Shown here: positions 1 to 64,000 of the stretch, piece by piece
Layout of the letters: each line of letters starts with the position of its first letter
Position numbering within the stretch: the stretch's first letter is position 1
From: Thiosocius teredinicola
GTDB lineage: Bacteria; Pseudomonadota; Gammaproteobacteria; Chromatiales; Chromatiaceae
DNA: 64,000 nt
Reading direction: 5' to 3'
Assembly (NCBI RefSeq): GCF_002009425.1
Contig: NZ_CP019936.1
Coordinates: 248,001-312,000 of the forward strand
The notes under the pieces: generated by a model
What the model saw: only the letters and a program-made list of their open reading frames with translations
The model's database searches: none
What the model was told of the DNA's origin: nothing
Translations under genes and position numbers: made by a program

Positions 1-819
1 CATGACCTCGGATACGGACGCCTCGCGCACGTCGATCCCGCGGTCGAGGCAACGACGCAAATCGCCGTCGGTGAAGATGCCGATGGCCTTGCCGTCGTGA
101 TCGACGACCGCGGTCATGCCCAGCCCTTTGGCGGTCATCTCCATCAGGGCATCACGCAGCGGCGCGTCGACGTTGACGGCGGGAATCTGGTCACCTTCGT
201 GCATGATGTCTTTCACTCGCAGCAACAGTCGGCGACCCAGGCTGCCACCGGGGTGCGACAGGGCAAAGTCTTCTGCGGTGAAGGCGCGCGCTTCGAGCAG
301 CGCGATCGCCAGCGCATCGCCCATCACCAGCGCGGCGGTGGTGCTCGCTGTCGGCGCCAGGTCGAGCGGGCAGGCCTCTTTGGCGACGCTGACGTCGAGA
401 TTCACATCGGCTTCGCGGGCCAGCGTCGATTCGGGCTTGCCGGTCATGCTGATCAGCGGGGCCCCCATGCGCTTGATCAGTGGCACGATGGTGACGATCT
501 CACTGGTCTCGCCCGAGTTCGACAGGGCGAGGACGACGTCGCTCGGCGTGATCATGCCCAGGTCGCCGTGGCTCGCTTCGCCGGGGTGGACGAAAAACGC
601 CGGGCTGCCGGTGCTGGCCAGCGTCGCGGCGATCTTGCTGCCGATGTGGCCGGATTTACCCATACCGGTCACCACGATGCGGCCGCGGCAGGCCAGCATG
701 TGTTCGCAGGCAGCGACGAAATTGGCGTCGATCCGCTCTTCGAGCGATTTGACCGCCTCAGTCTCGATCTGGACGACGCTCAGCCCGGCCTGGCGTAGTT
801 CATCAGCTTTTTGGCTCAT
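1..819 (-). CDS. kdsD: Arabinose-5-phosphate isomerase KdsD, 3' end outside the window
   Basis: It interconverts ribulose-5-phosphate and arabinose-5-phosphate, the first step to Kdo for lipopolysaccharide, in the cytoplasm. The 273 codons visible from the ATG at 817-819 translate into an N-terminal SIS sugar-isomerase domain with the motif VVTGMGKSGHIG, followed by a first CBS domain and the start of a second. The frame is open to base 1, so only the last roughly 50 residues of a usual 320-330 residue protein are missing. The calcium/sodium antiporter gene ends 18 bases upstream on the same strand, the same yrbG-kdsD pairing as in E. coli, so the two are probably co-transcribed and kdsC and the lpt genes are expected beyond the left edge. 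Confidence 0.95.
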   Translation of the reverse strand, partial: MSQKADELRQAGLSVVQIETEAVKSLEERIDANFVAACEHMLACRGRIVVTGMGKSGHIGSKIAATLASTGSPAFFVHPGEASHGDLGMITPSDVVLALSNSGETSEIVTIVPLIKRMGAPLISMTGKPESTLAREADVNLDVSVAKEACPLDLAPTASTTAALVMGDALAIALLEARAFTAEDFALSHPGGSLGRRLLLRVKDIMHEGDQIPAVNVDAPLRDALMEMTAKGLGMTAVVDHDGKAIGIFTDGDLRRCLDRGIDVREASVSEVM

Positions 820-837
820 TGTTTTCTCTCTGTCAGG

Positions 838-1818
838 TTAGGCCGCGGCGCTGGCGTGTGCTTGCCAGATGATCCAACCCTGGTAGGCGAGGAACGCCGC
901 CAGCAACAGGGCGCCCTGACCACGGTTGATCACTCCATGGGTATGCATGCTGCGTCCCATGACGAACAGCGCCAGCGTCAGGCCGAGCATCACCAGCATG
1001 TCGCGGCTGACGACTTCGTCCGGCAACAGGCCGGGCGCCAGTAGCCCCGGTATGCCGAGAACTGCCAGCAGGTTCCAGATGTTGGAGCCGATGACGTTGC
1101 CGATCGCCAGGTCGGGCTCGTTCTTGTGTGCGCTCATGATACTCGCAGCCAGCTCGGGCAGGCTGGTACCGATGGCCACGATCGTCAGGCCGATCACCAG
1201 GTCGCTGACGCCGAACGCTGCGGCGACCTCGACCGCGCCCCACACGAGCATCCGCGAACTCACCACCAGCACGATGAGGCCCACGACGAACCAGCCGGCG
1301 GCGGCCCTGGTGCTGAGGTCGGTCGGCAGTTCGGCCTCGATCTCGTCCACCAGTGGATCGTGGTCGCGGCGTTTCAGCCCGATTCTGACCAGCGCGTACA
1401 TGCTCGCCACCAGGCCGAGCAGCAACACGATGCCGTCGAAGCGATCCAGCTTGCCGTCCAGCAGCAACAAATAGGTGCCGGCGGATACCAGGAGCAATAA
1501 AGGGTATTCGCGGCGCAACATGTCGGAGCGCACCATCAGCGGGGCGATCAATGCGGTCGCGCCCAGGATCAGGCCGATGTTGGCGATATTCGATCCCAGC
1601 GCGTTACCGATCGCGATGCCGGGATTGCCCTGCAGCGCAGCCACCGTTGAAACCAGCATTTCCGGGGCCGACGTGCCGAAACCTACCACGGTGAGCCCGA
1701 TCAGCAGCGGCGGTACGCCGAGGTTGCGCGCCAGGCCGGCGGCACCGATGACGAAACGGTCGGCACCCCACACCAGGAATCCGAGACCAAACAGGATTGA
1801 AGCGGCGGCGAGCAGCAT
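838..1818 (-). CDS. yrbG: Calcium/sodium antiporter, YrbG family
   Basis: This is an inner-membrane cation exchanger of the CaCA superfamily with 326 residues and about ten hydrophobic segments. The two inverted alpha-repeats that form the ion-binding centre are visible: GFGTSAPE near residue 47 and AIGTSLPE in the second half, each starting with a G-x-G/A-x-T-S core and an acidic residue. An acidic loop in the middle separates the two halves, as is usual. Its start is the ATG at 1816-1818. It lies directly upstream of kdsD. In E. coli the gene is not needed for lipopolysaccharide synthesis, so the linkage may be only positional. The exact ion specificity cannot be read from sequence. Confidence 0.92.
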   Translation of the reverse strand: MLLAAASILFGLGFLVWGADRFVIGAAGLARNLGVPPLLIGLTVVGFGTSAPEMLVSTVAALQGNPGIAIGNALGSNIANIGLILGATALIAPLMVRSDMLRREYPLLLLVSAGTYLLLLDGKLDRFDGIVLLLGLVASMYALVRIGLKRRDHDPLVDEIEAELPTDLSTRAAAGWFVVGLIVLVVSSRMLVWGAVEVAAAFGVSDLVIGLTIVAIGTSLPELAASIMSAHKNEPDLAIGNVIGSNIWNLLAVLGIPGLLAPGLLPDEVVSRDMLVMLGLTLALFVMGRSMHTHGVINRGQGALLLAAFLAYQGWIIWQAHASAAA

Positions 1819-1902
1819 AGACAGCGAAGAGCTCAGGTACGTCGGAGGTTATTCAAGGAGCGCGAATTGTCGCGGAAGCGCAGCCGCATGTCCAAGCGGC
1901 CG

Positions 1903-2088
1903 CTAGTCGGCTTTGACCTTGGTCTTTCCGCATCGTGAACAGCGGTAGCGGTTCACAAGTTTGCCGAGTTTCACGTCGAACACCGATTCCTTGTCGAGCA
2001 CCCATTTATGATGCCCGCTGCGGCACAGCGTGTTGCCCTGGTGGCGTTCGCTCGCCTTGCGCCGCTTGAACGGTAAAATTTCGGCCAT
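1903..2088 (-). CDS. Small putative zinc-ribbon protein (61 aa)
   Basis: This 61-residue basic protein has a likely metal site made of Cys22, His26 or His27, and the pair Cys50-x-x-Cys53. The layout resembles the small DUF1660-type proteins (a C-x3-H knuckle, a short beta-hairpin, then RYRCSRCGK). The N-terminus is rich in Lys and Arg. It sits alone between the antiporter gene and the divergent upstream gene of the mla operon. I cannot assign a function. The codon use fits the neighbours and the Cys/His spacing argues that it is a real gene. Confidence 0.65.
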   Translation of the reverse strand: MAEILPFKRRKASERHQGNTLCRSGHHKWVLDKESVFDVKLGKLVNRYRCSRCGKTKVKAD

Positions 2089-2114
2089 TGCAATTCGACT
2101 TCGGGAGAACCTGA

Positions 2115-2681
2115 TTGCGCCAGTTTAGCGCCGACGACCGATTGCTGCTCGGTACCTGCCATTGGGCGCGCCCCGCATGGTTGCAGACCTATTATCCGGA
2201 TGACTTGCCGGAAGACTGGCGGTTGAGCTACTACGCCAACGATTGCGACTGCCTGTTGTTGCCGGCCGAAGACTGGTGTGGGGCGGGGCGAGCGCAGCTG
2301 CTGACGGCCTTGGACGATGCGCCGCAAGACCTGGTCTGGTTTCTCGAGATTCCGAGCGACGTTGCTGCGCTGGCCACGCCGCTGACGCAGCTGCTGGCGC
2401 CGTTCGATGGCCTGAGCCTGGTCGCATTGGTGGGCGAGCCCTTGGCGGAGCTGGCGCGGCTGCCGCAATGGCAGGCCGACGGCCAGGATCGCTGGACAGA
2501 TCCGCAGAGTGGCTACCAGTTGCAGCGGTGGCAGCTTGCGAGTGCTGACCTGCGCACACTGCGTGCCCATGCCGAGCAGCTGACCGGCAATGCGCGCGCG
2601 ATCGTGATCGATGGCGGCGACTCAAGTCCCGACAAAGTCCCGGAAATGCGAACAATGTTGGGTCTGATGGGCCGGTTATGA
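2115..2681 (+). CDS. Conserved hypothetical protein, truncated DUF72-like
   Basis: This is a 188-residue soluble protein. Its start (LLLGTCHWARPAWLQTYYP then DLPEDWRLSYYA) resembles the N-terminal strand and loop of DUF72 TIM-barrel proteins (GTSGWSYP...FYP...RLxxYA), but it is shorter than the usual 240 or more residues and the rest is diverged. The TTG start at 2115 is preceded by GGGAGAA at about six bases; no ATG is better placed. It lies 104 bases upstream of mlaF on the same strand and could be the first gene of that operon. The function is unknown. Confidence 0.7.
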   Translation: MRQFSADDRLLLGTCHWARPAWLQTYYPDDLPEDWRLSYYANDCDCLLLPAEDWCGAGRAQLLTALDDAPQDLVWFLEIPSDVAALATPLTQLLAPFDGLSLVALVGEPLAELARLPQWQADGQDRWTDPQSGYQLQRWQLASADLRTLRAHAEQLTGNARAIVIDGGDSSPDKVPEMRTMLGLMGRL

Positions 2682-2785
2682 GCTTGACGCAGTCAGGGTG
2701 GGTCTCCAGAATCGACGGTTTGCGTTTTACCTGCGATCGACAGCAAAGGGATTTGGGTTTTCGGCGAGCGGAAACCTGAACAACA

Positions 2786-3607
2786 ATGAGCCGAAATACC
2801 CCCGCAACTGACGTTTTGGTCCGCATCCGCGGGCTCAAGTTTTACCGTGGTTCGCGGGCGATCTTCGATGGTGTCGATATCGATATTCCACGCGGCAGCG
2901 TGACAGCGATCATGGGGCCGTCGGGCACCGGCAAAACCACCCTGCTCAAGCTGATCGGCGGGCAGTTGAAACCGGACGCCGGCACCATCGAGGTCGATGG
3001 TCAGAATGTGCATGCCTTGTCGACCCGCGAGCTGTACCGCCTGCGTATGCGCATGGGCATGCTGTTTCAAAGCGGCGCGTTGCTTACCGATCTTTCGGTG
3101 TTCGACAACGTGGCCTACCCGCTACGCGAACACACCCGGCTGAATGCCTCGATGATCCGCAAGCTGGTGCTGATGAAGCTCGAGGCCGTCGGCCTGCGCG
3201 GGGCTTACAGCCTGATGCCGGCGGAATTGTCCGGCGGCATGGCGCGTCGTGTCGCGCTCGCCAGGGCGATCGCGCTTGATCCGATGATGATCATGTACGA
3301 CGAACCATTTACCGGCCAGGACCCGATCTCGATGGGCGTGCTGGTGCAGCTGATCCGCCGTCTGAATGATGCGGCGCGTATCACCAGCATGGTGGTGTCG
3401 CACGATGTCGCCGAGACGGCGCGCATCGCCGATCTGATCTACGTGATCTCCGGTGGCAAGGTGATCGAGTCGGGTTCGCCGCAGAAATTGCGCGAATCGG
3501 GCGGCGAATGGACCCGGCAGTTCATCGAAGGGCTGCCTGACGGGCCGGTGCCGTTCCACTACCCGGCACCGGAGCTCGAAGCCGACCTTTTCGGGGGTGC
3601 CGCGTGA
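2786..3607 (+). CDS. mlaF: Phospholipid ABC transporter ATP-binding protein MlaF
   Basis: This is the ATPase of the MlaFEDB complex that moves phospholipids between the inner and outer membranes to maintain outer-membrane asymmetry. The 273 residues show Walker [10 protein letters not shown] at about 44-52, the signature LSGGMARR, Walker B with IMYDEPF and the switch His in VVSHD. The MARR signature and the extended C-terminus ([12 protein letters not shown]) are typical of MlaF and separate it from generic ABC ATPases. The stop overlaps the GTG start of mlaE by four bases, so translation is coupled. It opens the mlaFEDCB operon. Confidence 0.96.
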
Positions 3608-4380
3608 TCGATATGCTGGCCTCGCTCGGCCGTTTCGGCTTGTCGGCCTCCGCCCGCCTGGGGCGCGCGCATCTGCTGATGCTGGCGATGTTGCGCGGCG
3701 TGCCTTCGATGTTGGCGCGGCCCCGGCTGTTGCTCGAGCAGCTGCAATCGGTCGGCGTGCTGACCATTTTGATCATCGCCGTATCGGGCGTCTTCGTCGG
3801 CATGGTGCTGGGTCTGCAGGGTTACTACATCCTGTCGCGCTTCGGCGCGGAAGCGACTCTCGGCGTCATGGTGGCGGCGTCGCTGGTGCGTGAACTCGGG
3901 CCGGTAGTGACGGCGTTGCTGTTCGCCGGTCGCGCGGGTTCGGCCCTGTCGGCCGAGATCGGCCTGATGAAGGCGACCGAACAGCTATCCGGTCTGGAGA
4001 TGATGGCGGTGAACCCGGAGCACCGGGTGCTGACGCCGCGTCTGATCGCCGGTGTGATTTCGATGCCGCTGCTGGCGGCGTTGTTCAGCATGCTCGGTGT
4101 CTATGGCGGCTGGTTCGTCGGGGTCGGCCTGCTCGGCGTCGATGACGGTACCTATTGGGCGCAGATGCAGTCACAGATCGATTGGCACGAAGATGTCATC
4201 AACGGTGTGATCAAGTCGCTGGTGTTCGGCGTCGTGTGTACCTGGATCGCGATCTTCCAGGGTTACGATTGTGTGCCGACGTCCGAGGGCGTCAGCCGCG
4301 CCACTACGCGCACGGTGGTGCATTCGTCGCTGGCCGTATTGGGATTGGATTTCGTATTGACCGCGCTGATGTTCAACTGA
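3604..4380 (+). CDS. mlaE: Phospholipid ABC transporter permease MlaE
   Basis: MlaE is the integral inner-membrane subunit of the Mla phospholipid transporter and belongs to the MlaE/TRIC-TGD1 permease family. It has 258 residues, the usual length, with an N-terminal amphipathic stretch and five to six membrane segments. The conserved central region [27 protein letters not shown] is clearly present (residues about 95-120). The GTG start at 3604 overlaps the mlaF stop. mlaD follows 19 bases later. Confidence 0.96.
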
Positions 4381-4399
4381 GCGCGGACGGGAACTGAAA

Positions 4400-4870
4400 A
4401 TGTCGAAAACAAGACAAATGGAAATAATGGTCGGCGCCTTCATGGCGGCCGGTTTCCTGGCACTGTTCTTCCTTGCGATGCAGGTCAGCAACCTCGGCAC
4501 CGTGAATTCGGGCGATTCATACAAGGTGCTGGCCCGTTTCGACAATATCGGCGGTTTGAAGGTGAAATCGCCGGTAACGATGGCCGGTGTGGAGGTCGGG
4601 CGTGTGCTCGACATCTATTATGACGCGGAAGACTTCCGTGCAGTCGCCGTTTTGGGCATTTATTCCCAATTCGACAAAATACCGGATGATACGTTTGCCA
4701 AAATCCTGACGGCAGGGCTGCTCGGCGAGCAGTACGTCGGTCTGGATCCCGGGGGTAGCGAGCAGCTGCTTAAAGAAGGCAGTGAAATTACCGTTACCCA
4801 ATCTGCCCTGGTGCTTGAAGAAGTGATCGGGCAGTTTATTTACGGAAAAGCTTCGGAAGGAGCACAATAA
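4400..4870 (+). CDS. mlaD: Phospholipid-binding MCE-domain protein MlaD
   Basis: MlaD is anchored in the inner membrane by one N-terminal helix (residues about 8-28) and exposes an MCE domain to the periplasm, where it forms a hexameric ring on MlaFEB that receives or passes lipids. The MCE core is visible: YKVLARFDNIGGLKVKSPV, then GVEVGRV and the TAGLLGEQYVGLDPGG segment. At 156 residues it is slightly shorter than the E. coli protein and lacks a long C-terminal tail. Its stop overlaps the start of mlaC by one base (TAATG). Confidence 0.95.
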   Translation: MSKTRQMEIMVGAFMAAGFLALFFLAMQVSNLGTVNSGDSYKVLARFDNIGGLKVKSPVTMAGVEVGRVLDIYYDAEDFRAVAVLGIYSQFDKIPDDTFAKILTAGLLGEQYVGLDPGGSEQLLKEGSEITVTQSALVLEEVIGQFIYGKASEGAQ

Positions 4871-5484
4871 TGCGAATTTCCTTCATTTTGCGTGGCCTGT
4901 TTGCCGCCTTGTTTCTGTTTTCGGCCTGTGCCGTGGCCGCTATCGATGATCCGCAGGCCGTATTGCGCTCGACCGCCGACCGCGTGCTTGCCGAGTTGAG
5001 TGAGCGCAAAGCCGAGCTCGAGGCCGATCCGCAGAAAATCTATCCACTGGTCCAGGAGACGATCCTGCCGCATTTCGATTTTCGCAAGATGTCGCAATCG
5101 GCCCTCGGACGTTTCTGGCGCAATGCGACCGATGCGCAGAAAGAGGGTGTGACGATCGAGTTTCGTCAGTTGCTGGTGCGCACCTACGCCACCGCGCTGT
5201 TGGGTTACACCGGGCAGGAGATCGAGTACCTGCCGGTCAATTACAAGCCCGGCGATACCAATGTGACGATCCCGACCCGCATCGCATCCGACGGCGCGCC
5301 GCCGATCCCGATCAACTACCGCCTGACGTTGAACGACGACAAGTGGTTGGTTTACGACGTGGTGATCGATGGTGTGAGCCTGGTGACCAACTACCGCAGT
5401 CAGTTCGCGGCCGAGGTGCGGCGCGGCGGCATTGACGGCCTGATCAGCACACTGGCCTCGAAAAACCGCAAAGGCGCGGAGTGA
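4870..5484 (+). CDS. mlaC: Periplasmic phospholipid shuttle MlaC
   Basis: MlaC is the soluble periplasmic carrier between MlaD at the inner membrane and MlaA at the outer membrane. The 204 residues begin with a Sec signal peptide (residues 1-24, cleavage expected after AVA) followed by the Tol-Tol-Ttg2 fold. Family landmarks include ILPHFDFRKMSQSALGRFWR and the C-terminal VYDVVIDGVSLVTNYRSQF stretch. It overlaps mlaB by four bases. The partner MlaA is not encoded in this window. Confidence 0.95.
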   Translation: MRISFILRGLFAALFLFSACAVAAIDDPQAVLRSTADRVLAELSERKAELEADPQKIYPLVQETILPHFDFRKMSQSALGRFWRNATDAQKEGVTIEFRQLLVRTYATALLGYTGQEIEYLPVNYKPGDTNVTIPTRIASDGAPPIPINYRLTLNDDKWLVYDVVIDGVSLVTNYRSQFAAEVRRGGIDGLISTLASKNRKGAE

Positions 5485-5786
5485 GCGGCGCCACGCTCAC
5501 GGCGGCGGGAGACTCGCGTTGCGAGGTTGCCGGGGATCTCGATTTTTCCTCGGTGCCCGACATCTGGCCGCAGCTAGAGAAGCGCATCAGCGCAGGCGGT
5601 GAGCTGACCGTGTCGCTCGCCGGGGTGGATCGCGCCAATAGCGCCGGCCTGGTGATGCTGGTCGAGGCACGCGATCTCGCGAAGGATTCGGCCTGCAATC
5701 TGAGTCTGACCGACATCCCGTCCGCTCTGCGCGATCTCGCGGCGATGTCGGGTTGCGACACGATCATCGCACCGGCAGGCGCCTGA
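5481..5786 (+). CDS. mlaB: STAS-domain protein MlaB
   Basis: This 101-residue single STAS domain protein binds MlaF in the cytoplasm and stabilises the transporter. The central strand-helix segment SLAGVDRANSAGLVMLVEA is the typical NTP-binding-like STAS core (compare D-S-x-G-L). The GTG start at 5481 overlaps the mlaC stop, making this the last gene of the operon. In E. coli a BolA-like gene (ibaG) lies between mlaB and murA, but here murA follows after 108 bases with no such reading frame. Confidence 0.9.
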   Translation: MSGATLTAAGDSRCEVAGDLDFSSVPDIWPQLEKRISAGGELTVSLAGVDRANSAGLVMLVEARDLAKDSACNLSLTDIPSALRDLAAMSGCDTIIAPAGA

Positions 5787-5891
5787 ACAGGCATCCGTCG
5801 GGGCGTCGATCGGGCTGCACTCCCGCTACGCCGTGAATTTCTTTATCATTGACGCCCTTTTTTGCTCGCAGACGCGATCGATGGGCCGTGA

Positions 5892-7154
<1,263 letters not shown>

Positions 7155-7165
7155 GTGCCGCTGTC

Positions 7166-7813
7166 ATGGCTGTTGAAATCGAATCACCGTTGACCATCGC
7201 GCTGTCCAAAGGGCGCATCTTCAAAGACACGCTGCCGCTGCTCAAGCACGCCGGTATCGAACCGCTCGACGACCCGGAAACCAGTCGCAAGCTGATCCTC
7301 GACACCACCCATCCGTCGGTCAAATTCGTTCTGATCCGCGCGACCGATGTGCCCACCTACGTGCAATGGGGCGCAGCGGACATCGGGGTCGCCGGCAAAG
7401 ACGTGCTGATGGAGCATGGCGGCGAAGGACTGTACGAGCCACTCGACCTCAAGATCGCCAAATGCCGCATGATGGTGGCCGGGCATGCCGACGCCGACAT
7501 CGGCGCACGCCGCCTGCGGATCGCGACTAAGTACGTCAATACCGCCAGGGCGTTTTTCGCCGCGCGCGGCCAGCAGGTGGAAGTGATCAAGCTATACGGC
7601 TCGATGGAACTTGCGCCGCTGGTCGGTTTGTCCGAGGTGATCGTCGACCTGGTCGAGTCCGGCAACACCCTCAAGGCCAACGGCCTGGTACCGCTCGAGC
7701 ACATGCACGACATCAGCTCACGGCTGGTCGTCAACAAGGCCTCGTGGAAGATGAAGCACGCCACCGTGCACGCGCTGGTCGATGCGCTGCGTGACGCCGT
7801 CGGGCGACATTGA
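7166..7813 (+). CDS. hisG: ATP phosphoribosyltransferase, short form HisG(S)
   Basis: HisG condenses ATP with PRPP in the first step of histidine synthesis. The product is about 215 residues and ends after the catalytic two-domain core, lacking the C-terminal ACT-like regulatory domain of the 299-residue E. coli enzyme. Motifs include IALSKGRIF at the N-terminus, the PRPP loop [10 protein letters not shown] and [14 protein letters not shown] chose the ATG at 7166; a GTG at 7151 in the same frame would couple it to the murA stop. Short forms need the HisZ regulatory subunit, and no hisZ lies in this window. Confidence 0.95.
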
Positions 7814-7958
7814 CGCCGCACGTCTGCGCCGCCGCTGATAAAGTGTCGGCAGCGGACATTCCCTGAACCTGGGCAGCACCTTCGCGTTGCCGGGTTGTCG
7901 AATTTTGTATCCTTGTCGTTTCACCGGTGAACACCGGTCACTATCGGAAGCTAAGGCC

Positions 7959-9263
7959 ATGGCCGAGATCAGAAAGCTCAATACTGCGGACGCAGATTTT
8001 CAGTCACAACTCGATGCGCTGCTGGCGTGGGAGTCGGTATCCGACGGTGGCGTCAACCAGGTCGTGCATGACGTGATCGCCGACATCCGCGCGCGCGGCG
8101 ATGCGGCACTGGTCGAGTTCACCAATCGCTTCGACGGCTGGGAGGCGAAATCGCCGGCAGATCTTGAGATCTCGCTCGACCGGCTGAAGCAGGCCTGGGA
8201 GACGATACCCGAGGCTCAGCAGGAGGCGCTGCGTCACGCGGCGGCGCGTGTCACCGCGTATGCCGAGCGGCAGAAAATGGAAGGCTGGACCTACACCGAG
8301 GCAGACGGCACCGTGCTCGGTCAGCAGGTGACGCCGCTCGATCGCGTCGGCCTGTATGTGCCCGGTGGCAAGGCGGCCTATCCGTCTTCAGTGCTGATGA
8401 ATGCGCTGCCGGCCAAGGTCGCTGGTGTCGGTGAATTGATCATGGTGGTGCCGACACCGCGTGGCGAGCTCAACGAACTGGTGCTGGCCGCGGCCCACGT
8501 ATGCGGCGTCGACCGGGTCTTTGCGGTTGGCGGCGCCCAGGCGGTGGCTGCGTTGGCCTACGGTACGCAGAGCGTCCCGCCGGTCGATAAGATTGTCGGC
8601 CCCGGCAACATCTACGTGGCTACGGCCAAGCGCACTGTGTTCGGTCAGGTCGGCATCGACATGGTGGCCGGGCCGTCCGAAATCCTGGTGATCTGCGATG
8701 GCGATACCAATCCCGACTGGGTCGCGATGGACCTGTTTTCGCAGGCCGAGCACGACGAAGATGCGCAGTCGATCCTGTTGTGCCCGAATGCCGACTTCGT
8801 CGCTCAGGTGGAGCGCAGCATCGACAAACTGCTGCCAGACATGCAGCGCAAAGAGATCATCGAGACCGCGCTGCGCACGCGTGGTGCTTTGATCGTCTGC
8901 CGCGACCTGGATGAGGCGGCGGAGGTATGCAACTTCATCGCCCCGGAACACCTCGAGCTGTCGATCGCAGACCCGCAGTCTTACGTGAAGAAGATCCGTC
9001 ACGCCGGTGCCATCTTCATGGGCCGCTATACATCCGAACCGCTGGGTGACTACTGCGCTGGTCCGAACCATGTGCTGCCGACCTCGCGTACCGCGCGTTT
9101 CAGCTCGCCATTGGGTGTCTATGACTTTCAAAAGCGCTCAAGTCTGATCATGGTGTCGTCAGCCGGTGCCGAGGTGCTTGGAAAAACGGCATCCACGTTG
9201 GCGCGTGGTGAGGGGCTGGAGGCGCATGCTCGCTCGGCCGAGTATCGCATCGCCGAGTCGTAG
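7959..9263 (+). CDS. hisD: Histidinol dehydrogenase HisD
   Basis: HisD is an NAD- and zinc-dependent enzyme that oxidises L-histidinol to L-histidine in two steps. From the ATG at 7959 it has 434 residues, the family standard; an in-frame upstream start would add 24 residues without homology, and GGAAG lies eight bases before the chosen ATG. Recognisable parts are the NAD site [13 protein letters not shown], the KIVGPGN segment, and the zinc/catalytic regions [10 protein letters not shown] and GPNHVLPTS. It follows hisG after 145 bases. Confidence 0.96.
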
Positions 9264-9305
9264 TCTTTCTGCCAAGCGCGATCGTCGACGCGACAGGGAC
9301 GCAAG

Positions 9306-10079
9306 ATGACGTTGCTCGGGCTGTTGGAGAAGCTGCTGAAATGGCTGTTCGTAGCCAGTCTGTTCGGGCTCGCGATCGGTTGGTGGAACCGCGATGCGCT
9401 GCCTGATCCAGGCTTCTACGACAAACACATCGAGGAAGAGCCGCGTCAGGCGAAGGTCGAGAAGGCGCCGTTTGCAGTCAATGCCGGCAATACGGCCTAC
9501 CAGATCGCGCCCCTGTATCGATACCAGCTCGATGGCGTGGTGGTCAGCATGCACCACGCTGATTCGTGGTGGGATATCTATCACCACGATGACTGGCAGG
9601 ATTATCTGAATCTAAAGGACCTGTGCGTGATCTGGGGCGACAACGTCCGATCTGCCGTGTACCAACAGATGGGCTTCGACAATACCACCTGGACCTGCTG
9701 GGCCTCGTGGCCGAACAGCGAGGTCGGGCGTCTGTTTCAGAAAGACCAGCTGTCGAACAACCACCTGCTGGCCGACCGGCCGGAGGTGCAGGCGGCGATC
9801 CTGGCGGCCCGGCCCGGAGACCAGGTGCGGTTCAGCGGCTACCTTGCCGAGTACCGCAACCCGGCCACCGGCTTTTATCGCAAGACCAGCACGGTGCGCA
9901 CAGACGGTGGCAACGGTGCCTGCGAAACGGTCTACGTCGATCGCTTCGAGGTCGTGAAGCAGGCCAACACGGGCTGGCGTCGCCTGTTCGACACCAGCAA
10001 ATGGCTGGCCCCGCTATCGCTGGTCGGTTTCATCGGCTTGATGGCGGTCACGCCGGTGCGCCGCGACACCCACCGCTGA
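9306..10079 (+). CDS. Membrane-anchored protein of unknown function between hisD and hisC
   Basis: I do not recognise a characterised family for this 257-residue protein. It has a hydrophobic N-terminal helix (residues about 3-26), a long hydrophilic domain with many Trp, Tyr and His residues (HHADSWWDIYHHDDWQDYLN) and a second hydrophobic helix near residues 230-248. This suggests a domain held at one face of the inner membrane by two anchors. The segment DLCVIWGDNV then a Cys-containing TTWTCWASWPN stretch looks structurally conserved. It is co-directional with and close to hisD (42 bases) and hisC (53 bases), so it probably shares their transcript without an obvious role in histidine synthesis. 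Confidence 0.75.
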   Translation: MTLLGLLEKLLKWLFVASLFGLAIGWWNRDALPDPGFYDKHIEEEPRQAKVEKAPFAVNAGNTAYQIAPLYRYQLDGVVVSMHHADSWWDIYHHDDWQDYLNLKDLCVIWGDNVRSAVYQQMGFDNTTWTCWASWPNSEVGRLFQKDQLSNNHLLADRPEVQAAILAARPGDQVRFSGYLAEYRNPATGFYRKTSTVRTDGGNGACETVYVDRFEVVKQANTGWRRLFDTSKWLAPLSLVGFIGLMAVTPVRRDTHR

Positions 10080-10132
10080 GCCGGCGGCCTGATACACTTT
10101 TGTTTTCTGCAACCGATGTCTGCGTGTCTGTC

Positions 10133-11230
10133 ATGACTGACGAGCTCAATAGATTGGTCGAAAACTGGGTTCGTCCCGAGATCCTGGCGTTGCGCGCCTA
10201 CCACGTGCAACCGGCGCAAGGCATGGTCAAACTGGACGCCATGGAGAATCCCTACACCTGGCCGGACGAGCTGCGCGATGCCTGGGCTGCACTGCTGCGC
10301 GACACCGACGTCAACCGCTACCCGGACCCCACCGCGCGCGTGCTCAGCGAGCGCCTGAAAGAGGCGATGCAGGTGCCGGCCGATATGCGGGTGCTGCTCG
10401 GCAACGGCTCGGACGAACTCATCCAGATGATCGCGATGAGCCTGTCCGGCCCTTCGCGCAGCGTGCTGTCGGTCGATCCCGGCTTTGTCATGTATCGCAT
10501 GATCGCCACGTTCTGCGGCATGCGTTACGTGGGTGCGCCGCTGAACGCACAGGATTTCAGCCTCGATCTGCCGGCATTGCTGCAGGCGATGGACGAACAC
10601 CAGCCGGCGGTCGTGTTTCTTGCCTATCCGAACAACCCCACCGGTAACTTGTACGACGCGAAGGCGGTCGAGGAGATCATTCGCGCCGCACCGGGATTGG
10701 TCGTGATCGACGAGGCCTACGCCCCGTTTACCGACGCCACCTTCATGTCGCGTCTCGGCGAATTCGACAACCTGCTGGTGATGCGCACCGTGTCGAAGAT
10801 GGGGCTGGCCGGCTTGCGGCTCGGCTTGCTGGCCGGGCCGGCGGCCTGGATCGATCAGTTCGACAAGGTGCGCCTGCCGTACAACATCAATGTGCTGACC
10901 CAGGCGAGCGCGGATTTCGCGTTGCGTCACAAGGCGGTGTTCGACGAGCAGACAGAGGCGATCCGCCGCGAACGCGGTCGCTTGGCTGCAGCATTAAGAG
11001 AGATCGACGGCCTGCAGGTGTTTCCCTCTGAGGCGAACTTTTTGCTGGTGCGCACGCCGAAGGGACAGGCCGTGGACTGGTTTACGGGTCTGCGCGACCG
11101 AGGTGTGCTGGTCAAGAATCTCGATGGCGCGCACCCGTTGCTCGACGATTGCCTGCGGCCGACGGTAGGGACGCCGGCCGAGAGCGACAAACTGATAACC
11201 GAGATGCAAGCGGTCGCCAAGGCCATCTGA
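10133..11230 (+). CDS. hisC: Histidinol-phosphate aminotransferase HisC
   Basis: This PLP-dependent class I/II aminotransferase converts imidazole acetol phosphate to histidinol phosphate. The ATG at 10133 gives 365 residues, matching the family; the open frame continues upstream through the previous gene but that part has no homology. The PLP lysine is Lys222 in TVSKMGLAGLRLG, preceded by AYPNNPTGN and VIDEAYAPF, which hold the Asn, Asp and Tyr cofactor contacts. It is the last of the murA-hisG-hisD-unknown-hisC run. Confidence 0.96.
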   Translation: MTDELNRLVENWVRPEILALRAYHVQPAQGMVKLDAMENPYTWPDELRDAWAALLRDTDVNRYPDPTARVLSERLKEAMQVPADMRVLLGNGSDELIQMIAMSLSGPSRSVLSVDPGFVMYRMIATFCGMRYVGAPLNAQDFSLDLPALLQAMDEHQPAVVFLAYPNNPTGNLYDAKAVEEIIRAAPGLVVIDEAYAPFTDATFMSRLGEFDNLLVMRTVSKMGLAGLRLGLLAGPAAWIDQFDKVRLPYNINVLTQASADFALRHKAVFDEQTEAIRRERGRLAAALREIDGLQVFPSEANFLLVRTPKGQAVDWFTGLRDRGVLVKNLDGAHPLLDDCLRPTVGTPAESDKLITEMQAVAKAI

Positions 11231-11249
11231 CGCCGTACGAGGAACTTTC

Positions 11250-11837
11250 ATGAGTAGAGCAGTAGGCTTATTTGTAACCGGATTGATGATGCTCGCCTGT
11301 GGCGCCGCGGTGGCGCACGAAGGCGCTGGTGTTGTCGGCGGTTTCGCCAGTGGCTTCATGCACCCGATCCTCGGTTGGGATCATGTGGCAGCGATGGTCG
11401 CGGTTGGCCTGTGGGGTGCATTTCTCGGGCGTCCCGCTATCTGGGTATTGCCGGTCGTCTTTCCGCTGGTCATGGCGTTCGGTGGGGTGTTGGGCGTGGC
11501 CGGCATCGACCTGCCGGCAGTCGAAACCGGTATCGCCACCTCGGCGATCGTGCTCGGCGTGATGGTCGCATTGGCGGCCAGACCACCGTTGTGGGTGGCA
11601 GCCATCGTCGTTGGGGTATTCGCTATTTTTCATGGGCATGCGCACGGCACCGAGCTGCCTGACGCGGCCAATCCGCTCGCCTTCAGTCTGGGCTTTGTGA
11701 TTGCTACCGGCTTGCTGCACCTGAGCGGCATCGCCTTCGGATTGCTGGCGCATTGGCCGGCCGGCAGGATGGCCGTACGCGCCGGTGGCGGCGCAATCGC
11801 GCTTGCCGGTGTAGGCTTTTTGACCGGCGTGGTATGA
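11250..11837 (+). CDS. HupE/UreJ family membrane protein (first copy)
   Basis: This is a 195-residue integral membrane protein with a cleavable-looking N-terminal signal (MMLACGAAVAHEG) and five to six helices. The family motif HPILGWDHVAAMVAVG at residues about 33-50, with a metal-coordinating His-x5-Asp-His pattern, is exact for HupE/UreJ proteins, several of which transport nickel or cobalt. A second His motif, FHGHAHGTELP, is also typical. Neither hydrogenase nor urease genes are nearby, so its metal and client enzyme are not known. It overlaps the next gene by four bases. Confidence 0.88.
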   Translation: MSRAVGLFVTGLMMLACGAAVAHEGAGVVGGFASGFMHPILGWDHVAAMVAVGLWGAFLGRPAIWVLPVVFPLVMAFGGVLGVAGIDLPAVETGIATSAIVLGVMVALAARPPLWVAAIVVGVFAIFHGHAHGTELPDAANPLAFSLGFVIATGLLHLSGIAFGLLAHWPAGRMAVRAGGGAIALAGVGFLTGVV

Positions 11838-12430
11838 CGGTAATCCGCGCTGTTGTCTGCGGATTGACGTTGCTGGTGTTGCCGGGCGTGGCCCTGGCCC
11901 ACAGCCCGATCAAAGGACTGGACAACTTTTACGTAGGCCTGCTGCATCCCCTGTTCGTGCCGGCGCACGCGTTGGCGATTTTCAGCTTTGGCATACTGTT
12001 GGGGCAACAGCAGGTGCATCGGGTGCAGTCGGTCGCGCTGGCCTTTCTTTTTGGGCTGCTTGCCGGTCTGGCAGGCAGTCTATGGTGGACCGCGGCCTGG
12101 TTGGAACCGGGGCTGCTGTCGATGGCGGTTGTCGTCGGTCTGCTGGTCGCCCTTGCGCGTGAGTACGTGGTCGCCGTGATCGCGGTCGGAGCTGTGCTGC
12201 TGGGTGCGATGATCGGTCTCGATTCACAGCAGTCAGATCTCAGCGGGCGCGGCTGGTTCGCCGCGATGCTCGGAACGGTGATCGGCGTCTATCTGCTGCT
12301 GCTGTACGCGATGATGTTCGCCGAGTTCTTCAGCAAGCGGGCATGGCAGCAGATCGGCTTGCGTGTGCTGGGATCGTGGGCTGCGGCCAGTGCGCTACTG
12401 GTATTGTCGTTGGCGTTGATTCGTCACTGA
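11834..12430 (+). CDS. HupE/UreJ-like membrane protein (second, divergent copy)
   Basis: This 198-residue membrane protein starts at the ATG that overlaps the stop of the preceding hupE-like gene (ATGA), so the pair is translationally coupled. It begins with a signal peptide ending in ALAHSPIKG and has about six hydrophobic helices. The metal motif is weaker than in the first copy: LLHPLFVPAHALAIFSFG keeps His residues at similar spacing but loses the GxDH core. It may be a partner subunit or a diverged paralogue. No function is asserted beyond family resemblance. Confidence 0.75.
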   Translation: MTVIRAVVCGLTLLVLPGVALAHSPIKGLDNFYVGLLHPLFVPAHALAIFSFGILLGQQQVHRVQSVALAFLFGLLAGLAGSLWWTAAWLEPGLLSMAVVVGLLVALAREYVVAVIAVGAVLLGAMIGLDSQQSDLSGRGWFAAMLGTVIGVYLLLLYAMMFAEFFSKRAWQQIGLRVLGSWAAASALLVLSLALIRH

Positions 12431-12443
12431 ACGACGTACGCGA

Positions 12444-12698
12444 CTATTTGTCGCTGTGGATATTGGTCATCTCGACGTCCGCCAGCTCTTCCACGCACTG
12501 TTGTATGTACTCATCCAGATGGGAGCCGGTCAATCCGCTGGCCTCGCCTTCCAGTCGGCAATCATCCTGATACTGTTTCAATTGCTGTTCTTGGTCTTCT
12601 GCAGCGAAAACGCTGCTGCCTGCTGATGCCATGAGCAGAATGACCGTAAAGCACGCAAGGCGAGCAGCAATTGCAGTTTGCCTAAAAGAAATCGACAT
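12444..12698 (-). CDS. Small secreted acidic protein of unknown function (84 aa)
   Basis: The 84-residue product has a clear Sec signal peptide (basic start, hydrophobic core LACFTVILLMASAGSSVFA, cleavage near residue 32) followed by about 50 strongly acidic, mostly helical residues with two Cys (DDCRLEG and IQQCVEEL) that could form a disulfide. It is convergent with the HupE-like pair. I do not recognise a family. Confidence 0.6.
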   Translation of the reverse strand: MSISFRQTAIAARLACFTVILLMASAGSSVFAAEDQEQQLKQYQDDCRLEGEASGLTGSHLDEYIQQCVEELADVEMTNIHSDK

Positions 12699-12712
12699 TA
12701 AGAGACCTCAGC

Positions 12713-13000
12713 TTAGCCTGCTTCCTGGCAGGTACAGTGGTAGTTGAACTTTCGTCGAACGGTGCGCAAGCGTTGCAGCAAATCGTTCCTGTCGCCATGG
12801 AATATCGCAATCGAAGGATCGTTACTGTCGAATCGCTGGTGCGCGAGCAGATCGGCTACCGGTAGCCGATCGTCTCGTCCTTTGTCCGAAATGCCCCGAC
12901 ATACCGGGCATTCCTCCAAAACGTCGGCAGCGACGTCGATTTCAATAGCGACTTTGTCCCGTTTTTTATCCGGGTTTTGCAGTAGATCCCAAAAGCGCAT
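12713..13000 (-). CDS. Hypothetical small protein (95 aa)
   Basis: The most likely start is the ATG at 12998-13000; a TTG at 13024 would add eight residues. The protein begins MRFWDLLQNPDKKRDK and contains a CPVC pair near residue 31 and a C-terminal CTCQ pair, which together could bind a metal. It lies 14 bases upstream of the small secreted protein gene on the same strand. I do not recognise it and its reality rests on length, start context and Cys pattern only. Confidence 0.5.
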   Translation of the reverse strand: MRFWDLLQNPDKKRDKVAIEIDVAADVLEECPVCRGISDKGRDDRLPVADLLAHQRFDSNDPSIAIFHGDRNDLLQRLRTVRRKFNYHCTCQEAG

Positions 13001-13060
13001 GGCCCTTGATCGCACCTGAACCAACAGGTTGACGATGTTGTGAATAAAAATCGGCAGAAT

Positions 13061-14218
13061 CTAGCGACTCTTTAGCGTCGGGCGTTCGCCGACGATCGCT
13101 ACCTGTTGGTGTTCACGGCCTTCACGATAAACGGTTATCGTCATCGGTTCGCCGGGCGGTTTGTCGGCGATTGTATTCAGCATGTTTTGCGATCCGAGTA
13201 CCGGCTTGCGGTCGATCTCGATGATCACATCACCGGGTTTGAATCCGGCCTTGTCTGCAGGTCCGTCTTCGAGCACCCCGGAAACCAGAATGCCCTTGCG
13301 GAATGATATTCCCAGCGATTCGGCCAGCGCGGGGGTGAGGTCCTGGCCGGTGATGCCGAGCCAGCCGCGAATCACGCGACCATGGTCGATGATCTGCTTC
13401 ATGACCTGTTCCGCCAATTGAATCGGGATGGCGAAACCGATGCCGTGAGAGCCGCCGCTCTGCGAGAAGATGGCGGTATTGATGCCGACGACATCGCCGA
13501 CGGCATTGATCAGCGCGCCGCCGGAGTTGCCGGGATTGATCGCTGCATCCGTCTGGATGAAGTTCTCGAAATCGGTGATGCCGAGTTGGTTGCGGCCGGT
13601 CGCACTTACGATCCCCATCGTCACCGTCTGGCCGACGCCGAATGGGTTGCCGATCGCCATGACGACGTCGCCGACCTGCATTTCGTCCGATGAACCGAGG
13701 GATGCGATCGACAGGTTGTCGCCGGCCGTCTGCAATACCGCGATGTCGGTCTCCGGGTCGGTACCGACGATGCGCGCCGGCATGCTGCGGCCGTCATCGA
13801 GCACGATCTGGATCTCGCGGGCGCCTTCGATCACGTGGTTGTTGGTCAGCACATAGCCATTGCTGTCGACGATGACGCCAGAGCCCAGGCTGTTCTGGCG
13901 CTTATAGCGCGGTCGGCTCGCTTGATCCCCGAAAAAGCGTTTGAACAGGGGGTCGTCGAACAGCGGGTGGGCCTTCTGCTGGGTGATCTTGGTGGCGAAC
14001 ACGTTGACCACCGACGCGGAGGCGCGTTGCACCGCGTCGGCATACGACACCGGGCCGCCGCTGCGCTCGAGCAATATGGGTTTGGGCGTGGGGGCACTGA
14101 GTTCGCCGTTGCCCATTACCAGGTCAGGGCGAATCAACACCACCAGAAATGCGGCGGCCAGACCGGTCGCGATCGACGTGAAAATAAAGGTGAATGCGCG
14201 GTACCACTTCATGCGCAT
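13061..14218 (-). CDS. degS: Membrane-anchored trypsin-like serine protease with one PDZ domain (DegS/AlgW type)
   Basis: This periplasmic protease (385 residues) is held in the inner membrane by one N-terminal helix (residues 8-28). The catalytic triad is His128 in LTNNHVIEG, Asp158 in ETDIAVL and Ser232 in NPGNSGGALIN. A single PDZ domain follows (residues about 280-370, RKGILVSGV and DVIIEIDRKPV). One PDZ domain plus a membrane anchor fits DegS/AlgW, which senses misfolded outer-membrane proteins and starts RseA cleavage to release sigma-E; DegP and DegQ have two PDZ domains. The gene is divergent from the Nif3-family gene. Confidence 0.92.
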   Translation of the reverse strand: MRMKWYRAFTFIFTSIATGLAAAFLVVLIRPDLVMGNGELSAPTPKPILLERSGGPVSYADAVQRASASVVNVFATKITQQKAHPLFDDPLFKRFFGDQASRPRYKRQNSLGSGVIVDSNGYVLTNNHVIEGAREIQIVLDDGRSMPARIVGTDPETDIAVLQTAGDNLSIASLGSSDEMQVGDVVMAIGNPFGVGQTVTMGIVSATGRNQLGITDFENFIQTDAAINPGNSGGALINAVGDVVGINTAIFSQSGGSHGIGFAIPIQLAEQVMKQIIDHGRVIRGWLGITGQDLTPALAESLGISFRKGILVSGVLEDGPADKAGFKPGDVIIEIDRKPVLGSQNMLNTIADKPPGEPMTITVYREGREHQQVAIVGERPTLKSR

Positions 14219-14258
14219 ACACTAGCATGAGGCGATCCACCCCAGGTGTTTGAACTTT

Positions 14259-14999
14259 ATGGCGTTGTTGAAGGATATCGTCAGTTACTGCGACCAGCGT
14301 CTCGACAGTTCGGCTTTCGATGACTACTGCCCCAATGGTCTACAGATCGAGGGGGCGGCCGAGGTTTCCAGCATCGTCTCAGGCGTCACCGCCAGCCAGG
14401 CAATGATCGACGCCGCGGCGGATGTCGGCGCCGACATGCTGCTCGTGCACCACGGCTACTTCTGGAAAGGGGAGGCAGCGCCTTTGGTGGGTATCAAGGG
14501 GCGGCGAGTGAAGGCGTTGATGCGTCACGACTTGAGCCTGGTGGCATACCATCTGCCGCTGGATGCCCACCCCGAACTGGGCAACAACCACCAACTCGGT
14601 ATCAAGCTGGGGTTCGGTACAGGGACGCCGGCCGGTGGGCTGCTGTGGGGTGTCGAGCTTGCGCGCCCGCTCACCAGCGAAGATCTGGCGAGCAGGGTCG
14701 ACTCGGCCCTCGGCAGGGCACCGCTGGTTGTCGGGCCGCAAGGGTCTGTGCGTCGCATTGCATGGTGCACCGGTGCCGCTCAGGGCATGATCGAGCAAGC
14801 GGCGGCGGCCGGGTTTGATGCCTTCATCAGCGGCGAGATATCCGAACAGACCGTCCACCAGGCTGCCGAACTGGGCATTCTGTACCTGTCTGCCGGCCAC
14901 CACGCCACCGAGCGTTACGGCGTTCAGGCACTGGGCGCAGAATTGGCCGATCGTTTCGCCGTTGCCCATCAATTCATCGACATCGACAACCCAGTCTAG
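14259..14999 (+). CDS. Nif3-like dinuclear metal centre protein (YbgI family)
   Basis: A 246-residue member of the Nif3/YbgI (DUF34) family, which forms a toroidal hexamer with a dinuclear metal site. Metal-ligand motifs are present: LLVHHGYFWKG (His-His), AYHLPLDAHPELGNN (His and Asp) and the C-terminal GHHATERYGV with His and Glu. The N-terminal YCPNGLQIEG signature is typical. The ATG at 14259 is preferred over the TTG at 14250. The physiological reaction of this family is unsettled despite database names such as GTP cyclohydrolase. Confidence 0.9.
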   Translation: MALLKDIVSYCDQRLDSSAFDDYCPNGLQIEGAAEVSSIVSGVTASQAMIDAAADVGADMLLVHHGYFWKGEAAPLVGIKGRRVKALMRHDLSLVAYHLPLDAHPELGNNHQLGIKLGFGTGTPAGGLLWGVELARPLTSEDLASRVDSALGRAPLVVGPQGSVRRIAWCTGAAQGMIEQAAAAGFDAFISGEISEQTVHQAAELGILYLSAGHHATERYGVQALGAELADRFAVAHQFIDIDNPV

Positions 15000-15077
15000 G
15001 AAGGCTGTCGGCGGGACGGCGTCCGCAAAACGATATCGCGAAGTGCTACCCTCGCGGGCTGATTCGAGAGCGTCGCA

Positions 15078-15692
15078 ATGACAGTGACAGAGGAGGCCGG
15101 ATTGCAACATTCAACCGACGGAGCGGGGCGACGCCGATTTCTGGCACGTTCGTTTTCGCTGCTTGGAGCGGCGTGTCTCAGCCGTGAGTCCTCCGCGGCA
15201 GCATGGAGTCTGCTGGCCGATACCAAGGCCTGTAATCAAGAGATCGACGTCGATATCGGCGACATCGAGCCCGGTGCGCGTCTCGATGTGGATTGGTGCG
15301 GTTTTCCCGTGTCGATCATCCACCGCACCGAAGCCATGCTGGCCTCGCTTGAAACGCTGGAACCTGGACTGCTCGACCCGCAGTCTGCGGCGCCGCAGCA
15401 GCCGGATACCTGCCGCAACCGCTCGCGTTCCATCGTGCCGCAGTACGGCGTTTATGTCGGCATCTGCACCTATCTGACCTGTTATTTGACCTATACACCG
15501 GCCAAGCCGGAGTGGAAGGGCCTGTGGCCGGCGGATTTCACGGGTTTCTATTGTGCGTGCCACGGATCGCGCTACGATCTGGCCGGCCGCGTCCTGCAAG
15601 GCGTTCCTTCCAAGCTCAACCTGGTGGTGCCACCACACCGCTACGTATCCGATCGGGTGATCCACATAGGCCCTGGGACGGCGGAAGCCTGA
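15078..15692 (+). CDS. Rieske-like protein, paralogue of PetA with one cluster His replaced by Tyr
   Basis: The 204-residue product aligns over its whole length with the PetA encoded 266 bases downstream: a twin-arginine-like N-terminal anchor (RRRFLARSF), a PQQPDTC segment and both cluster boxes. Box 1 is C130-T-Y132-L-T-C135 where PetA has C-T-H-L-G-C, so the first His ligand of the [2Fe-2S] cluster is Tyr. Box 2, C159-A-C161-H162-G-S, keeps its Cys and His ligands, and both disulfide Cys are present. It may carry an altered cluster, no cluster, or a structural role at the bc1 complex. The reading frame is intact and codon use is normal, so this is not an obvious pseudogene. Confidence 0.85.
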   Translation: MTVTEEAGLQHSTDGAGRRRFLARSFSLLGAACLSRESSAAAWSLLADTKACNQEIDVDIGDIEPGARLDVDWCGFPVSIIHRTEAMLASLETLEPGLLDPQSAAPQQPDTCRNRSRSIVPQYGVYVGICTYLTCYLTYTPAKPEWKGLWPADFTGFYCACHGSRYDLAGRVLQGVPSKLNLVVPPHRYVSDRVIHIGPGTAEA

Positions 15693-15957
15693 CCTCGCTG
15701 GGCAGCGACGCCCGCCACTTGGGCGGCGCCCAGCCGTAGGTCAGGAGACCCGCCGCCAGCGGCGCCTGCGTCTGATCGGCGTCAACCCGGCGGCGAATAA
15801 AGGCGTCAGACACCCTTTGGAGATACCCCTTCCTTGACCGGGGAAAGCCCATGTTGGAGAATCCGCGGTCGTTTGGGGAAATTCAGCATATTCTTAAATC
15901 GATCCGAAAGCGGTTGCGCGTATTTCCCCGCAATTTCGGGTCTGTGGGAGTCAATCC

Positions 15958-16560
15958 ATGAGTTCAGAAGGCGTAGACCTCAAGAAACGCCGTTTCCTGA
16001 CCGCCACCACTGCGGTTGTCGGGGCGGTGGGTGCCGGTTTTGCTGCCGTGCCGTTTATCATGTCCTGGAATCCATCCGAGCGCGCCAAGGCCCTTGGTGC
16101 ACCGGAAGAGGTGGATATCAGCAAGCTCGAGCCGGGCGCAAAAATCAACGTCAAATGGCGCGGCAAGGTGTGTTGGGTGGTCAATCGTACAGAGAGCATG
16201 CTGAACGACCTGCCCTCACTGAACGACAGACTCGCTGACCCGAATTCCGAAGTGCCGCAGCAACCTGAGTACTGCAAGAACGATACGCGTTCGATCAAAC
16301 CGCAGTACGCCGTGCTGATCGGTATCTGCACCCATCTGGGCTGTTCGCCGACCTATCGTCCCGATCTGGCCCCTGCCGACCTGGGCGCCGATTGGAAAGG
16401 TGGCTTCTTCTGCCCCTGCCACGGTTCGAAGTTCGACCTGGCCGGACGCGTCTACAAGAGTGTTCCGGCGCCGACCAACCTCGAAGTCCCGCCACATCAC
16501 TACCTGTCTGACGATCTGATTATGATCGGGATCGACGCTTCTGAGGGAGGTGCCGCATGA
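15958..16560 (+). CDS. petA: Ubiquinol-cytochrome c reductase iron-sulfur (Rieske) subunit
   Basis: PetA is the Rieske subunit of the cytochrome bc1 complex that takes one electron from ubiquinol and passes it to cytochrome c1. The 200 residues start with a Tat-type anchor (KKRRFLTATTAVVGAVGAGFA, uncleaved membrane helix). Ligands are Cys124 and His126 in box 1 (CTHLGC) and Cys152 and His155 in box 2 (CPCHGS); Cys129 and Cys154 form the disulfide. The start follows GGGAG at seven bases, and the stop overlaps petB by four bases. Confidence 0.97.
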   Translation: MSSEGVDLKKRRFLTATTAVVGAVGAGFAAVPFIMSWNPSERAKALGAPEEVDISKLEPGAKINVKWRGKVCWVVNRTESMLNDLPSLNDRLADPNSEVPQQPEYCKNDTRSIKPQYAVLIGICTHLGCSPTYRPDLAPADLGADWKGGFFCPCHGSKFDLAGRVYKSVPAPTNLEVPPHHYLSDDLIMIGIDASEGGAA

Positions 16561-17777
16561 GCTTCATGAACTGGATCGATGAGCGCTTCCCGGCCACCAA
16601 GGTCTGGAATGAGCATCTCGCGCAATACTACGCGCCGAAGAACTTCAACTTCTGGTACTTCTTCGGCTCGCTCGCCATGCTGGTGCTGGTCAACCAGATC
16701 GTTACCGGTGTGTGGCTGGCGATGCTGTACAAGCCTTCCGCTGCCGAAGCCTTCGCCTCGGTCGAATACATCATGCGTGATGTCGACTACGGCTGGTTGA
16801 TTCGCTACATGCACTCGACGGGTGCTTCGGCATTCTTCCTGGTGATCTACCTGCACATGTTCCGTGGGCTGATCTACGGCTCGTACCGCAAACCGCGCGA
16901 ACTGCTGTGGATCATCGGTGTGATCATCTACCTGGTCATGATGGCCACCGCCTTCATGGGTTACCTGTTGCCGTGGGGCCAGATGTCGTACTGGGGTGCG
17001 CAGGTTATCGTCAACCTGTTCGCTGCGGTGCCATTCGGCATTGGTGAGCCGCTGTCGATCTGGATTCGTGGTGACTACGTCATCTCCGATGCCACCTTGA
17101 ACCGCTTCTTCGCACTGCACTTCCTGCTGCCGTTTATCCTGGCTGCGCTCGTGTTCGTGCATATCGTCGCGCTGCACAAGGTGGGTTCGAACAACCCCGA
17201 CGGTATCGAGATCAAGAAGAACAAGGATGAGAATGGCATCCCGCTTGATGGCATCCAGTTCCACCCGTACTACTCGGTCAAGGATATCGTCGGCGTCGGG
17301 GTGTTCCTGATCTTCTTCTGTGCGGTGATCTTCTTCTGGCCGGACTTCGGTGGCCTGTTCCTCGAGCCGCCGAACTTCGAGCCGGCCAACCCGCTGAAGA
17401 CGCCGGAGCACATTGCACCCGTGTGGTACTTCACACCGTTCTACGCGATGTTGCGTGCGGTACCGCCGATGTTCAATTCGCAGTTCCCGGGCGTCATTGT
17501 GATGTTCGCCGCGATTCTGATCATGTTCTTCCTGCCCTGGCTCGACCGTAGCCCGGTCAAGTCGATCCGCTACAAGGGCATTCTGTTCAAGATTGCGATC
17601 GCCGTGTTCGTCGTCTCGTTCGTCGTCCTGGCATGGCTGGGTATGCAGCCGTCGACCGACTTGCTGACGTTGCTGGCGCAGATATTCACCGCGCTGTATT
17701 TCGCGTTCTTCCTGCTGATGCCTATCTACAGCAAGTTGGACAAGACCAAGCCGGTGCCGGAGAGGGTAACCAAATGA
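16557..17777 (+). CDS. petB: Cytochrome b of the bc1 complex
   Basis: Cytochrome b (406 residues, eight membrane helices) carries hemes bL and bH and both quinone sites. The heme-ligand His pairs lie in MHSTGASAFFLVIYLHMF and in LHFLLPFILAALVFVHIV, each pair 13-14 residues apart. The Qo-site motif reads PVWY (in APVWYFTPF) rather than mitochondrial PEWY, the form common in beta- and gammaproteobacteria. Overlaps at both ends with petA and petC (ATGA) indicate one coupled operon. Confidence 0.97.
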   Translation: MSFMNWIDERFPATKVWNEHLAQYYAPKNFNFWYFFGSLAMLVLVNQIVTGVWLAMLYKPSAAEAFASVEYIMRDVDYGWLIRYMHSTGASAFFLVIYLHMFRGLIYGSYRKPRELLWIIGVIIYLVMMATAFMGYLLPWGQMSYWGAQVIVNLFAAVPFGIGEPLSIWIRGDYVISDATLNRFFALHFLLPFILAALVFVHIVALHKVGSNNPDGIEIKKNKDENGIPLDGIQFHPYYSVKDIVGVGVFLIFFCAVIFFWPDFGGLFLEPPNFEPANPLKTPEHIAPVWYFTPFYAMLRAVPPMFNSQFPGVIVMFAAILIMFFLPWLDRSPVKSIRYKGILFKIAIAVFVVSFVVLAWLGMQPSTDLLTLLAQIFTALYFAFFLLMPIYSKLDKTKPVPERVTK

Positions 17778-18586
17778 AAAAGCTGATCGCTGTTTTGACT
17801 CTGGCTTTGGCGCCGCTGTCGGCACTGGCCGCTGGTGGCGCGGTTCATCTTGAGCAGGCCAATATCGATCTGAACAACCACGCTGCTATCCAACGTGGTG
17901 CCAAGCTGTTCACCAACTACTGCATGGGTTGTCACTCGGCCAAGTATGTCCGTTACCAGTTGTTCAAAGAGGTCGGACTGAGCGAGGACGACATCAAGGA
18001 CAACCTGATCTTCGCCGATAGCAAGGTTGGTGATCTGATGACCATCGCCATGCCGGAGAACGATGCCGGCAAATGGTTCGGCGCCCCGGCACCTGATCTG
18101 GCGTTGACGGCACGTATCAAGCACGGTGGTGCCGACTGGATCTATACCTACCTGAAGAGCTTCTACATCGATTCGTCACGTCCGATGGGCGTCAACAACA
18201 CGGTGTTCCCGAATGTGGGCATGCCGCACGTGTTGTGGGATCTCCAGGGTATTCAAAAGCCCATCTACAAGTACCACGTCATGCATGACGGCCACGCCGT
18301 CGAGTCGTTCGATACCGAGGCCGCCGCCAAGTCGATGGCCGACGAGAAGGGCGAGGGCTACCGCATGGAACGCGTTGTCGAAAAGCTGGAAATGGTGCAG
18401 GCGGGCAGCCTGACTCCTGCCGAGTACGATCAGGTGGCGCGTGATCTCGCGACCTTCCTGGCGTACATCTCGGAGCCGATGAAGCTCGAGCGTCAGCGGA
18501 TGGGTGTTTGGGTCATCCTGTTCCTGGTGGTCTTCAGTGTCATCGCCTACCTGATGAAAAAGGAGTGGTGGAAAGACGTCCACTGA
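17774..18586 (+). CDS. petC: Cytochrome c1 of the bc1 complex
   Basis: Cytochrome c1 passes electrons from the Rieske centre to a soluble c-type cytochrome. The ATG at 17774 overlaps the petB stop and opens a signal peptide (MKKLIAVLTLALAPLSALAA). The heme-c site is C50-M-G-C53-H54 and the axial Met lies in one of the later PNVGMPHVLW or RPMGVNN regions. A C-terminal membrane anchor (VWVILFLVVFSVIAYLM, then positive charges) holds it on the periplasmic face. It has 270 residues. A strong intrinsic terminator follows 22 bases after the stop. Confidence 0.96.
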   Translation: MKKLIAVLTLALAPLSALAAGGAVHLEQANIDLNNHAAIQRGAKLFTNYCMGCHSAKYVRYQLFKEVGLSEDDIKDNLIFADSKVGDLMTIAMPENDAGKWFGAPAPDLALTARIKHGGADWIYTYLKSFYIDSSRPMGVNNTVFPNVGMPHVLWDLQGIQKPIYKYHVMHDGHAVESFDTEAAAKSMADEKGEGYRMERVVEKLEMVQAGSLTPAEYDQVARDLATFLAYISEPMKLERQRMGVWVILFLVVFSVIAYLMKKEWWKDVH

Positions 18587-18608
18587 CCGCCACCGGCCGG
18601 TCCGTAAA

Positions 18609-18645
18609 GAAAGGCGCATAGTCTGATATACTATGCGCCTTTTTT
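18609..18645 (+). terminator. Intrinsic terminator after petABC
   Basis: An 11-bp perfect stem (AAGGCGCATAG at 18611-18621 with CTATGCGCCTT at 18631-18641) and a nine-base loop are followed by a run of T (TTTTTT to 18645). It separates the bc1 operon from sspA. The A run on the left arm also makes it a weak bidirectional candidate. Confidence 0.93.
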
Positions 18646-18697
18646 AGTGTCCGGCGGATCACCCATCGGCCGGTAACGATCTGGAGATGAAACATTG

Positions 18698-19324
18698 ATG
18701 ACCGCAGTCGCCGCTCGCCGATCCGTGATGACCCTGTTTTCAGATCCCCAGAGTCTGTACAGCCATCGGGTCCGGATGGTTTTGGCCGAAAAGAACGTTA
18801 CCTGCGACATCGTCGACGTCGATCCGCTCAATCTGCCGGAAGACGTCATGGACCTGAATCCCTACGGTACGGTGCCGACGCTGGTCGATCGCGACCTGGC
18901 CCTGTACGACTCGCGCATCATCTGCGAATACCTGGACGAGCGTTTCCCGCACCCGCCGTTGCTGCCGGTCGATCCGGTGTCGCGCGCCAGCGCGCGTCTG
19001 TACATGTTCCGCGTTGAGAATGACTGGTACGGCCTGGTCGACCAGATCCTGGGCGGCGGCAAGGCGGCCACCAAGGCGCGCAAGGAACTGCGTGAAGGTC
19101 TTACCGCGGCAGCCCCTGTGCTGGCCCACAAGCCGTTTTTCATGAGTGACGAGTTCACCCTTGTGGATGCCAGTATCGCGCCGTTGTTGTGGCGCCTGCC
19201 GGCGCTGGGCGTCGAACTGACGGGCACCGCGGCCAAGCAGGTCAACACCTATGCCGGTGGTCTCTTCACGCGCAACGGCTTCATCGCCAGCCTGACCGAG
19301 GAAGAGCGCGAGATGCGCCGCTAG
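18698..19324 (+). CDS. sspA: Stringent starvation protein A
   Basis: SspA is a glutathione-S-transferase-fold protein that binds RNA polymerase holoenzyme and modulates transcription under starvation and acid stress. The protein has 208 residues from the ATG at 18698: a thioredoxin-like N-domain (TLFSDPQSLYSHRVRMVLAEK, then NPYGTVPTLVDRDLALYDSRIICEYLDERFPHP) and an all-helical C-domain. No catalytic Cys or Ser for GST chemistry stands out, consistent with SspA. The order petABC-sspA-sspB is typical for gammaproteobacteria. Confidence 0.94.
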   Translation: MTAVAARRSVMTLFSDPQSLYSHRVRMVLAEKNVTCDIVDVDPLNLPEDVMDLNPYGTVPTLVDRDLALYDSRIICEYLDERFPHPPLLPVDPVSRASARLYMFRVENDWYGLVDQILGGGKAATKARKELREGLTAAAPVLAHKPFFMSDEFTLVDASIAPLLWRLPALGVELTGTAAKQVNTYAGGLFTRNGFIASLTEEEREMRR

Positions 19325-19341
19325 TTGTTGGTGCAGTTTCT

Positions 19342-19731
19342 ATGACATCCAATCGTCCGTATCTGATTCGTGCACTGTACGAGTGGTTGGTCGATAACGA
19401 ATTAACGCCCTATTTGCTGGTCGATGCCGACCGTGACTCGGTGCATGTACCGACGCGCTACGTCGAGGAAGGTCGGATCGTGCTCAATGTGAGCCCCAAT
19501 GCGGTTCGCGATCTGACTTTGGGCAACGACCTGATCGCCTTCGAGGCGCGCTTCGGCGGAAAGGCGTTCGCGATATCCCTGCCGCCGGAGGCGGTACTGG
19601 GCGTGTATGCACGTGAGAACGGCAAAGGCATGTTGTTTCCGGAAGAGACGGACGACTCGCCGGAACCACCGAAGCCCACGACACCTCCGAACAGCGGCGG
19701 TGGGCGGCCCACCCTGAAGGTGGTCAAGTAG
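19342..19731 (+). CDS. sspB: ClpXP adaptor SspB
   Basis: SspB binds ssrA-tagged proteins and N-terminal RseA fragments and delivers them to the ClpXP protease. The 129 residues contain the ssrA-binding fold (RPYLIRALYEWLVDNELTPYLLV, then GRIVLNVSPNAVRDL), a flexible Pro-rich linker from residue about 105, and the conserved C-terminal ClpX-docking peptide GRPTLKVVK. It starts 17 bases after sspA. With DegS also in this window, two parts of the sigma-E release pathway lie here. Confidence 0.95.
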   Translation: MTSNRPYLIRALYEWLVDNELTPYLLVDADRDSVHVPTRYVEEGRIVLNVSPNAVRDLTLGNDLIAFEARFGGKAFAISLPPEAVLGVYARENGKGMLFPEETDDSPEPPKPTTPPNSGGGRPTLKVVK

Positions 19732-19737
19732 CCGGGC

Positions 19738-20130
19738 TCAGCGCTCTTTGCGGCGAAACGGAATCACCTTTCTCTCGCCGTCGGGTTGTGCCGCCGGCGT
19801 TTCTGTTTCCACCTCCGCTTCACCTTCGATGATATGCGGCAGGCCGTCGTCGATGCTCTCGAGCTGTGTGCCGAGCATCAATACGTAGCCGACGCGCCGG
19901 CCAACACCTTCAAGACTGAATTCGAAGCGGAACATGCGGCGGATGCGCAGGCCTTTGTCCGACCAGCGGATACCCATGCGCACCAACGACACGGTCTCGT
20001 CGAGAAACTGCAATCCACGGTTCTGACAGTAACGGCGCGCCAGGGTCGTGGCGAACTCCCGCGCTCGCGCGCCATCGAGCCAGACCAATACCAGGCCGCC
20101 TACCAGCAGAAGTGCAAACAGATTCGTCAT
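19738..20130 (-). CDS. DUF3301-type membrane-anchored protein
   Basis: The ATG at 20128-20130 opens a 130-residue protein with an N-terminal hydrophobic anchor (FALLLVGGLVLVWLDG) and a domain with the signature ARRYCQNRGLQFLDETVSLVRM, which is how DUF3301 proteins of gammaproteobacteria begin. The C-terminus is acidic then ends in a basic RKVIPFRRKER tail. It is convergent with sspB with only six bases between the stops. Function unknown. Confidence 0.82.
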   Translation of the reverse strand: MTNLFALLLVGGLVLVWLDGARAREFATTLARRYCQNRGLQFLDETVSLVRMGIRWSDKGLRIRRMFRFEFSLEGVGRRVGYVLMLGTQLESIDDGLPHIIEGEAEVETETPAAQPDGERKVIPFRRKER

Positions 20131-20197
20131 CGTCGAAGTGCGCAAAAACGTCGGCTCGACCCTACCCGCAAACCAGCTGCCGATGCAATCGGGGTTT

Positions 20198-21676
20198 TCA
20201 GGATCGTTTGCGCAGGCCGCCGACGATGTGCAGCGCACGCGCCTCGAAGCCATCCGGTTTGCCGGCCGCCAGCCACAGCGCCAGATGGAGCGATCCGTAG
20301 GTGAGGGCACCGATAACGATCAATGCCGCAACGCTGGCGATGTCGGAACCCAGGCCGCTGCCGGGTGGCGGCAATACCTGCATTGAACCCCAGAGAGCAG
20401 CAACCATGCCGGCAACGGCCAACACAGAGCGCCACGAAGCGGCCAGCAGTGCGATCGGGTTGACGCCGGTGTGCCGGCGCAACATATCCAGATTCACAGC
20501 GAGTTCGAGGTGGGCGACGACGAGCCACGCGACCAGCAGGCCCTCGAACCCCCCCAATCTGATGCCGATCCACAATCCAGGTATCACATACGCCAGCTTC
20601 AACAGCTCGCGGCGGAACAGCGGCTTGGTGTGTCCCTTCGATATCAGCACCGTGTCGCCCATACTGGAGATCGCCGACAGCGCGCCGACCACCGCGACGA
20701 AGCGCATCACGTCGATCGCCCCCAGCCATTGATCGCCCAGCAGCAACGGCACCAAGCGGTCCGCCAGCATAACGATCCCCAGACCGATCGGCAGCGCCAA
20801 GCCGACGATGCTCGTCATGGCGTAGCGGAACGCTTTGCGGTGATTACCTTCGTCGCCTGACAAGTGGGCGAGCGCGGGTAGCAGGGCGCGCCGGATCGGC
20901 GTCAGCACTTCGTGCGTCGCCATGTTGGCGATCTCTGACCCCACGTGCAGCACGCCTACCTTGGCCGCCGGCAGGTAGGCGCCGACGAGGAAGAGTTGCG
21001 CCCTGCCGAGCACGGCGGTCACCAGCTGCCCACCCATCAGCCACCCCGAGAAATTGATCAACCGTCGAAATGAAGCCAGTGAGAAGCGGGGGCGTTCACG
21101 TGCGAAGCGATAGGTCATGGCGACGCTCGCCAGCGTCGCTGCAATATTGCCGACGATCAGCGTCCAGTATTCGCGATAGATCAGGGTCAGTGTGATCGTT
21201 ACGAAGAATCCCGCGAGCTTGGTCGTTACCTGCAGAACGAACTCTCGCCGCAGATCCATGGCCTTCTCGAACATGATGAAGCGTGGATTGCGCAGACCGT
21301 CGATGACAGGGATCAGCGCCACCAGCAACATGACGCCGACCAGGCGCATGTCGTCCATCAGCGCGGCATAGGGATATGCCCCGAGCAACAAAATCAGCGC
21401 GATACCGCCACCGCGGATGGCGTTCATCGACCAGGCGGTGTCGAAGTCTGCATCGCTCGTATCGCGCAGCGAGATCAAGGCCTGCTCGAAGCGCAAGTCG
21501 CTCAGGGTCTGGATGACGAAGTAGAATGCCGAAGCCAGGGCGACGATACCGAAGTCATCCGGCGTCAGCAGTCGCGCCAGGATCAGCGTGCTGATCAGGC
21601 CGATCGATCGCACCACCAGGCGGCTTCCGGCGAGCCAGAGGCTGCTGTGGGCGACGCGCTGCGATAGAGACGGCAC
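20198..21676 (-). CDS. Oligosaccharide flippase family protein (Wzx/MATE-like), first copy
   Basis: A 492-residue protein with about 12-14 membrane helices of the polysaccharide transporter (PST/RfbX) family. The N-terminal VRSIGLISTLILARLLTPDDFGIVALASAFYFV is the recognisable family start (ILARLLxPxDFGxxA). It would flip lipid-linked sugar units across the inner membrane. The gene lies beside two glycosyltransferases, and a second flippase of the same family is encoded at 38.9 kb; the substrate of either cannot be told from sequence. Confidence 0.88.
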   Translation of the reverse strand: MPSLSQRVAHSSLWLAGSRLVVRSIGLISTLILARLLTPDDFGIVALASAFYFVIQTLSDLRFEQALISLRDTSDADFDTAWSMNAIRGGGIALILLLGAYPYAALMDDMRLVGVMLLVALIPVIDGLRNPRFIMFEKAMDLRREFVLQVTTKLAGFFVTITLTLIYREYWTLIVGNIAATLASVAMTYRFARERPRFSLASFRRLINFSGWLMGGQLVTAVLGRAQLFLVGAYLPAAKVGVLHVGSEIANMATHEVLTPIRRALLPALAHLSGDEGNHRKAFRYAMTSIVGLALPIGLGIVMLADRLVPLLLGDQWLGAIDVMRFVAVVGALSAISSMGDTVLISKGHTKPLFRRELLKLAYVIPGLWIGIRLGGFEGLLVAWLVVAHLELAVNLDMLRRHTGVNPIALLAASWRSVLAVAGMVAALWGSMQVLPPPGSGLGSDIASVAALIVIGALTYGSLHLALWLAAGKPDGFEARALHIVGGLRKRS

Positions 21677-22021
21677 GCTCAGTCAAAAGCCTCGTATTGG
21701 ACGGTATTTCGCTTGGCGGCGGAATGGCGATGCATCGCTGCGTAAGCCGGCCGGTGCCGAATACCGCGTTCGAGAGGTGTTGCAGGCGAAGCAGGACATA
21801 ACGCGGGCATCTTACTATCGCGCTCACGCCCGCGGAACGATCTCAGCGCAGATGGCTGTTTCTGCACGCCGGGGAGTACAAGTGTCGCGAGCGGCATGGC
21901 GGGTTCTGCTGGCGATCCGTAGCGACGAGAAAGTGCTGAATAGTGCCCGACCTTGCCGGGGAGCAGCGCCTGTTACATGCTCCGGCTCATTGGGCGTTGG
22001 CCCTTGACTGACTGAAACGAC
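21677..22021. other. Intergenic region between divergent flippase and glycosyltransferase genes
   Basis: These 345 bases should hold the promoters for both flanking genes. No convincing gene is visible: short open frames here have shadow-like composition. I see no clear terminator, repeat or recognisable operator. Confidence 0.5.
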
Positions 22022-22948
22022 ATGCCGGCCCGATTGACCCTCAGCCTCATCACCCCAGTTTTCAATACCCCGCCGGACTATCTGGCGGCTGTGGCGCAGT
22101 CGCTACCCGCCGCCGTCGGGCGGCACAGCTACGAATGGATCATCGTGGACGATGGCAGTACCGATGGGCCAACGTGTGCGATGTTGGGTGAGCTCGCAAC
22201 ACAGCCCGAGGTCCGGTTGTTAACGAATACCAAGACCAAGGGTGCGGCGGGTGCTCGCAATACCGGAGCCGACGTGTCGCAGGCTCCCTACCTGGTGTTC
22301 GTCGATGCCGACGACCTGTTGCAGTCGGGCGGGATTGAATCGTTGCTTGATGCGATCACCAACAATCCGCAGCTGCGTTGCGTGGTGGCCGACTTCGAGC
22401 AGTTCGAAGACGCGCCGGGTGACGTTGACGTTGCTCCCGAGCTGTTGGCCGACAGCGAGTGCGTGCCGGTGCATGAACCGGATATCGCGCGCCGATTGAT
22501 CTTCGAAACACTGTTCAACCAAGGCTCTTACGTGGTCGAGCGCAGTCTGTTTTTCGATCTCGGGGGGTTCGATGAGCGCTTCCGCATCGGTGAGGATTGG
22601 TTGTTGTGGATGCGGCTTGCAGTGCGCAAAGAGATCTACTATTGCCGGCGTCTGGTAATGTGGCAGAGGCGCGGTCATGCGTCGGTTATGTCGGGTAGTC
22701 TAAGCGCCACGCAGGCGGTCGTTGCGCCGTACCTCGCTGCACGAAGGGACACGCAATTTGTCGATCTGAAGAAACCGCTGCGTTGGCGCATCAGCAAACT
22801 GTACGGCCTGCTCGCACAGCGCAACGCAGATGGCGGAAGCTATTGGAACAGCGTGCGATTCGCCATGTTGGCGGCGCTGTGGTCGGTCAATGATCTCGGG
22901 CAGTGGTGGAATGTCGTCCGCGTAGCCGCCGGGCAGGCGCCTCGCTAG
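22022..22948 (+). CDS. Family 2 glycosyltransferase
   Basis: A 308-residue GT-A fold glycosyltransferase. Family marks are SLITPVFNTPPDYL at the start, WIIVDDGSTDGPT, the NTGADVSQAPYLVFVDADDLL segment with the metal-binding D-x-D (DADD), and a late EDWLLWMRLAV (the ED motif of GT2). No membrane helix is evident, so it probably works at the cytoplasmic face on a lipid-linked acceptor. It is convergent with the next gene (four-base overlap at their ends). Donor and acceptor are unknown. Confidence 0.92.
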   Translation: MPARLTLSLITPVFNTPPDYLAAVAQSLPAAVGRHSYEWIIVDDGSTDGPTCAMLGELATQPEVRLLTNTKTKGAAGARNTGADVSQAPYLVFVDADDLLQSGGIESLLDAITNNPQLRCVVADFEQFEDAPGDVDVAPELLADSECVPVHEPDIARRLIFETLFNQGSYVVERSLFFDLGGFDERFRIGEDWLLWMRLAVRKEIYYCRRLVMWQRRGHASVMSGSLSATQAVVAPYLAARRDTQFVDLKKPLRWRISKLYGLLAQRNADGGSYWNSVRFAMLAALWSVNDLGQWWNVVRVAAGQAPR

Positions 22949-24126
22949 CGTTGCTTTCTCGTCCAGAATGCTTCGTAGCTGCTGTACGCGCTTCCCCAGG
23001 TAAAGGTTGTGGCCACGCGTCGTTTCATCAGGTTGATCTGGCGTCCTGTCTCGGTAGGGTTGAACAGCGCATCGTCGATAGCCTGGGCGAGGGCATCCGG
23101 ATTCTCGCTTTCGGCAAGATAGGGGTAGTAGCTGCCCAGAACCTCGGGTATGCCGCCAACCCGCGTTGCGACGATCGGCGTCTCCAGGTATCCGGCCTCG
23201 AGCAGCGTGATGCCGAAAGGCTCTTCGCGCGATGGCTGCACCAGCAACCGGGCATTGCGAATCGCCGCCAGCGTTCTGCCGTGGTCGAGATCGAGAATGA
23301 AGAACACGTGGTGGTGTAGGCCCAGTTGCCGGACTGTGCTGCGCAGCGTCTTGAGGTGCGGCGTGTTGCGGCCGATAAGTACCAGCGCCGACTTGAGTCC
23401 TTCACGCAGCAGTTGGGTGTAGGCATGCAGCAGCACGTCCTGGCCTTTCTTGTGCTCGAATGTGCCGACGCTCAGCAGGTAGTTGTCGAATTCGCCGATG
23501 TTGGGTTGGTAGTCGACGTGTCTGCTGTTGTCCAGCTCTTCGATATCGATGCCGTTGTGAATCGTTACCACCCGGCGTTCGTCGATCTTCAGGGTGTTGC
23601 GCGCGCGCCGGGCGAGATCGTCGGAACAGCAGATAACGCGATGCCCCTGACGCAACATCCAGCGCAGCATCGCCATGCCGCCGGGCCCTAGTGCGCGCAG
23701 CTCGGTAAGATCGGCGCCGTGCAGCGAGTACAGCAGGCGCAGTTTCAGCGGCGTGAACGCCCGCAGCATGGCGAACACAAAGTAATGCAGGCCGACATAG
23801 TGCATGCTGATGATGCGCACGTTGTTTTCGGAGATGAACTTGCGCCATTCGGCAAGTTGTCGGCGCATGCTGAAGGCGAAGCCCGCCAGGTTGCGCATCG
23901 GGTTCTCCGGGGCGAGCGGTTGGCGAAGACGGCCGGAGATCAGGGTGATTCCCTCGTAGTCGCCCTCTACGAAGCGTTCGTGCGACCAGTCGGCGCAGAA
24001 GATGATGGGGCGCAATCTGTGGCGCCGCGCGGCCTCGCGCGCAAGATTCAGTACCACCTGATTAACGCCGCCTGCGGCGGACAGTTCCCAAGGCAATACA
24101 AACAGAATGCTGGGTCGGCGTTTCAT
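22945..24126 (-). CDS. Family 4 glycosyltransferase
   Basis: A 393-residue GT-B fold enzyme of the GT4 type. It starts SILFVLPWELSAAGGVNQVVLNLA, with the Gly-rich N-terminal loop, and carries the C-terminal donor-site pattern LVQPSREEPFGITLLEAGYLETPIVA with the E-x7-E spacing (Glu in REEPFG, Glu in LLEAG). LLSVGTFEHKKGQD is the usual interdomain strand. It belongs to the 20-24 kb surface polysaccharide group with the flippase and the GT2. Sugar specificity is not predictable. Confidence 0.92.
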   Translation of the reverse strand: MKRRPSILFVLPWELSAAGGVNQVVLNLAREAARRHRLRPIIFCADWSHERFVEGDYEGITLISGRLRQPLAPENPMRNLAGFAFSMRRQLAEWRKFISENNVRIISMHYVGLHYFVFAMLRAFTPLKLRLLYSLHGADLTELRALGPGGMAMLRWMLRQGHRVICCSDDLARRARNTLKIDERRVVTIHNGIDIEELDNSRHVDYQPNIGEFDNYLLSVGTFEHKKGQDVLLHAYTQLLREGLKSALVLIGRNTPHLKTLRSTVRQLGLHHHVFFILDLDHGRTLAAIRNARLLVQPSREEPFGITLLEAGYLETPIVATRVGGIPEVLGSYYPYLAESENPDALAQAIDDALFNPTETGRQINLMKRRVATTFTWGSAYSSYEAFWTRKQR

Positions 24127-24171
24127 ATGGCTACCTTTCAGCGGCTGCTGCCGACTGCACGCAGCGATCTA

Positions 24172-24972
24172 TCAGGTCAGTCGATCTCGTCGTAAGCGGC
24201 TACGGGCGTCGAACATGCGTCGCGAAGCAAGCAATACCGCTGCCATGCTGCCGAGGCCGGTGCCGGCGGCAATCAAGAACAAAATCAACAACTGGTACTT
24301 GGCTGCTTCCATTGGCGGACTGCCGGCGAGGATCTGGCCGGTCATCATCCCTGGCAGGCTGACGATACCAGCCGTGCTCATGGAGTTCACGATTGGGATC
24401 AAGCCGGCGCGAAGTGCGTCACGCTGTATGTCTCCGATCGCCTGGACTGCGGTTTGCCCAAGTGCCAAGCGTGCTTCGATTTGATGGCGTTTGTCGAGCG
24501 TCTGCCGGGTCAGGTTGTCTAGGGCAACCGCAATACCGTTCATCGTGTTGCCGAGCAGCATGCCCAGTAGCGGGATCGCATATTGCGGCGTGTACCACGG
24601 GGTCGGCTGCAACAGCACGACCAGCGCGAGTATCGCGATCGAGAACGACGACAGAAACATCGACAAGGCGCCGGTGCCGTAGCCCCACACGCCGCGTAGC
24701 CGATGTTTCTGTCGCGCCATGACTTCGTAGCCGGCGACAGCCAGCATAACGAACGCGAGCAGGGCGACCAGCCCGGGGTGTGCGGCGCTGAACAGCGTCT
24801 TCAGCACCAGCCCGAGCAACAGTAGCTGAACGGTGCTGCGGGCGCCGGCGATCAGCATGCGCCGCCCGATGCCCAGGCGCAGCTGCCACGACAGTATCGC
24901 CAGCAATACCATCAAGCCGGCAGCCAGGCTCAGATCCCATGGCGACAGCAGAATCAGGCCGCTAGGCGACAT
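24172..24972 (-). CDS. ABC transporter permease, FetB/UPF0014 family
   Basis: A 266-residue membrane protein with about seven helices. The family block LLGMLLGNTMNGIAVALDNL and the later LSLPGMMTGQILAGSPPMEAAKYQ are diagnostic of UPF0014 (E. coli YbbM/FetB). In E. coli FetAB has been linked to iron export and resistance to oxidative stress. It overlaps the start region of nothing downstream but shares 11 bases with the ATPase gene upstream (24962-24972), so the two are one unit. Confidence 0.9.
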   Translation of the reverse strand: MSPSGLILLSPWDLSLAAGLMVLLAILSWQLRLGIGRRMLIAGARSTVQLLLLGLVLKTLFSAAHPGLVALLAFVMLAVAGYEVMARQKHRLRGVWGYGTGALSMFLSSFSIAILALVVLLQPTPWYTPQYAIPLLGMLLGNTMNGIAVALDNLTRQTLDKRHQIEARLALGQTAVQAIGDIQRDALRAGLIPIVNSMSTAGIVSLPGMMTGQILAGSPPMEAAKYQLLILFLIAAGTGLGSMAAVLLASRRMFDARSRLRRDRLT

Positions 24973-25564
24973 CGCCTTGCCTCAAAACGCCTTGTTCGAT
25001 GTGCATCACGCGATCTGCGATGCGCGCTCGTTGCGCTGGATCGTGGCTGACCCACAAGACGCAGCCATCGGTGCTTTTGCACCAAGTGTCGACCAGCTGC
25101 TCTACCCGTGCGGTATTCGATTGATCGAGGTTTGCGGTCGCTTCATCAAGCAGCAACACGCTGGGACCGTGCGCCAGGGCGCGGGCGATCGCCAGGCGTT
25201 GGCGTTCGCCGCTCGAAAGGCGCTGTACGTCCCAGTCGAGCACTTCGTCTGTAAAGCCGAGCGCCTGCAATACACCGCTGTCCCAGTGCTCTGCGTGGTC
25301 ACGTACCAGTTCGTGCCACCATGCGCTTTCTGCCGCCACGTACATGACCTGTCGACGCCATTCGGGTGCGCGCATATCGCTGCGTGCCTGGTCGTTCAAC
25401 CACAGTTCGCCCGCGGCCTCGTCGAGATCGGCGATGGCGCGCAACAGCAAAGTCTTGCCTGCGCCCGACGGGCCATGCACGGCAACGCATTCGCCACTGC
25501 CAATGTTGAGCTCGCCGGCGTTCACCCCGTTGCCCGCCAGATTCTTGATACGCAGTGTGCTCAC
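24962..25564 (-). CDS. ABC transporter ATP-binding protein, FetA-like
   Basis: This is the partner ATPase of the UPF0014 permease. The likely start is the GTG at 25562-25564, which overlaps the trmB stop (GTGA); an ATG at 25591 inside trmB is possible. About 200 residues carry Walker A HGPSGAGKTLLL, signature LSSGERQRLAIARALA, Walker B VLLLDEATANLD and the switch His in WVSHD. The small size without extra domains and the linkage to the permease support FetA. The substrate is inferred, not shown. Confidence 0.88.
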   Translation of the reverse strand: MSTLRIKNLAGNGVNAGELNIGSGECVAVHGPSGAGKTLLLRAIADLDEAAGELWLNDQARSDMRAPEWRRQVMYVAAESAWWHELVRDHAEHWDSGVLQALGFTDEVLDWDVQRLSSGERQRLAIARALAHGPSVLLLDEATANLDQSNTARVEQLVDTWCKSTDGCVLWVSHDPAQRARIADRVMHIEQGVLRQGDVA

Positions 25565-26256
25565 CGGCGACGGGTGAAGATCAGATCCCACACGCCGTGG
25601 CCGAGGCGATGGCCGCGCTGTTCGAACTTGGTCAGCGGGCGATCATCCGGCCGCGGTGTGTAGTTGCCGGGGCCGGCGCGATTTTCGAACCGCTGCGCAT
25701 CGCTGCTGAGCACGTCCATCATGTGTTCCGCGTAGTGTTCCCAATCGGTGGCCGCATGGAAGAAGCCGCCAGGTTTCAAAGCGCGCGCGATCTTGTCGAG
25801 GAAGGAACGCTGCAGGATGCGGCGCTTGTGATGGCGCTTTTTGTGCCAGGGGTCGGGAAAGAACAGGTACACGCCCGAGAGGCTGGCGGCGGGGATCATG
25901 TGGTCGAGCACCTCGATGGCATCGTGCCTTGCCACGCGCACATTGGTGCACCCGGATTCCTCGAGTTTCAGCAGCAGGTGGCCAACCCCCGGGCCATGCA
26001 CCTCGATGCCGAGATAGTTGCGTTCGGGATGGCGTCTCGCCATGTCCGCCAGGCTCTCGCCGTTGCCGAAGCCGATCTCGACGAACACCGGGTTGTCGTT
26101 GCCGAACAGCTCGGCGAAATCAAGCGGCATCTGCGCGTACTCGACGCCCCATGTCGGCCAAAGGGTATCGAATGCCCGCTGCTGGCCGGGTGTGAGTCGC
26201 CCTTCGCGGAGCACAAAGCTACGAATAGGACGATGTGGTCGTTGCTGTTCAGACAT
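25561..26256 (-). CDS. trmB: tRNA (guanine-N7-)-methyltransferase TrmB
   Basis: TrmB makes m7G46 in the variable loop of tRNAs, using S-adenosylmethionine. The 231 residues start at the ATG 26254-26256. The SAM motif VFVEIGFGNGESLADMA and the catalytic region VYLFFPDPWHKKRHHKRR are diagnostic. The C-terminal TKFEQRGHRLGHGVWDL is the usual T-x-x-E/F-x-R-G end. It overlaps the FetA-like gene by four bases; the thiG gene lies upstream on the same strand 88 bases away. Confidence 0.96.
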   Translation of the reverse strand: MSEQQRPHRPIRSFVLREGRLTPGQQRAFDTLWPTWGVEYAQMPLDFAELFGNDNPVFVEIGFGNGESLADMARRHPERNYLGIEVHGPGVGHLLLKLEESGCTNVRVARHDAIEVLDHMIPAASLSGVYLFFPDPWHKKRHHKRRILQRSFLDKIARALKPGGFFHAATDWEHYAEHMMDVLSSDAQRFENRAGPGNYTPRPDDRPLTKFEQRGHRLGHGVWDLIFTRRR

Positions 26257-26344
26257 GCTGATGTGCTTGGCGGCGCTGCTTGGCTGGGGTAATGCATCCG
26301 GGCGAAAGGTCATTTCGCCCCGTTGCCGCATCGCAGGCTGCGCG

Positions 26345-27139
26345 TCAGTCGAAAAACAGGCCGTCGACAGGCGAGGACGCCGACGCATAGCGCCGCGCCG
26401 GCATACGACCGGCCAGATAGGCTTCGCGCCCTGCCTCGATTGCCTTGCGCATTGCGCTTGCCATCAATACCGGTTTGTTGGCGGCGGCGATGGCCGTGTT
26501 CATCAGCACGCCGTCACATCCCAGTTCCATTGCGACGGCCGCGTCGGAGGCGGTACCCACGCCTGCATCGACCAGGACCGGTACCGATGCATTCTCAACA
26601 ATGGTGCGGATGTTCAGCTTGTTGCGGATGCCCAGGCCGGAGCCGATCGGCGCGGCCAGCGGCATGACGGCCGCGCATCCCATCTCTTCGAGCTGGCGCG
26701 CGATGATTGGGTCGTCATTGGTGTACACCATGATGCGGAAGCCGTCCTTGATCAGAATCTCCGCCGCTTTCATTGTCGCGACGACGTCAGGAAACAAAGT
26801 CTTCTCGTCGCCCAATACTTCGAGCTTGACCAGGTCGTGACCATCAAGCAGTTCGCGCGCCAAGCGGCAGGTGCGCACGGCCGTGTCGACGTCGTAACAG
26901 CCTGCGGTATTCGGCAACAGGGTGTACTTGTCTGGCGGCAACACGTCGAGGATGTTGGGTTCGTCGCTGTTCTGGCCGATATTCGTCCGGCGCACCGCGA
27001 TGGTGATGATTTCGGCACCGCTCGCCTCGATGGCGGCGCGCGTTTCGTCCATGTCCTTGTATTTGCCGGTGCCTACGAGCAGGCGCGAGTTAAAGGTGCG
27101 GTCGGCGATGACCAACTGGTCAGCATTCGTTTCAGACAT
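26345..27139 (-). CDS. thiG: Thiazole synthase ThiG
   Basis: ThiG condenses deoxyxylulose-5-phosphate, dehydroglycine and sulfur from ThiS thiocarboxylate into the thiazole phosphate of thiamine. The TIM-barrel protein has 264 residues. The Schiff-base Lys is in [12 protein letters not shown]; other family motifs are [32 protein letters not shown] and [23 protein letters not shown]. It is downstream of thiS on the same strand with 60 bases between, the usual pair. The dehydroglycine-forming partner (ThiO or ThiH) is not in this window. Confidence 0.97.
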
Positions 27140-27199
27140 CGCTTTTTCTCGGTTGAAGATGGTGATGAGGTGTTGCTTTGCGGTGACGCGGCAGGCCGA

Positions 27200-27400
27200 T
27201 CAGCCTCCGCCGATCGCTTGCACGACCTCTACGCGGTCGTCGGCATGCAGGGGGTGCGAGGTATGCTGACTCCGCGGGATGAGCTCCTCGTTGATCTCGA
27301 CGGCATAGCGTTTATTACACAGATCAAGCGTGGCCAGCAAGTCGGCCAAGGTACTGTCGGAAGTCACCTCGCGTGGTTCACCGTTCAGCAGGATATGCAT
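27200..27400 (-). CDS. thiS: Sulfur carrier protein ThiS
   Basis: A 66-residue ubiquitin-like protein that carries sulfur as a C-terminal thiocarboxylate to ThiG. It ends in the required diglycine (VVQAIGGG, one Gly more than the minimal motif, as in many relatives). MHILLNGEP is the typical start. I see no TPP riboswitch in the leader (27401-27523): the CTGAGA core of the THI element is absent. Confidence 0.95.
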   Translation of the reverse strand: MHILLNGEPREVTSDSTLADLLATLDLCNKRYAVEINEELIPRSQHTSHPLHADDRVEVVQAIGGG

Positions 27401-27523
27401 GGCAACATCTTTTCAAATATATGAAACTAGACGCGATTTTACACTAAACTCAACAAGCGAATTCACCCTTGTCGCTGTTGATCCGGGATATCACTTCTAA
27501 TTACAACAACATGGAGGCCCTGG

Positions 27524-29356
27524 GTGGCGAATCTGCACGAAAACCTTATCTCGCTCGAAGAGGCCGTCACACTTGACGGCCTTTTTGCGACGCGCGTTAA
27601 GCGAACGCCGGACCGGACCGCGTATCGCTACTTCGATAAGGCCGCCAAATCGTGGCAATCCTATACCTGGGCGGAAATGGCGCGCGAGGTGGCGCGTTGG
27701 CAGGCGGCGATCGCCGCCGAGCATGTGCCGCGCGGGGGGCGCGTGGCGATCCAGTTGCGCAACTGCGCCCAGTGGGTGATGTTCGACCAGGCCGCGATGA
27801 GCCTGGGCTTGGTCAATGTGCCTTTGTACACCGACGATCGGCCAGACAACATCGCTTACATTCTCAAAGAAGCCGACGTGCACGTGCTGCTGGTGCAGGA
27901 TGCCGGGCGGTGGCGCCGGCTGGCTGAGGTGGTCGGCACTGAAGGGCCGCTCAAGCGTATCCTGATTCTCGACGACAGCGATGTCGCGCGAAAACTAGCC
28001 GCACAAGACGATCGTATCCGCATCGTGGCTGACTGGTTGCCGGCGCAGGCGGGTGAACTGCAACGTCGCACCGGACTCGACAGCAAGGCCCTGGCATCGA
28101 TCGTTTATACGTCGGGTACGACCGGCCGACCCAAAGGCGTGATGCTCAGTCACAGCAACATGATGTCGGTTGCGCATGGTGCCTTGACCCTGTTCGATTG
28201 CTACCAGGAAGACGTTTTTCTCTCTTTCCTGCCGCTGTCGCACACGCTGGAGCGCACGGTCGGCTACTACCTGCCGGTGATGACCGGTTCGAGCGTCGCC
28301 TATGCGCGTTCGGTCGCTCAATTGGCAGATGATCTGATGACGATTAAGCCGTCGGTGCTGATTGCGGTGCCGCGCATTTTCGAACGGGTCCATGGCCGCA
28401 TAGCGGATCAGATGGAAGAGCGCGGCGGCAGCGCAAAGAAACTGTTCAACCTGGCGGTATCTATCGGTTGGAAACGTTTTCTGCATGCACAGGGCCGCGG
28501 TCGCTGGCCGGTCGGCAGCATGCTTTGGCCGCTGCTCGATCGCCTGGTGGCCAGCAAGGTAATCTCGCGCCTCGGCGGAAACATCCGTGTTGCCGTGAGT
28601 GGTGGGGCGCCGTTGAACGAAGAGATTGCGCGGGTGTTCATCGGTCTTGGACTGCCGCTGGTGCAGGGTTACGGTCTGACCGAGACGGCGCCGATCGTCA
28701 GTGCCAACCCGCTGGAGAAAAATATTCCTAACAGCGTCGGGATACCGATTCGCGGCGTCAAGGTGAAGATCGGTGCGAATGATGAACTGCTCGTGAAAGG
28801 GCCCGGCGTGATGCTGGGTTACTGGAACAATCATGCCGCGACGGCCCAGGCTATCGATCCCGATGGGTGGCTGCGCACCGGTGACCAGGCGCGTATCGAC
28901 GACAGCGGCCATATTTACATAACGGGCCGAATAAAGGACATATTAGTGCTGTCGAACGGCGAGAAGATCCCGCCCGGCGACATGGAGTCGGCGATCGCGC
29001 TCGATCCCCTGTTCGAGCAGGTTATGGTCGTCGGTGAAGGTAAGCCCTACCTGGCGGCGCTAGTGGTGCTCGACGGCGATCATTGGCCAGGATTTGCGCA
29101 GCAGCAAGGTGTCGATCCGATGAGTCCGTCCAGCCTGACCGACAGTCGGGTACAGCACGCTGCGGCGCGTCGGGTGAAAGCGGCACTCAAAGACTTTCCC
29201 GGTTATGCCAAGATCCGGCAGGTCCACCTGTCGCTCGACCCCTGGACGGTCGACGATGGGCTGATGACCCCGACACTCAAGGTCAAGCGGCAACAGGTCT
29301 TGCAGCGGTTTGCTGGTGAGGTCGATGCTATGTATCGCGGTGGTCCGGCGCACTGA
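27524..29356 (+). CDS. Long-chain acyl-CoA synthetase (AMP-forming), FadD15-like
   Basis: A 610-residue ANL-superfamily enzyme that activates fatty acids to acyl-CoA through an acyl-adenylate. Motifs: the P-loop IVYTSGTTGRPKGVMLSH, the A4/A5-like VQGYGLTETAPIVS, and GWLRTGDQARIDDSGHIYITGRIKDILVLSNGEKIPP carrying the Asp, Arg and Lys of the C-terminal hinge. It resembles the 600-residue AMP-dependent synthetases named FadD15 rather than the 560-residue E. coli FadD. The GTG start is supported by GGAGG at 27513-27517. It is divergent from thiS. Confidence 0.9.
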   Translation: MANLHENLISLEEAVTLDGLFATRVKRTPDRTAYRYFDKAAKSWQSYTWAEMAREVARWQAAIAAEHVPRGGRVAIQLRNCAQWVMFDQAAMSLGLVNVPLYTDDRPDNIAYILKEADVHVLLVQDAGRWRRLAEVVGTEGPLKRILILDDSDVARKLAAQDDRIRIVADWLPAQAGELQRRTGLDSKALASIVYTSGTTGRPKGVMLSHSNMMSVAHGALTLFDCYQEDVFLSFLPLSHTLERTVGYYLPVMTGSSVAYARSVAQLADDLMTIKPSVLIAVPRIFERVHGRIADQMEERGGSAKKLFNLAVSIGWKRFLHAQGRGRWPVGSMLWPLLDRLVASKVISRLGGNIRVAVSGGAPLNEEIARVFIGLGLPLVQGYGLTETAPIVSANPLEKNIPNSVGIPIRGVKVKIGANDELLVKGPGVMLGYWNNHAATAQAIDPDGWLRTGDQARIDDSGHIYITGRIKDILVLSNGEKIPPGDMESAIALDPLFEQVMVVGEGKPYLAALVVLDGDHWPGFAQQQGVDPMSPSSLTDSRVQHAAARRVKAALKDFPGYAKIRQVHLSLDPWTVDDGLMTPTLKVKRQQVLQRFAGEVDAMYRGGPAH

Positions 29357-29418
29357 AGAATGCCGGTTTGACGCCATCGGATTGTCAGTCGATCGTGAAT
29401 CGGGGCCGCTCCAGCGGC

Positions 29419-29424
29419 TATAAT
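29419..29424 (+). promoter_or_regulatory. Likely -10 element of tRNA-Gly
   Basis: TATAAT lies 11 bases before the first base of the mature tRNA, the expected distance for a sigma-70 promoter. The -35 region 17 bases upstream is a poor match. Confidence 0.55.
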
Positions 29425-29434
29425 TCGACACCAA

Positions 29435-29508
29435 GCGGCCATCGTATATCGGTATTACCCTGGCTTCCCAAGCCAGAGAGGCGGGTTCGATTCCCGCTGG
29501 CCGCTCCA
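29435..29508 (+). tRNA. tRNA-Gly (anticodon CCC)
   Basis: A complete cloverleaf: acceptor arms GCGGCCA (29435-29441) and TGGCCGC (29498-29504), anticodon stem CTGGC/GCCAG around the loop TTCCCAA giving anticodon CCC, T-arm GCGGG-TTCGATT-CCCGC, and an encoded CCA at 29506-29508. Confidence 0.95.
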
Positions 29509-29610
29509 TCTTCCTTTGCCTTTCTCAGCGAATAGGCAACGGAATTCGGGTTCGCCACGTTCGTCGCGTTGCATGGGTGGCCCCATGAGAGCCTGTTGTG
29601 GGCTTGCCCT

Positions 29611-30216
29611 CTACTCGGCCACCGCATCGCGCAATGCGCCCGCGATTTCCTCCGGGTCCTCAGAGTGGTGTACCAGCTCGCGGATAATGCCGTTCTTGCC
29701 GACGACATAGACGATCGACGAATGGTCCATGGTGTAACCCATCTCGGAATCGTCCAGTTTGACCTTCTCGAAGATGACGAAATGCTTCTGCGCGACCTGG
29801 GTGATTTCTTCCAGGGTGCCCGTCAGGCCGATGAAGCTGGGATCGAAGTAGCGGGCGTATTCGCCGACTCTCGCTGCGTCATCGCGTTCCGGGTCGATCG
29901 TGATGAAGAGGGGCTGTACCTGGGCGCGCTGCTCGTCGGTGAGTTGTTTGAGCCCGGCCGCTATGCCGCTGAGTGACGTAATGCACACATCGGGGCAATG
30001 GGTGAATCCGAAGTAGATCGGTACGATCTTGCCTTTGAAATCGTGCAGGCTGACGGGGCCTTTGTCCGAGGTCAGCGTGAAGTCACCGCCCAGGTCCGGG
30101 TACCCCGTTGTTTCCTGCTTGGCGGGTTTGCCTTGCATGCCGGCCCACAGGCCGATGCCGATGCTGACGGCGGCCAAAACGGCGATAAGGAGTATCTGCT
30201 TGACGTTGTTCTTCAC
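29611..30216 (-). CDS. SCO1/SenC family copper chaperone
   Basis: A 201-residue membrane-anchored thioredoxin-fold protein thought to deliver copper to the CuA site of cytochrome c oxidase or to act as a thiol redox factor. The N-terminal helix (ILLIAVLAAVSIGIGLWAG) anchors it. The copper site is Cys74-x3-Cys78 in THCPDVC plus the His in YTMDHSSIVYV. The GTG start at 30214-30216 fits the family length; an upstream ATG would add 52 residues without homology. No oxidase genes lie nearby. Confidence 0.92.
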   Translation of the reverse strand: MKNNVKQILLIAVLAAVSIGIGLWAGMQGKPAKQETTGYPDLGGDFTLTSDKGPVSLHDFKGKIVPIYFGFTHCPDVCITSLSGIAAGLKQLTDEQRAQVQPLFITIDPERDDAARVGEYARYFDPSFIGLTGTLEEITQVAQKHFVIFEKVKLDDSEMGYTMDHSSIVYVVGKNGIIRELVHHSEDPEEIAGALRDAVAE

Positions 30217-30303
30217 CTGATCCTGCCTATGTTGCTGGAGGGTTGTACCGCATCGGTGCGATCGCGCATGATTGTCAGCCCAACCCAGCGTGTCAAATTG
30301 CCG

Positions 30304-30618
30304 ATGCTGAAGTTTTACGAAGCGCGTGACAGTCTCGAAGCCCGACAACTGATCGATGCGCTTTCGGCCCATCGCATCGAGGCGACGGTACTCGGAGAAT
30401 ATCTCAGCGGCGCCGCGGGCGAATTGTCAGCTCTCAATTTCCCCTGGGTTTGGCTGATCAACAACGACGACCTGCCGATCGCGCAATCCGTGCTCGACGG
30501 GTTTCTGGCCGCGCGTGGCGCGCTGCCGAAACCCGGGCCTTGGGTCTGCCCGGGCTGCGGCGCGCAGGTCGATGCCGGCTTCGAGATCTGCTGGCAGTGC
30601 GGCGCCGATCGCAAGTGA
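30304..30618 (+). CDS. DUF2007-type protein with C-terminal zinc ribbon
   Basis: A 104-residue protein. The N-terminal part ([31 protein letters not shown], later [20 protein letters not shown]) has the ferredoxin-like DUF2007 pattern, sometimes called putative signal transducing protein. The C-terminus is a zinc ribbon: CPGC followed by CWQC (spacing C-x2-C-x13-C-x2-C). The start is the ATG at 30304. Its stop overlaps the GTG start of mutY by four bases, so the two are coupled. Confidence 0.82.
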
Positions 30619-31661
30619 CCGCTGACTTCTCGCAGCTGGTGCTTGCATGGTTCGATGAGCATGGGCGTAAGACCCTGCCATGGCAGCAAAATATTTCACC
30701 GTATCGCGTCTGGGTGTCTGAGATCATGCTGCAGCAGACGCAGGTCGCGACGGTCATACCGTATTTCGAGCGCTTCATGGCGCGATTCCCTGGCGTTGGC
30801 GATCTTGCCGCCGCGCCGATCGACGACGTGCTTCATCATTGGTCCGGCCTGGGTTACTACGCCCGCGCGCGCAACCTCCATCGCGCCGCGAAGCTGGTCT
30901 GTGGCCGCTTTGATGGGGAGTTTCCGCGTGATATTGAGGCGATGCAGGAACTACCCGGGGTCGGGCGGTCGACGGCGGGGGCCATCCTGTCACTGGCATG
31001 CGGGCAGCGGCAGACCATACTCGATGGCAACGTGAAGCGCGTGTTGGCGCGATTTCATGGCGTAGATGGCTGGCCGGGTACAGCACCGGTCCTGAATCAG
31101 CTGTGGGGACTGGCAGAACGCTACACACCGGCTGAGCGAGTAGCTAACTACAACCAGGCAATGATGGATCTCGGCGCGACCCTGTGCACCCGCAGCAAGC
31201 CGGCCTGTGATCGTTGCCCGGTGGGCCAACACTGTGTTGCACGACGGGCCGGTGAGCAGCATCGATTTCCGGGTAAAAAGCCGAAGAAGGCGCTGCCAGC
31301 GAAGTCCACACAGATGCTGCTTGTGCGCGACCCGGCGGGGTCGATCCTGCTGGAGCGTCGTCCGCCTGCCGGCATCTGGGGCGGCCTGTGGTGCCTGCCG
31401 GAGATCGAGCAGGGAAGCGATCCGCTCAGCTGGTGCGCAAGCAGTGTCGGCCAGCAGGCCAGTATCGGCCGGCGCCTGCCGACAAGGCGGCATACCTTCA
31501 GCCACTTTCACCTGGATATCGCACCGGTCGAAATCCTGCTGAAACAGCCGGGTTGCGCCGTGTTGGAGCCGGGAAGCCGGCTTTGGTATAACCCGCGTCA
31601 GCCTGAAAACATCGGCTTGGCGGCACCCGTTGCGCGCCTGCTCGATGAGATCAGTAATTGA
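30615..31661 (+). CDS. mutY: Adenine DNA glycosylase MutY
   Basis: MutY removes adenine mispaired with 8-oxoguanine. The GTG start at 30615 gives 348 residues. The catalytic Glu is in [12 protein letters not shown], the helix-hairpin-helix in [15 protein letters not shown], the catalytic Asp in [11 protein letters not shown], and the [4Fe-4S] site in C-x6-C-x2-C-x5-C ([17 protein letters not shown]). The C-terminal NUDIX-like domain that recognises 8-oxoG is present ([16 protein letters not shown]). yggX follows 21 bases later, as in E. coli. Confidence 0.97.
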
Positions 31662-31682
31662 ACGCAGTTTCGGAGATGTCAG

Positions 31683-31949
31683 ATGGGTGAATTGGTGAAT
31701 TGTGTCCGCCTCAAACGTGAAGCCGAGGGGTTGGATCGTCAGCCTTATCCGGGCGAACTGGGAAAACGCATTCTCGAGAATGTCTCCAAAGAGGCCTGGC
31801 AGGAATGGCTGCGCCACCAGACCATGTTGATCAACGAGTATCGCCTGAGCCCGGTCGACCCCAAGGCACGTACCTTTCTTGAAGAACAGATGGAAAAGTT
31901 CTTCTTCGGTGAGGGCTCCGAGGCGCCACCGGATTTCAAGCCAGAATAA
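31683..31949 (+). CDS. yggX: Fe(II)-trafficking / oxidative damage protection protein YggX
   Basis: An 88-residue protein with the family signature [24 protein letters not shown] and the single Cys near the N-terminus. It is thought to protect iron-sulfur enzymes and to handle labile iron. Its place directly after mutY, an iron-sulfur DNA repair enzyme, matches the E. coli order. GGAGATG before the ATG gives a ribosome site. Confidence 0.95.
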
Positions 31950-32037
31950 GCGGTTGCGGGGCGGGTACTTGACTCATCTGGTCTTCGCCGCTTTAATACC
32001 GCCTCTTTCGCGCCACCTCCGGCGTATCCGACCTAAT

Positions 32038-32113
<76 letters not shown>

Positions 32114-33173
32114 TTCTCCCTTTTCCGTGCCACTAGCGACTTCATCTCCTCTGTAGGTCTACCCGCGGGGCTAGGATTTACCGGCTGTCGTTGAGGCTTT
32201 CGCTCTGGCATTGAGCCTATTATGCGGTTGGTCCGCATTCCGATTGTCATGCTCGATCGGACTTGCGGTTCAAGCAGGTCCTGAGAAAACTTCCGAAATG
32301 GTTTTTGGGATGGATTTTTCTCTTGCCTTTCGGTCGTGGCAGAGGTGAAAAGCACTGCGCCACCTCGTTTCGCCTTTCGGGACCTGTTGTCCAGTGTCTG
32401 CGCCCCGTTTGGATTCTGCTCGAATGACTCACGCGAAATGGTTGTCTCGTCGGCGTGATCGACTGTATCGCCCGGGCAAACCAAGCCCACACTTGGGCCT
32501 TCAATCAGGTCAACCCCAACGCTGCGCCTGTTCGGAAAGATTGCTCCATATCGCTCCGTTTTCGCTATACGGGCCGATTCAATTCGGGCGCCTTTCGGAA
32601 TCGAGGCCGCTGCACAAGAGCTACCGCTGTCGCTCCGTTGTCCCCAACTCGCTTGTTGAAGATTTGATGTTTCGACACCATCACCAACATACCTCTAGGC
32701 TCATAGATAGGCCGCAGAAAGCCCGGCGAACACTTCTTGAAGTAAGATGGCGTGATGGTCTTGATCAAGCCCGCCCGTAAACGGCAATAGCCATCCTTTT
32801 TGGGCGGCATGTAAATGCCAAGGCATGTGATTTTTGTGAGAATGGATTCGCAATCCAATGGCACCAAAACAACCGGTATTTCCGTGCTCGTTCATTTCCT
32901 GCTGAATCGCCCGTGTATCGCCATCGCAACCGATGAGTTCAAAGTTGGTCGGCAAATCCAGTGCTGTATTTTTGCTCGTAGCTTTAAGGGCCGCGAGCAA
33001 TTGCCTGAAAGCTTGGCCCCGTTCCGCTTACCGCGCACCAATCTCTCCGCTGGTAATTCTTGCCTTGCAGGCAGTTCTTCAAAGTCTGTTCTGGATGGGC
33101 TCTCAACAACGATTGAACATGGCAGCCGACGTGTGTGCTCGCCTGCCCGAGCAACTGATCCCAAGCAATCATC
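32114..33173. other. Gene-poor stretch of lower GC after tRNA-Phe
   Basis: About 1.06 kb with composition visibly closer to 50 percent GC than its neighbours and only short overlapping frames in several phases. Two minus-strand frames (33199-32984 and 33000-32701) give protein-like pieces, including ELIGCDGDTRAIQQEM and HMPWHLHAAQKGWLLPF. They lie in different frames and might be remnants of one decayed gene. No family is recognised and no IS end or integrase is visible, although a tRNA 3' end is a common integration site. Confidence 0.4.
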
Positions 33174-34415
33174 ATGGCGTTGACGAACCCGGCAAACAAT
33201 GTGAGCGCTGGTGCTCGCGGCTTACCGGCAACGAGGCCCTATCTCTGGTATGCCTTGATCCCCGCTCTGATGCTCTTTGTGCATGCGCTTGAGTTGGACG
33301 AACTCTACCGAGCGTTTGTGTACGGCAACGTCTTTGTGGTTGCTTGGATAGCCTATCGGTTGCACCGTCGAGACGGTGGCTTTCCGACCGGCGTTGCTGC
33401 TGCGTTGTTGCTGCCGGCTGCGCTACTGACCGTGCTATACATCACGTCCGGTCATGAGATAGCTGGGAAGGAGATCCGGCACCTGGTTGCGTTCACCTTT
33501 GTCGCAATTGGCTGTCTTTTGTTGCCGATGTCGACGAAGCATCTATCGAACGATCAGCACCGGGTTCAGCTGTTGGTGGTCGCGCTGGTCATCGCCTACG
33601 CAGTCATTCAGATCGCCGCGATATTCATTTTTGAAGGCAAATACGGAACGACGAAGAACCCGCACTATCTCGCACACTACGCCTTGTTGTTGCTAGTGAT
33701 CGCGCCTCTGTTGTACCGCGGACTGCCTCCTTATTTGAAGGTGGCGTTGTCATTGGCTGTAGTGTTGTTGGGTGTCGCCCTGCTGCATTCCTTTTCACGT
33801 CCCGCCTGGTTGTCTTTCTTGCTGACTGGGCTGCTCTATGTGTGGCTGATGCGCGGCCGCATTTCGTGGAGATGGCCGGTAGCCATCGTATTTCTTCTCG
33901 GTGCTATCTACCTCTACGATATCGGAGGCGTAGGCAAGCGCGTCGACGATCTCCTTGGCAAGATTACGGCAGAAGAGCGGGTGACTATCTGGCGCGATGC
34001 CTGGAATATGCAGTCAACGAGCACTGCCAGACAGTGGGTGGTCGGGCACGGCATCGATAGTTTCGAAGAAGATTTCAAGGCGTATTCCGACTATCACCAT
34101 CAAGGAATCGATTTCAATGCGCCACACAATATGCCGCTTGAGCTTCTCTATACCGTTGGAATCGTCGGCCTGGTTCTTGTTGCGGCCACGATCGCCTACG
34201 TCTATCTGCTGTTGTTCCGGGCATTCAAGCAACTCGACCGATCCCCTTTTGCCGCTACACTGATCGCGGTGCTAACAGCGAATCTGCTCTTCATATCGAT
34301 TACGGTCAGTTTCTTCAGTAGCCATCATCTGCTGGTGTTCAGCTTGATTGCTGGGCTTGCAGTAGCGTTTGCGAGAGAGAAGCATCGCGTGCGTACCGAC
34401 TTGGCGGGAACATAG
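33174..34415 (+). CDS. O-antigen ligase (WaaL/Wzy_C) family protein
   Basis: A 413-residue membrane protein with about 11-12 helices. The Wzy_C signature region is present: HSFSRPAWLSFLLTGLLYVWL, then a large periplasmic loop with GHGIDSFEEDF and FNAPHNMPLELLYTVGIVGLVL, which carries the conserved His of this family (HN). It would join undecaprenol-linked polysaccharide to lipid A-core or polymerise sugar units. Ligase and Wzy polymerase cannot be told apart by sequence alone. It starts the second surface-polysaccharide region. Confidence 0.88.
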   Translation: MALTNPANNVSAGARGLPATRPYLWYALIPALMLFVHALELDELYRAFVYGNVFVVAWIAYRLHRRDGGFPTGVAAALLLPAALLTVLYITSGHEIAGKEIRHLVAFTFVAIGCLLLPMSTKHLSNDQHRVQLLVVALVIAYAVIQIAAIFIFEGKYGTTKNPHYLAHYALLLLVIAPLLYRGLPPYLKVALSLAVVLLGVALLHSFSRPAWLSFLLTGLLYVWLMRGRISWRWPVAIVFLLGAIYLYDIGGVGKRVDDLLGKITAEERVTIWRDAWNMQSTSTARQWVVGHGIDSFEEDFKAYSDYHHQGIDFNAPHNMPLELLYTVGIVGLVLVAATIAYVYLLLFRAFKQLDRSPFAATLIAVLTANLLFISITVSFFSSHHLLVFSLIAGLAVAFAREKHRVRTDLAGT

Positions 34416-34668
34416 CCTGCATTCGCCGACACTAGTCGACGCGAAATTTGATTGGCAAAAAATTGCGGAGTGACTCCCTGCACAGGTCGTCGTCATCCGA
34501 AGCAGTCGCAAGCTGGCTTTTACCGGCTTATGTATACATCCCTCGCGCGAGGTCGTTCCTACTTTCGGGCGGTTGCTCATCGTTGTGGGTTCATTGTCAG
34601 TTTGGCGCTTTCTGTCCGACCTGAAGCTGCTCACCCATGACTGCTCAATCATCAGCTCATGAGCTTCA

Positions 34669-35838
34669 TCAGCTGGCCTTAGCGGTGACTTCCGGGGTTA
34701 GGGCCAGTCTCAGAAAGTCCATCGATCGACGCCGTTGGCGGTCCAGTTCATCGTTGATCCGGTTCCAATCCGGCTCTGCCAGGAAACTCTGAATATCGAT
34801 GTCCTCCAACGACGACAGCAGTCGATCTTCCAGGCCGAACATTCGCAATAGCGATTCGAAGCGCGACATGCCACGGATGCTGTTACCGATCGCAATGAAT
34901 CGCTTGTTGAACAGTATGGAAAACACAACGCCGTGGAACGAGTCGGTCACGACGAAGTCTGCATCGAGAAATCCACGTACCCATTCTTCGATCGGCGGCG
35001 CCACTCGCTCGTCCAATGGCAGTGTTGCATCCGCCGATGGCTTACTCACACGGTAGGCAGGCCTATCCAGCGCTTCAATGGCCGACCTTGCGATCCGCCC
35101 CTTTGCTCCGGTCTCGTCAAGTAGATAGATCAAGACCCCACTGAAGGTACGTTGCTGCATATCGTCCGGTAGCAGTTCAAGATATCGATGCGGCTCCAGC
35201 AGGAGGGTTGGATCGACTACGTGATCGGCGTCCACGCCAAATCGCTCCCGACACATTGCAACGCCGTCGTCTTCGCGAACGGAGACGGCGTGAAACTGCC
35301 GCAGCAGATTGCCACAGTGGCTTGTTTCCTCGTCCGTGTAGTCCCAATCAGACGTGCCGAACGACGCAGCATAGGCAACCCGTCGCGTTCTGTGATCGTC
35401 GGTTGCAAGAAAGCCTAGAAAGTAATCGTCGTGGTTGAGCAGGATGTAGTCGCGCCGCCAGACCTGATCGCTACCCACAACGATGGCATCGAACTGGTAG
35501 TCGCCGATTTTATCTGCCAGTGTTTCGCTCGTCAGAAATGCTTCCGTCTGCGGCTGGATGTGCTGAGCGATAAAACGCGCATGGTGTTGCATGATCGCCG
35601 GCCTGACTTCGAGATCGTACATATTCCATCGGATCTCACGAAATCGTCCGATCAAATGTTTCTTCAGCCATCTCTTGGTCGCACGAATCGCTCGCTCTCG
35701 CGAAGTCGGTATGCGCGTCTCGCGGTTGAGGAACCAGGCGTCGTGTCCCAAATCTTTAAGCGCGCGCAGCAAGGCGAATGCCTGCAAGCTTCCGCCGTAG
35801 TTGACGTATAACGCTAAAGTCAGCACTGCAACTCTCAT
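34669..35838 (-). CDS. Polysaccharide pyruvyl transferase family protein
   Basis: A 389-residue protein of the CsaB/WcaK pyruvyl transferase fold (GT-B-like). The start at ATG 35836-35838 gives MRVAVLTLALYVNYGGSLQAFAL with the NYGxxLQ motif; VVGSDQVWR follows near residue 125, and the C-terminal VVTDSFHGVVFSILF (D-S-F-H-G) is diagnostic. Such enzymes put pyruvate ketals on surface sugars from PEP, although the family also includes members of other activity. It is convergent with the O-antigen ligase gene (253 bases between ends, no gene). Confidence 0.88.
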   Translation of the reverse strand: MRVAVLTLALYVNYGGSLQAFALLRALKDLGHDAWFLNRETRIPTSRERAIRATKRWLKKHLIGRFREIRWNMYDLEVRPAIMQHHARFIAQHIQPQTEAFLTSETLADKIGDYQFDAIVVGSDQVWRRDYILLNHDDYFLGFLATDDHRTRRVAYAASFGTSDWDYTDEETSHCGNLLRQFHAVSVREDDGVAMCRERFGVDADHVVDPTLLLEPHRYLELLPDDMQQRTFSGVLIYLLDETGAKGRIARSAIEALDRPAYRVSKPSADATLPLDERVAPPIEEWVRGFLDADFVVTDSFHGVVFSILFNKRFIAIGNSIRGMSRFESLLRMFGLEDRLLSSLEDIDIQSFLAEPDWNRINDELDRQRRRSMDFLRLALTPEVTAKAS

Positions 35839-36835
35839 CGACTCTTTTCGCCTTCGCTGGCAAGCGGCAAGCCTGGGGAACATCTCAATGGACCGGGGTG
35901 CCTCTTGCGTGCTTTGAGGCGCGTCATTGCCACGTGCAACGCATGCGGCGCAGCGGCTTGTGGGTTTGTTGATGTCATCATCGTCACCGAAAAAACAGCT
36001 CGTCGACGTCGCGGGTGGAACTGGCAAGGATATCCGGGTCAGTTTACGGGAAGCGAGCAGCGCGAGAAACGGGCGCGCATCGTAGCGAACTTCCGTTGCC
36101 GACGATGAGCTGTCGAGCCCATTGTGGGGCAATGACCCCGCGGTCGCAGGAACGACTCGGGCACGATTGGGTCGGAGCGGTTGCGCTATCGGGCAACGGC
36201 CGGATCACGGGCGGCGTGCACGGTTGTTTGCTTTCGTTGAGCGCAAACCGTCAACTTGGTTTTTGGCCGACGTCGTCACCGGTTGTGGTGCTCTTGCGGA
36301 GCTCGGCTTGCTCAAGTTATGTGATCGAATTGGCATTTGTGATTCGCGAGCGCGCATTCCGGGGCGCCGTTCCAATAAACGGCGTTAGTCGCGATCCTGT
36401 CATCTGGCAAACTTATCTTTTAAGGTTGGAAGACGATTCGCGTGATCGGTTGTCAGTTGATGAGTGGGTCACAGTGATCGTTGACGACGGTCGCAAACGC
36501 TGGCTCGCAGGTCCCCCAACGCAGTTGTAGCTGGCTTTCCTGCGCGGTAATCTAGCACCGCGATCCGGTAGTAGCGCGTTCGCCCCAACCGGTCTGCAAA
36601 GCGGTAGATGATGTTAGTCCACCTCCTTTGCCAGAGGGTGTCCCAACGTCTGTGAGACCTGTAACGAGGTGCGAACCAGGCCCTTGTTTACTTAAGCGTG
36701 TTCGCAGTTTTTGATTGGCAACTGCAAGTGCCCGATATTGGGGCGGTGCGAAACGCGTATGCAGGTGAGTTTCGATGCGGTCGTCGAATGCGTCGTCGTG
36801 ACGCGGTATGTGCTTGAGGCGCAAGATTGCGACGA
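35839..36835. other. Stretch without a recognisable gene upstream of the MenD-like locus
   Basis: Nearly 1 kb. One plus-strand open frame (about 36105-36530) encodes a peptide with a plausible C-terminal part (DPVIWQTYLLRLEDD then WVTVIVDDGRKRWL), but its start is unclear and I recognise no family. The rest has short frames only. It may hold the promoter of the 36.8-41.3 kb genes and decayed cluster genes. Confidence 0.4.
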
Positions 36836-37171
36836 ATGAATAGATATGAGGTCGAGCAGTTGCTGAACAGCTGGGGTGCCGACATGCCGGAGGTGATCAC
36901 CAAGCATCTCGATGCGTCGGCGGAACTCGGGTTGCACCCGTGGGTTCGGCGGAATGCGCTCGAGCACGTGTTGCACGAGGCGCGCGTTGTTGGTTTTGCC
37001 AGTCCATTCGGTACTGGCGTTCTAAAGGTCGCAGGCTGCGACACCAGCTACCTGAACCAAGCCAAGCAAGATACCAATCGATCTTCGTGTCGAACGAACG
37101 CGCATTTCGAGAACGCGCCGAATTTCATCCAGGTGGTCAGCAAGGAAGAGCGCAGATATGTATTCGGATGA
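36836..37171 (+). CDS. Hypothetical protein preceding the MenD-like gene, possibly the tail of a longer gene
   Basis: The frame from the ATG at 36836 encodes 111 residues with good coding composition (VITKHLDASAELGLHPWV, later LKVAGCDTSYLNQAK and NFIQVVSKEERRYVFG). It ends inside the MenD-like gene with a 14-base overlap, which indicates translational coupling. I do not recognise the family. The abrupt N-terminus and the unassigned 1 kb upstream leave open that it is the surviving C-terminal part of a larger protein. Confidence 0.55.
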   Translation: MNRYEVEQLLNSWGADMPEVITKHLDASAELGLHPWVRRNALEHVLHEARVVGFASPFGTGVLKVAGCDTSYLNQAKQDTNRSSCRTNAHFENAPNFIQVVSKEERRYVFG

Positions 37172-38918
37172 CCTCCTCGTTCAAGAACTCCTCGCTCTTC
37201 TCAAGGCCTACAATGTTCGCCACATCGTGATAGCGCCGGGAAGCCGGCACTACCCGATCACCAAGAGCCTCGAGCACGATCGGGATTTCACTCTCTACTC
37301 GGTCGTCGATGAGCGGTCAGCGGGGTTTTTCGCGCTCGGGCTGATTCAGGCCATTGGGGCGCCGGTGGCTACGCTCTGCACATCCGGCACGGCATCGATC
37401 AATTTCGGTTCGGCCGTTGTCGAGGCCTACTACCAGAAGCTTCCGCTGTGTGTGCTTACGCCGGACCGCCTACCCGAACTGCTCGGGCAGATGGAAGACC
37501 AGATGTTTCCGCAGACCACGATGTTCCAGGATTTCACCAAGTACGTGGCGCTGCTCAAACCGGTGCTTGGTCCACTGGACAAGTGGTTCGTCAATCGTGT
37601 GCTCAACGAGGCACTGGACGCGCTCACGACCAACGGCGGTGGGCCCGTTCAGATCAACATACCTATTCTCAATCCCGCGGAGAAAGACTTCGCGACTGCC
37701 GAGTTGCCGAAGTCACGTGTGATTCGGCGGCATCGTCATGTCCCAAGTCCGCCGGATTGGGCGGCAATCGGGCAGCGACTGCGTGGCAAGCGTGTCCAGG
37801 TGCTCTGGGGACAAAGTCCGCCGCCCACGCCGGCGCTGCAGGCAGCCTTCGATGCCTTTGCCCAGGCGTTCGACGTGCTCACATTGGCCGATCATCTTTC
37901 CAATCTCGATCATGCCAGCCGGGTGCGACTCCCGTTGCTCTACCTGCACCTGCCGGCAGCAAGGGCATCCGAGATGCGTCCCGACATTGTGATCACGGTC
38001 TTCGGAAACATCGTGTTTCAGGACAACGTGAATGCTTTGTTCCGCGGGTCAGCAGTCGAGCATTGGAGAATAGGTGAAGACGGCGATGTGTCCGACCCGT
38101 TCAGGCGACTCAGCGATGTGTTCGAGATGTCACCCGAGGAATTCTTTCGCGAAGCGGCCGAGGCCGTTTCGAGCGCCTCCCCTCAACAACGGTATCGCCA
38201 GGCTGCGATGACGCTGGTTGAACGGCTGCCGGAGTTTCCCCCGGATCTATATGGCGAAACGGCGGCTATCGGCCGATTCCTCGCGAGTCTTTCGCTGAAT
38301 TGCGTACTGCACATCGCCAACAGCGCACCGATGCGCATGGTTCAGTTTTTTGACATCGATCGTTCTGTGCTGGTGCTGGCCAATCGCGGTATCAACGGGA
38401 TCGATGGTTCGATGTCGGCGGCGGTCGGCTATGCCGCCGCGAGCGAGCGCCTTAATTTTCTCGTCTTGGGCGACCTTGCCTTCTTTTACGACATGAATTC
38501 GCTATGGATTCGCCATCGCCCCGAAAACCTGCGCATCCTCGTATTGAACAACGATGGCGGTGCGATCATGCATTCGTCCTGGGGATCATCGCCGCAGGTC
38601 GGCAAGCACGTATCCGCTGCCCACCACACCAGTGTTCGTGGTTGGGTGGAGTCACTCGGTATCCGCTATCTGTCGGCGACGGACTTCGCCGAGCTCGATG
38701 CGGCGCTGGTCGACTTCACGGATGACAATGCGGCCGAGGCCATGGTGCTGGAAGTCTTTACCGAGAAAACCTCCGACATTGTCCAGATGAAGGCGTTCTA
38801 CGAGCAGATAAGTGACGACCTGCTCGGTGCAACGTTCAAGAAAAGATTCAAGATGCTGATGAAGCAGAGGCTGGAACAGATGGGCCTGCTCGACGCTGCA
38901 AAACGCATCCTGCGATAA
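37158..38918 (+). CDS. MenD-like thiamine-diphosphate enzyme in a polysaccharide cluster
   Basis: A 586-residue ThDP-dependent enzyme most like MenD (SEPHCHC synthase). The N-terminal domain has IAPGSRHYPITKSL and DERSAGFFALGLIQAIGAPVA with the catalytic Glu; the C-terminal ThDP motif is GDLAFFYDMNSL through LVLNNDGGAIM (GD-x25-NN). No other menaquinone genes are present. It is flanked by an O-antigen ligase, a flippase and an SDR, so a role in making an unusual sugar or other surface component is more likely than quinone synthesis. The acceptor is unknown. Confidence 0.85.
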   Translation: MYSDDLLVQELLALLKAYNVRHIVIAPGSRHYPITKSLEHDRDFTLYSVVDERSAGFFALGLIQAIGAPVATLCTSGTASINFGSAVVEAYYQKLPLCVLTPDRLPELLGQMEDQMFPQTTMFQDFTKYVALLKPVLGPLDKWFVNRVLNEALDALTTNGGGPVQINIPILNPAEKDFATAELPKSRVIRRHRHVPSPPDWAAIGQRLRGKRVQVLWGQSPPPTPALQAAFDAFAQAFDVLTLADHLSNLDHASRVRLPLLYLHLPAARASEMRPDIVITVFGNIVFQDNVNALFRGSAVEHWRIGEDGDVSDPFRRLSDVFEMSPEEFFREAAEAVSSASPQQRYRQAAMTLVERLPEFPPDLYGETAAIGRFLASLSLNCVLHIANSAPMRMVQFFDIDRSVLVLANRGINGIDGSMSAAVGYAAASERLNFLVLGDLAFFYDMNSLWIRHRPENLRILVLNNDGGAIMHSSWGSSPQVGKHVSAAHHTSVRGWVESLGIRYLSATDFAELDAALVDFTDDNAAEAMVLEVFTEKTSDIVQMKAFYEQISDDLLGATFKKRFKMLMKQRLEQMGLLDAAKRILR

Positions 38919-38933
38919 AGCGGTTTCACGCCA

Positions 38934-40418
38934 ATGACCGCGAGTGATGAACGCCTGAAGACAGACACGCTATCCAAGGGCGCCAAGGGCGGCGCGGTGG
39001 CGCTGGTCGGGCAAGGTGCCCAGTTGGTGATCCAGTTCGTCGGGACGGTGGTGCTCGCCCGCCTGCTCAGTCCGGACGACTTCGGTATCTTTGCCATGTT
39101 GACCGTGTTTTTGGGCATCGGGCAGCTAATCAGGGATTTCGGTATGCCTACCGCTGCACTGCAGGCCAGAAGCCTGTCGGAGCAGCAGGCATCGAATGTG
39201 TTCTGGGTGACCGCAGCGCTCAGCACGGCGGTCGCTGTGTTGCTGGTGCTGGCGACCCCGCTCATTGTTGCGTTGTACGACCAGCCGGAGCTGAGCCTGA
39301 TCGCCCCGGCGATGGCGGGCGTGCTGGTTGTGAACGGCCTACAGGCACAATACAAAGTGCGCCTTGCCCGTCAGATGCGATTTTCGACGGTCACCCTGAT
39401 TGCCGTGCTGGCGCAACTCGCTGGTCTCGGGGCGGGTATCCTGTCGGCCCTTCTCGGTGCCGGCTACTGGGCATTGGTGATTCAGGCGACGACTATGGCC
39501 ACGGCGACCCTCGTGTTGTCGGTGGCGGCGTCGCGCTGGCTGCCGATGCGTCCACGACGGGGACATGGCTCTTTGCCCCTGCTGCACACCGGTGTTGCCA
39601 ACGGTGCAGCCAGCTTGTTGGGCTACGCCGCTGATAACGCCGACAACCTGATGATCGGCATGATGTGGGGTGCGGGTGCATTGGGGCAATACAACCGTGC
39701 ATTCCAATTGTTCATGTCTGCCGTGATGTCGTTTTTCAATCCGCTGACATCTGTGGTCGTGCCCACCGTGAACCGCGCCATCGCCGAAGGGCGCAGTTCG
39801 CAAGACATCCTCGCTCGTTCGCAAACGGCGTTGTGTGGCCCGGCGATCTGGTTGCTGATGGTCACCGCAGCGACGGCAGATTACCTGATCCCGCTTTTGT
39901 TGGGTGACCAGTGGGGGCAGACGATTCCACTGTTGCAGATTCTCGCCGTGGGCGGCGCGTTCAAGGCACTGAGCCAGACGAACTACTGGGCGTACTTGAT
40001 CGAGCAGCAATCCAAACAGTTGTTGCTCAGCAATCTGGTGACCAAGCCCATGCAGATCGCGCTGATTGTCGTGGCTGCATTCCATTCCGTTGAAGCCGTC
40101 GCCTGGGCGTTTTCGTTGGGTCGTGCCATAACGTGGCCGATCAACGTCATCTGGTTGTGGAAGACGGCCGGGCAGGATCCCGTGCGCTTCGCAGCGAACG
40201 GCATACGGCTGGTGGGTTCAGCACTGATTGGGTTTGCCGTCACGGCATGGCTCTATTATGCCGTGCAGTTTGAATCGCCTTGGCTGGCGGTCTTGGCTGG
40301 TGCGACGCTGAGCACACTGACGTTCTTGGTGGTTGCAGTTCTGCTGCCTGGCGGACGACGCGAAGCAGTTGGTGCGATAGGGTTGGTTCGGATGATTTTG
40401 TCGAGAAAACGTGGATGA
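38934..40418 (+). CDS. Oligosaccharide flippase family protein, second copy
   Basis: A 494-residue PST-family membrane protein with about 12-14 helices and the family start VGTVVLARLLSPDDFGIFAMLTVFLGIGQLIRDFG. It differs clearly from the flippase at 20.2 kb, so two different lipid-linked units may be exported. It begins 15 bases after the MenD-like gene, and its end overlaps the GTG start of the SDR by eight bases, placing all three in one operon. Confidence 0.9.
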   Translation: MTASDERLKTDTLSKGAKGGAVALVGQGAQLVIQFVGTVVLARLLSPDDFGIFAMLTVFLGIGQLIRDFGMPTAALQARSLSEQQASNVFWVTAALSTAVAVLLVLATPLIVALYDQPELSLIAPAMAGVLVVNGLQAQYKVRLARQMRFSTVTLIAVLAQLAGLGAGILSALLGAGYWALVIQATTMATATLVLSVAASRWLPMRPRRGHGSLPLLHTGVANGAASLLGYAADNADNLMIGMMWGAGALGQYNRAFQLFMSAVMSFFNPLTSVVVPTVNRAIAEGRSSQDILARSQTALCGPAIWLLMVTAATADYLIPLLLGDQWGQTIPLLQILAVGGAFKALSQTNYWAYLIEQQSKQLLLSNLVTKPMQIALIVVAAFHSVEAVAWAFSLGRAITWPINVIWLWKTAGQDPVRFAANGIRLVGSALIGFAVTAWLYYAVQFESPWLAVLAGATLSTLTFLVVAVLLPGGRREAVGAIGLVRMILSRKRG

Positions 40419-41274
40419 CTCTGGAATGCTGGTGAAACGGTTAACGCGTAAGTTCAGGGCGGTCTGCCTGCGGTTGGCACAGCAGACGGCAACCTCTCGC
40501 ACGTATGTGCTCGGCACAACTGATCCGAAGCCGCTGCTTGGCAAGGTGGCGGTAGTGACGGGCGGATCCGGCGCGCTCGGGCGTGCCATTGTTCAGCGGT
40601 TGGCCGTTGAAGGAGCGACCGTGTATGCCTTGGGCAGGGATGCGTCGCGTCTTGCGTCCGTGGTCGCAGAAGGCGTTGCTTTGGGCGCTGAGGTGCACGG
40701 CAGTCAGGTCGATTTGTCCGACGATGCTGCGGTTGAATCCTTCTTTGCGGACCTGCCTCGTCTCGACATTCTAGTTTGCAGCGCCGGTGGCTCCGAGCGC
40801 GATGCTGCCGCACCGATATGGCAACAGTCTATGGCGGTGATCGACGACGTGATTGCCAGCAATCTGCGAACGACCATTCAGTGCGTCGCCGCGGCAAGCC
40901 GCCGCATGTTGGGTGAGGGTGGGCGTATCGTGTGCCTCAGCAGTGTAATCGGCGAGCGCGGCAAGGCGCGTTTTTCCGGGTATGCCGCATCGAAGGCCGG
41001 AATCATCGGTTTCGTGCGCGCCGCAGCGATCGAGCTGGGTGAGCAGGATATTCGGATCAACGTTGTCTCGCCAGGCCAGATCCCGCGAGGAGACTTATCG
41101 CCAGACCAGTTGGTGTGGCAGCGTTCCTCGAACGTGTTGGGCGAGGTCGGAGCGCACGAAGACATCGCCGAAGCCGTAGCCTACCTCGTCGGTGATGGAG
41201 GTCGATTCATCACCGGCCATAACCTGGTCGTGGATGGTGGGCGTTCGCTGGGCTTGAGAGGAGATGCAAAGTAA
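40411..41274 (+). CDS. SDR family NAD(P)-dependent oxidoreductase
   Basis: A classical short-chain dehydrogenase of about 250 residues after an N-terminal extension (287 in all from the GTG at 40411; an ATG at 40426 is also possible). The cofactor motif is TGGSGALGRAI (TGxxxGxG), the NAG-type strand is VCSAGGSE, and the catalytic Ser-Tyr-Lys reads CLSSVIGERG then SGYAASKAG. It ends IVVDGG-like (NLVVDGGRS). It is the third gene of the MenD-like/flippase operon and could reduce or oxidise the product of the ThDP enzyme. Confidence 0.9.
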   Translation: MDDSGMLVKRLTRKFRAVCLRLAQQTATSRTYVLGTTDPKPLLGKVAVVTGGSGALGRAIVQRLAVEGATVYALGRDASRLASVVAEGVALGAEVHGSQVDLSDDAAVESFFADLPRLDILVCSAGGSERDAAAPIWQQSMAVIDDVIASNLRTTIQCVAAASRRMLGEGGRIVCLSSVIGERGKARFSGYAASKAGIIGFVRAAAIELGEQDIRINVVSPGQIPRGDLSPDQLVWQRSSNVLGEVGAHEDIAEAVAYLVGDGGRFITGHNLVVDGGRSLGLRGDAK

Positions 41275-41652
41275 TCGAAGGTCGCTCTGTCTCCGTTCAC
41301 TCGCAGCTTTGCCTGCAAGAGGCTATGGGACGGCGCGTTGACGGGTCGAAATCACGATGTCCATCTCATACCGTCGAACGGTTCGGTGGTCTTTTTTGCG
41401 CCGACTTGTATTCCCGGCCAAGAGAAAAAGCCGTGACGCGTGCGCCGGCCTGCATTCGCGCATGATCCACAAGAATGAAAGCAAACCGGCGGTAGAGTCC
41501 GTCCTGCCAGTATCTTCGCGTCCCTGGTGTCGTCAACGCCGATGTCCCTACCGCTGCATTATGGAAATCGGTAGCATTTGCCGGCAGCAGGCTTGGCCCG
41601 CCTCTAAGATGGCTGCCCGACAGGAACAAATAAGAAATCAAAGGATATCGAT
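41275..41652. other. Intergenic region after the SDR gene
   Basis: 378 bases with no supported gene. AAGGA at 41640-41644 is the ribosome site of the following small gene. No clear terminator was found. Confidence 0.4.
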
Positions 41653-42030
41653 ATGCTCGGTTGGTACTTCAGTGTATGCCGTCAGAAAGAGGATGGAACC
41701 CAGCCTGCCGATCCTCATGCAGAGCAGGGCGAGTGTCTCGCAACTTGGCAGGCTCGCATCCGCGGGCTCGACTGGATCGAGGAACTGATCGAACTTGGTC
41801 AGTGCAAACCGATGCACGGTTATGGCTATCCGTACCGAACCACGGCACAGGCCCGCTTCGTTCTGCCCCAGATCTTGAAGGGGCCGCCCCACGCGCGCGA
41901 GCACTTCACGGCGGCTTCCTACGAAATCGTCGTCGGCAAGCCGCACGATGGCCCGCTCGTGCATAAAGACCGCATCCTCGCCTGCCCGCCAGATGACTGG
42001 CTGATCATTCAGATCTTCGACGAAAGCTGA
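41653..42030 (+). CDS. Conserved hypothetical protein (125 aa)
   Basis: This soluble 125-residue protein begins MLGWYFSVCRQ and contains ATWQARIRGLDWIEELIELGQ, a GYGYPYRTTAQARFVLPQIL block and the C-terminal ILACPPDDWLIIQIFDES. The Trp-rich, blockwise pattern looks like a conserved bacterial family without a known function, which I cannot name. AAGGA eight bases before the ATG supports the start. A long opposite-strand frame overlaps it and is judged a shadow. Confidence 0.65.
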   Translation: MLGWYFSVCRQKEDGTQPADPHAEQGECLATWQARIRGLDWIEELIELGQCKPMHGYGYPYRTTAQARFVLPQILKGPPHAREHFTAASYEIVVGKPHDGPLVHKDRILACPPDDWLIIQIFDES

Positions 42031-42180
42031 CGCACGCCCCTGGGCGGGGTGTGTTGGTCGGCAACTCGCTCGAGGTTGGCGTGCTTCCACAATGCCGCGG
42101 TACGTCCACCGTGGATGGCTGTGATCTCTAAAATCGCGCTGCTTTGCCGATGCGGGTGTGCATCTCGCCCGGCTCAAGAA

Positions 42181-43146
42181 CTACAGATTGCGCACAAAGA
42201 ATCCTACGACCGTTCGACGCGCTTCGTAGGCCAGCGCAACATCGGGGATTATCTCGATCAGCGGCAAAACCCCGGTAGTAAAAAAGCTGCCTTCATCGCC
42301 AAAGGGGTCCGGCACGGTAATGGGAACCTGCAAGCGGTCCCAGGCGTGGAATGCGTCCGGATAGATTGCAATAGAAACGTCGGTGCCGTTGTTGCTGGCG
42401 GCCAACTGGTCGACCAGGGCTTCGCAGTTATCCGCACCATTGTCGTAGTCGTCTTCGGTCCCAACCTGGATCATCAGCGGTGCGCCTGTCAGATCCTGTA
42501 TCTGGGTGCCGGCCTGTGCCGGCGTTATCCCCAGAGGGAGTATTGCCGGGTTGTTGGCGCCATAGCAAACAGGATAGTTGGCGACATGCGCGGCGAACTG
42601 CAGGCCCTGGCCGAACTGGTCCGCGTACAGTTCCTCGGCTGCTGCCAGGCTCATGACGCCACCCCAGGAGAAACCGAGTACGCCAATTCGGTGGGGGTCG
42701 ATCGCATCGTGGTTTGCGAGAAATGCCAGTGACGCGAATGCATCCGGATAGGAAAGAATGGGAAGTGCCGGGCGGTTGTCGACGCCGGTAACACCGCGCG
42801 CCTCCCACATGTCGATCTCCAGCGTCGCGATACCGACCGCATTGAGCGCACGAGCATAAAAGTCGCCGCGCGAATCCACGCCCCCCGAGCCATGCAGAAT
42901 CAGCACCGCGGGCATTGCTTGCGAGTGATACCGGTGACGAGAGCGGCAGGCTCTCGGCAGCATCAACTTACCTTTCATCGTGATCGGTAACTGCGTTTCG
43001 AGGTCGAGTGAAGCAAACTCGACAAAAGAGATGTCGGGTTTGCAGTGTTCGGGTTTGTGGTCGAAGCCGCGCGACTGTGCCGCCGACACCAAGAAGACAC
43101 CGGCGGCAAAGACGATTGAAAGATAACGAAACGACGAATACGGCAC
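42181..43146 (-). CDS. Secreted dienelactone-hydrolase-like alpha/beta hydrolase
   Basis: The GTG at 43144-43146, preceded by GGGGAG, opens a 321-residue protein with a signal peptide (FRYLSIVFAAGVFLVSAAQS). The hydrolase fold is shown by VLILHGSGGVDSRGDFYARAL (oxyanion loop), the nucleophile elbow GFSWGGV (G-x-S-x-G), an acidic residue in GTEDDYDNGADNC and His in YPDAFHAWD. DLH-family enzymes usually have Cys as nucleophile; here it is Ser, as in related esterases and peptidases. Substrate unknown. It is in line with the following MacAB-like genes on the minus strand. Confidence 0.82.
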   Translation of the reverse strand: MPYSSFRYLSIVFAAGVFLVSAAQSRGFDHKPEHCKPDISFVEFASLDLETQLPITMKGKLMLPRACRSRHRYHSQAMPAVLILHGSGGVDSRGDFYARALNAVGIATLEIDMWEARGVTGVDNRPALPILSYPDAFASLAFLANHDAIDPHRIGVLGFSWGGVMSLAAAEELYADQFGQGLQFAAHVANYPVCYGANNPAILPLGITPAQAGTQIQDLTGAPLMIQVGTEDDYDNGADNCEALVDQLAASNNGTDVSIAIYPDAFHAWDRLQVPITVPDPFGDEGSFFTTGVLPLIEIIPDVALAYEARRTVVGFFVRNL

Positions 43147-43301
43147 CCTGACTCCCCTGCTCAGGTGAAAGATGTTTGCTTCGATCAACCTCTTCACTGT
43201 AGATCGGAAACCATCCACCTCAAGGATTTCAGCCACAATTCGTTCAGTTTTTGTCGTTTGATGCGCCAGCGGCAACCGCGCGGTGCGACTCCGAGCAATC
43301 G

Positions 43302-44516
43302 TTATTCGTGTCGCAGAGCCACAATGGGTGCGAAACGCGCGGCCTTGCGCGCCGGGTGTATGCCGAAAAAGACGCCGATGAAGCCGGCGAAAAAGAATGC
43401 CACAACGACCGACGTCAACGTGATGCTAACCGGCAACGCGGAAAACAGGGCAACGGCCGCTGCCGAGCCGACACCGAGCAGAATGCCGATGACACCGCCC
43501 ACGCCGCTCAAGACGGCTGCTTCGAGCAGGAACTGCCAGAGGATGTCGCGTTGCCGGGCCCCCAACGCCATACGGATGCCGATCTCCCGAGTTCGCTCGC
43601 TGACCGAGACCAGCATGATGTTCATGATGCCGATGCCGCCGACCAGTAACGATACGAACGCGATACTGCCCAACAGCCAGGTGAAAACTCTGGCGCTTTC
43701 TTCAGAGGACTGCGCCAACTCCGCCCTATTGTAGGCGCGAAAATCATCGGGCTGCTCTTCGCTGAGTCGATGCCTGGAGCGCAGCAACACGTTGATGTCT
43801 TGCAGCACAGGGTCGGTCTTCTCCCTGCTGGGCACGGCGACGTCGATGCGGTGAACGTAGTTTACGCCCAGCAGCTTGCGCTGAACTGTCGTCACCGGCA
43901 TGAATACAACGTCGTCCTGGTCGCTTCCCCATGCCGTAACACCTTTCGGCTCTAGCACGCCGACAACTCGGCAAAGTCCACCTTTTATGACCAGTGTCTC
44001 GTCGATTGGGTTGCTGATGCCGAACAATTCGCGCGCCGCCGTCTGACCAAGTACGCATACCTGGGTGGCGCCCGCGACCTGCTGATCGGTGATAAACGAA
44101 CCGACTTCGAGCGTCCAGTTATGCACTACGGCGTAGTCAGCGGTGACGCCTTCGATAACGGTGCCCCAGTTATTCATCCGGCTGCGGACCTGGCCGCTGG
44201 CACGAATGCTGGGGGCTGCACCGATCAGGTCGGGCAGTCTAGAGATGGCCTCTGCGTCGTCGAGCGTGAGATTGATCTGCCCGCCGGCGCCACGCCGCAC
44301 CCCGCCGCGCGAGAGACTGCCCGGTTTGATCACCAACATGTTGGTGCCCAGACTGGCCAGGGTTTCCGCTACCCGCTGCTGTGCGCCGGCGCCGATGGAC
44401 AGCATCGTGATGACCGAAGCGACGCCGATGATCACACCCAGTGCGGTCAGTGCGGCCCGTAAGCGGTTGCGCCAGAGCGCATGCAATGCGAGTTGCAGCG
44501 TCGTAAGCCAGCTCAT
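43302..44516 (-). CDS. MacB-type ABC transporter permease
   Basis: A 404-residue FtsX/MacB-fold permease: one N-terminal helix ([24 protein letters not shown] region), a large periplasmic MacB_PCD domain, then three C-terminal helices including [31 protein letters not shown], the diagnostic FtsX motif. E. coli MacB has ATPase and permease in one chain; here they are separate, as in many relatives. It overlaps the ATPase gene by four bases and forms an adaptor-ATPase-permease operon. Confidence 0.93.
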
Positions 44517-45199
44517 GCGATGTGCTCCGACAGTTCACCGTCGCGGACTTCGAGCACCCTGTCGGCGAAGCAGGCAACATCGGGTTCATGCGTGATCAGT
44601 ACCACGGTCAGTCCCCGCTGTTTGTTGAGCATCTTGAGTACCGACATAATCTCGCTAGTCGTGTTGCTGTCGAGGTTGCCAGTGGGTTCATCTGCGAGCA
44701 GCAGCGAAGGCTTGGTGACCAATGCGCGGGCTATCGCCACGCGCTGCTGTTGTCCGCCTGAAAGCTGGGTCGGCAGATTGCCCTGCTTGTCGCGCAGCCC
44801 CATGTCAGCCAAGGCCTGGCCCGCCAAGCGGTCGCGCTCGCGTCGGTCCAGACCGGCATAGACCAGCGGGGTCGCGACGTTCTCCAAGGCGTCGGTTCTC
44901 GAGAGCAGGTTGAAGTCCTGAAAAACGAAGCCGATCTCGCGGTTGCGCAGAGCCGCGACCTGATCATTGTTCATTTCGGATACGTCGCGCCCTTTCAGCT
45001 TGTACTGACCATCATCGGCATGATCGAGGCAGCCGAGGATATTCATCAGCGTCGACTTGCCCGAGCCCGATGGCCCCATGATGGCGACGAACTCGCCTTG
45101 CTCGACAACGAGATCGACATCGTTGAGCGCGTGCACTGTTACGCCATCGAGGGAGTAGCGCTTACTAAGGCCGTGTGCCTCTATGACGGTTTGATTCAT
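44513..45199 (-). CDS. MacB/LolD-type ABC transporter ATP-binding protein
   Basis: A 228-residue ATPase with Walker [16 protein letters not shown], signature [16 protein letters not shown], Walker [12 protein letters not shown] and switch His in [16 protein letters not shown] is typical of the MacB/LolD/FtsE subgroup. It pairs with the permease at 43302-44516 and the adaptor at 45207-46397; the substrate (macrolide, peptide, lipid or other) is not predictable. An outer-membrane TolC is not encoded nearby. Confidence 0.93.
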
Positions 45200-45206
45200 G
45201 ACGAGG

Positions 45207-46397
45207 TCAAAACAGGCTGAGACCGAAGCGCGCTTGCTTCTCGGTTTTATGGGTGCCCGGCAATGCGACGGTCATGCCCTCGCGCAACGCGTCGTTCAAG
45301 ACCTCGACCTGGCGCGGCCCGACGATGCCTGACGTAACGGTCACCGGGTGCAGTGAATCGTCTTCGACCGTCCAGATGACATGTTCATCGGGCGCGAGGT
45401 TGCGGCGCAGTTCCGCGACGCGTTCCTTTGAGATATCCGGAACGAAACGCAACGCGGCGTCCGGTACTTTCAATGCGTTTTCTCTACTCGCGATGAGAAT
45501 CGAGATAGTCGCTGTCATGCCGGGCTTCAGCGCCAGATCCGGGTTGTCGACACGGATAATGGTGTTGTATTTGACCACGCCCGAGTCGACATTAGGCTGC
45601 AGTCGGATCTGCCCAACCTCGCCGTAGAAAGACCGGCCGGGATAGGCGAATACACTGAACCGAACGCGCTGTCCTTCCTTGACCTGGCCGATGTAGGCCT
45701 CGTCGACGTCGGCCTCGACCTGCATCTTGGTCAAGTCTCTGGCAATCGTGAACAGTGTCGGCGCCTGCAGACTTGCCGCGACGGTTTGTCCGACGTCGAC
45801 GTCACGCGATATCACCACGCCATCGATCGGTGCAATGATTGTGGTGTAGTCGAGGTTGACCCGTTCTCGTTCGCGCGCGGCGTGCGCCTGAGCGACTGCC
45901 GCCTGGCGTAATTCGAGTTCTACGAGGGCTGCGTCGTGGGCGAAACGTGCGGCATCCATAACGGTTTCTGCCACCAGCTTCTTGCCGTGCAGGTTGGTCT
46001 GGCGGTCGAGTTCACGCTTCGCTTCGCGCACGCCGACCTCGGCTTTCTTCGCAGCCGCCTCCGCCGTCTTCAGACTGGCGTCTGCCTCCGCGAGCTTGGC
46101 GCGAAACACGGCAGGGTCGATTTGCGCTATCACGTCGCCTTTGCGCACGCGCTGATTGAAATCACTTCGCAGGTGCTGGATGGTGCCCGACACCTGGCTG
46201 CCGACCTGCACGGCATTCACCGGATTCAATGTGCCGGTTGCCGAGACGATCGCGGCAATCTCGCCGCGTTCCACCTTGGCGACCTTGTAAGCAGCGGTTG
46301 TCGCACTGCTCGTTTCATCGCCGAGTGTCCATGCAGCGATACCTGCGATACCGGTCAGCACAGCGACAGAGAGTAGAATTTTGTTCAAGTGTTGCAT
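45207..46397 (-). CDS. MacA-like periplasmic adaptor (membrane fusion) protein
   Basis: A 396-residue HlyD/RND-type adaptor. From the ATG at 46395-46397 it begins with an N-terminal anchor or signal (LLSVAVLTGIAGIAAWTL). The lipoyl/barrel halves are visible as VSATGTLNPVNAVQVGSQVSG and later APIDGVVISRDVDVGQTVAAS, separated by a long coiled-coil hairpin rich in Ala, Glu and Arg. It is the first gene of the exporter operon, seven bases upstream of the ATPase gene. Confidence 0.93.
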   Translation of the reverse strand: MQHLNKILLSVAVLTGIAGIAAWTLGDETSSATTAAYKVAKVERGEIAAIVSATGTLNPVNAVQVGSQVSGTIQHLRSDFNQRVRKGDVIAQIDPAVFRAKLAEADASLKTAEAAAKKAEVGVREAKRELDRQTNLHGKKLVAETVMDAARFAHDAALVELELRQAAVAQAHAARERERVNLDYTTIIAPIDGVVISRDVDVGQTVAASLQAPTLFTIARDLTKMQVEADVDEAYIGQVKEGQRVRFSVFAYPGRSFYGEVGQIRLQPNVDSGVVKYNTIIRVDNPDLALKPGMTATISILIASRENALKVPDAALRFVPDISKERVAELRRNLAPDEHVIWTVEDDSLHPVTVTSGIVGPRQVEVLNDALREGMTVALPGTHKTEKQARFGLSLF

Positions 46398-46588
46398 GCG
46401 CGATTGGACAGCCGCTGCGTCCGGATATTCGGATCGGAGATGTTTCAAATTGCGTCAGAAAGCCGTCCGTCAGCCTTTCGGTATCGAACGGCGCCCCAAG
46501 TCCGGCGCCGACTGCGATTGCCGATCTACATGCAGCACGCTGGACCGGACACCGATATTGAAGTCCGTCACATCGACCGAAACACCTC

Positions 46589-46603
46589 GTTACAATTGTT
46601 AAC
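46589..46603. promoter_or_regulatory. Imperfect palindrome in the macA upstream region
   Basis: GTTACAATTGTTAAC is a near-perfect inverted repeat about 190 bases before the macA start, in the 342-base region (46398-46739) shared with the divergent small secreted protein gene. It may be an operator; I recognise no known consensus. The rest of this region shows nothing else I can support. Confidence 0.3.
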
Positions 46604-46739
46604 TGACGGGAAACCCTCTCTCCCCAGCCAGTGCGTACTATCACCGTCGCACCTGGCGAAAGCATTCATCACAACTTCGAGGCGCACTATGGCGCTGTGC
46701 ATCCCAGGTAGCCCATCAAACTGAATGAGGTATGTACTT

Positions 46740-46916
46740 ATGAAGAAGATCCTGACAGTCGCTGCTATGGCTTCGTTGTTCGCTTCCGTTTCGGCATTCG
46801 CCCATCACCCGGCTGCCGACATCGTCAATCCCGAGATCTACGAGATGATCGACGACAACGTTGCGGATACGCCACACGCCGACCTGGTCTTCGACGATAT
46901 GGGAAGCAACCGCTAA
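46740..46916 (+). CDS. Small secreted His- and Asp-rich peptide (58 aa)
   Basis: The ATG at 46740 opens a 58-residue product with a clear Sec signal peptide (KKILTVAAMASLFASVSAFA). The mature part, about 37 residues, starts HHPAADIV and is acidic with several Met and His (EMIDDNVADTPHADL). This composition would suit metal binding, but that is only inference. A very strong terminator follows. No neighbour suggests a function. Confidence 0.65.
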   Translation: MKKILTVAAMASLFASVSAFAHHPAADIVNPEIYEMIDDNVADTPHADLVFDDMGSNR

Positions 46917-46962
46917 CGGTTGTTCCTCGCCGTTCGCTGAATGCGAACGGCTTGAGGTCGAA

Positions 46963-47010
46963 TGAAACAATAAAGCCGCCGGTGTGAACATCGGCGGCTT
47001 TATTGTTTCA
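46963..47010. terminator. Strong symmetrical terminator
   Basis: An 18-bp perfect stem (TGAAACAATAAAGCCGCC at 46963-46980 with its complement at 46993-47010) around a 12-base loop. The A-rich left arm and T-rich right arm let it work in both directions. It closes the small secreted protein gene. Confidence 0.9.
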
Positions 47011-47293
47011 TGTGAACCGGTCGACCAATGCCGCGCTGAGTGTCGGTAGTTGCAGCGCCCAAGATCAAGCCGTTCCGTCGTGATGTCGAAGCGCTGCCTT
47101 TCCGACGTCAACCGCGCAATGAAGTGCGTACACAGTCGACCCCATGAGGCGCATTGCCTGCGTCAACGAAGGCGTGCTTTGCAGGTCTTGTTGAGCTTCC
47201 AAACTCCCAAGAAAAACCAAAGAAGCGTAAACGTATGTAAGTGCGCGTTTGGTTGTGTTTGAGAACTACGTTCATTTGAGTTTGTGGCCCAAT

Positions 47294-47319
47294 TCACGCT
47301 TGAGGCGTGATGTACATCA
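47294..47319. promoter_or_regulatory. Hairpin and 12-bp palindrome upstream of the SGNH hydrolase gene
   Basis: TCACGC-TTGAG-GCGTGA (47294-47310) is followed, overlapping, by the perfect palindrome TGATGTACATCA (47308-47319) and then another TGTACA. The site is about 165 bases before the GTG start and could be an operator. The surrounding 47011-47484 stretch holds no supported gene. Confidence 0.35.
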
Positions 47320-47484
47320 GTGTACAACGCACATCGTTCGGGGTTGGGCGCGCTTGTTAAAACGTGTTTTGTAACGCTGAGCAGACATGGTGCCTAGTTG
47401 CTGCGCGGCGACGTCAACGACGCAACGTCGGTTGTCGGTGTCGCGGCAGAGTTGTCTTTCATATCCTCAGGGAGGAGAGCTTGC

Positions 47485-48597
47485 GTGAAGCAGTTTTATC
47501 TTGTTCGTTTGTCTCAAGCCGTTGCGATGGCAGTGCTGGTGTTTTGTTCCGCGACCACGGTCGCCGCACCGCAGTATTCGGCAGTGTATGCTTTCGGTGA
47601 CAGTCTGTCGGACAACGGCAATATTGCGAACATTACCGAAGCGGCGGGGCAGTCATTGCACCCCTTGTACTTCGATAGCTTTCCGAGTTTGATGCCGACA
47701 ACGGCATACGAGGCGAGCCGCAAGATGACAAACAGCGGCCCTGTATGGGTCGAGTCGCTGGCCGCGGGACTTGGGTTGCCTGCACTGCCTTCGACGACAG
47801 GCGGTACGATCTACGCCACCGCAGGCGCCAATTCGACCGACAACTTGCCATATGTTCCCCCGGAACACGAAGCCGTGCTGTCTATCGAGGAGCAAACGCA
47901 GTTGTTCCTGGCCCAACATGGCGGCGCAGCGCCGTCCGATGCACTGTACGCGTTCTCAGAAGGCGGCAACGATTTGCTCGATGCAGTCACCTACGCTACG
48001 AGCCCGCAGCAGATCGGTGAGATCACGGCAGCATCGTTGCAGAGCTTTATCGGCTCGGTGACTGCTCTCGCACTCGCCGGCGCCCACGACATCCTGGTGG
48101 TCAACGTACCGAACCTCGGGTTGACGCCCCAAAGCCAATTGATGGACAACCTGATGCCCGGCTTCGCCGACAACCTGACGCTGATGTCGGCGGTATACAA
48201 CGAGGCATTGGATATCTCTCTGTCTACGCTCGATCAGCAGCTGGCTGCCATTGGCGTGGACGTCAACGTGATGTTGCTCGATAGCTTCGGTTTGATTACC
48301 GATGTCGTGAACGACCCACAAGCCTACGGTTTCACCGAAGCCAACCAGGCATGCTTGGGCTTTGCACCGCAACAGCCCTGTGCCAACCCGGACGAGTACG
48401 TGTTCTGGGATGGCGCACATCCCACTGTCGCACTGCATAACCTGGCGGCCGCAGGCGCATTGAGCTTGCTCGATACCGAAGGTGAAGTCGGCGTGGGATC
48501 GGCCAATGTACCGCTGGCGCCGACGTTGTTGTTGCTGTTCGGCGGTTTGACGGGCTGGTCATTGAGCAAGCGTGGACGCGAGGTCCGCAACGCCTGA
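47485..48597 (+). CDS. Secreted SGNH/GDSL esterase with a PEP-CTERM-like C-terminus
   Basis: GGAGGAGAG six bases upstream supports the GTG at 47485 (370 residues). An N-terminal signal peptide is followed by the GDSL block AFGDSLSDNGNI, block III with GGNDL and block V with WDGAHPT, giving the Ser-Asp-His triad of plant-type and autotransporter-type GDSL lipases. Instead of a beta-barrel it ends VPLAPTLLLLFGGLTGWSLSKRGR, a Val-Pro-x-hydrophobic-basic tail like a PEP-CTERM sorting signal (VPEP core here reads VPLAP). If so, it would be processed by an exosortase and be bound to exopolysaccharide production. Confidence 0.85.
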   Translation: MKQFYLVRLSQAVAMAVLVFCSATTVAAPQYSAVYAFGDSLSDNGNIANITEAAGQSLHPLYFDSFPSLMPTTAYEASRKMTNSGPVWVESLAAGLGLPALPSTTGGTIYATAGANSTDNLPYVPPEHEAVLSIEEQTQLFLAQHGGAAPSDALYAFSEGGNDLLDAVTYATSPQQIGEITAASLQSFIGSVTALALAGAHDILVVNVPNLGLTPQSQLMDNLMPGFADNLTLMSAVYNEALDISLSTLDQQLAAIGVDVNVMLLDSFGLITDVVNDPQAYGFTEANQACLGFAPQQPCANPDEYVFWDGAHPTVALHNLAAAGALSLLDTEGEVGVGSANVPLAPTLLLLFGGLTGWSLSKRGREVRNA

Positions 48598-48677
48598 CAG
48601 CCCAGCTTGGCCCGGTCGTGCCTTGGTGCGCCGGGCATCAGCAAGCAAGATAGATCTACTCTGCTCAGCTGGTTTGC

Positions 48678-49292
48678 TCAGCGACACGCCTCGCGGGCAA
48701 GCTCGGTGATACCGTCCCAGTCACCGCCGCGCATCAATGTTGACGGTGCTACCCAGGAGCCGCCGACACAGGCGACGTTAGGCAGCGCGAGGTAGTCGCG
48801 GAAACTCTCGGCGCTGATGCCGCCGGTCGGACAGAAGGTGAGTTCCGGAAAGGGGCTGGCCATGGCCTTGAGCATGCCGATGCCCCCTGCCTGTTTGGCC
48901 GGGAAGAGCTTCAGGTGGTTGAAGCCAGCATCGCGCGCCTGCATAGCCTCGCCCGGTGTGAACACGCCCGGCAAGAAGGGCAAGTCGTACTGTGCACTGG
49001 CCTTGGCCAGTGCCGGCGTCAGGCCGGGGCTCACGGCAAACTTTGCGCCGGCATCGATCACCTTGGCGAATTGTTCGGAATGCGTCAGCGTACCGACACC
49101 GACGATAGCGTCCGGCACGGATTCGGCGATGCTGCGAACTGCATCGATGGCAACCGGCGTGCGCAAAGTCACTTCGAGTACGCGCAACCCGCCGGCGACC
49201 AATGCCTTGGCCAACGGCACGGCGTGCGTCAGGTCTTCGATCACGATCACCGGCATAACCGGTGCGGCTTTCAGTATGTCTTCGATAGTCAC
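48678..49292 (-). CDS. eda: KDPG / KHG aldolase Eda
   Basis: Eda cleaves 2-keto-3-deoxy-6-phosphogluconate to pyruvate and glyceraldehyde-3-phosphate, the last Entner-Doudoroff step. It has 204 residues. The catalytic Glu is in LRVLEVTLRT, the Schiff-base Lys in FNHLKLFPA, and the phosphate loop in PTGGIS. It lies 17 bases downstream of edd on the same strand, the usual edd-eda operon. Confidence 0.96.
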   Translation of the reverse strand: MTIEDILKAAPVMPVIVIEDLTHAVPLAKALVAGGLRVLEVTLRTPVAIDAVRSIAESVPDAIVGVGTLTHSEQFAKVIDAGAKFAVSPGLTPALAKASAQYDLPFLPGVFTPGEAMQARDAGFNHLKLFPAKQAGGIGMLKAMASPFPELTFCPTGGISAESFRDYLALPNVACVGGSWVAPSTLMRGGDWDGITELAREACR

Positions 49293-49309
49293 GATGGAAC
49301 CCCGCTGGG

Positions 49310-51172
49310 CTACTCGGTGGTGGATTGTGCAGTTGCTGGCAAGGGAAAGGCGTCGAGCATGATGCTCAGCGCACCTTGCTCCGCGCCATCTGCGCGTGCC
49401 CTGAAGCCATCAAACAATTCGCGCCCCAGTCCCCAATGGCTGGCAGACAGGTCGATCGGTTCGATGCTGCGTTGCTGCCATTCGTCGGGATCGACCAGCG
49501 CCTGTAATACACCATTCTCGCCGTCGACAAGAATCTCGTCACCATCTCGCACCCGCCCCAGTTCTCCACCGCTCAATACCTCCGGTGTGACATGAATGGC
49601 GGCAGGCACCTTGCCCGATGCGCCCGACATCCTGCCATCGGTCACCAACGCCACCTTGAAGCCGCGGTCCTGCAGCACGGTCAACGATGGCGTGAGCTTG
49701 TGCAGCTCGGGCATGCCATTGGCGCGCGGCCCCTGGTAACGCACGACGGCCACAAAGTCGCGTTCCAGCTCGCCGCGTTTGAACGCCGCGAGTACGTCAT
49801 CCTGGTCGTTGAACACGATGGCTGGCGCCTTGACCACCCGGTGCTCGGGTTTGACGGCCGACACCTTGATGACGGCACGTCCGAGATTGCCGGTTAGCAG
49901 GCGCAGGCCGCCGGTTGAACTGAACGGCTCGCCGATCGGGCGCAGGACATCCGGATCGCCGGTAGTATGAGGCGATGCACGCCACGCCAGTTTGTCGCCA
50001 TGCAGCCAGGGTTCTTCGGCATAGGTTTCGAGCGGCGCGCCCATGATTGTCTGCGCATCGCCGTGCATCAGTCCGCCGCTGATCAATTCGCGGATCATGA
50101 AGCCGCAGCCTCCGGCCGCCTGAAAGTGGTTCACGTCGGCCTTGCCGTTGGGGTAGATGCGCGCCAGCAGGGGGACCACTGCAGACAGGTCATTGAAATC
50201 GTCCCAGTTGATCATCACGCCGGCGGCGCGCGCCATCGCGACCAGATGCATCGTGTGATTCGTCGATCCGCCGGTCGCCAGCAATGCGGCAACGGCATTG
50301 ACGATACTGCGCTCGTCGATCATGTGGCCGACCGGTATGAACTGATCACCGAGCGCCGTGATCGCCACTGCGCGCTGCGCGGCTTCACGCGTCAATGCGT
50401 CCCGCAAGGGCGTGCCCGGATTGACGAAGGCGCTGCCGGGAATGTGCAGTCCCATGGCCTCCATCATCATCTGGTTGCTGTTGGCGGTGCCGTAGAAAGT
50501 ACAGGTGCCGGCACTGTGATACGACTTGCTCTCCGCTTCGAGCAGTTGATCACGCGTGACCTTGCCCTCGGCGAAGAGTTGGCGGGTTTTGGCTTTTTCG
50601 TCGTTCGACATGCCGCTGGTCATCGGGCCTGCCGGTACGAACACCGCGGGTAGGTGACCGAAGGTCAGCGCTGCGATGGTCAATCCCGGCACGATCTTGT
50701 CGCATACGCCCAGATATAGAACGGCATCGAAGGTGTTGTGCGACAGCGCGACGGCCGTCGCCATTGCGATCGTGTCGCGACTGAACAGCGATAACTCCAT
50801 GCCCGGTTGGCCCTGGGTGACGCCATCGCACATGGCCGGCACGCCACCGGCGAACTGTGCCGTTGCGCCGACCTGGCGCGTCGCTTCCTTGATGAGTTCC
50901 GGGTAGTGCTCGAAGGGCTGGTGGGCCGACAACATGTCGTTGTATGCCGAGACGATCGCCAGGTTCGGGTGGCGCAGTTCGCGCAGTACTCTCTTGTCGC
51001 CGCTGGGAAAGGCGGCGAACGCGTGCGCCAGGTTGGTACATGACAGGGCTTTGCGCACCGGGCCGGTGCCGATGGCCTGGTCCACGCGTGCAAGGTAAGC
51101 GGCCCGCGATGCTTTGCTGCGATCGATGATACGCTGCGTTACGCGTTCCACTTCAGGATGTAACTGGGGCAT
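49310..51172 (-). CDS. edd: 6-phosphogluconate dehydratase Edd
   Basis: Edd dehydrates 6-phosphogluconate to KDPG. It is an IlvD/Edd-family iron-sulfur enzyme with 620 residues, the Edd length. Cluster Cys lie in [17 protein letters not shown] and [12 protein letters not shown]; the N-terminal [17 protein letters not shown] and the [13 protein letters not shown] block favour Edd over dihydroxy-acid dehydratase. With eda it forms a complete Entner-Doudoroff branch; glucose-6-phosphate dehydrogenase genes are not in this window. Confidence 0.96.
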
Positions 51173-51343
51173 GGCTTCTCCCTGGGCGATGGCGGGCGGT
51201 TCGGCGGGGCCGTGGAAGGCGCACTTGTGGGACCGGGTACGCTGATGTTTGCAATTGCCGTGCCCCGGGTCAACGCAGCAAAGCTATGCTTTGTGCACGC
51301 AGATGCGGGTCCGTGCCGCACACGGCAGGTCGAAGCAAAGAAT

Positions 51344-52273
51344 ATGTCGGACAAACATTACTCCTTGATGATCCACGGCGGTGCCGGTGCGCGTAGTGAG
51401 CTACACGACGCAGACCGCGCAGCAGGCTACCGCAGCGGGCTGCAGCGGGTGTTGGAACAGGGCCGGGCGATGTTGGCGTCAGGCGGCCGGGCGATCGATG
51501 TCGTGACCCATTGTGCGGCCCTGCTGGAAGATGACCCGATGTTCAACGCCGGACGCGGTTCGGTACTCAATGAGCAGGGCGCCGTTGAAATGGATGCGGC
51601 GTTGATGGACGGCAGCAACCTGGGTGCTGGCGCGGTGGCCGGCGTCCATCATATCGCCAATCCGATCCGCCTGGCCCGGCTCGTGATGGAAAAAACGCCG
51701 CACCTGATGCTGATCGGCGACGGTGCGATGCGATTTGCCGATGAGTGCAGCATCCCGCGACTGCAGGATGACGAGTTTCTGTTGCCTTACCGGTTGGCGC
51801 AACTCGAACATGCCCGCCAAGCGGGCAAGACCGAGCTTGATCATACCGGGCGGGCGATCCCGGACAAGTACGGCACGATCGGTGCCGTCGCACGCGACCT
51901 CGACGGTAACCTTGCGGCAGCCACCTCGACCGGTGGCATGACCAACAAGCGGGTCGGCCGCGTCGGCGATACGCCGATCGTTGGCGCGGGCGTCTATGCC
52001 GACAACGAAACCTGTGCGGTGTCGGCGACCGGTGTCGGCGAGCACTTCATGCGCACGGTGTTGGCCAAGACCATTGCGGACTATATGCAGATGCAAGGAT
52101 TGGATGCGGCATCGGCGACGCGGGCCGGGCTGGCGTACCTGCAGCGGCGCGTCGCCGGCCAGGGCGGCGTCATCGTCGTTGGGCACGATGGGCGTTGCGC
52201 AAGTGGTTTCACTACGCCGGCGATGTTGCAGGGTTGGATAGAGCGATCCGGTGAGGCGGTCGTGCAGCTCTGA
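51344..52273 (+). CDS. Isoaspartyl peptidase / L-asparaginase (Ntn hydrolase, type III)
   Basis: A 309-residue Ntn hydrolase. It starts LMIHGGAGA and self-cleaves before the Thr in the motif KYGTIGAVARDLDGNLAAATSTGGMTNKR, giving alpha and beta chains; the STGG and GDTPIVGAGVYAD parts bind the substrate carboxylate. It would hydrolyse isoaspartyl dipeptides and asparagine and so release ammonia or amino acids. The ATG at 51344 matches the family; the upstream extension has no homology. It is convergent with cynS. Confidence 0.93.
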   Translation: MSDKHYSLMIHGGAGARSELHDADRAAGYRSGLQRVLEQGRAMLASGGRAIDVVTHCAALLEDDPMFNAGRGSVLNEQGAVEMDAALMDGSNLGAGAVAGVHHIANPIRLARLVMEKTPHLMLIGDGAMRFADECSIPRLQDDEFLLPYRLAQLEHARQAGKTELDHTGRAIPDKYGTIGAVARDLDGNLAAATSTGGMTNKRVGRVGDTPIVGAGVYADNETCAVSATGVGEHFMRTVLAKTIADYMQMQGLDAASATRAGLAYLQRRVAGQGGVIVVGHDGRCASGFTTPAMLQGWIERSGEAVVQL

Positions 52274-52281
52274 CGGGCACA

Positions 52282-52301
52282 GCGCAGCCTGATGGCTGCG
52301 C
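52282..52301. terminator. Hairpin between convergent peptidase and cynS genes
   Basis: An exact 8-bp stem GCGCAGCC / GGCTGCGC with loop TGAT lies between two convergent stops. There is no T run, so it would be a weak intrinsic terminator or a transcript-end stabiliser. Confidence 0.5.
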
Positions 52302-52321
52302 GCCCCTATGCAGATTGTCCG

Positions 52322-52762
52322 TTACCAGGATTTATACGGCAGGAACTTACCGTTCAGGGTGACGACGACGCGATCGCCTTTCGGATCTTCTTTCTTGTCG
52401 ATGTCCATCGTGAAATCGATGGCGCTCATGATGCCGTCACCAAACTTCTCGTGAATCAGCTCTTTAATGGTCTCGCCATAGACGCCCACGATCTCGTACC
52501 AGCGATAGATCACCGGATCGGTCGGCACGGTCTGTGACCAGGTCTTGTGCGGGAACGCCTGCAGCGCTTCGGCAACCTCGCTGCCGAGGCCAAGCACCTC
52601 GGCGACCGCTGCGGCCGGTTTGGGATCGAGATGGTTCATGCCCAGACAAGCCGAACAGACATACTCGGTCGAAAGCTCGGCGGCATCGCCAATGGCCTTC
52701 CAGGTCAGTCCCTGTTCTGTCTTCGCCGCCAGAATGGCAGCCTTCATTTCCGCTTTGTTCAT
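52322..52762 (-). CDS. cynS: Cyanate hydratase (cyanase) CynS
   Basis: CynS converts cyanate and bicarbonate to ammonia and two CO2. The 146 residues have the N-terminal helical domain (LTWKAIGDAAELSTEYVCSACLG) and the C-terminal catalytic domain with Arg and Glu in PVIYRWYEIVGVYGE and Ser in DGIMSAIDF, corresponding to the known catalytic triad Arg96, Glu99 and Ser122 of E. coli. It is divergent from the ABC transporter operon. A perfect -24/-12 element lies 40-70 bases before its start, so expression should depend on sigma-54. No carbonic anhydrase gene (cynT) is adjacent. Confidence 0.97.
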   Translation of the reverse strand: MNKAEMKAAILAAKTEQGLTWKAIGDAAELSTEYVCSACLGMNHLDPKPAAAVAEVLGLGSEVAEALQAFPHKTWSQTVPTDPVIYRWYEIVGVYGETIKELIHEKFGDGIMSAIDFTMDIDKKEDPKGDRVVVTLNGKFLPYKSW

Positions 52763-52812
52763 CGAATTCCTCTAGGTTCAGTTAGCGACGGATCGCAAGC
52801 CTGAACCCGCTG

Positions 52813-52830
52813 CAGCAAGAGGGGTGCCAA
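52813..52830 (-). promoter_or_regulatory. Sigma-54 promoter of cynS
   Basis: Read on the minus strand: TTGGCACCCCTCTTGCTG, an exact match to TGGCAC-N5-TTGCT with the GG and GC doublets ten bases apart. Transcription would start near 52803, about 40 bases before the cynS ATG. Confidence 0.85.
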
Positions 52831-52918
52831 TGGCGTCCGGCGCAGTTCGCATCATTAATAGGGACGATTCGGCAGGGGCCGTGTGCCGCGGATTGTCCAC
52901 TGCTGCAGTCGCTGAGAA

Positions 52919-52943
52919 ATGTCGGACATTGTCATCATTGTCC
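52919..52943. promoter_or_regulatory. Candidate enhancer (activator-binding) site shared by cynS and the transporter operon
   Basis: The palindrome GACATTGTC (52925-52933) is flanked by half-sites ATGTC (52919-52923) and ATTGTCC (52937-52943), with another ATTGTCC at 52892-52898. It lies about 97 bases from the cynS -24 element and 68 from the transporter -24 element, normal distances for a sigma-54 upstream activating sequence. The same core recurs before the redox operon. Confidence 0.6.
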
Positions 52944-52998
52944 ATGCGCTGGCAGCCGGATGGATACGCAATTCGCTGAAATCAAGGCGAATATCGCG

Positions 52999-53016
52999 CT
53001 GGCACGATGCCTGCAG
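52999..53016 (+). promoter_or_regulatory. Sigma-54 promoter of the ABC transporter operon
   Basis: CTGGCACGATGCCTGCAG contains TGGCACG at -24 and CTGCA at -12 (consensus TTGCA), with GG and GC exactly ten bases apart. The predicted start point near 53026 leaves a leader of about 27 bases before the ATG at 53053. Confidence 0.8.
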
Positions 53017-53052
53017 AAGTTGACGCGAATCAAAAACCGAGAGGCTCACCCG

Positions 53053-53856
53053 ATGAGCGATTACGTCCGCGTCGACTATGTCAGCCACACCTTCAAGGGT
53101 CAGAAGGCGCCCACCCTCAGCGATATCGATGTGACCATCGGCAGCGGTGAGCAGGTCGCTCTGATCGGTCGCAGTGGCTGCGGCAAGTCGACGCTACTGC
53201 ATATGCTCGCCGGCTTGATGATGCCCTCGGAAGGCTGCGTGCGCATTCATGGGCACCAGCTCACCCGACCGAGCGCCAAGTGGAACATGATGTTTCAGAA
53301 GCCGTCGCTCTACCCATGGATGAGTGTTGCCGACAACGTGGGCCTGGGCCTGGCGTTCGCCGGCAAGAAGGACCCGAAGCGCGTTGCCGATCTGCTCGAT
53401 CTGGTCGGACTGAGCGACAAGGCCAAGGCCAACCCGCAGAGCCTGTCCGGCGGTCAGCAACAGCGTGTGGCCCTGGCGCGCTCGCTGGCCACGTCCCCCG
53501 ACATGCTGCTGCTCGACGAGCCGTTCTCTGCGCTGGATGCCTTCACGCGTTCCAGTCTGCAGGACGAGGTCTCGCGCATCGCGCGTGAACAGAGCCTGAC
53601 GATGGTCATGGTTACGCACGATATCGAAGAGGCCGTGGCGATGGCCGATCGGGTGCTGATCATGGCCGCCGAGCCCGGTCGTATCGTCGGCGAGATGCAT
53701 GTCGATCTCGATTTTCCGCGCAACCGCGCGACCCCTGAGTTCAGTCGTCAGCGTGAAACCCTGATGACGACGTTCGAACAGTTGGTGGGTGATGAGTCGG
53801 CGGCGACGAGCAAGGTCGCACCGGACGAAGCCAGCGACGACCTCGAAGCTGCCTGA
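53053..53856 (+). CDS. ABC transporter ATP-binding protein, nitrate/sulfonate/cyanate type
   Basis: A 267-residue ATPase of the NrtD/SsuB/CynD group. Walker A is GRSGCGKSTLLHMLAG, the Q-loop FQKPSLYPWMSVADNVGLGL, signature [17 protein letters not shown], Walker B LLLDEPFSALD and the switch His in VTHDIEEAVAMADR. The start at ATG 53053 follows the sigma-54 promoter; upstream in-frame codons lie across the promoter and are excluded. Proximity to cynS and shared regulation suggest cyanate or a cyanate precursor as substrate. Confidence 0.92.
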   Translation: MSDYVRVDYVSHTFKGQKAPTLSDIDVTIGSGEQVALIGRSGCGKSTLLHMLAGLMMPSEGCVRIHGHQLTRPSAKWNMMFQKPSLYPWMSVADNVGLGLAFAGKKDPKRVADLLDLVGLSDKAKANPQSLSGGQQQRVALARSLATSPDMLLLDEPFSALDAFTRSSLQDEVSRIAREQSLTMVMVTHDIEEAVAMADRVLIMAAEPGRIVGEMHVDLDFPRNRATPEFSRQRETLMTTFEQLVGDESAATSKVAPDEASDDLEAA

Positions 53857-53920
53857 TTCCCGAATTTTCGCAGACCCACCTAAGGGTTTCCCAGAAAAGT
53901 TGCCGAGAAGGATTGATCCC

Positions 53921-55156
53921 ATGAACGAATTTGATGATGAGTTGAAGTACATCGAACAGCACGAGATGAGTCGTCGCGATTTCATGCTCGACATGATGGC
54001 GGCCGGCGGCATGATGGGTGCCGGGCTGAGCCTGTCGGCGTCGGCATTTGCCAATGCCCAAGTGCCCGACGACGAGGTTGTGCGTATCGGCTATCTGCCG
54101 ATCACCGATGCCACCGCGCTGTTGGTGGCACACGGCATGGGCTTTTTCGAAGACGAAGGCCTGAAGGCGGAAAAGCCGACGTTGATCCGCGGCTGGTCGC
54201 CACTGGTCGAAGGATTCGCTGCCGGCAAGTTCAACCTGGTGCACTTCCTCAAGCCGATCCCGGTGTGGATGCGCTACAACAACAACTTCCCGGTCAAGAT
54301 CATGTCGTGGGCGCATATCAACGGTTCGGCGTTGGTCGTCGGCAAGCACATCAAAGCGGAAGATTTCAAAGACCTGGGCGGTAAGCAGGTCGCTGTGCCT
54401 TACTGGTACTCGATGCACAACATTGTGCTGCAGATCGCGCTGCGCGAAGCCGGCTTGAAACCCGTCATCAAGGATCAGAGCGAGGCGCTCGCGGCCGACG
54501 AGGTCAACCTGATGATCATGCCGCCGCCGGACATGCCGCCCGCCCTGGCGGCCAAGAAGATCGACGCCTTCATCGTTGCCGAACCGTTCAACGCATTCGG
54601 TGAACTGAAGGCCGGCGGCAAGATGTTGCGCTTCACCGGCGATATCTGGAAGAACCATCCGTGCTGCGTGGTGTGCATGAACGAGAACACCGTGAAGGCC
54701 AAGCCGGAGTGGACGCAGAAGGTCATGAACGCCATCGTGCGCGCCGAAGTCTATGCGCAGGAGAACAAGGAAGAAGTGGCGCGCATGATGTCGAAAGACG
54801 GCAAGCGTTACCTGCCGATGCCGGCCAAGGCCGTGGTGCGTGCGATGACGTTCTACGACGACGCCAAGTACGCCTCGCCGGACGCGATCCGTCACCCGGA
54901 ATACGGCAATGGCCGCATCGACTTCTCACCCTATCCGTATCCGTCGGCGACCAAGCTGATCGTCAATGCGATGAACGAAACACTGGTCGGGGGTGACAAG
55001 ACCTTCCTCGACGGACTCGATCCGCAGTTCGTCGCCGACGACCTGGTGGATTACGAGTTCGTCAAGGCTGCGATGGCCAAGTACCCGGGATGGGAAAAGG
55101 CACCGGGTGTCGATCCGGCCAACCCGTATGAACGTGTCGAGGTCGTCAAGGTATGA
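53921..55156 (+). CDS. ABC transporter substrate-binding protein with Tat-type signal, NrtA/SsuA/CynA superfamily
   Basis: A 411-residue protein. After an acidic start the signal region MSRRDFMLDMMAAGGMMGAGLSL has the twin-arginine pattern, so it is probably exported folded and may be lipid-free. The binding domain follows: VRIGYLPITDATALLVAHGMGFFEDEGL, then a GKQVAVPYWYSMHNI block and MPPPDMPPALAAKKIDAFIVAEPF. This layout is that of nitrate, bicarbonate and cyanate binding proteins (CmpA/NrtA) rather than sulfonate types. The gene lies between the ATPase and permease genes. Confidence 0.9.
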   Translation: MNEFDDELKYIEQHEMSRRDFMLDMMAAGGMMGAGLSLSASAFANAQVPDDEVVRIGYLPITDATALLVAHGMGFFEDEGLKAEKPTLIRGWSPLVEGFAAGKFNLVHFLKPIPVWMRYNNNFPVKIMSWAHINGSALVVGKHIKAEDFKDLGGKQVAVPYWYSMHNIVLQIALREAGLKPVIKDQSEALAADEVNLMIMPPPDMPPALAAKKIDAFIVAEPFNAFGELKAGGKMLRFTGDIWKNHPCCVVCMNENTVKAKPEWTQKVMNAIVRAEVYAQENKEEVARMMSKDGKRYLPMPAKAVVRAMTFYDDAKYASPDAIRHPEYGNGRIDFSPYPYPSATKLIVNAMNETLVGGDKTFLDGLDPQFVADDLVDYEFVKAAMAKYPGWEKAPGVDPANPYERVEVVKV

Positions 55157-55995
55157 GTAGCGTTCAGTCGATCACCGGCGAACATCTCACCGCCAGGGAT
55201 GGCGGCATCGATTGGGGGTCGCTGATGCGAAGCGTTCTTGCACGGTTGGCCTACCCGCTGGCCGGGATCAGTATCCTGGTAGCGGTCTGGTGGTTCGGCG
55301 GCTATCTGATTGCGAGCAATCCGGATACCGAGTCGTTCGCCGATTTTGCACCGGTGCCGGCGTTCATTCGCCTCGGCGACCTGCTCGAGTCGGGCGCGGT
55401 TTGGACAGCGGTGTTTCCCAGCCTGGAACGGATCGGTTACGGCCTGTTGTGGGCGGTACTGATCGGCGTGCCGACCGGCGTCGCCATCGGGCTGTACGCC
55501 AGCCTGCGTGAACTCTCGCACGTGCCGTTTCAGTTCCTGCGCATGATCAGCCCGCTGGCCTGGATGCCGATCGCCGTGCTGGCATTCGAGACCTGGGATG
55601 CGGCGATTGTGTTCCTGGTCGCGGTGGCGGCAATCTGGCCGGTGTTGTTTTCGTCGGCGCAAGGTGTGCGCCGGATCGACCCCTTGTGGTTCAAGGTGGC
55701 GCGCAATCTTGGTGCCGACGGTCTGCAGATGCTGCGCAGGATCATCTTCCCGGCGATCGCACAGGACATCTTTGCGGGTATTCGCCTCGCGGTCGGTGTG
55801 GCCTGGATCGTGTTGGTGCCGGCCGAGTATCTCGGCGTGACCAGCGGTCTGGGTTACGCGATCAACGATGCACGCGATACCCTGGAATACGACACGCTGG
55901 CGGCGATGGTCGTTGTCATCGGTGTTATTGGTTTTCTTCTCGACGGTATCTGCGTGACCCTGATTCGCCGCTTCAGTTGGCACCAGGAAGGCTGA
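55153..55995 (+). CDS. ABC transporter permease, nitrate/sulfonate/cyanate type
   Basis: A 280-residue permease with about six helices and the cytoplasmic coupling motif: EAA-like loop RNLGADGLQMLRRIIFPAIAQDIFAGIRLAVGVAW. FLRMISPLAWMPIAVLAFETWD matches the NrtB/SsuC family. The ATG overlaps the substrate-binding gene stop by four bases. It ends the transporter operon; a short GC hairpin lies just after it (GCCCC-GTTTA-GGGGC at 56040-56054) and could attenuate read-through to the regulator gene. Confidence 0.92.
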   Translation: MSSVQSITGEHLTARDGGIDWGSLMRSVLARLAYPLAGISILVAVWWFGGYLIASNPDTESFADFAPVPAFIRLGDLLESGAVWTAVFPSLERIGYGLLWAVLIGVPTGVAIGLYASLRELSHVPFQFLRMISPLAWMPIAVLAFETWDAAIVFLVAVAAIWPVLFSSAQGVRRIDPLWFKVARNLGADGLQMLRRIIFPAIAQDIFAGIRLAVGVAWIVLVPAEYLGVTSGLGYAINDARDTLEYDTLAAMVVVIGVIGFLLDGICVTLIRRFSWHQEG

Positions 55996-56129
55996 GCGGC
56001 CCAACCCGATAGCTCGAAGCACCGTTTTGGCGCGCTGCTGCCCCGTTTAGGGGCCGCGGCGCGCGAATGTTCGCGAAGGCGGTCATTAATGCACCACGCC
56101 GGGTCTGATTAACCGGTGCAGCCAGTTTA

Positions 56130-56147
56130 GTGGCCCCAATCTTGCTC
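56130..56147 (+). promoter_or_regulatory. Possible sigma-54 promoter of the regulator gene
   Basis: GTGGCCCCAATCTTGCTC has GG-N10-GC spacing and a perfect TTGCT at -12, but CCC rather than CAC at -24. It would start transcription near 56157, just before the regulator coding region. The leader contains ATGTC and ATTGTC half-sites like those in the candidate enhancers (56158-56170). Confidence 0.5.
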
Positions 56148-56184
56148 TCCAGTGCCAATGTCGTCATTGTCGTGCCGAGTCAAG

Positions 56185-57783
56185 ATGGGAAACCACAACG
56201 ATACCAATACCGAATCAGAGCTGCTGGTCTTGCAAGAGGCCGCCAAGCTCATCACCAAGTCCACCGATCCCAAGCCTGCCATTCAGGGCATCCTGCGTCT
56301 GTTGTCCGAACTGTTGGGGTTGAACCGCGGCCGCGTACTGCTGCCCGAGGATGAGACGGGAACGCTGTCTATCCGTTACGCCTATGGTCTGAGGCCGCAG
56401 GAACGGGTGCGCGGACATTATTCGATCGGCGAGGGCATTACCGGGCGCGTCTTTCAGACCGGGCAACTGGCGTTGATCCCCGACATCGACGATGAACCGG
56501 CCTACCTGGCGCGCGCGGTTGACCGCACCACCTTGCCGAACGAGGCGGTGGCCTACATGGCGGTACCGATCGTGCTCGAGGAAACGCCGGTCGGGGTATT
56601 GGCGGTGCATCGTCTGCGCAACCGCGATCATCCCTTCCAGCGTGACCTGACTCTGTTGCAGGTCGTGGCCACACTGGTCGGCCAGGTACTGCAGGTGAAG
56701 GCCTTGGTCGATGAACGCACCGCGCAGCTCGAATCCGAAAACCGCCTGCTGCGCAATCGGATCGAGAGCCACGGAGCCAAGTACGGCATTCTCGGGGAAA
56801 GCCCGGCGTTGCAGCAGGCCGTGCAGCAGGCTCTGCAGGTCGCCAAGACCGGTACCACTGTGTTGCTGCTCGGTGAGTCGGGCACCGGCAAGGAACGTTT
56901 CGCGCGCATGCAGCATATGGCCGGCAACTGTAGCCAGGGCCCGTTCGTGTCCGTGAATTGTGCGGCGATACCGGCGAGCCTGATCGAATCGGAACTGTTT
57001 GGGCATGAGAAAGGCGCGTTCACCGGTGCGACCTCGACCAAGAAGGGCAAGATCGAATTGGCCAACGGCGGCACGCTGTTTCTCGACGAAATCGGCGACC
57101 TCGAACTCGATCTGCAGGCGAAGTTGTTGAAGGTGTTGGAGAGCCGCGTGATTCAGCGCGTCGGCAGCACGCGAGATGTTCCGGTCGACGTGCGCATCGT
57201 CGCAGCAACGCACAAAAACCTGCAGGAAGCGGTGAACGCCAACCGTTTTCGTCTCGATCTTTTCTACCGCCTCAACGTGTTCCCGATACGTCTGCCGCCA
57301 CTGCGCGCCAGGCAGGGCGACGTCGCCGTGTTGGCGCATCACTTTCTCAAGGCAGCCAACGAGGAATACGGCAAATCTGTCGAGTTCGGCATGGGCAGTA
57401 TCGACCTGCTCGAAGCCTATCCGTGGCCGGGCAACATCCGACAGCTGGAAAACCTGGTGAAGCGTGCCGTGCTGCTGACGCCGGGCCCGGCGATCGGTCG
57501 CAAACTGATGCAGGACATCCTCGCCGAAGAAGGTGGGATCGCGTCGCCGGGTGGCCACGAAGCGGCAGAGATCGCGCCGCCGCGAACCGTCTCGGAAAGC
57601 AAGACGATCAATGCCGTGCCCGACAACATGCGGCCGTATTCCAAGGTGCAGGAAGACGAGGTTGACCAGATCGTGGAGGCTCTGCGTCTGCATCGCGGCA
57701 ACAAGACGAGGGCAGCGATCAGCCTCGGCCTGACGCCACGACAGTTACGCTACCGCATGGTCAAGCTGAACATCGCCAGTTGA
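56185..57783 (+). CDS. Sigma-54-dependent transcriptional activator, NifA/NtrC type (GAF-AAA-HTH)
   Basis: The regulator has 532 residues from the ATG at 56185 (GTG 56152 and ATG 56158 are alternatives). An N-terminal GAF domain (about residues 10-175) is followed by a coiled segment and a AAA+ domain with Walker A GESGTGKE, the sigma-54 contact loop GAFTGA, Walker B LFLDEIGDL and the arginine-finger region RLDLFYRLNVFPIRLPPLRAR. A Fis-type HTH ends the protein (NKTRAAISLGLTPRQLRYRM), close to the NifA HTH. The C-x4-C oxygen-sensing linker of oxygen-sensitive NifA is not seen. Its place between two sigma-54 operons makes it their likely activator; the GAF ligand is unknown. Confidence 0.93.
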   Translation: MGNHNDTNTESELLVLQEAAKLITKSTDPKPAIQGILRLLSELLGLNRGRVLLPEDETGTLSIRYAYGLRPQERVRGHYSIGEGITGRVFQTGQLALIPDIDDEPAYLARAVDRTTLPNEAVAYMAVPIVLEETPVGVLAVHRLRNRDHPFQRDLTLLQVVATLVGQVLQVKALVDERTAQLESENRLLRNRIESHGAKYGILGESPALQQAVQQALQVAKTGTTVLLLGESGTGKERFARMQHMAGNCSQGPFVSVNCAAIPASLIESELFGHEKGAFTGATSTKKGKIELANGGTLFLDEIGDLELDLQAKLLKVLESRVIQRVGSTRDVPVDVRIVAATHKNLQEAVNANRFRLDLFYRLNVFPIRLPPLRARQGDVAVLAHHFLKAANEEYGKSVEFGMGSIDLLEAYPWPGNIRQLENLVKRAVLLTPGPAIGRKLMQDILAEEGGIASPGGHEAAEIAPPRTVSESKTINAVPDNMRPYSKVQEDEVDQIVEALRLHRGNKTRAAISLGLTPRQLRYRMVKLNIAS

Positions 57784-57803
57784 GCGTCGCCGGCACATCG
57801 TCA

Positions 57804-57856
57804 TTGGACATGACAATCTGACAATTGCCGCCGGCTGGTTCGACAATGTCGACAAT
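57804..57856. promoter_or_regulatory. Candidate enhancer site upstream of the redox operon
   Basis: GGACA, TGACAATC and TGACAATT repeats (57807-57825) are followed by the palindrome GACAATGTC (57842-57850) and another GACAATT. The palindrome lies about 95 bases before the -24 element and shares GACA(A/T)TGTC with the site between cynS and the transporter. Confidence 0.6.
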
Positions 57857-57938
57857 TACAGACGCGGTTATCGTTCGTTCACTACCAGGGGACGAGCGAT
57901 AACTTCTTAGGTATCTGAAACTACGCAGGTTTTCTCCC

Positions 57939-57956
57939 TTGGCATAGGGTTTGCTA
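57939..57956 (+). promoter_or_regulatory. Sigma-54 promoter of the OsmC-flavoprotein-rubredoxin operon
   Basis: TTGGCATAGGGTTTGCTA matches TGGCAY-N5-TTGCT with GG and GC ten bases apart. The predicted start near 57966 precedes the OsmC-like start codon by about 43 bases. Confidence 0.85.
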
Positions 57957-58008
57957 TGACAGCAATGCAACATTGCTTTCAACACAACAAACCCGGAGAG
58001 ATCCCTGT

Positions 58009-58557
58009 ATGAGTACTTCCCCACAGACCATCGCCAAGTCCATGAGCTGCCTGCGTCCGATCGACTCCGAAGGCCTGCAGGCGCTGGGCGAAAAAGGCAA
58101 GGCAAACCCGAGCTCGGTGGTTACGCTCAAGGCCAAAACCGTTTGCGAAGGTCAGTTCCGTATGCAGACCTATGTGCGCAATCTCGAGCCGATGCTGATC
58201 GACGAACCGCCGCACCTGCTCGGTGAAGACAACGCGCCGAATCCGTCAGAGGCCGTACTGGCCAGCCTCGGTGCCTGTCTGGCAGTGGGCGTGCATGCCA
58301 ACGCGACGGCGCGTGGCGTGAAGCTGTCGAAGCTCGAACTCGAACTCGAAGGTGACATCAACGTGACCGCCGTATGGGGTACCGGTGATCTCGACGAAGC
58401 CAAGACCCTCGGTTTTTCCGCGGTACGCGTCAAGATCGCCGCCGAAGGCGATGCGCCCAAAGAGCAGATCGACGAAATCATTTCTCACTCGAATGTCTGG
58501 TCGCCGGTTGCCAACACCCTGCGTAACAACGTCGCTGTCGAGGTGACGCCCGCCTGA
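58009..58557 (+). CDS. OsmC-family protein
   Basis: The ATG at 58009, preceded by CGGAGAG, gives 182 residues. The OsmC core is present: DEPPHLLGEDNAPNPSEAVLASLGACLAVGVHANATARG, with the conserved Cys in GACL that acts as peroxidatic or thiol-reactive residue in Ohr/OsmC proteins. The second Cys of Ohr/OsmC is not clearly placed (one Cys lies near the N-terminus in VCEGQF), so a peroxide reductase role is uncertain. It is the first gene of the sigma-54 redox operon; 29 bases separate it from the flavoprotein gene. Confidence 0.85.
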   Translation: MSTSPQTIAKSMSCLRPIDSEGLQALGEKGKANPSSVVTLKAKTVCEGQFRMQTYVRNLEPMLIDEPPHLLGEDNAPNPSEAVLASLGACLAVGVHANATARGVKLSKLELELEGDINVTAVWGTGDLDEAKTLGFSAVRVKIAAEGDAPKEQIDEIISHSNVWSPVANTLRNNVAVEVTPA

Positions 58558-58586
58558 TCGCGGCCGAGGTAGTCGAGGAGAACAAC

Positions 58587-59720
58587 ATGAGTCTGAACGC
58601 CGCCAAAGAACTCAAGGCCGTGCTGCCGCTTGAGGAACAGCTCACGATAACCCGCGCGCTGGTCAAGCAAGAGCTTTCACCGCTGACGGTGAAGATCGAC
58701 CTTGAAGGGCTTTATCCCGAATCGTTTCTGCGCCAGCTGGGCGGGGTCGACGGCTACCGTCAACACCTCTCGATGGCACGTCCGGATGGCGAGACCGACA
58801 TGGGGGCGGCGATTCAGACCATGGGTGCCGTTTCGCACGAATGCCTGTCCACCGGGTTTGCCGTATGGTGCCAGGACACCTGTGCCTGGTACCTGCAGAA
58901 TGCCGCCAATCCGGTCGTGCGTGACGCCTGGTTGCCGAAACTCGCCAGCGGCGAGGTGCTCGGCGGTACCGGCATGTCGAACACGATGAAGGCGTTCGCC
59001 AACATCGAGCCGCTGCGCCTCAAGGGCAAGCGAGTCGATGGCGGCTACATCGTCAACGGATCCCTGCCGTGGGTTTCCAACCTCGGTGAGAATCATGTGT
59101 TCGGCACGCTGTTCGCGCTCGAAGGCAGCGAAAACCAAACGATCATGGCGCTGGTCGACTGCAGTGCCGAGGGCTTTACGCTGCGCCAGTCGGCGCACTT
59201 CACGGCGCTCGAGGGTACGCGCACCTTTGCCTGCTTCTTCGAGAACGTGTTCATACCGGATGAGATGATCATCGACGATGACGGTGCGGCGTTTCTCAAG
59301 CGCGCGCGTGCCGGCATTGTGTTGCTGCAGCTCGGTATGGGCGTCGGCAACGTGCAGTCTTGCATCGACCTGTGCCGCGAAGTCGAGCCGCTGCTCGGCC
59401 ACGTGAACGGCTATCTCGACGATCGGCCCGATGAGTTGCAGGAAGAACTCGACGATGCGGTCGATGCCTGCATGGCATTGGCGGAAGATCCGTTTGAAAA
59501 ATCGGAGGAGTTCTTCCGCGAGGTATTGCAGTTACGTCTCTCCGCCGGCGAGCTGGCGTTACGCGCCTCGCAGTCGGCAATGTTGCACACCGGCGCCAAG
59601 GGATATCTGCGAACTGCGCCGGCACAACGCAAACTGCGTGAATCCTATTTCGTGGCGATCGTGACGCCTGCCATCAAACACCTGCGTAAGGAACTCGACG
59701 CCTTGTCGCGCGCTGCCTGA
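58587..59720 (+). CDS. Acyl-CoA dehydrogenase-fold flavoprotein of unknown substrate
   Basis: A 377-residue protein of the ACAD superfamily: helical N-domain, the middle beta-domain with GGTGMSNTMKAFANIEPL and GYIVNGSLPWVSNLGENH (FAD contacts), and a helical C-domain. In place of the usual C-terminal motif with catalytic Glu (Y-E-G-T-S-E-I) it reads YLRTAPAQRKLRESYFVAIVTP, with no Glu at that position, so classical acyl-CoA dehydrogenation is doubtful. Relatives without this Glu include flavin monooxygenases of the DszC/HpaB type. Electrons could come from the rubredoxin-reductase fusion encoded two genes downstream. Confidence 0.85.
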   Translation: MSLNAAKELKAVLPLEEQLTITRALVKQELSPLTVKIDLEGLYPESFLRQLGGVDGYRQHLSMARPDGETDMGAAIQTMGAVSHECLSTGFAVWCQDTCAWYLQNAANPVVRDAWLPKLASGEVLGGTGMSNTMKAFANIEPLRLKGKRVDGGYIVNGSLPWVSNLGENHVFGTLFALEGSENQTIMALVDCSAEGFTLRQSAHFTALEGTRTFACFFENVFIPDEMIIDDDGAAFLKRARAGIVLLQLGMGVGNVQSCIDLCREVEPLLGHVNGYLDDRPDELQEELDDAVDACMALAEDPFEKSEEFFREVLQLRLSAGELALRASQSAMLHTGAKGYLRTAPAQRKLRESYFVAIVTPAIKHLRKELDALSRAA

Positions 59721-59764
59721 TGCGGTCGCCTGCCGATCGTCGTACCAACGGAGACAGTTAATCG

Positions 59765-60145
59765 ATGAAGACCATTACGACCAGCCTGGCTGCGGATGAA
59801 GCAGTCGAAAAGCTGATCGCCGCAATCGCCGAAGTCGAGCTTCGCCTGGTTGCCCACATCAACGGCCAGGCGAATGCCGCAAAGCTCGGCAAGACAGTGC
59901 CGGCCGACCAAATTCTTGAAGTGTTCCGGCCGGATTTCGCGATCCGTGTGTGGGGCGCCTGCAAGCCGGCAGGACATGACATTCCGTTGCGAATCCATGT
60001 CTACGAAGACGGCGATACAACCAAGGTGGCGTGTCGATTGCCGACCACCGTGTTCGAACCGTTCGGATCCGCCGAGCTCGATGCCATCGGCGCCGAGCTC
60101 GATCCATTGTTCGATAAAATCCTGGCAGCCGTGCCGGAAGCGTGA
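59765..60145 (+). CDS. DUF302-like protein
   Basis: A 126-residue soluble protein. The pattern (helix [29 protein letters not shown], then [18 protein letters not shown], strand [22 protein letters not shown]-terminal helix [16 protein letters not shown]) fits DUF302. Members of this family are often near redox and metal-stress genes but have no settled function. The stop overlaps the GTG start region of the rubredoxin fusion, showing co-translation. Confidence 0.78.
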
Positions 60146-61554
60146 AAGTTATGAATGACGCATCGTTCATGCGCTGGATCTGTGATGCCTGCGGTTATAT
60201 CTATGACGAGGCCAAGGGTGATCCTGACTCCGGCCTCGCGCCCGGTACACGCTATGCCGACATCCCGGAAGATTGGGAATGTCCGCTGTGCGGCATGAAA
60301 AAAAGTGATTTGCGCCTGTTGCCCGAGGCGAAGCCTGCAGTTGCTTCCCGGCCCGCTGCATCGGCAGCGGGAAAATCTGCATTGTGTAAGGGTGGTGACG
60401 AGTATGTCGTTATCGTCGGCGCCGGTATCGCCGGTTGGTCGGTAGCCGAAGCAATCCGCCGCCGCGAGCCGACACGTCCGGTGTTGCTGGTCAGCGCCTG
60501 TCCCGGCCTGGTCTATCCCAAGCCGGCGATATCGATGGCGTTGGCCATGAACAAAAAGCCGGAAGACCTCGTGGATACCGATGCGGCAGGCAAAGCCGCT
60601 GAACTCAACATCGAGGTAAGAACCGACACACGCATCGTCAAGCTTGATACCCGACGCCGCCGACTGACCACAGTCCGCGGTGGTATCCAATACGGCAAGC
60701 TGGTGCTGGCATTGGGTGCGCACCAGCGGGTGCTGCCGTTAGACGGCGATGCCGCAGACGATGTTGCGCGCGTCAATGATCTGGGTAGCTATAAGCAGTT
60801 TCGTGCGAAGCTCACGCCCGAGGTCAAGCACATCACCATCCTGGGGGCGGGCCTGATCGGTTGTGAATTCGCCGATGATATGACGAGCGCCGGTTTCCAG
60901 GTGACGGTAGTCGATCCGGCCGACAGGCCATTGCAGAGCCTGGTGCCTCGTGCCGTTTCCGCTGAGTTGGTGAGCCGGCTTGCGCACAAGGGTGTCGATT
61001 GGCGCCTCGGATCGACGATGTTGTCTCTGGCGAAAGCCACCAAGGGTTACAAGGCGGTGCTGGATGACGGCTGTAGTGTGCAGACCGACATCGTGCTGTC
61101 TGCCGCTGGTTTGATTCCCAACACGCAGCTTGCCGCCAAGGCGGACTTGGCAATCGATGCCGGTGTGGCCGTCGACAACACCATGCGAACGAGTGCTGAG
61201 CATGTGTATGCCGTCGGTGATTGCGCTTCACTGGCGGGCCAGGTGTTCGCCTACATCGAGCCGATTCGCCGTCAGGCAGAGGCGATAGCCGCCGACATTG
61301 CCGGCGCCCGCGAGCGCTTCATGCCGCTGCCGCCGTTGGTCAAGGTCAAAACGCCCACCATGCCGATCAGCGTATGCAAGCCGTCCGGTGCGGTCGCCGA
61401 TGATGACTGGGTGGCGATTGAAGAAAACGGCGACAGCCTGCACTTCGAGATCGCGGGCCCCGACACCATCGCCGGTTTCGCCTTGGCCGGCGACGTTGCC
61501 TCGCAGGCCGGCGGTCACTATCGCCGCCTCGGCGGACAAACACAGGCCGCTTGA
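60142..61554 (+). CDS. Rubredoxin fused to FAD-dependent NAD(P)H:rubredoxin reductase
   Basis: A 470-residue fusion (GTG 60142; ATG 60151 or 60169 are alternatives). The N-terminal 55 residues are a rubredoxin: [18 protein letters not shown] and [13 protein letters not shown] give the FeS4 Cys pairs. After an Ala/Pro-rich linker comes a pyridine nucleotide-disulfide-type reductase with FAD motif [20 protein letters not shown](P) motif [17 protein letters not shown] and the late AVGDCAS. The order electron donor domain plus carrier in one chain gives a self-contained supply for an oxygenase, oxidase or peroxide reductase, here probably the operon's flavoprotein or OsmC protein. Confidence 0.92.
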
Positions 61555-62094
61555 TAGCGCGCTGAGCGAGCCGTGCAGATTTTGCGTAACGCTCAGCCAT
61601 AGCATAAGCCGAGTTTTTGGCCGACTGGATGGGCTCTGGAATGACCCGAACTTGCGACGCAGTGCACTGGTGCTGCGTCGATCAGCTGGATCAGGGTGAC
61701 GTCGCTTCAGTTTGATGCGAGCAGCGTCCGTATTGAAGCATCGGTCTGCCGGCTGCGTTGTTTTTGAATGCGCTGTTTCGCTCTTGCGGCGAATCCCGCC
61801 GGTCCAGGGGGGCACCGGACATCGTCTGGAGCGACGTTCCGCTGGTAGCCGCAAGAGCTCTCTCCCATTCGCATGCGTTACTGTCGGAACAGAAGTCCTG
61901 CAACAGGTTCAGTTCGAATAGATGACGTGACGCACGACAACCTCGGCAGGACGATGGCATCGGCGTCCCAGCCTGGCGGCTGACGGCAGCCGCCCGGGCT
62001 GTCGGAGTTCATCAGGTGAGAGACACCCCGCTGCGAGCCAACGAAAAGGTGGTTTATACTGCCGATCCCCTGTCGCAATCTTGACGTACGAGCG
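61555..62094. other. Intergenic region before the glycosyltransferase pair
   Basis: 540 bases with no supported gene; the short frames on both strands lack conserved features. No terminator with a T run was found after the redox operon, and no clear promoter was recognised. Confidence 0.4.
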
Positions 62095-63261
62095 ATGTTG
62101 ATCGTCCACTTTTCGTTGACGCCTCTTGTTGGCGCGCCGATCCGCTTGTGTGAAGCGCTTGGTCGGCTGGACGGCGTAGAAGCACGTTTCGTCGTTCTCG
62201 ATCCCAAAGGTTATGTAGACCAATCCCATCCGATCGATCTGGTGTGGGAGGACGACAAGGCGCTCGTCTCCGAGTTGGTCGAGCGAGCCGATATCCTGCA
62301 CCTGCACAACTATATCTCGCTCGACAGCAAGGAGTTTGCGCCGCTCGATTTCTCGGCGCTGTGGGAAAGCGGCAAACCGATGGTGCGGCATTTTCACTCG
62401 ACGCCGGATCTCGTCGCGAGAATGATGCGCTGTAACGTCTCTGACGTGTTTCGCTGCCCGATACCGAAATTGACGATTGCTCAGTATCCAGAACGTTTCT
62501 ATCCAACGGCGCGCCTTGTCCCCAACATCGTGTTGCCTAACCAATACGGAATCGAGCGAAGCGTGCGTGAGGGCCCGATACGAATCGGCTACTCTCCCAG
62601 CAGCTTCCGTTCTGGTCGAATCTCCCGGTGGGATACCAAGGGTTATCCTGAAACGATCAGCATGTTGAGACGCCTGGAGAGGAAAGCGAAGGCGCGTGGC
62701 ATATCGGTAGAGATCGACGTTATCGAGCAGGTAAGTCATCGTGAATGCCTGGCACGCAAATCCGAATGCGATATCGCTATCGACGATCTTGTTACCGGCA
62801 GTTATCACATGAGTACGTTGGAATCGCTCGAGCTTGGCAGCATGGTGCTCACCCATATGGATGACAGGGTGCAGAAAGCGGTAGCGGAAGTTTGTGGTCG
62901 AAACGATTTTCCCGCTGTGAACGTTCGACTGGAAGATGCCGAAGAGGTTCTGCTTTCCACCCTGGATCGTCCCGAAATGGTAAGGGAGATTGGGAAATAC
63001 TCCGCGGAATGGATGGCGAAATACTGGTCGATGGACGAAATGGCAAGCCGTTTCCTGGTGATCTATCGCGACGTGCTCGCCAATCCCCGGCAGCCGTTCA
63101 GTCAACGGTTCGATCTGCAGTCGGCTGCCGGCAGGTTCCTCAATAACGAGATTCACGACGTGAACTGGCATGCCCGGCATGAGCGTTGGCCGAAGGAACC
63201 TCCATTGCTCTTGAAGAAGGCTCGCAATTTATTGCGGAAAATTGGTATTCATCGGGTGTGA
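62095..63261 (+). CDS. Glycosyltransferase-like protein (GT-B fold)
   Basis: A 388-residue protein. The N-terminal VHFSLTPLVGAPIRLCEALGRL and ADILHLHNYISLD (H-x-H-N) are the GT4-type donor-independent half, and the C-terminal CDIAIDDLVTGSYHMSTLESLELGSMVLTH has the E-x-L-x-x-G spacing of the sugar-nucleotide site. Homology is looser than in the other glycosyltransferases of this window. Its stop overlaps the GTG start of the next glycosyltransferase by four bases. Confidence 0.78.
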   Translation: MLIVHFSLTPLVGAPIRLCEALGRLDGVEARFVVLDPKGYVDQSHPIDLVWEDDKALVSELVERADILHLHNYISLDSKEFAPLDFSALWESGKPMVRHFHSTPDLVARMMRCNVSDVFRCPIPKLTIAQYPERFYPTARLVPNIVLPNQYGIERSVREGPIRIGYSPSSFRSGRISRWDTKGYPETISMLRRLERKAKARGISVEIDVIEQVSHRECLARKSECDIAIDDLVTGSYHMSTLESLELGSMVLTHMDDRVQKAVAEVCGRNDFPAVNVRLEDAEEVLLSTLDRPEMVREIGKYSAEWMAKYWSMDEMASRFLVIYRDVLANPRQPFSQRFDLQSAAGRFLNNEIHDVNWHARHERWPKEPPLLLKKARNLLRKIGIHRV

Positions 63262-64000
63262 GACGTTCGCTGGTGATTCATATCGTTCAACAATTTACCA
63301 ATCCCCACGGCGGTACTGAGCTGAGAGCCATCAGTTTGTACAACATCCTGAAGCGGCACACGCAAGTCCGGCTGTGGTCTGAGTTCGATCCTGATCCCGG
63401 CTTGGCAGCTGACTGGCCCATCAGGCAGATACGGCCGAAGCGCCTCGCATTTCCGAAGTTCGGCACTTTCATTTTTTGCGGGGCTTGCTGGTACGTAGGT
63501 CGCTGGCTCGAAGTAACGTTTCCACGGCGTATTATCGTTCTGCACAACTATCCGCATCATTCCTATCAAGATTGGTTTCGACGCGCCAAGAGTCCGTGGA
63601 TGCCTGAGATCGAATGGGTGTTTGCGAGTGAACAGATGCGAAAAGATGCGGCACTCGACGGCTTGGTTGAACCGTCACCGATCGATCTCGAACAATTTCG
63701 GCCGACTGGCACCCGAAAACGAAACCAGGAGTTTACGGTAGGGCGTTTGAGCCGAGATGTGTCAGAGAAGCATCATGCAGACGATTGCGACTTGTACATG
63801 CGCTTGGCGGAGGCGGGCGTCAAAGTACGCATTATGGGTGGGACGGTTTTGAGAGAGAAAATGCCGCCACATCCCATGATCGAGTTGCTCCCGGCCGGTG
63901 CGGAAGCGCCGGAAGAGTTTCTGTCGACCCTTGACTGTTTTCTCTATCGCACGCGCAGCGATTGGTTTGAAGCGTTCGGTCGGGTGGTCCTCGAAGCGAT
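63258..64000 (+). CDS. Glycosyltransferase family 4 protein, 3' end outside the window
   Basis: From the GTG at 63258 the frame is open to the right edge (about 247 residues). It starts LVIHIVQQFTNPHGGTELRAISLYNIL with the HGGTE loop typical of GT4 N-domains, has FTVGRLSRDVSEKHH (the interdomain strand and loop), and ends within WFEAFGRVVLEA, the beginning of the E-x7-E donor site. It continues a surface-polysaccharide region that extends beyond the window. Confidence 0.85.
   Translation, partial: MRRSLVIHIVQQFTNPHGGTELRAISLYNILKRHTQVRLWSEFDPDPGLAADWPIRQIRPKRLAFPKFGTFIFCGACWYVGRWLEVTFPRRIIVLHNYPHHSYQDWFRRAKSPWMPEIEWVFASEQMRKDAALDGLVEPSPIDLEQFRPTGTRKRNQEFTVGRLSRDVSEKHHADDCDLYMRLAEAGVKVRIMGGTVLREKMPPHPMIELLPAGAEAPEEFLSTLDCFLYRTRSDWFEAFGRVVLEA

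Follow-up and report, generated by a model that had tools for sequence, protein, structure and literature searches.

The stretch of Thiosocius teredinicola DNA analyzed here (64,000 nucleotides, hereafter the window) carries two petA-type genes in succession on its forward strand. The downstream one (15958..16560) is petA proper, which has the canonical boxes CTHLGC and CPCHGS and is followed by petB and petC. The upstream one (15078..15692) is an intact open reading frame coding for a petA-like paralogue of 204 residues. It is itself preceded by a gene on the same strand (14250..14999) whose product, judging from its sequence, is presumably nif3/YbgI-like. The paralogue is 44% identical to the adjacent PetA over 193 columns. 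Its match to the PetA family model TIGR01416 of NCBIfam (143.6 bits, above the cut-off of 97.4) indicates that it is not a random ORF. Its score against the Pfam Rieske model is 13.9 bits, below the cut-off (gathering score) of 20.3, and in this respect it is unlike PetA. The solved structures nearest to it are PetA of P. aeruginosa (8smr_C) and of T. tepidum (7yr9_A, also 7yra). The broken frame typical of a pseudogene is not seen, as all 204 codons are free of internal stops. The paralogue is a real, intact, PetA-type Rieske protein.

The distinguishing feature of the paralogue lies in box I (GICTYLTC, 15459..15482), where Tyr132 replaces a ligand His. Its codon TAT (15471-15473) aligns with CAT (16333-16335) for His126 of the adjacent PetA, and the two codons differ by one C-to-T transition. 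The core of the box thus reads CTYLTC in the paralogue and CTHLGC in PetA. All 56 PetA rows compared, the genome's own PetA among them, have CTHLGC; rows L003 and L004, which have no cluster motif, were left out of these PetA statistics, while L002 (a copy of L001) and L059 (a fragment) were left out of all counts and of the tree. Box II (CACHGS, 15552..15569) supplies the ligands C159 and H162, the disulfide residue C161, and Ser164. The Cys-His/Cys-His ligand set is therefore incomplete (C130, Y132, C159, H162), and the Cys pair that would form the disulfide between the two boxes (C135, C161) is present as residues read from the sequence. Tyr166 occupies a position where 55 of the 56 PetA rows carry Phe, and the Pro loop (15603..15620) is VPSKLN in place of VPAPTN. 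The sequence-only reading of this DNA had described the His-to-Tyr change together with an intact frame, four retained box Cys and a retained second His, and each of these points proved to be correct. A sequencing error as the sole cause of Tyr132 is unlikely in a protein just 44% identical to PetA, the more so because three more near-invariant positions in this loop have changed as well (G128T, P131L and R134T, PetA numbers).

The N-terminal region presents a mixed picture. The twin-arginine motif is kept (GRRRFL), and the segment consisting of RRRFL and a short hydrophobic stretch (15129..15206) is broken by Arg24, Arg36 and Glu37. We computed hydropathy over the 45 residues preceding the hinge. 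The best 19-residue Kyte-Doolittle mean is 0.95 for the paralogue versus a mean of 1.92 for PetA (sd 0.18, minimum 1.47, n=56), so that the segment is less hydrophobic than in every one of the 56 PetA rows. Likewise, the longest run without D, E, K, R, H, N or Q is 11 residues, versus at least 22 in the 56 PetA. Consequently, of the claim that a Tat-like anchor remains, the RRRFL motif stands and the anchor does not. The membrane anchor has been lost, and anchoring of the kind seen in PetA appears unlikely. The segment looks too poor for a PetA anchor; read by eye, it resembles a signal for export that might be cut close to AAA-W, giving a cleaved, exported form. For PetA of other bacteria, the available text of one study describes an uncleaved Tat signal that serves as the membrane anchor (PMC3623810). 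By eye, LLGAAC might also suggest a lipoprotein. This candidate is unsupported, with Arg24 lying too near: the usual lipobox pattern would not tolerate Arg so close.

To see which conserved residues went, we considered the 62 columns that are near-invariant (at least 96% invariant in the 56 PetA rows). The paralogue keeps 42 of them and has lost 20. The losses are concentrated in the anchor and hinge (10/14 versus 10/48 elsewhere, Fisher p 0.0008), which indicates that the membrane part went most. In the box I loop 4 of 12 such residues are replaced (H126Y, G128T, P131L, R134T, PetA numbers), which taken alone is no significant excess (p 0.24). Box II and the Pro loop account for three losses out of 15 (F159Y, A171S, P172K, PetA numbers), and all remaining regions for three out of 21. 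In the five tested PetA rows that diverge most, more near-invariant residues are kept, from 57/66 to 60/63. At variable columns, 103 of 128 paralogue residues are seen in PetA, and the corresponding counts for two divergent PetA rows are 106/131 and 107/129.

Related genomes were then searched for the gene. Two of the eight congeners gave no PetA match. In all six with a readable locus, nif3 is followed by petA with no paralogue between them, the gap being about 175-212 bp between hit ends. The gene is absent from the locus in these genomes, and the orthologues with a conserved Tyr next to petA, which the sequence-only reading had proposed to look for, were not found. Among the matches listed, no full-length relative of >50% identity was seen in the family (210 genomes), class (369) or phylum (398) samples, the class and phylum sets being samples and the sets overlapping. 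The other matches listed in the family sample, best E first, range from 41 to 50% identity; higher values come from two short pieces at contig ends, one of 36 residues (67%) and one of 46 residues (52%). With matches thresholded at E 1e-48, the order level (the same 210 genomes) contains five others, all five with CTHLGC, and the class sample of 369 two others, both with CTHLGC. The phylum sample of 398 contains none at this threshold.

We also scanned a genome collection of 84,980 species with a Tyr-box pattern. The pattern accepts only TGC as the codon of the first Cys and allows a restricted spacing, so other Tyr-box genes may be missed. It found nine stretches, seven of which are coincidences: one (L061) lies out of frame in a canonical petA and six have frames of 13-47 residues. 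No other intact Tyr-box PetA was found among the 84,980 species with this TGC-only pattern. In Sedimenticola hydrogenitrophicus (L059, about 560-870, reverse strand) there is a petA remnant reduced to roughly the C-terminal 87 of 200 residues, with boxes CTYLGC and CSCHGS; ORFs farther along that locus look phage-like by eye. A Meiothermus MAG (L064:2363-2845) has CTYLGC in a small intact protein of another Rieske family. Conservation of this Tyr within the Meiothermus family was considered and rejected: 17 other genomes were searched, and all of the best 11 relatives, which were read, have His (CTHLGC, CTHAGC, CTHQGC or CPHAGC). The Meiothermus record is therefore a private variant or an error (coverage 3.9). 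Among viral contigs, the Tyr-box pattern matched one stretch, and the part of it that was read contained no Rieske frame; neither the paralogue nor PetA, used as queries, had a relative there. On plasmids, 106 records match, all at <60% identity; of the 15 listed, 10 are annotated petA and five fall where there is no feature. In the open-licence literature searched, we found no report of Tyr at the Rieske box-I position or of the paralogue gene.

Several measures address the selection acting on the gene. In the tree, the end branch of the paralogue amounts to 5.54 changes per column, versus a median of 0.25 and a next longest of 2.36. Compared with PetA, the paralogue has pS 0.66, pN 0.37 and pN/pS 0.56 (bootstrap 95% 0.46-0.68), and pN reached or exceeded pS in none of 2000 bootstraps; purifying constraint has thus acted in the past. 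dN/dS is 0.19-0.41 for the paralogue versus seven PetA genes and 0.12-0.17 for the genome's own petA versus six congeners. These ratios, like pN/pS, are rough, since synonymous sites are near saturation. When neutral evolution was simulated, with no indels, until identity had fallen to 44%, 2.4% of 500 runs stayed stop-free and the mean was 3.66 stops. Roughly, and for one genome only, constraint on the paralogue appears weaker than on petA but present for much of the divergence. The sequence-only reading had counted against itself a change unique to this genome combined with signs of relaxed selection. Uniqueness is borne out in our searches, which revealed no other intact Tyr-box PetA. The signs of relaxed selection are divided: the long branch, pN/pS and the anchor and hinge losses point to it, and the bootstraps and the absence of stops point away. 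As to origin, the AU test rejects neither a pairing of the paralogue with its own PetA nor a position next to the genus (p 0.324 for both), with strong long-branch effects. Duplication within its own genome is thus compatible with the tree. Third-position G+C of the paralogue equals that of petA (0.69), and nine other genes measured have 0.75-0.85.

A sigma-70-like promoter match (TTGACC-17-GAGAAT, 15834..15862, + strand) lies before petA and 3' of the paralogue. Its TTGACC is conserved in 6/6 congeners. Between 14900 and the paralogue start no promoter match was found. In most of the six aligned congeners, conservation in the region corresponding to about 15834-15890 of the window (TTGACC ... 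GGAGAATCCGCGGTCG) extends beyond the promoter boxes, and the conserved stretch could possibly be a regulator site.

What the altered site might hold can be approached by comparison with characterized Rieske proteins. In the Rieske ferredoxin ARF of Sulfolobus, the available text reports that a [2Fe-2S] cluster was still assembled after His64 had been changed to Cys, whereas with Cys in place of His44 the insertion or assembly of the cluster failed (PMC2946596). His44 stands two residues after Cys42, which by our own reading would make it the box-I position occupied by Tyr132. For T. tepidum PetA, whose ligand numbering is the same as in the adjacent PetA, the available text describes a form without a cluster (PMC10492824). 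Its Zn sits on Cys124 and Cys152 plus two chlorides, while His155 has moved out of the site and His126 contacts chloride only. As the box-I His of this Zn form contacts only chloride, Tyr132 need not block Zn binding. By analogy, C130 and C159 of the paralogue could provide a site for zinc, and a normal Rieske cluster seems unlikely. A structural model of residues 43-204 from four sequences (pLDDT 61.8, pTM 0.64) is too weak for the geometry of Tyr132. Modest as it is, it best matches Rieske chains of bc1 (8smr_C, E 6.5e-13; 7yr9_A, 5.9e-12). A whole-protein model from a two-row alignment (pLDDT 41) is too poor for use.

We regard the chances as even that the paralogue is a lineage-specific, exported, anchor-less petA duplicate that acts outside bc1 and lacks a normal cluster. 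Most of the Rieske scaffold would survive in such a duplicate, along with the Tat motif, the second His, the disulfide pair and the two innermost Cys; what it would have shed is the box-I His as well as the hinge and the membrane anchor. Tat would export it as a soluble periplasmic protein that is no longer a bc1 subunit. Its tip would lack a normal Cys2-His2 [2Fe-2S] cluster; at most, the two Cys would bind a metal such as zinc, or the tip would carry a cluster that is not stable. The protein would probably have become a binding or stabilizing factor and would no longer serve bc1 as an electron carrier. Since a canonical PetA is encoded next door, bc1 should not need the paralogue, and the loss of anchor and hinge makes a subunit role unlikely. 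Counted against this explanation are third-position G+C below that of the nine other genes, the lack of a promoter match from 14900, and the fact that three of the four ligands, the disulfide Cys, the cluster H-bonding Ser164 and Tyr166 are all kept. A disused site might be expected to lose ligands, as happened in the two other PetA-like proteins of this genome (see below). With 42/62 retained overall, however, it is no surprise that both disulfide Cys and three ligands are still there. The same retention, far below that of the five divergent PetA rows, also fits decay. Indeed, the main rival, less probable in our estimate and still a serious one, is a redundant petA duplicate in slow decay under relaxed selection, with a frame that is open by chance. 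The paralogue was seen in this genome alone and is missing at the locus in all six readable congeners; its end branch is long and its dN/dS, though rough, is above that of its own petA. It has lost 20 of 62 near-invariant residues, and CAT to TAT needs just one transition. The CTYLGC of the Sedimenticola hydrogenitrophicus remnant means that this change can arise in dying copies. Decay accords less well with the lack of any stop or frameshift at 44% identity, with pN clearly lower than pS across the entire divergence, and with residues at variable columns that are nearly as PetA-like as those of divergent PetA.

The sequence-only reading had listed a tuned low-potential cluster, a cluster-free subunit and a three-ligand site open to substrate. 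The ligand change could leave the site altered or free of a cluster; nothing found speaks in particular for cluster tuning or for a site open to substrate. We consider it unlikely that the paralogue is a periplasmic redox protein whose [2Fe-2S] centre works with Cys2-His-Tyr ligands or with an open iron site. This reading would account for the three ligands, the disulfide Cys and the H-bonding Ser164 and Tyr166 that are kept, and would suit Tat export, which favours proteins that fold with their cofactor. Against it, no conserved Tyr-box Rieske protein was found, the one Meiothermus Tyr record facing 11 His relatives, and the corresponding His to Cys change gave no cluster in the archaeal Rieske protein, as far as the text available describes it (PMC2946596). 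That such a Cys2-His-Tyr protein was freed from bc1 by anchor loss, as a redox carrier or sensor born from petA, would be a long shot. Least probable is an alternative or regulatory bc1 subunit that replaces PetA under some condition. The gene does lie directly upstream of petABC and the modelled fold is of the bc1 type, but anchor and hinge are lost and the petA promoter match is downstream of the paralogue. Moreover, the box I loop and the Pro loop dock to cytochrome b, and both the box I loop (4/12, p 0.24 alone) and box II with the Pro loop (3/15) are altered.

Among known systems, the paralogue is closest to PetA of bc1 (TIGR01416), with which it appears to share the scaffold, and shares the Tat motif, the innermost Cys, the disulfide pair, the second His and the Ser by box II. 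It differs in having Tyr for the box-I His, no membrane anchor, and a changed hinge and Pro loop. With the Zn form of T. tepidum PetA it may have in common a site that folds and binds metal on two Cys without a cluster; that form, as the available text presents it, is an immature state of the wild-type protein, in which both His are present, and not the product of a separate gene (PMC10492824). The 'deranged' Rieske subunits of Acidocella, in the part of the source available, likewise combine natural ligand loss with retained disulfide Cys (PMC10715153). They have lost three or four ligands, whereas the paralogue has lost one and has a canonical PetA adjacent, and so does not belong to their type. 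The Sulfolobus ARF mutants tested the corresponding ligand position by engineering, though His was changed there to Cys and not to Tyr, and the protein was a soluble Rieske ferredoxin from an archaeon and not of the PetA type (available text of PMC2946596). Provided that the cell makes the protein and that it is stable, it would be a natural test of a Rieske scaffold without the box-I His, a question so far approached by mutagenesis in the literature we found. It would also show parts specific to bc1 (anchor, hinge, ligand) shed with most of the scaffold retained. As a single-genome gene, it makes a modest case.

Outside the window, the same genome codes for two further PetA-like proteins, at L068:8330-8911 (C1:974329-974910) and at L069:8904-9479 (reverse strand). 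Both are without the C.H and C.CH motifs and keep a hydrophobic N-terminal anchor and a Rieske C-terminus; they score 61 and 44 bits, respectively, against TIGR01416 (below the cut-off) and have no Pfam match. The L069 protein has one Cys left per box region, perhaps as a disulfide pair. Relatives of the L068 protein occur in congener G003 (L084, 77%) and in G057 (L085, 38%). The surrounding region (L068:1-18001, C1:966000-984000) contains 31 repeats of about 150 bases, in three families, between short ORFs. Two of these repeats flank the PetA-like gene, and the region looks like an integron cassette array.
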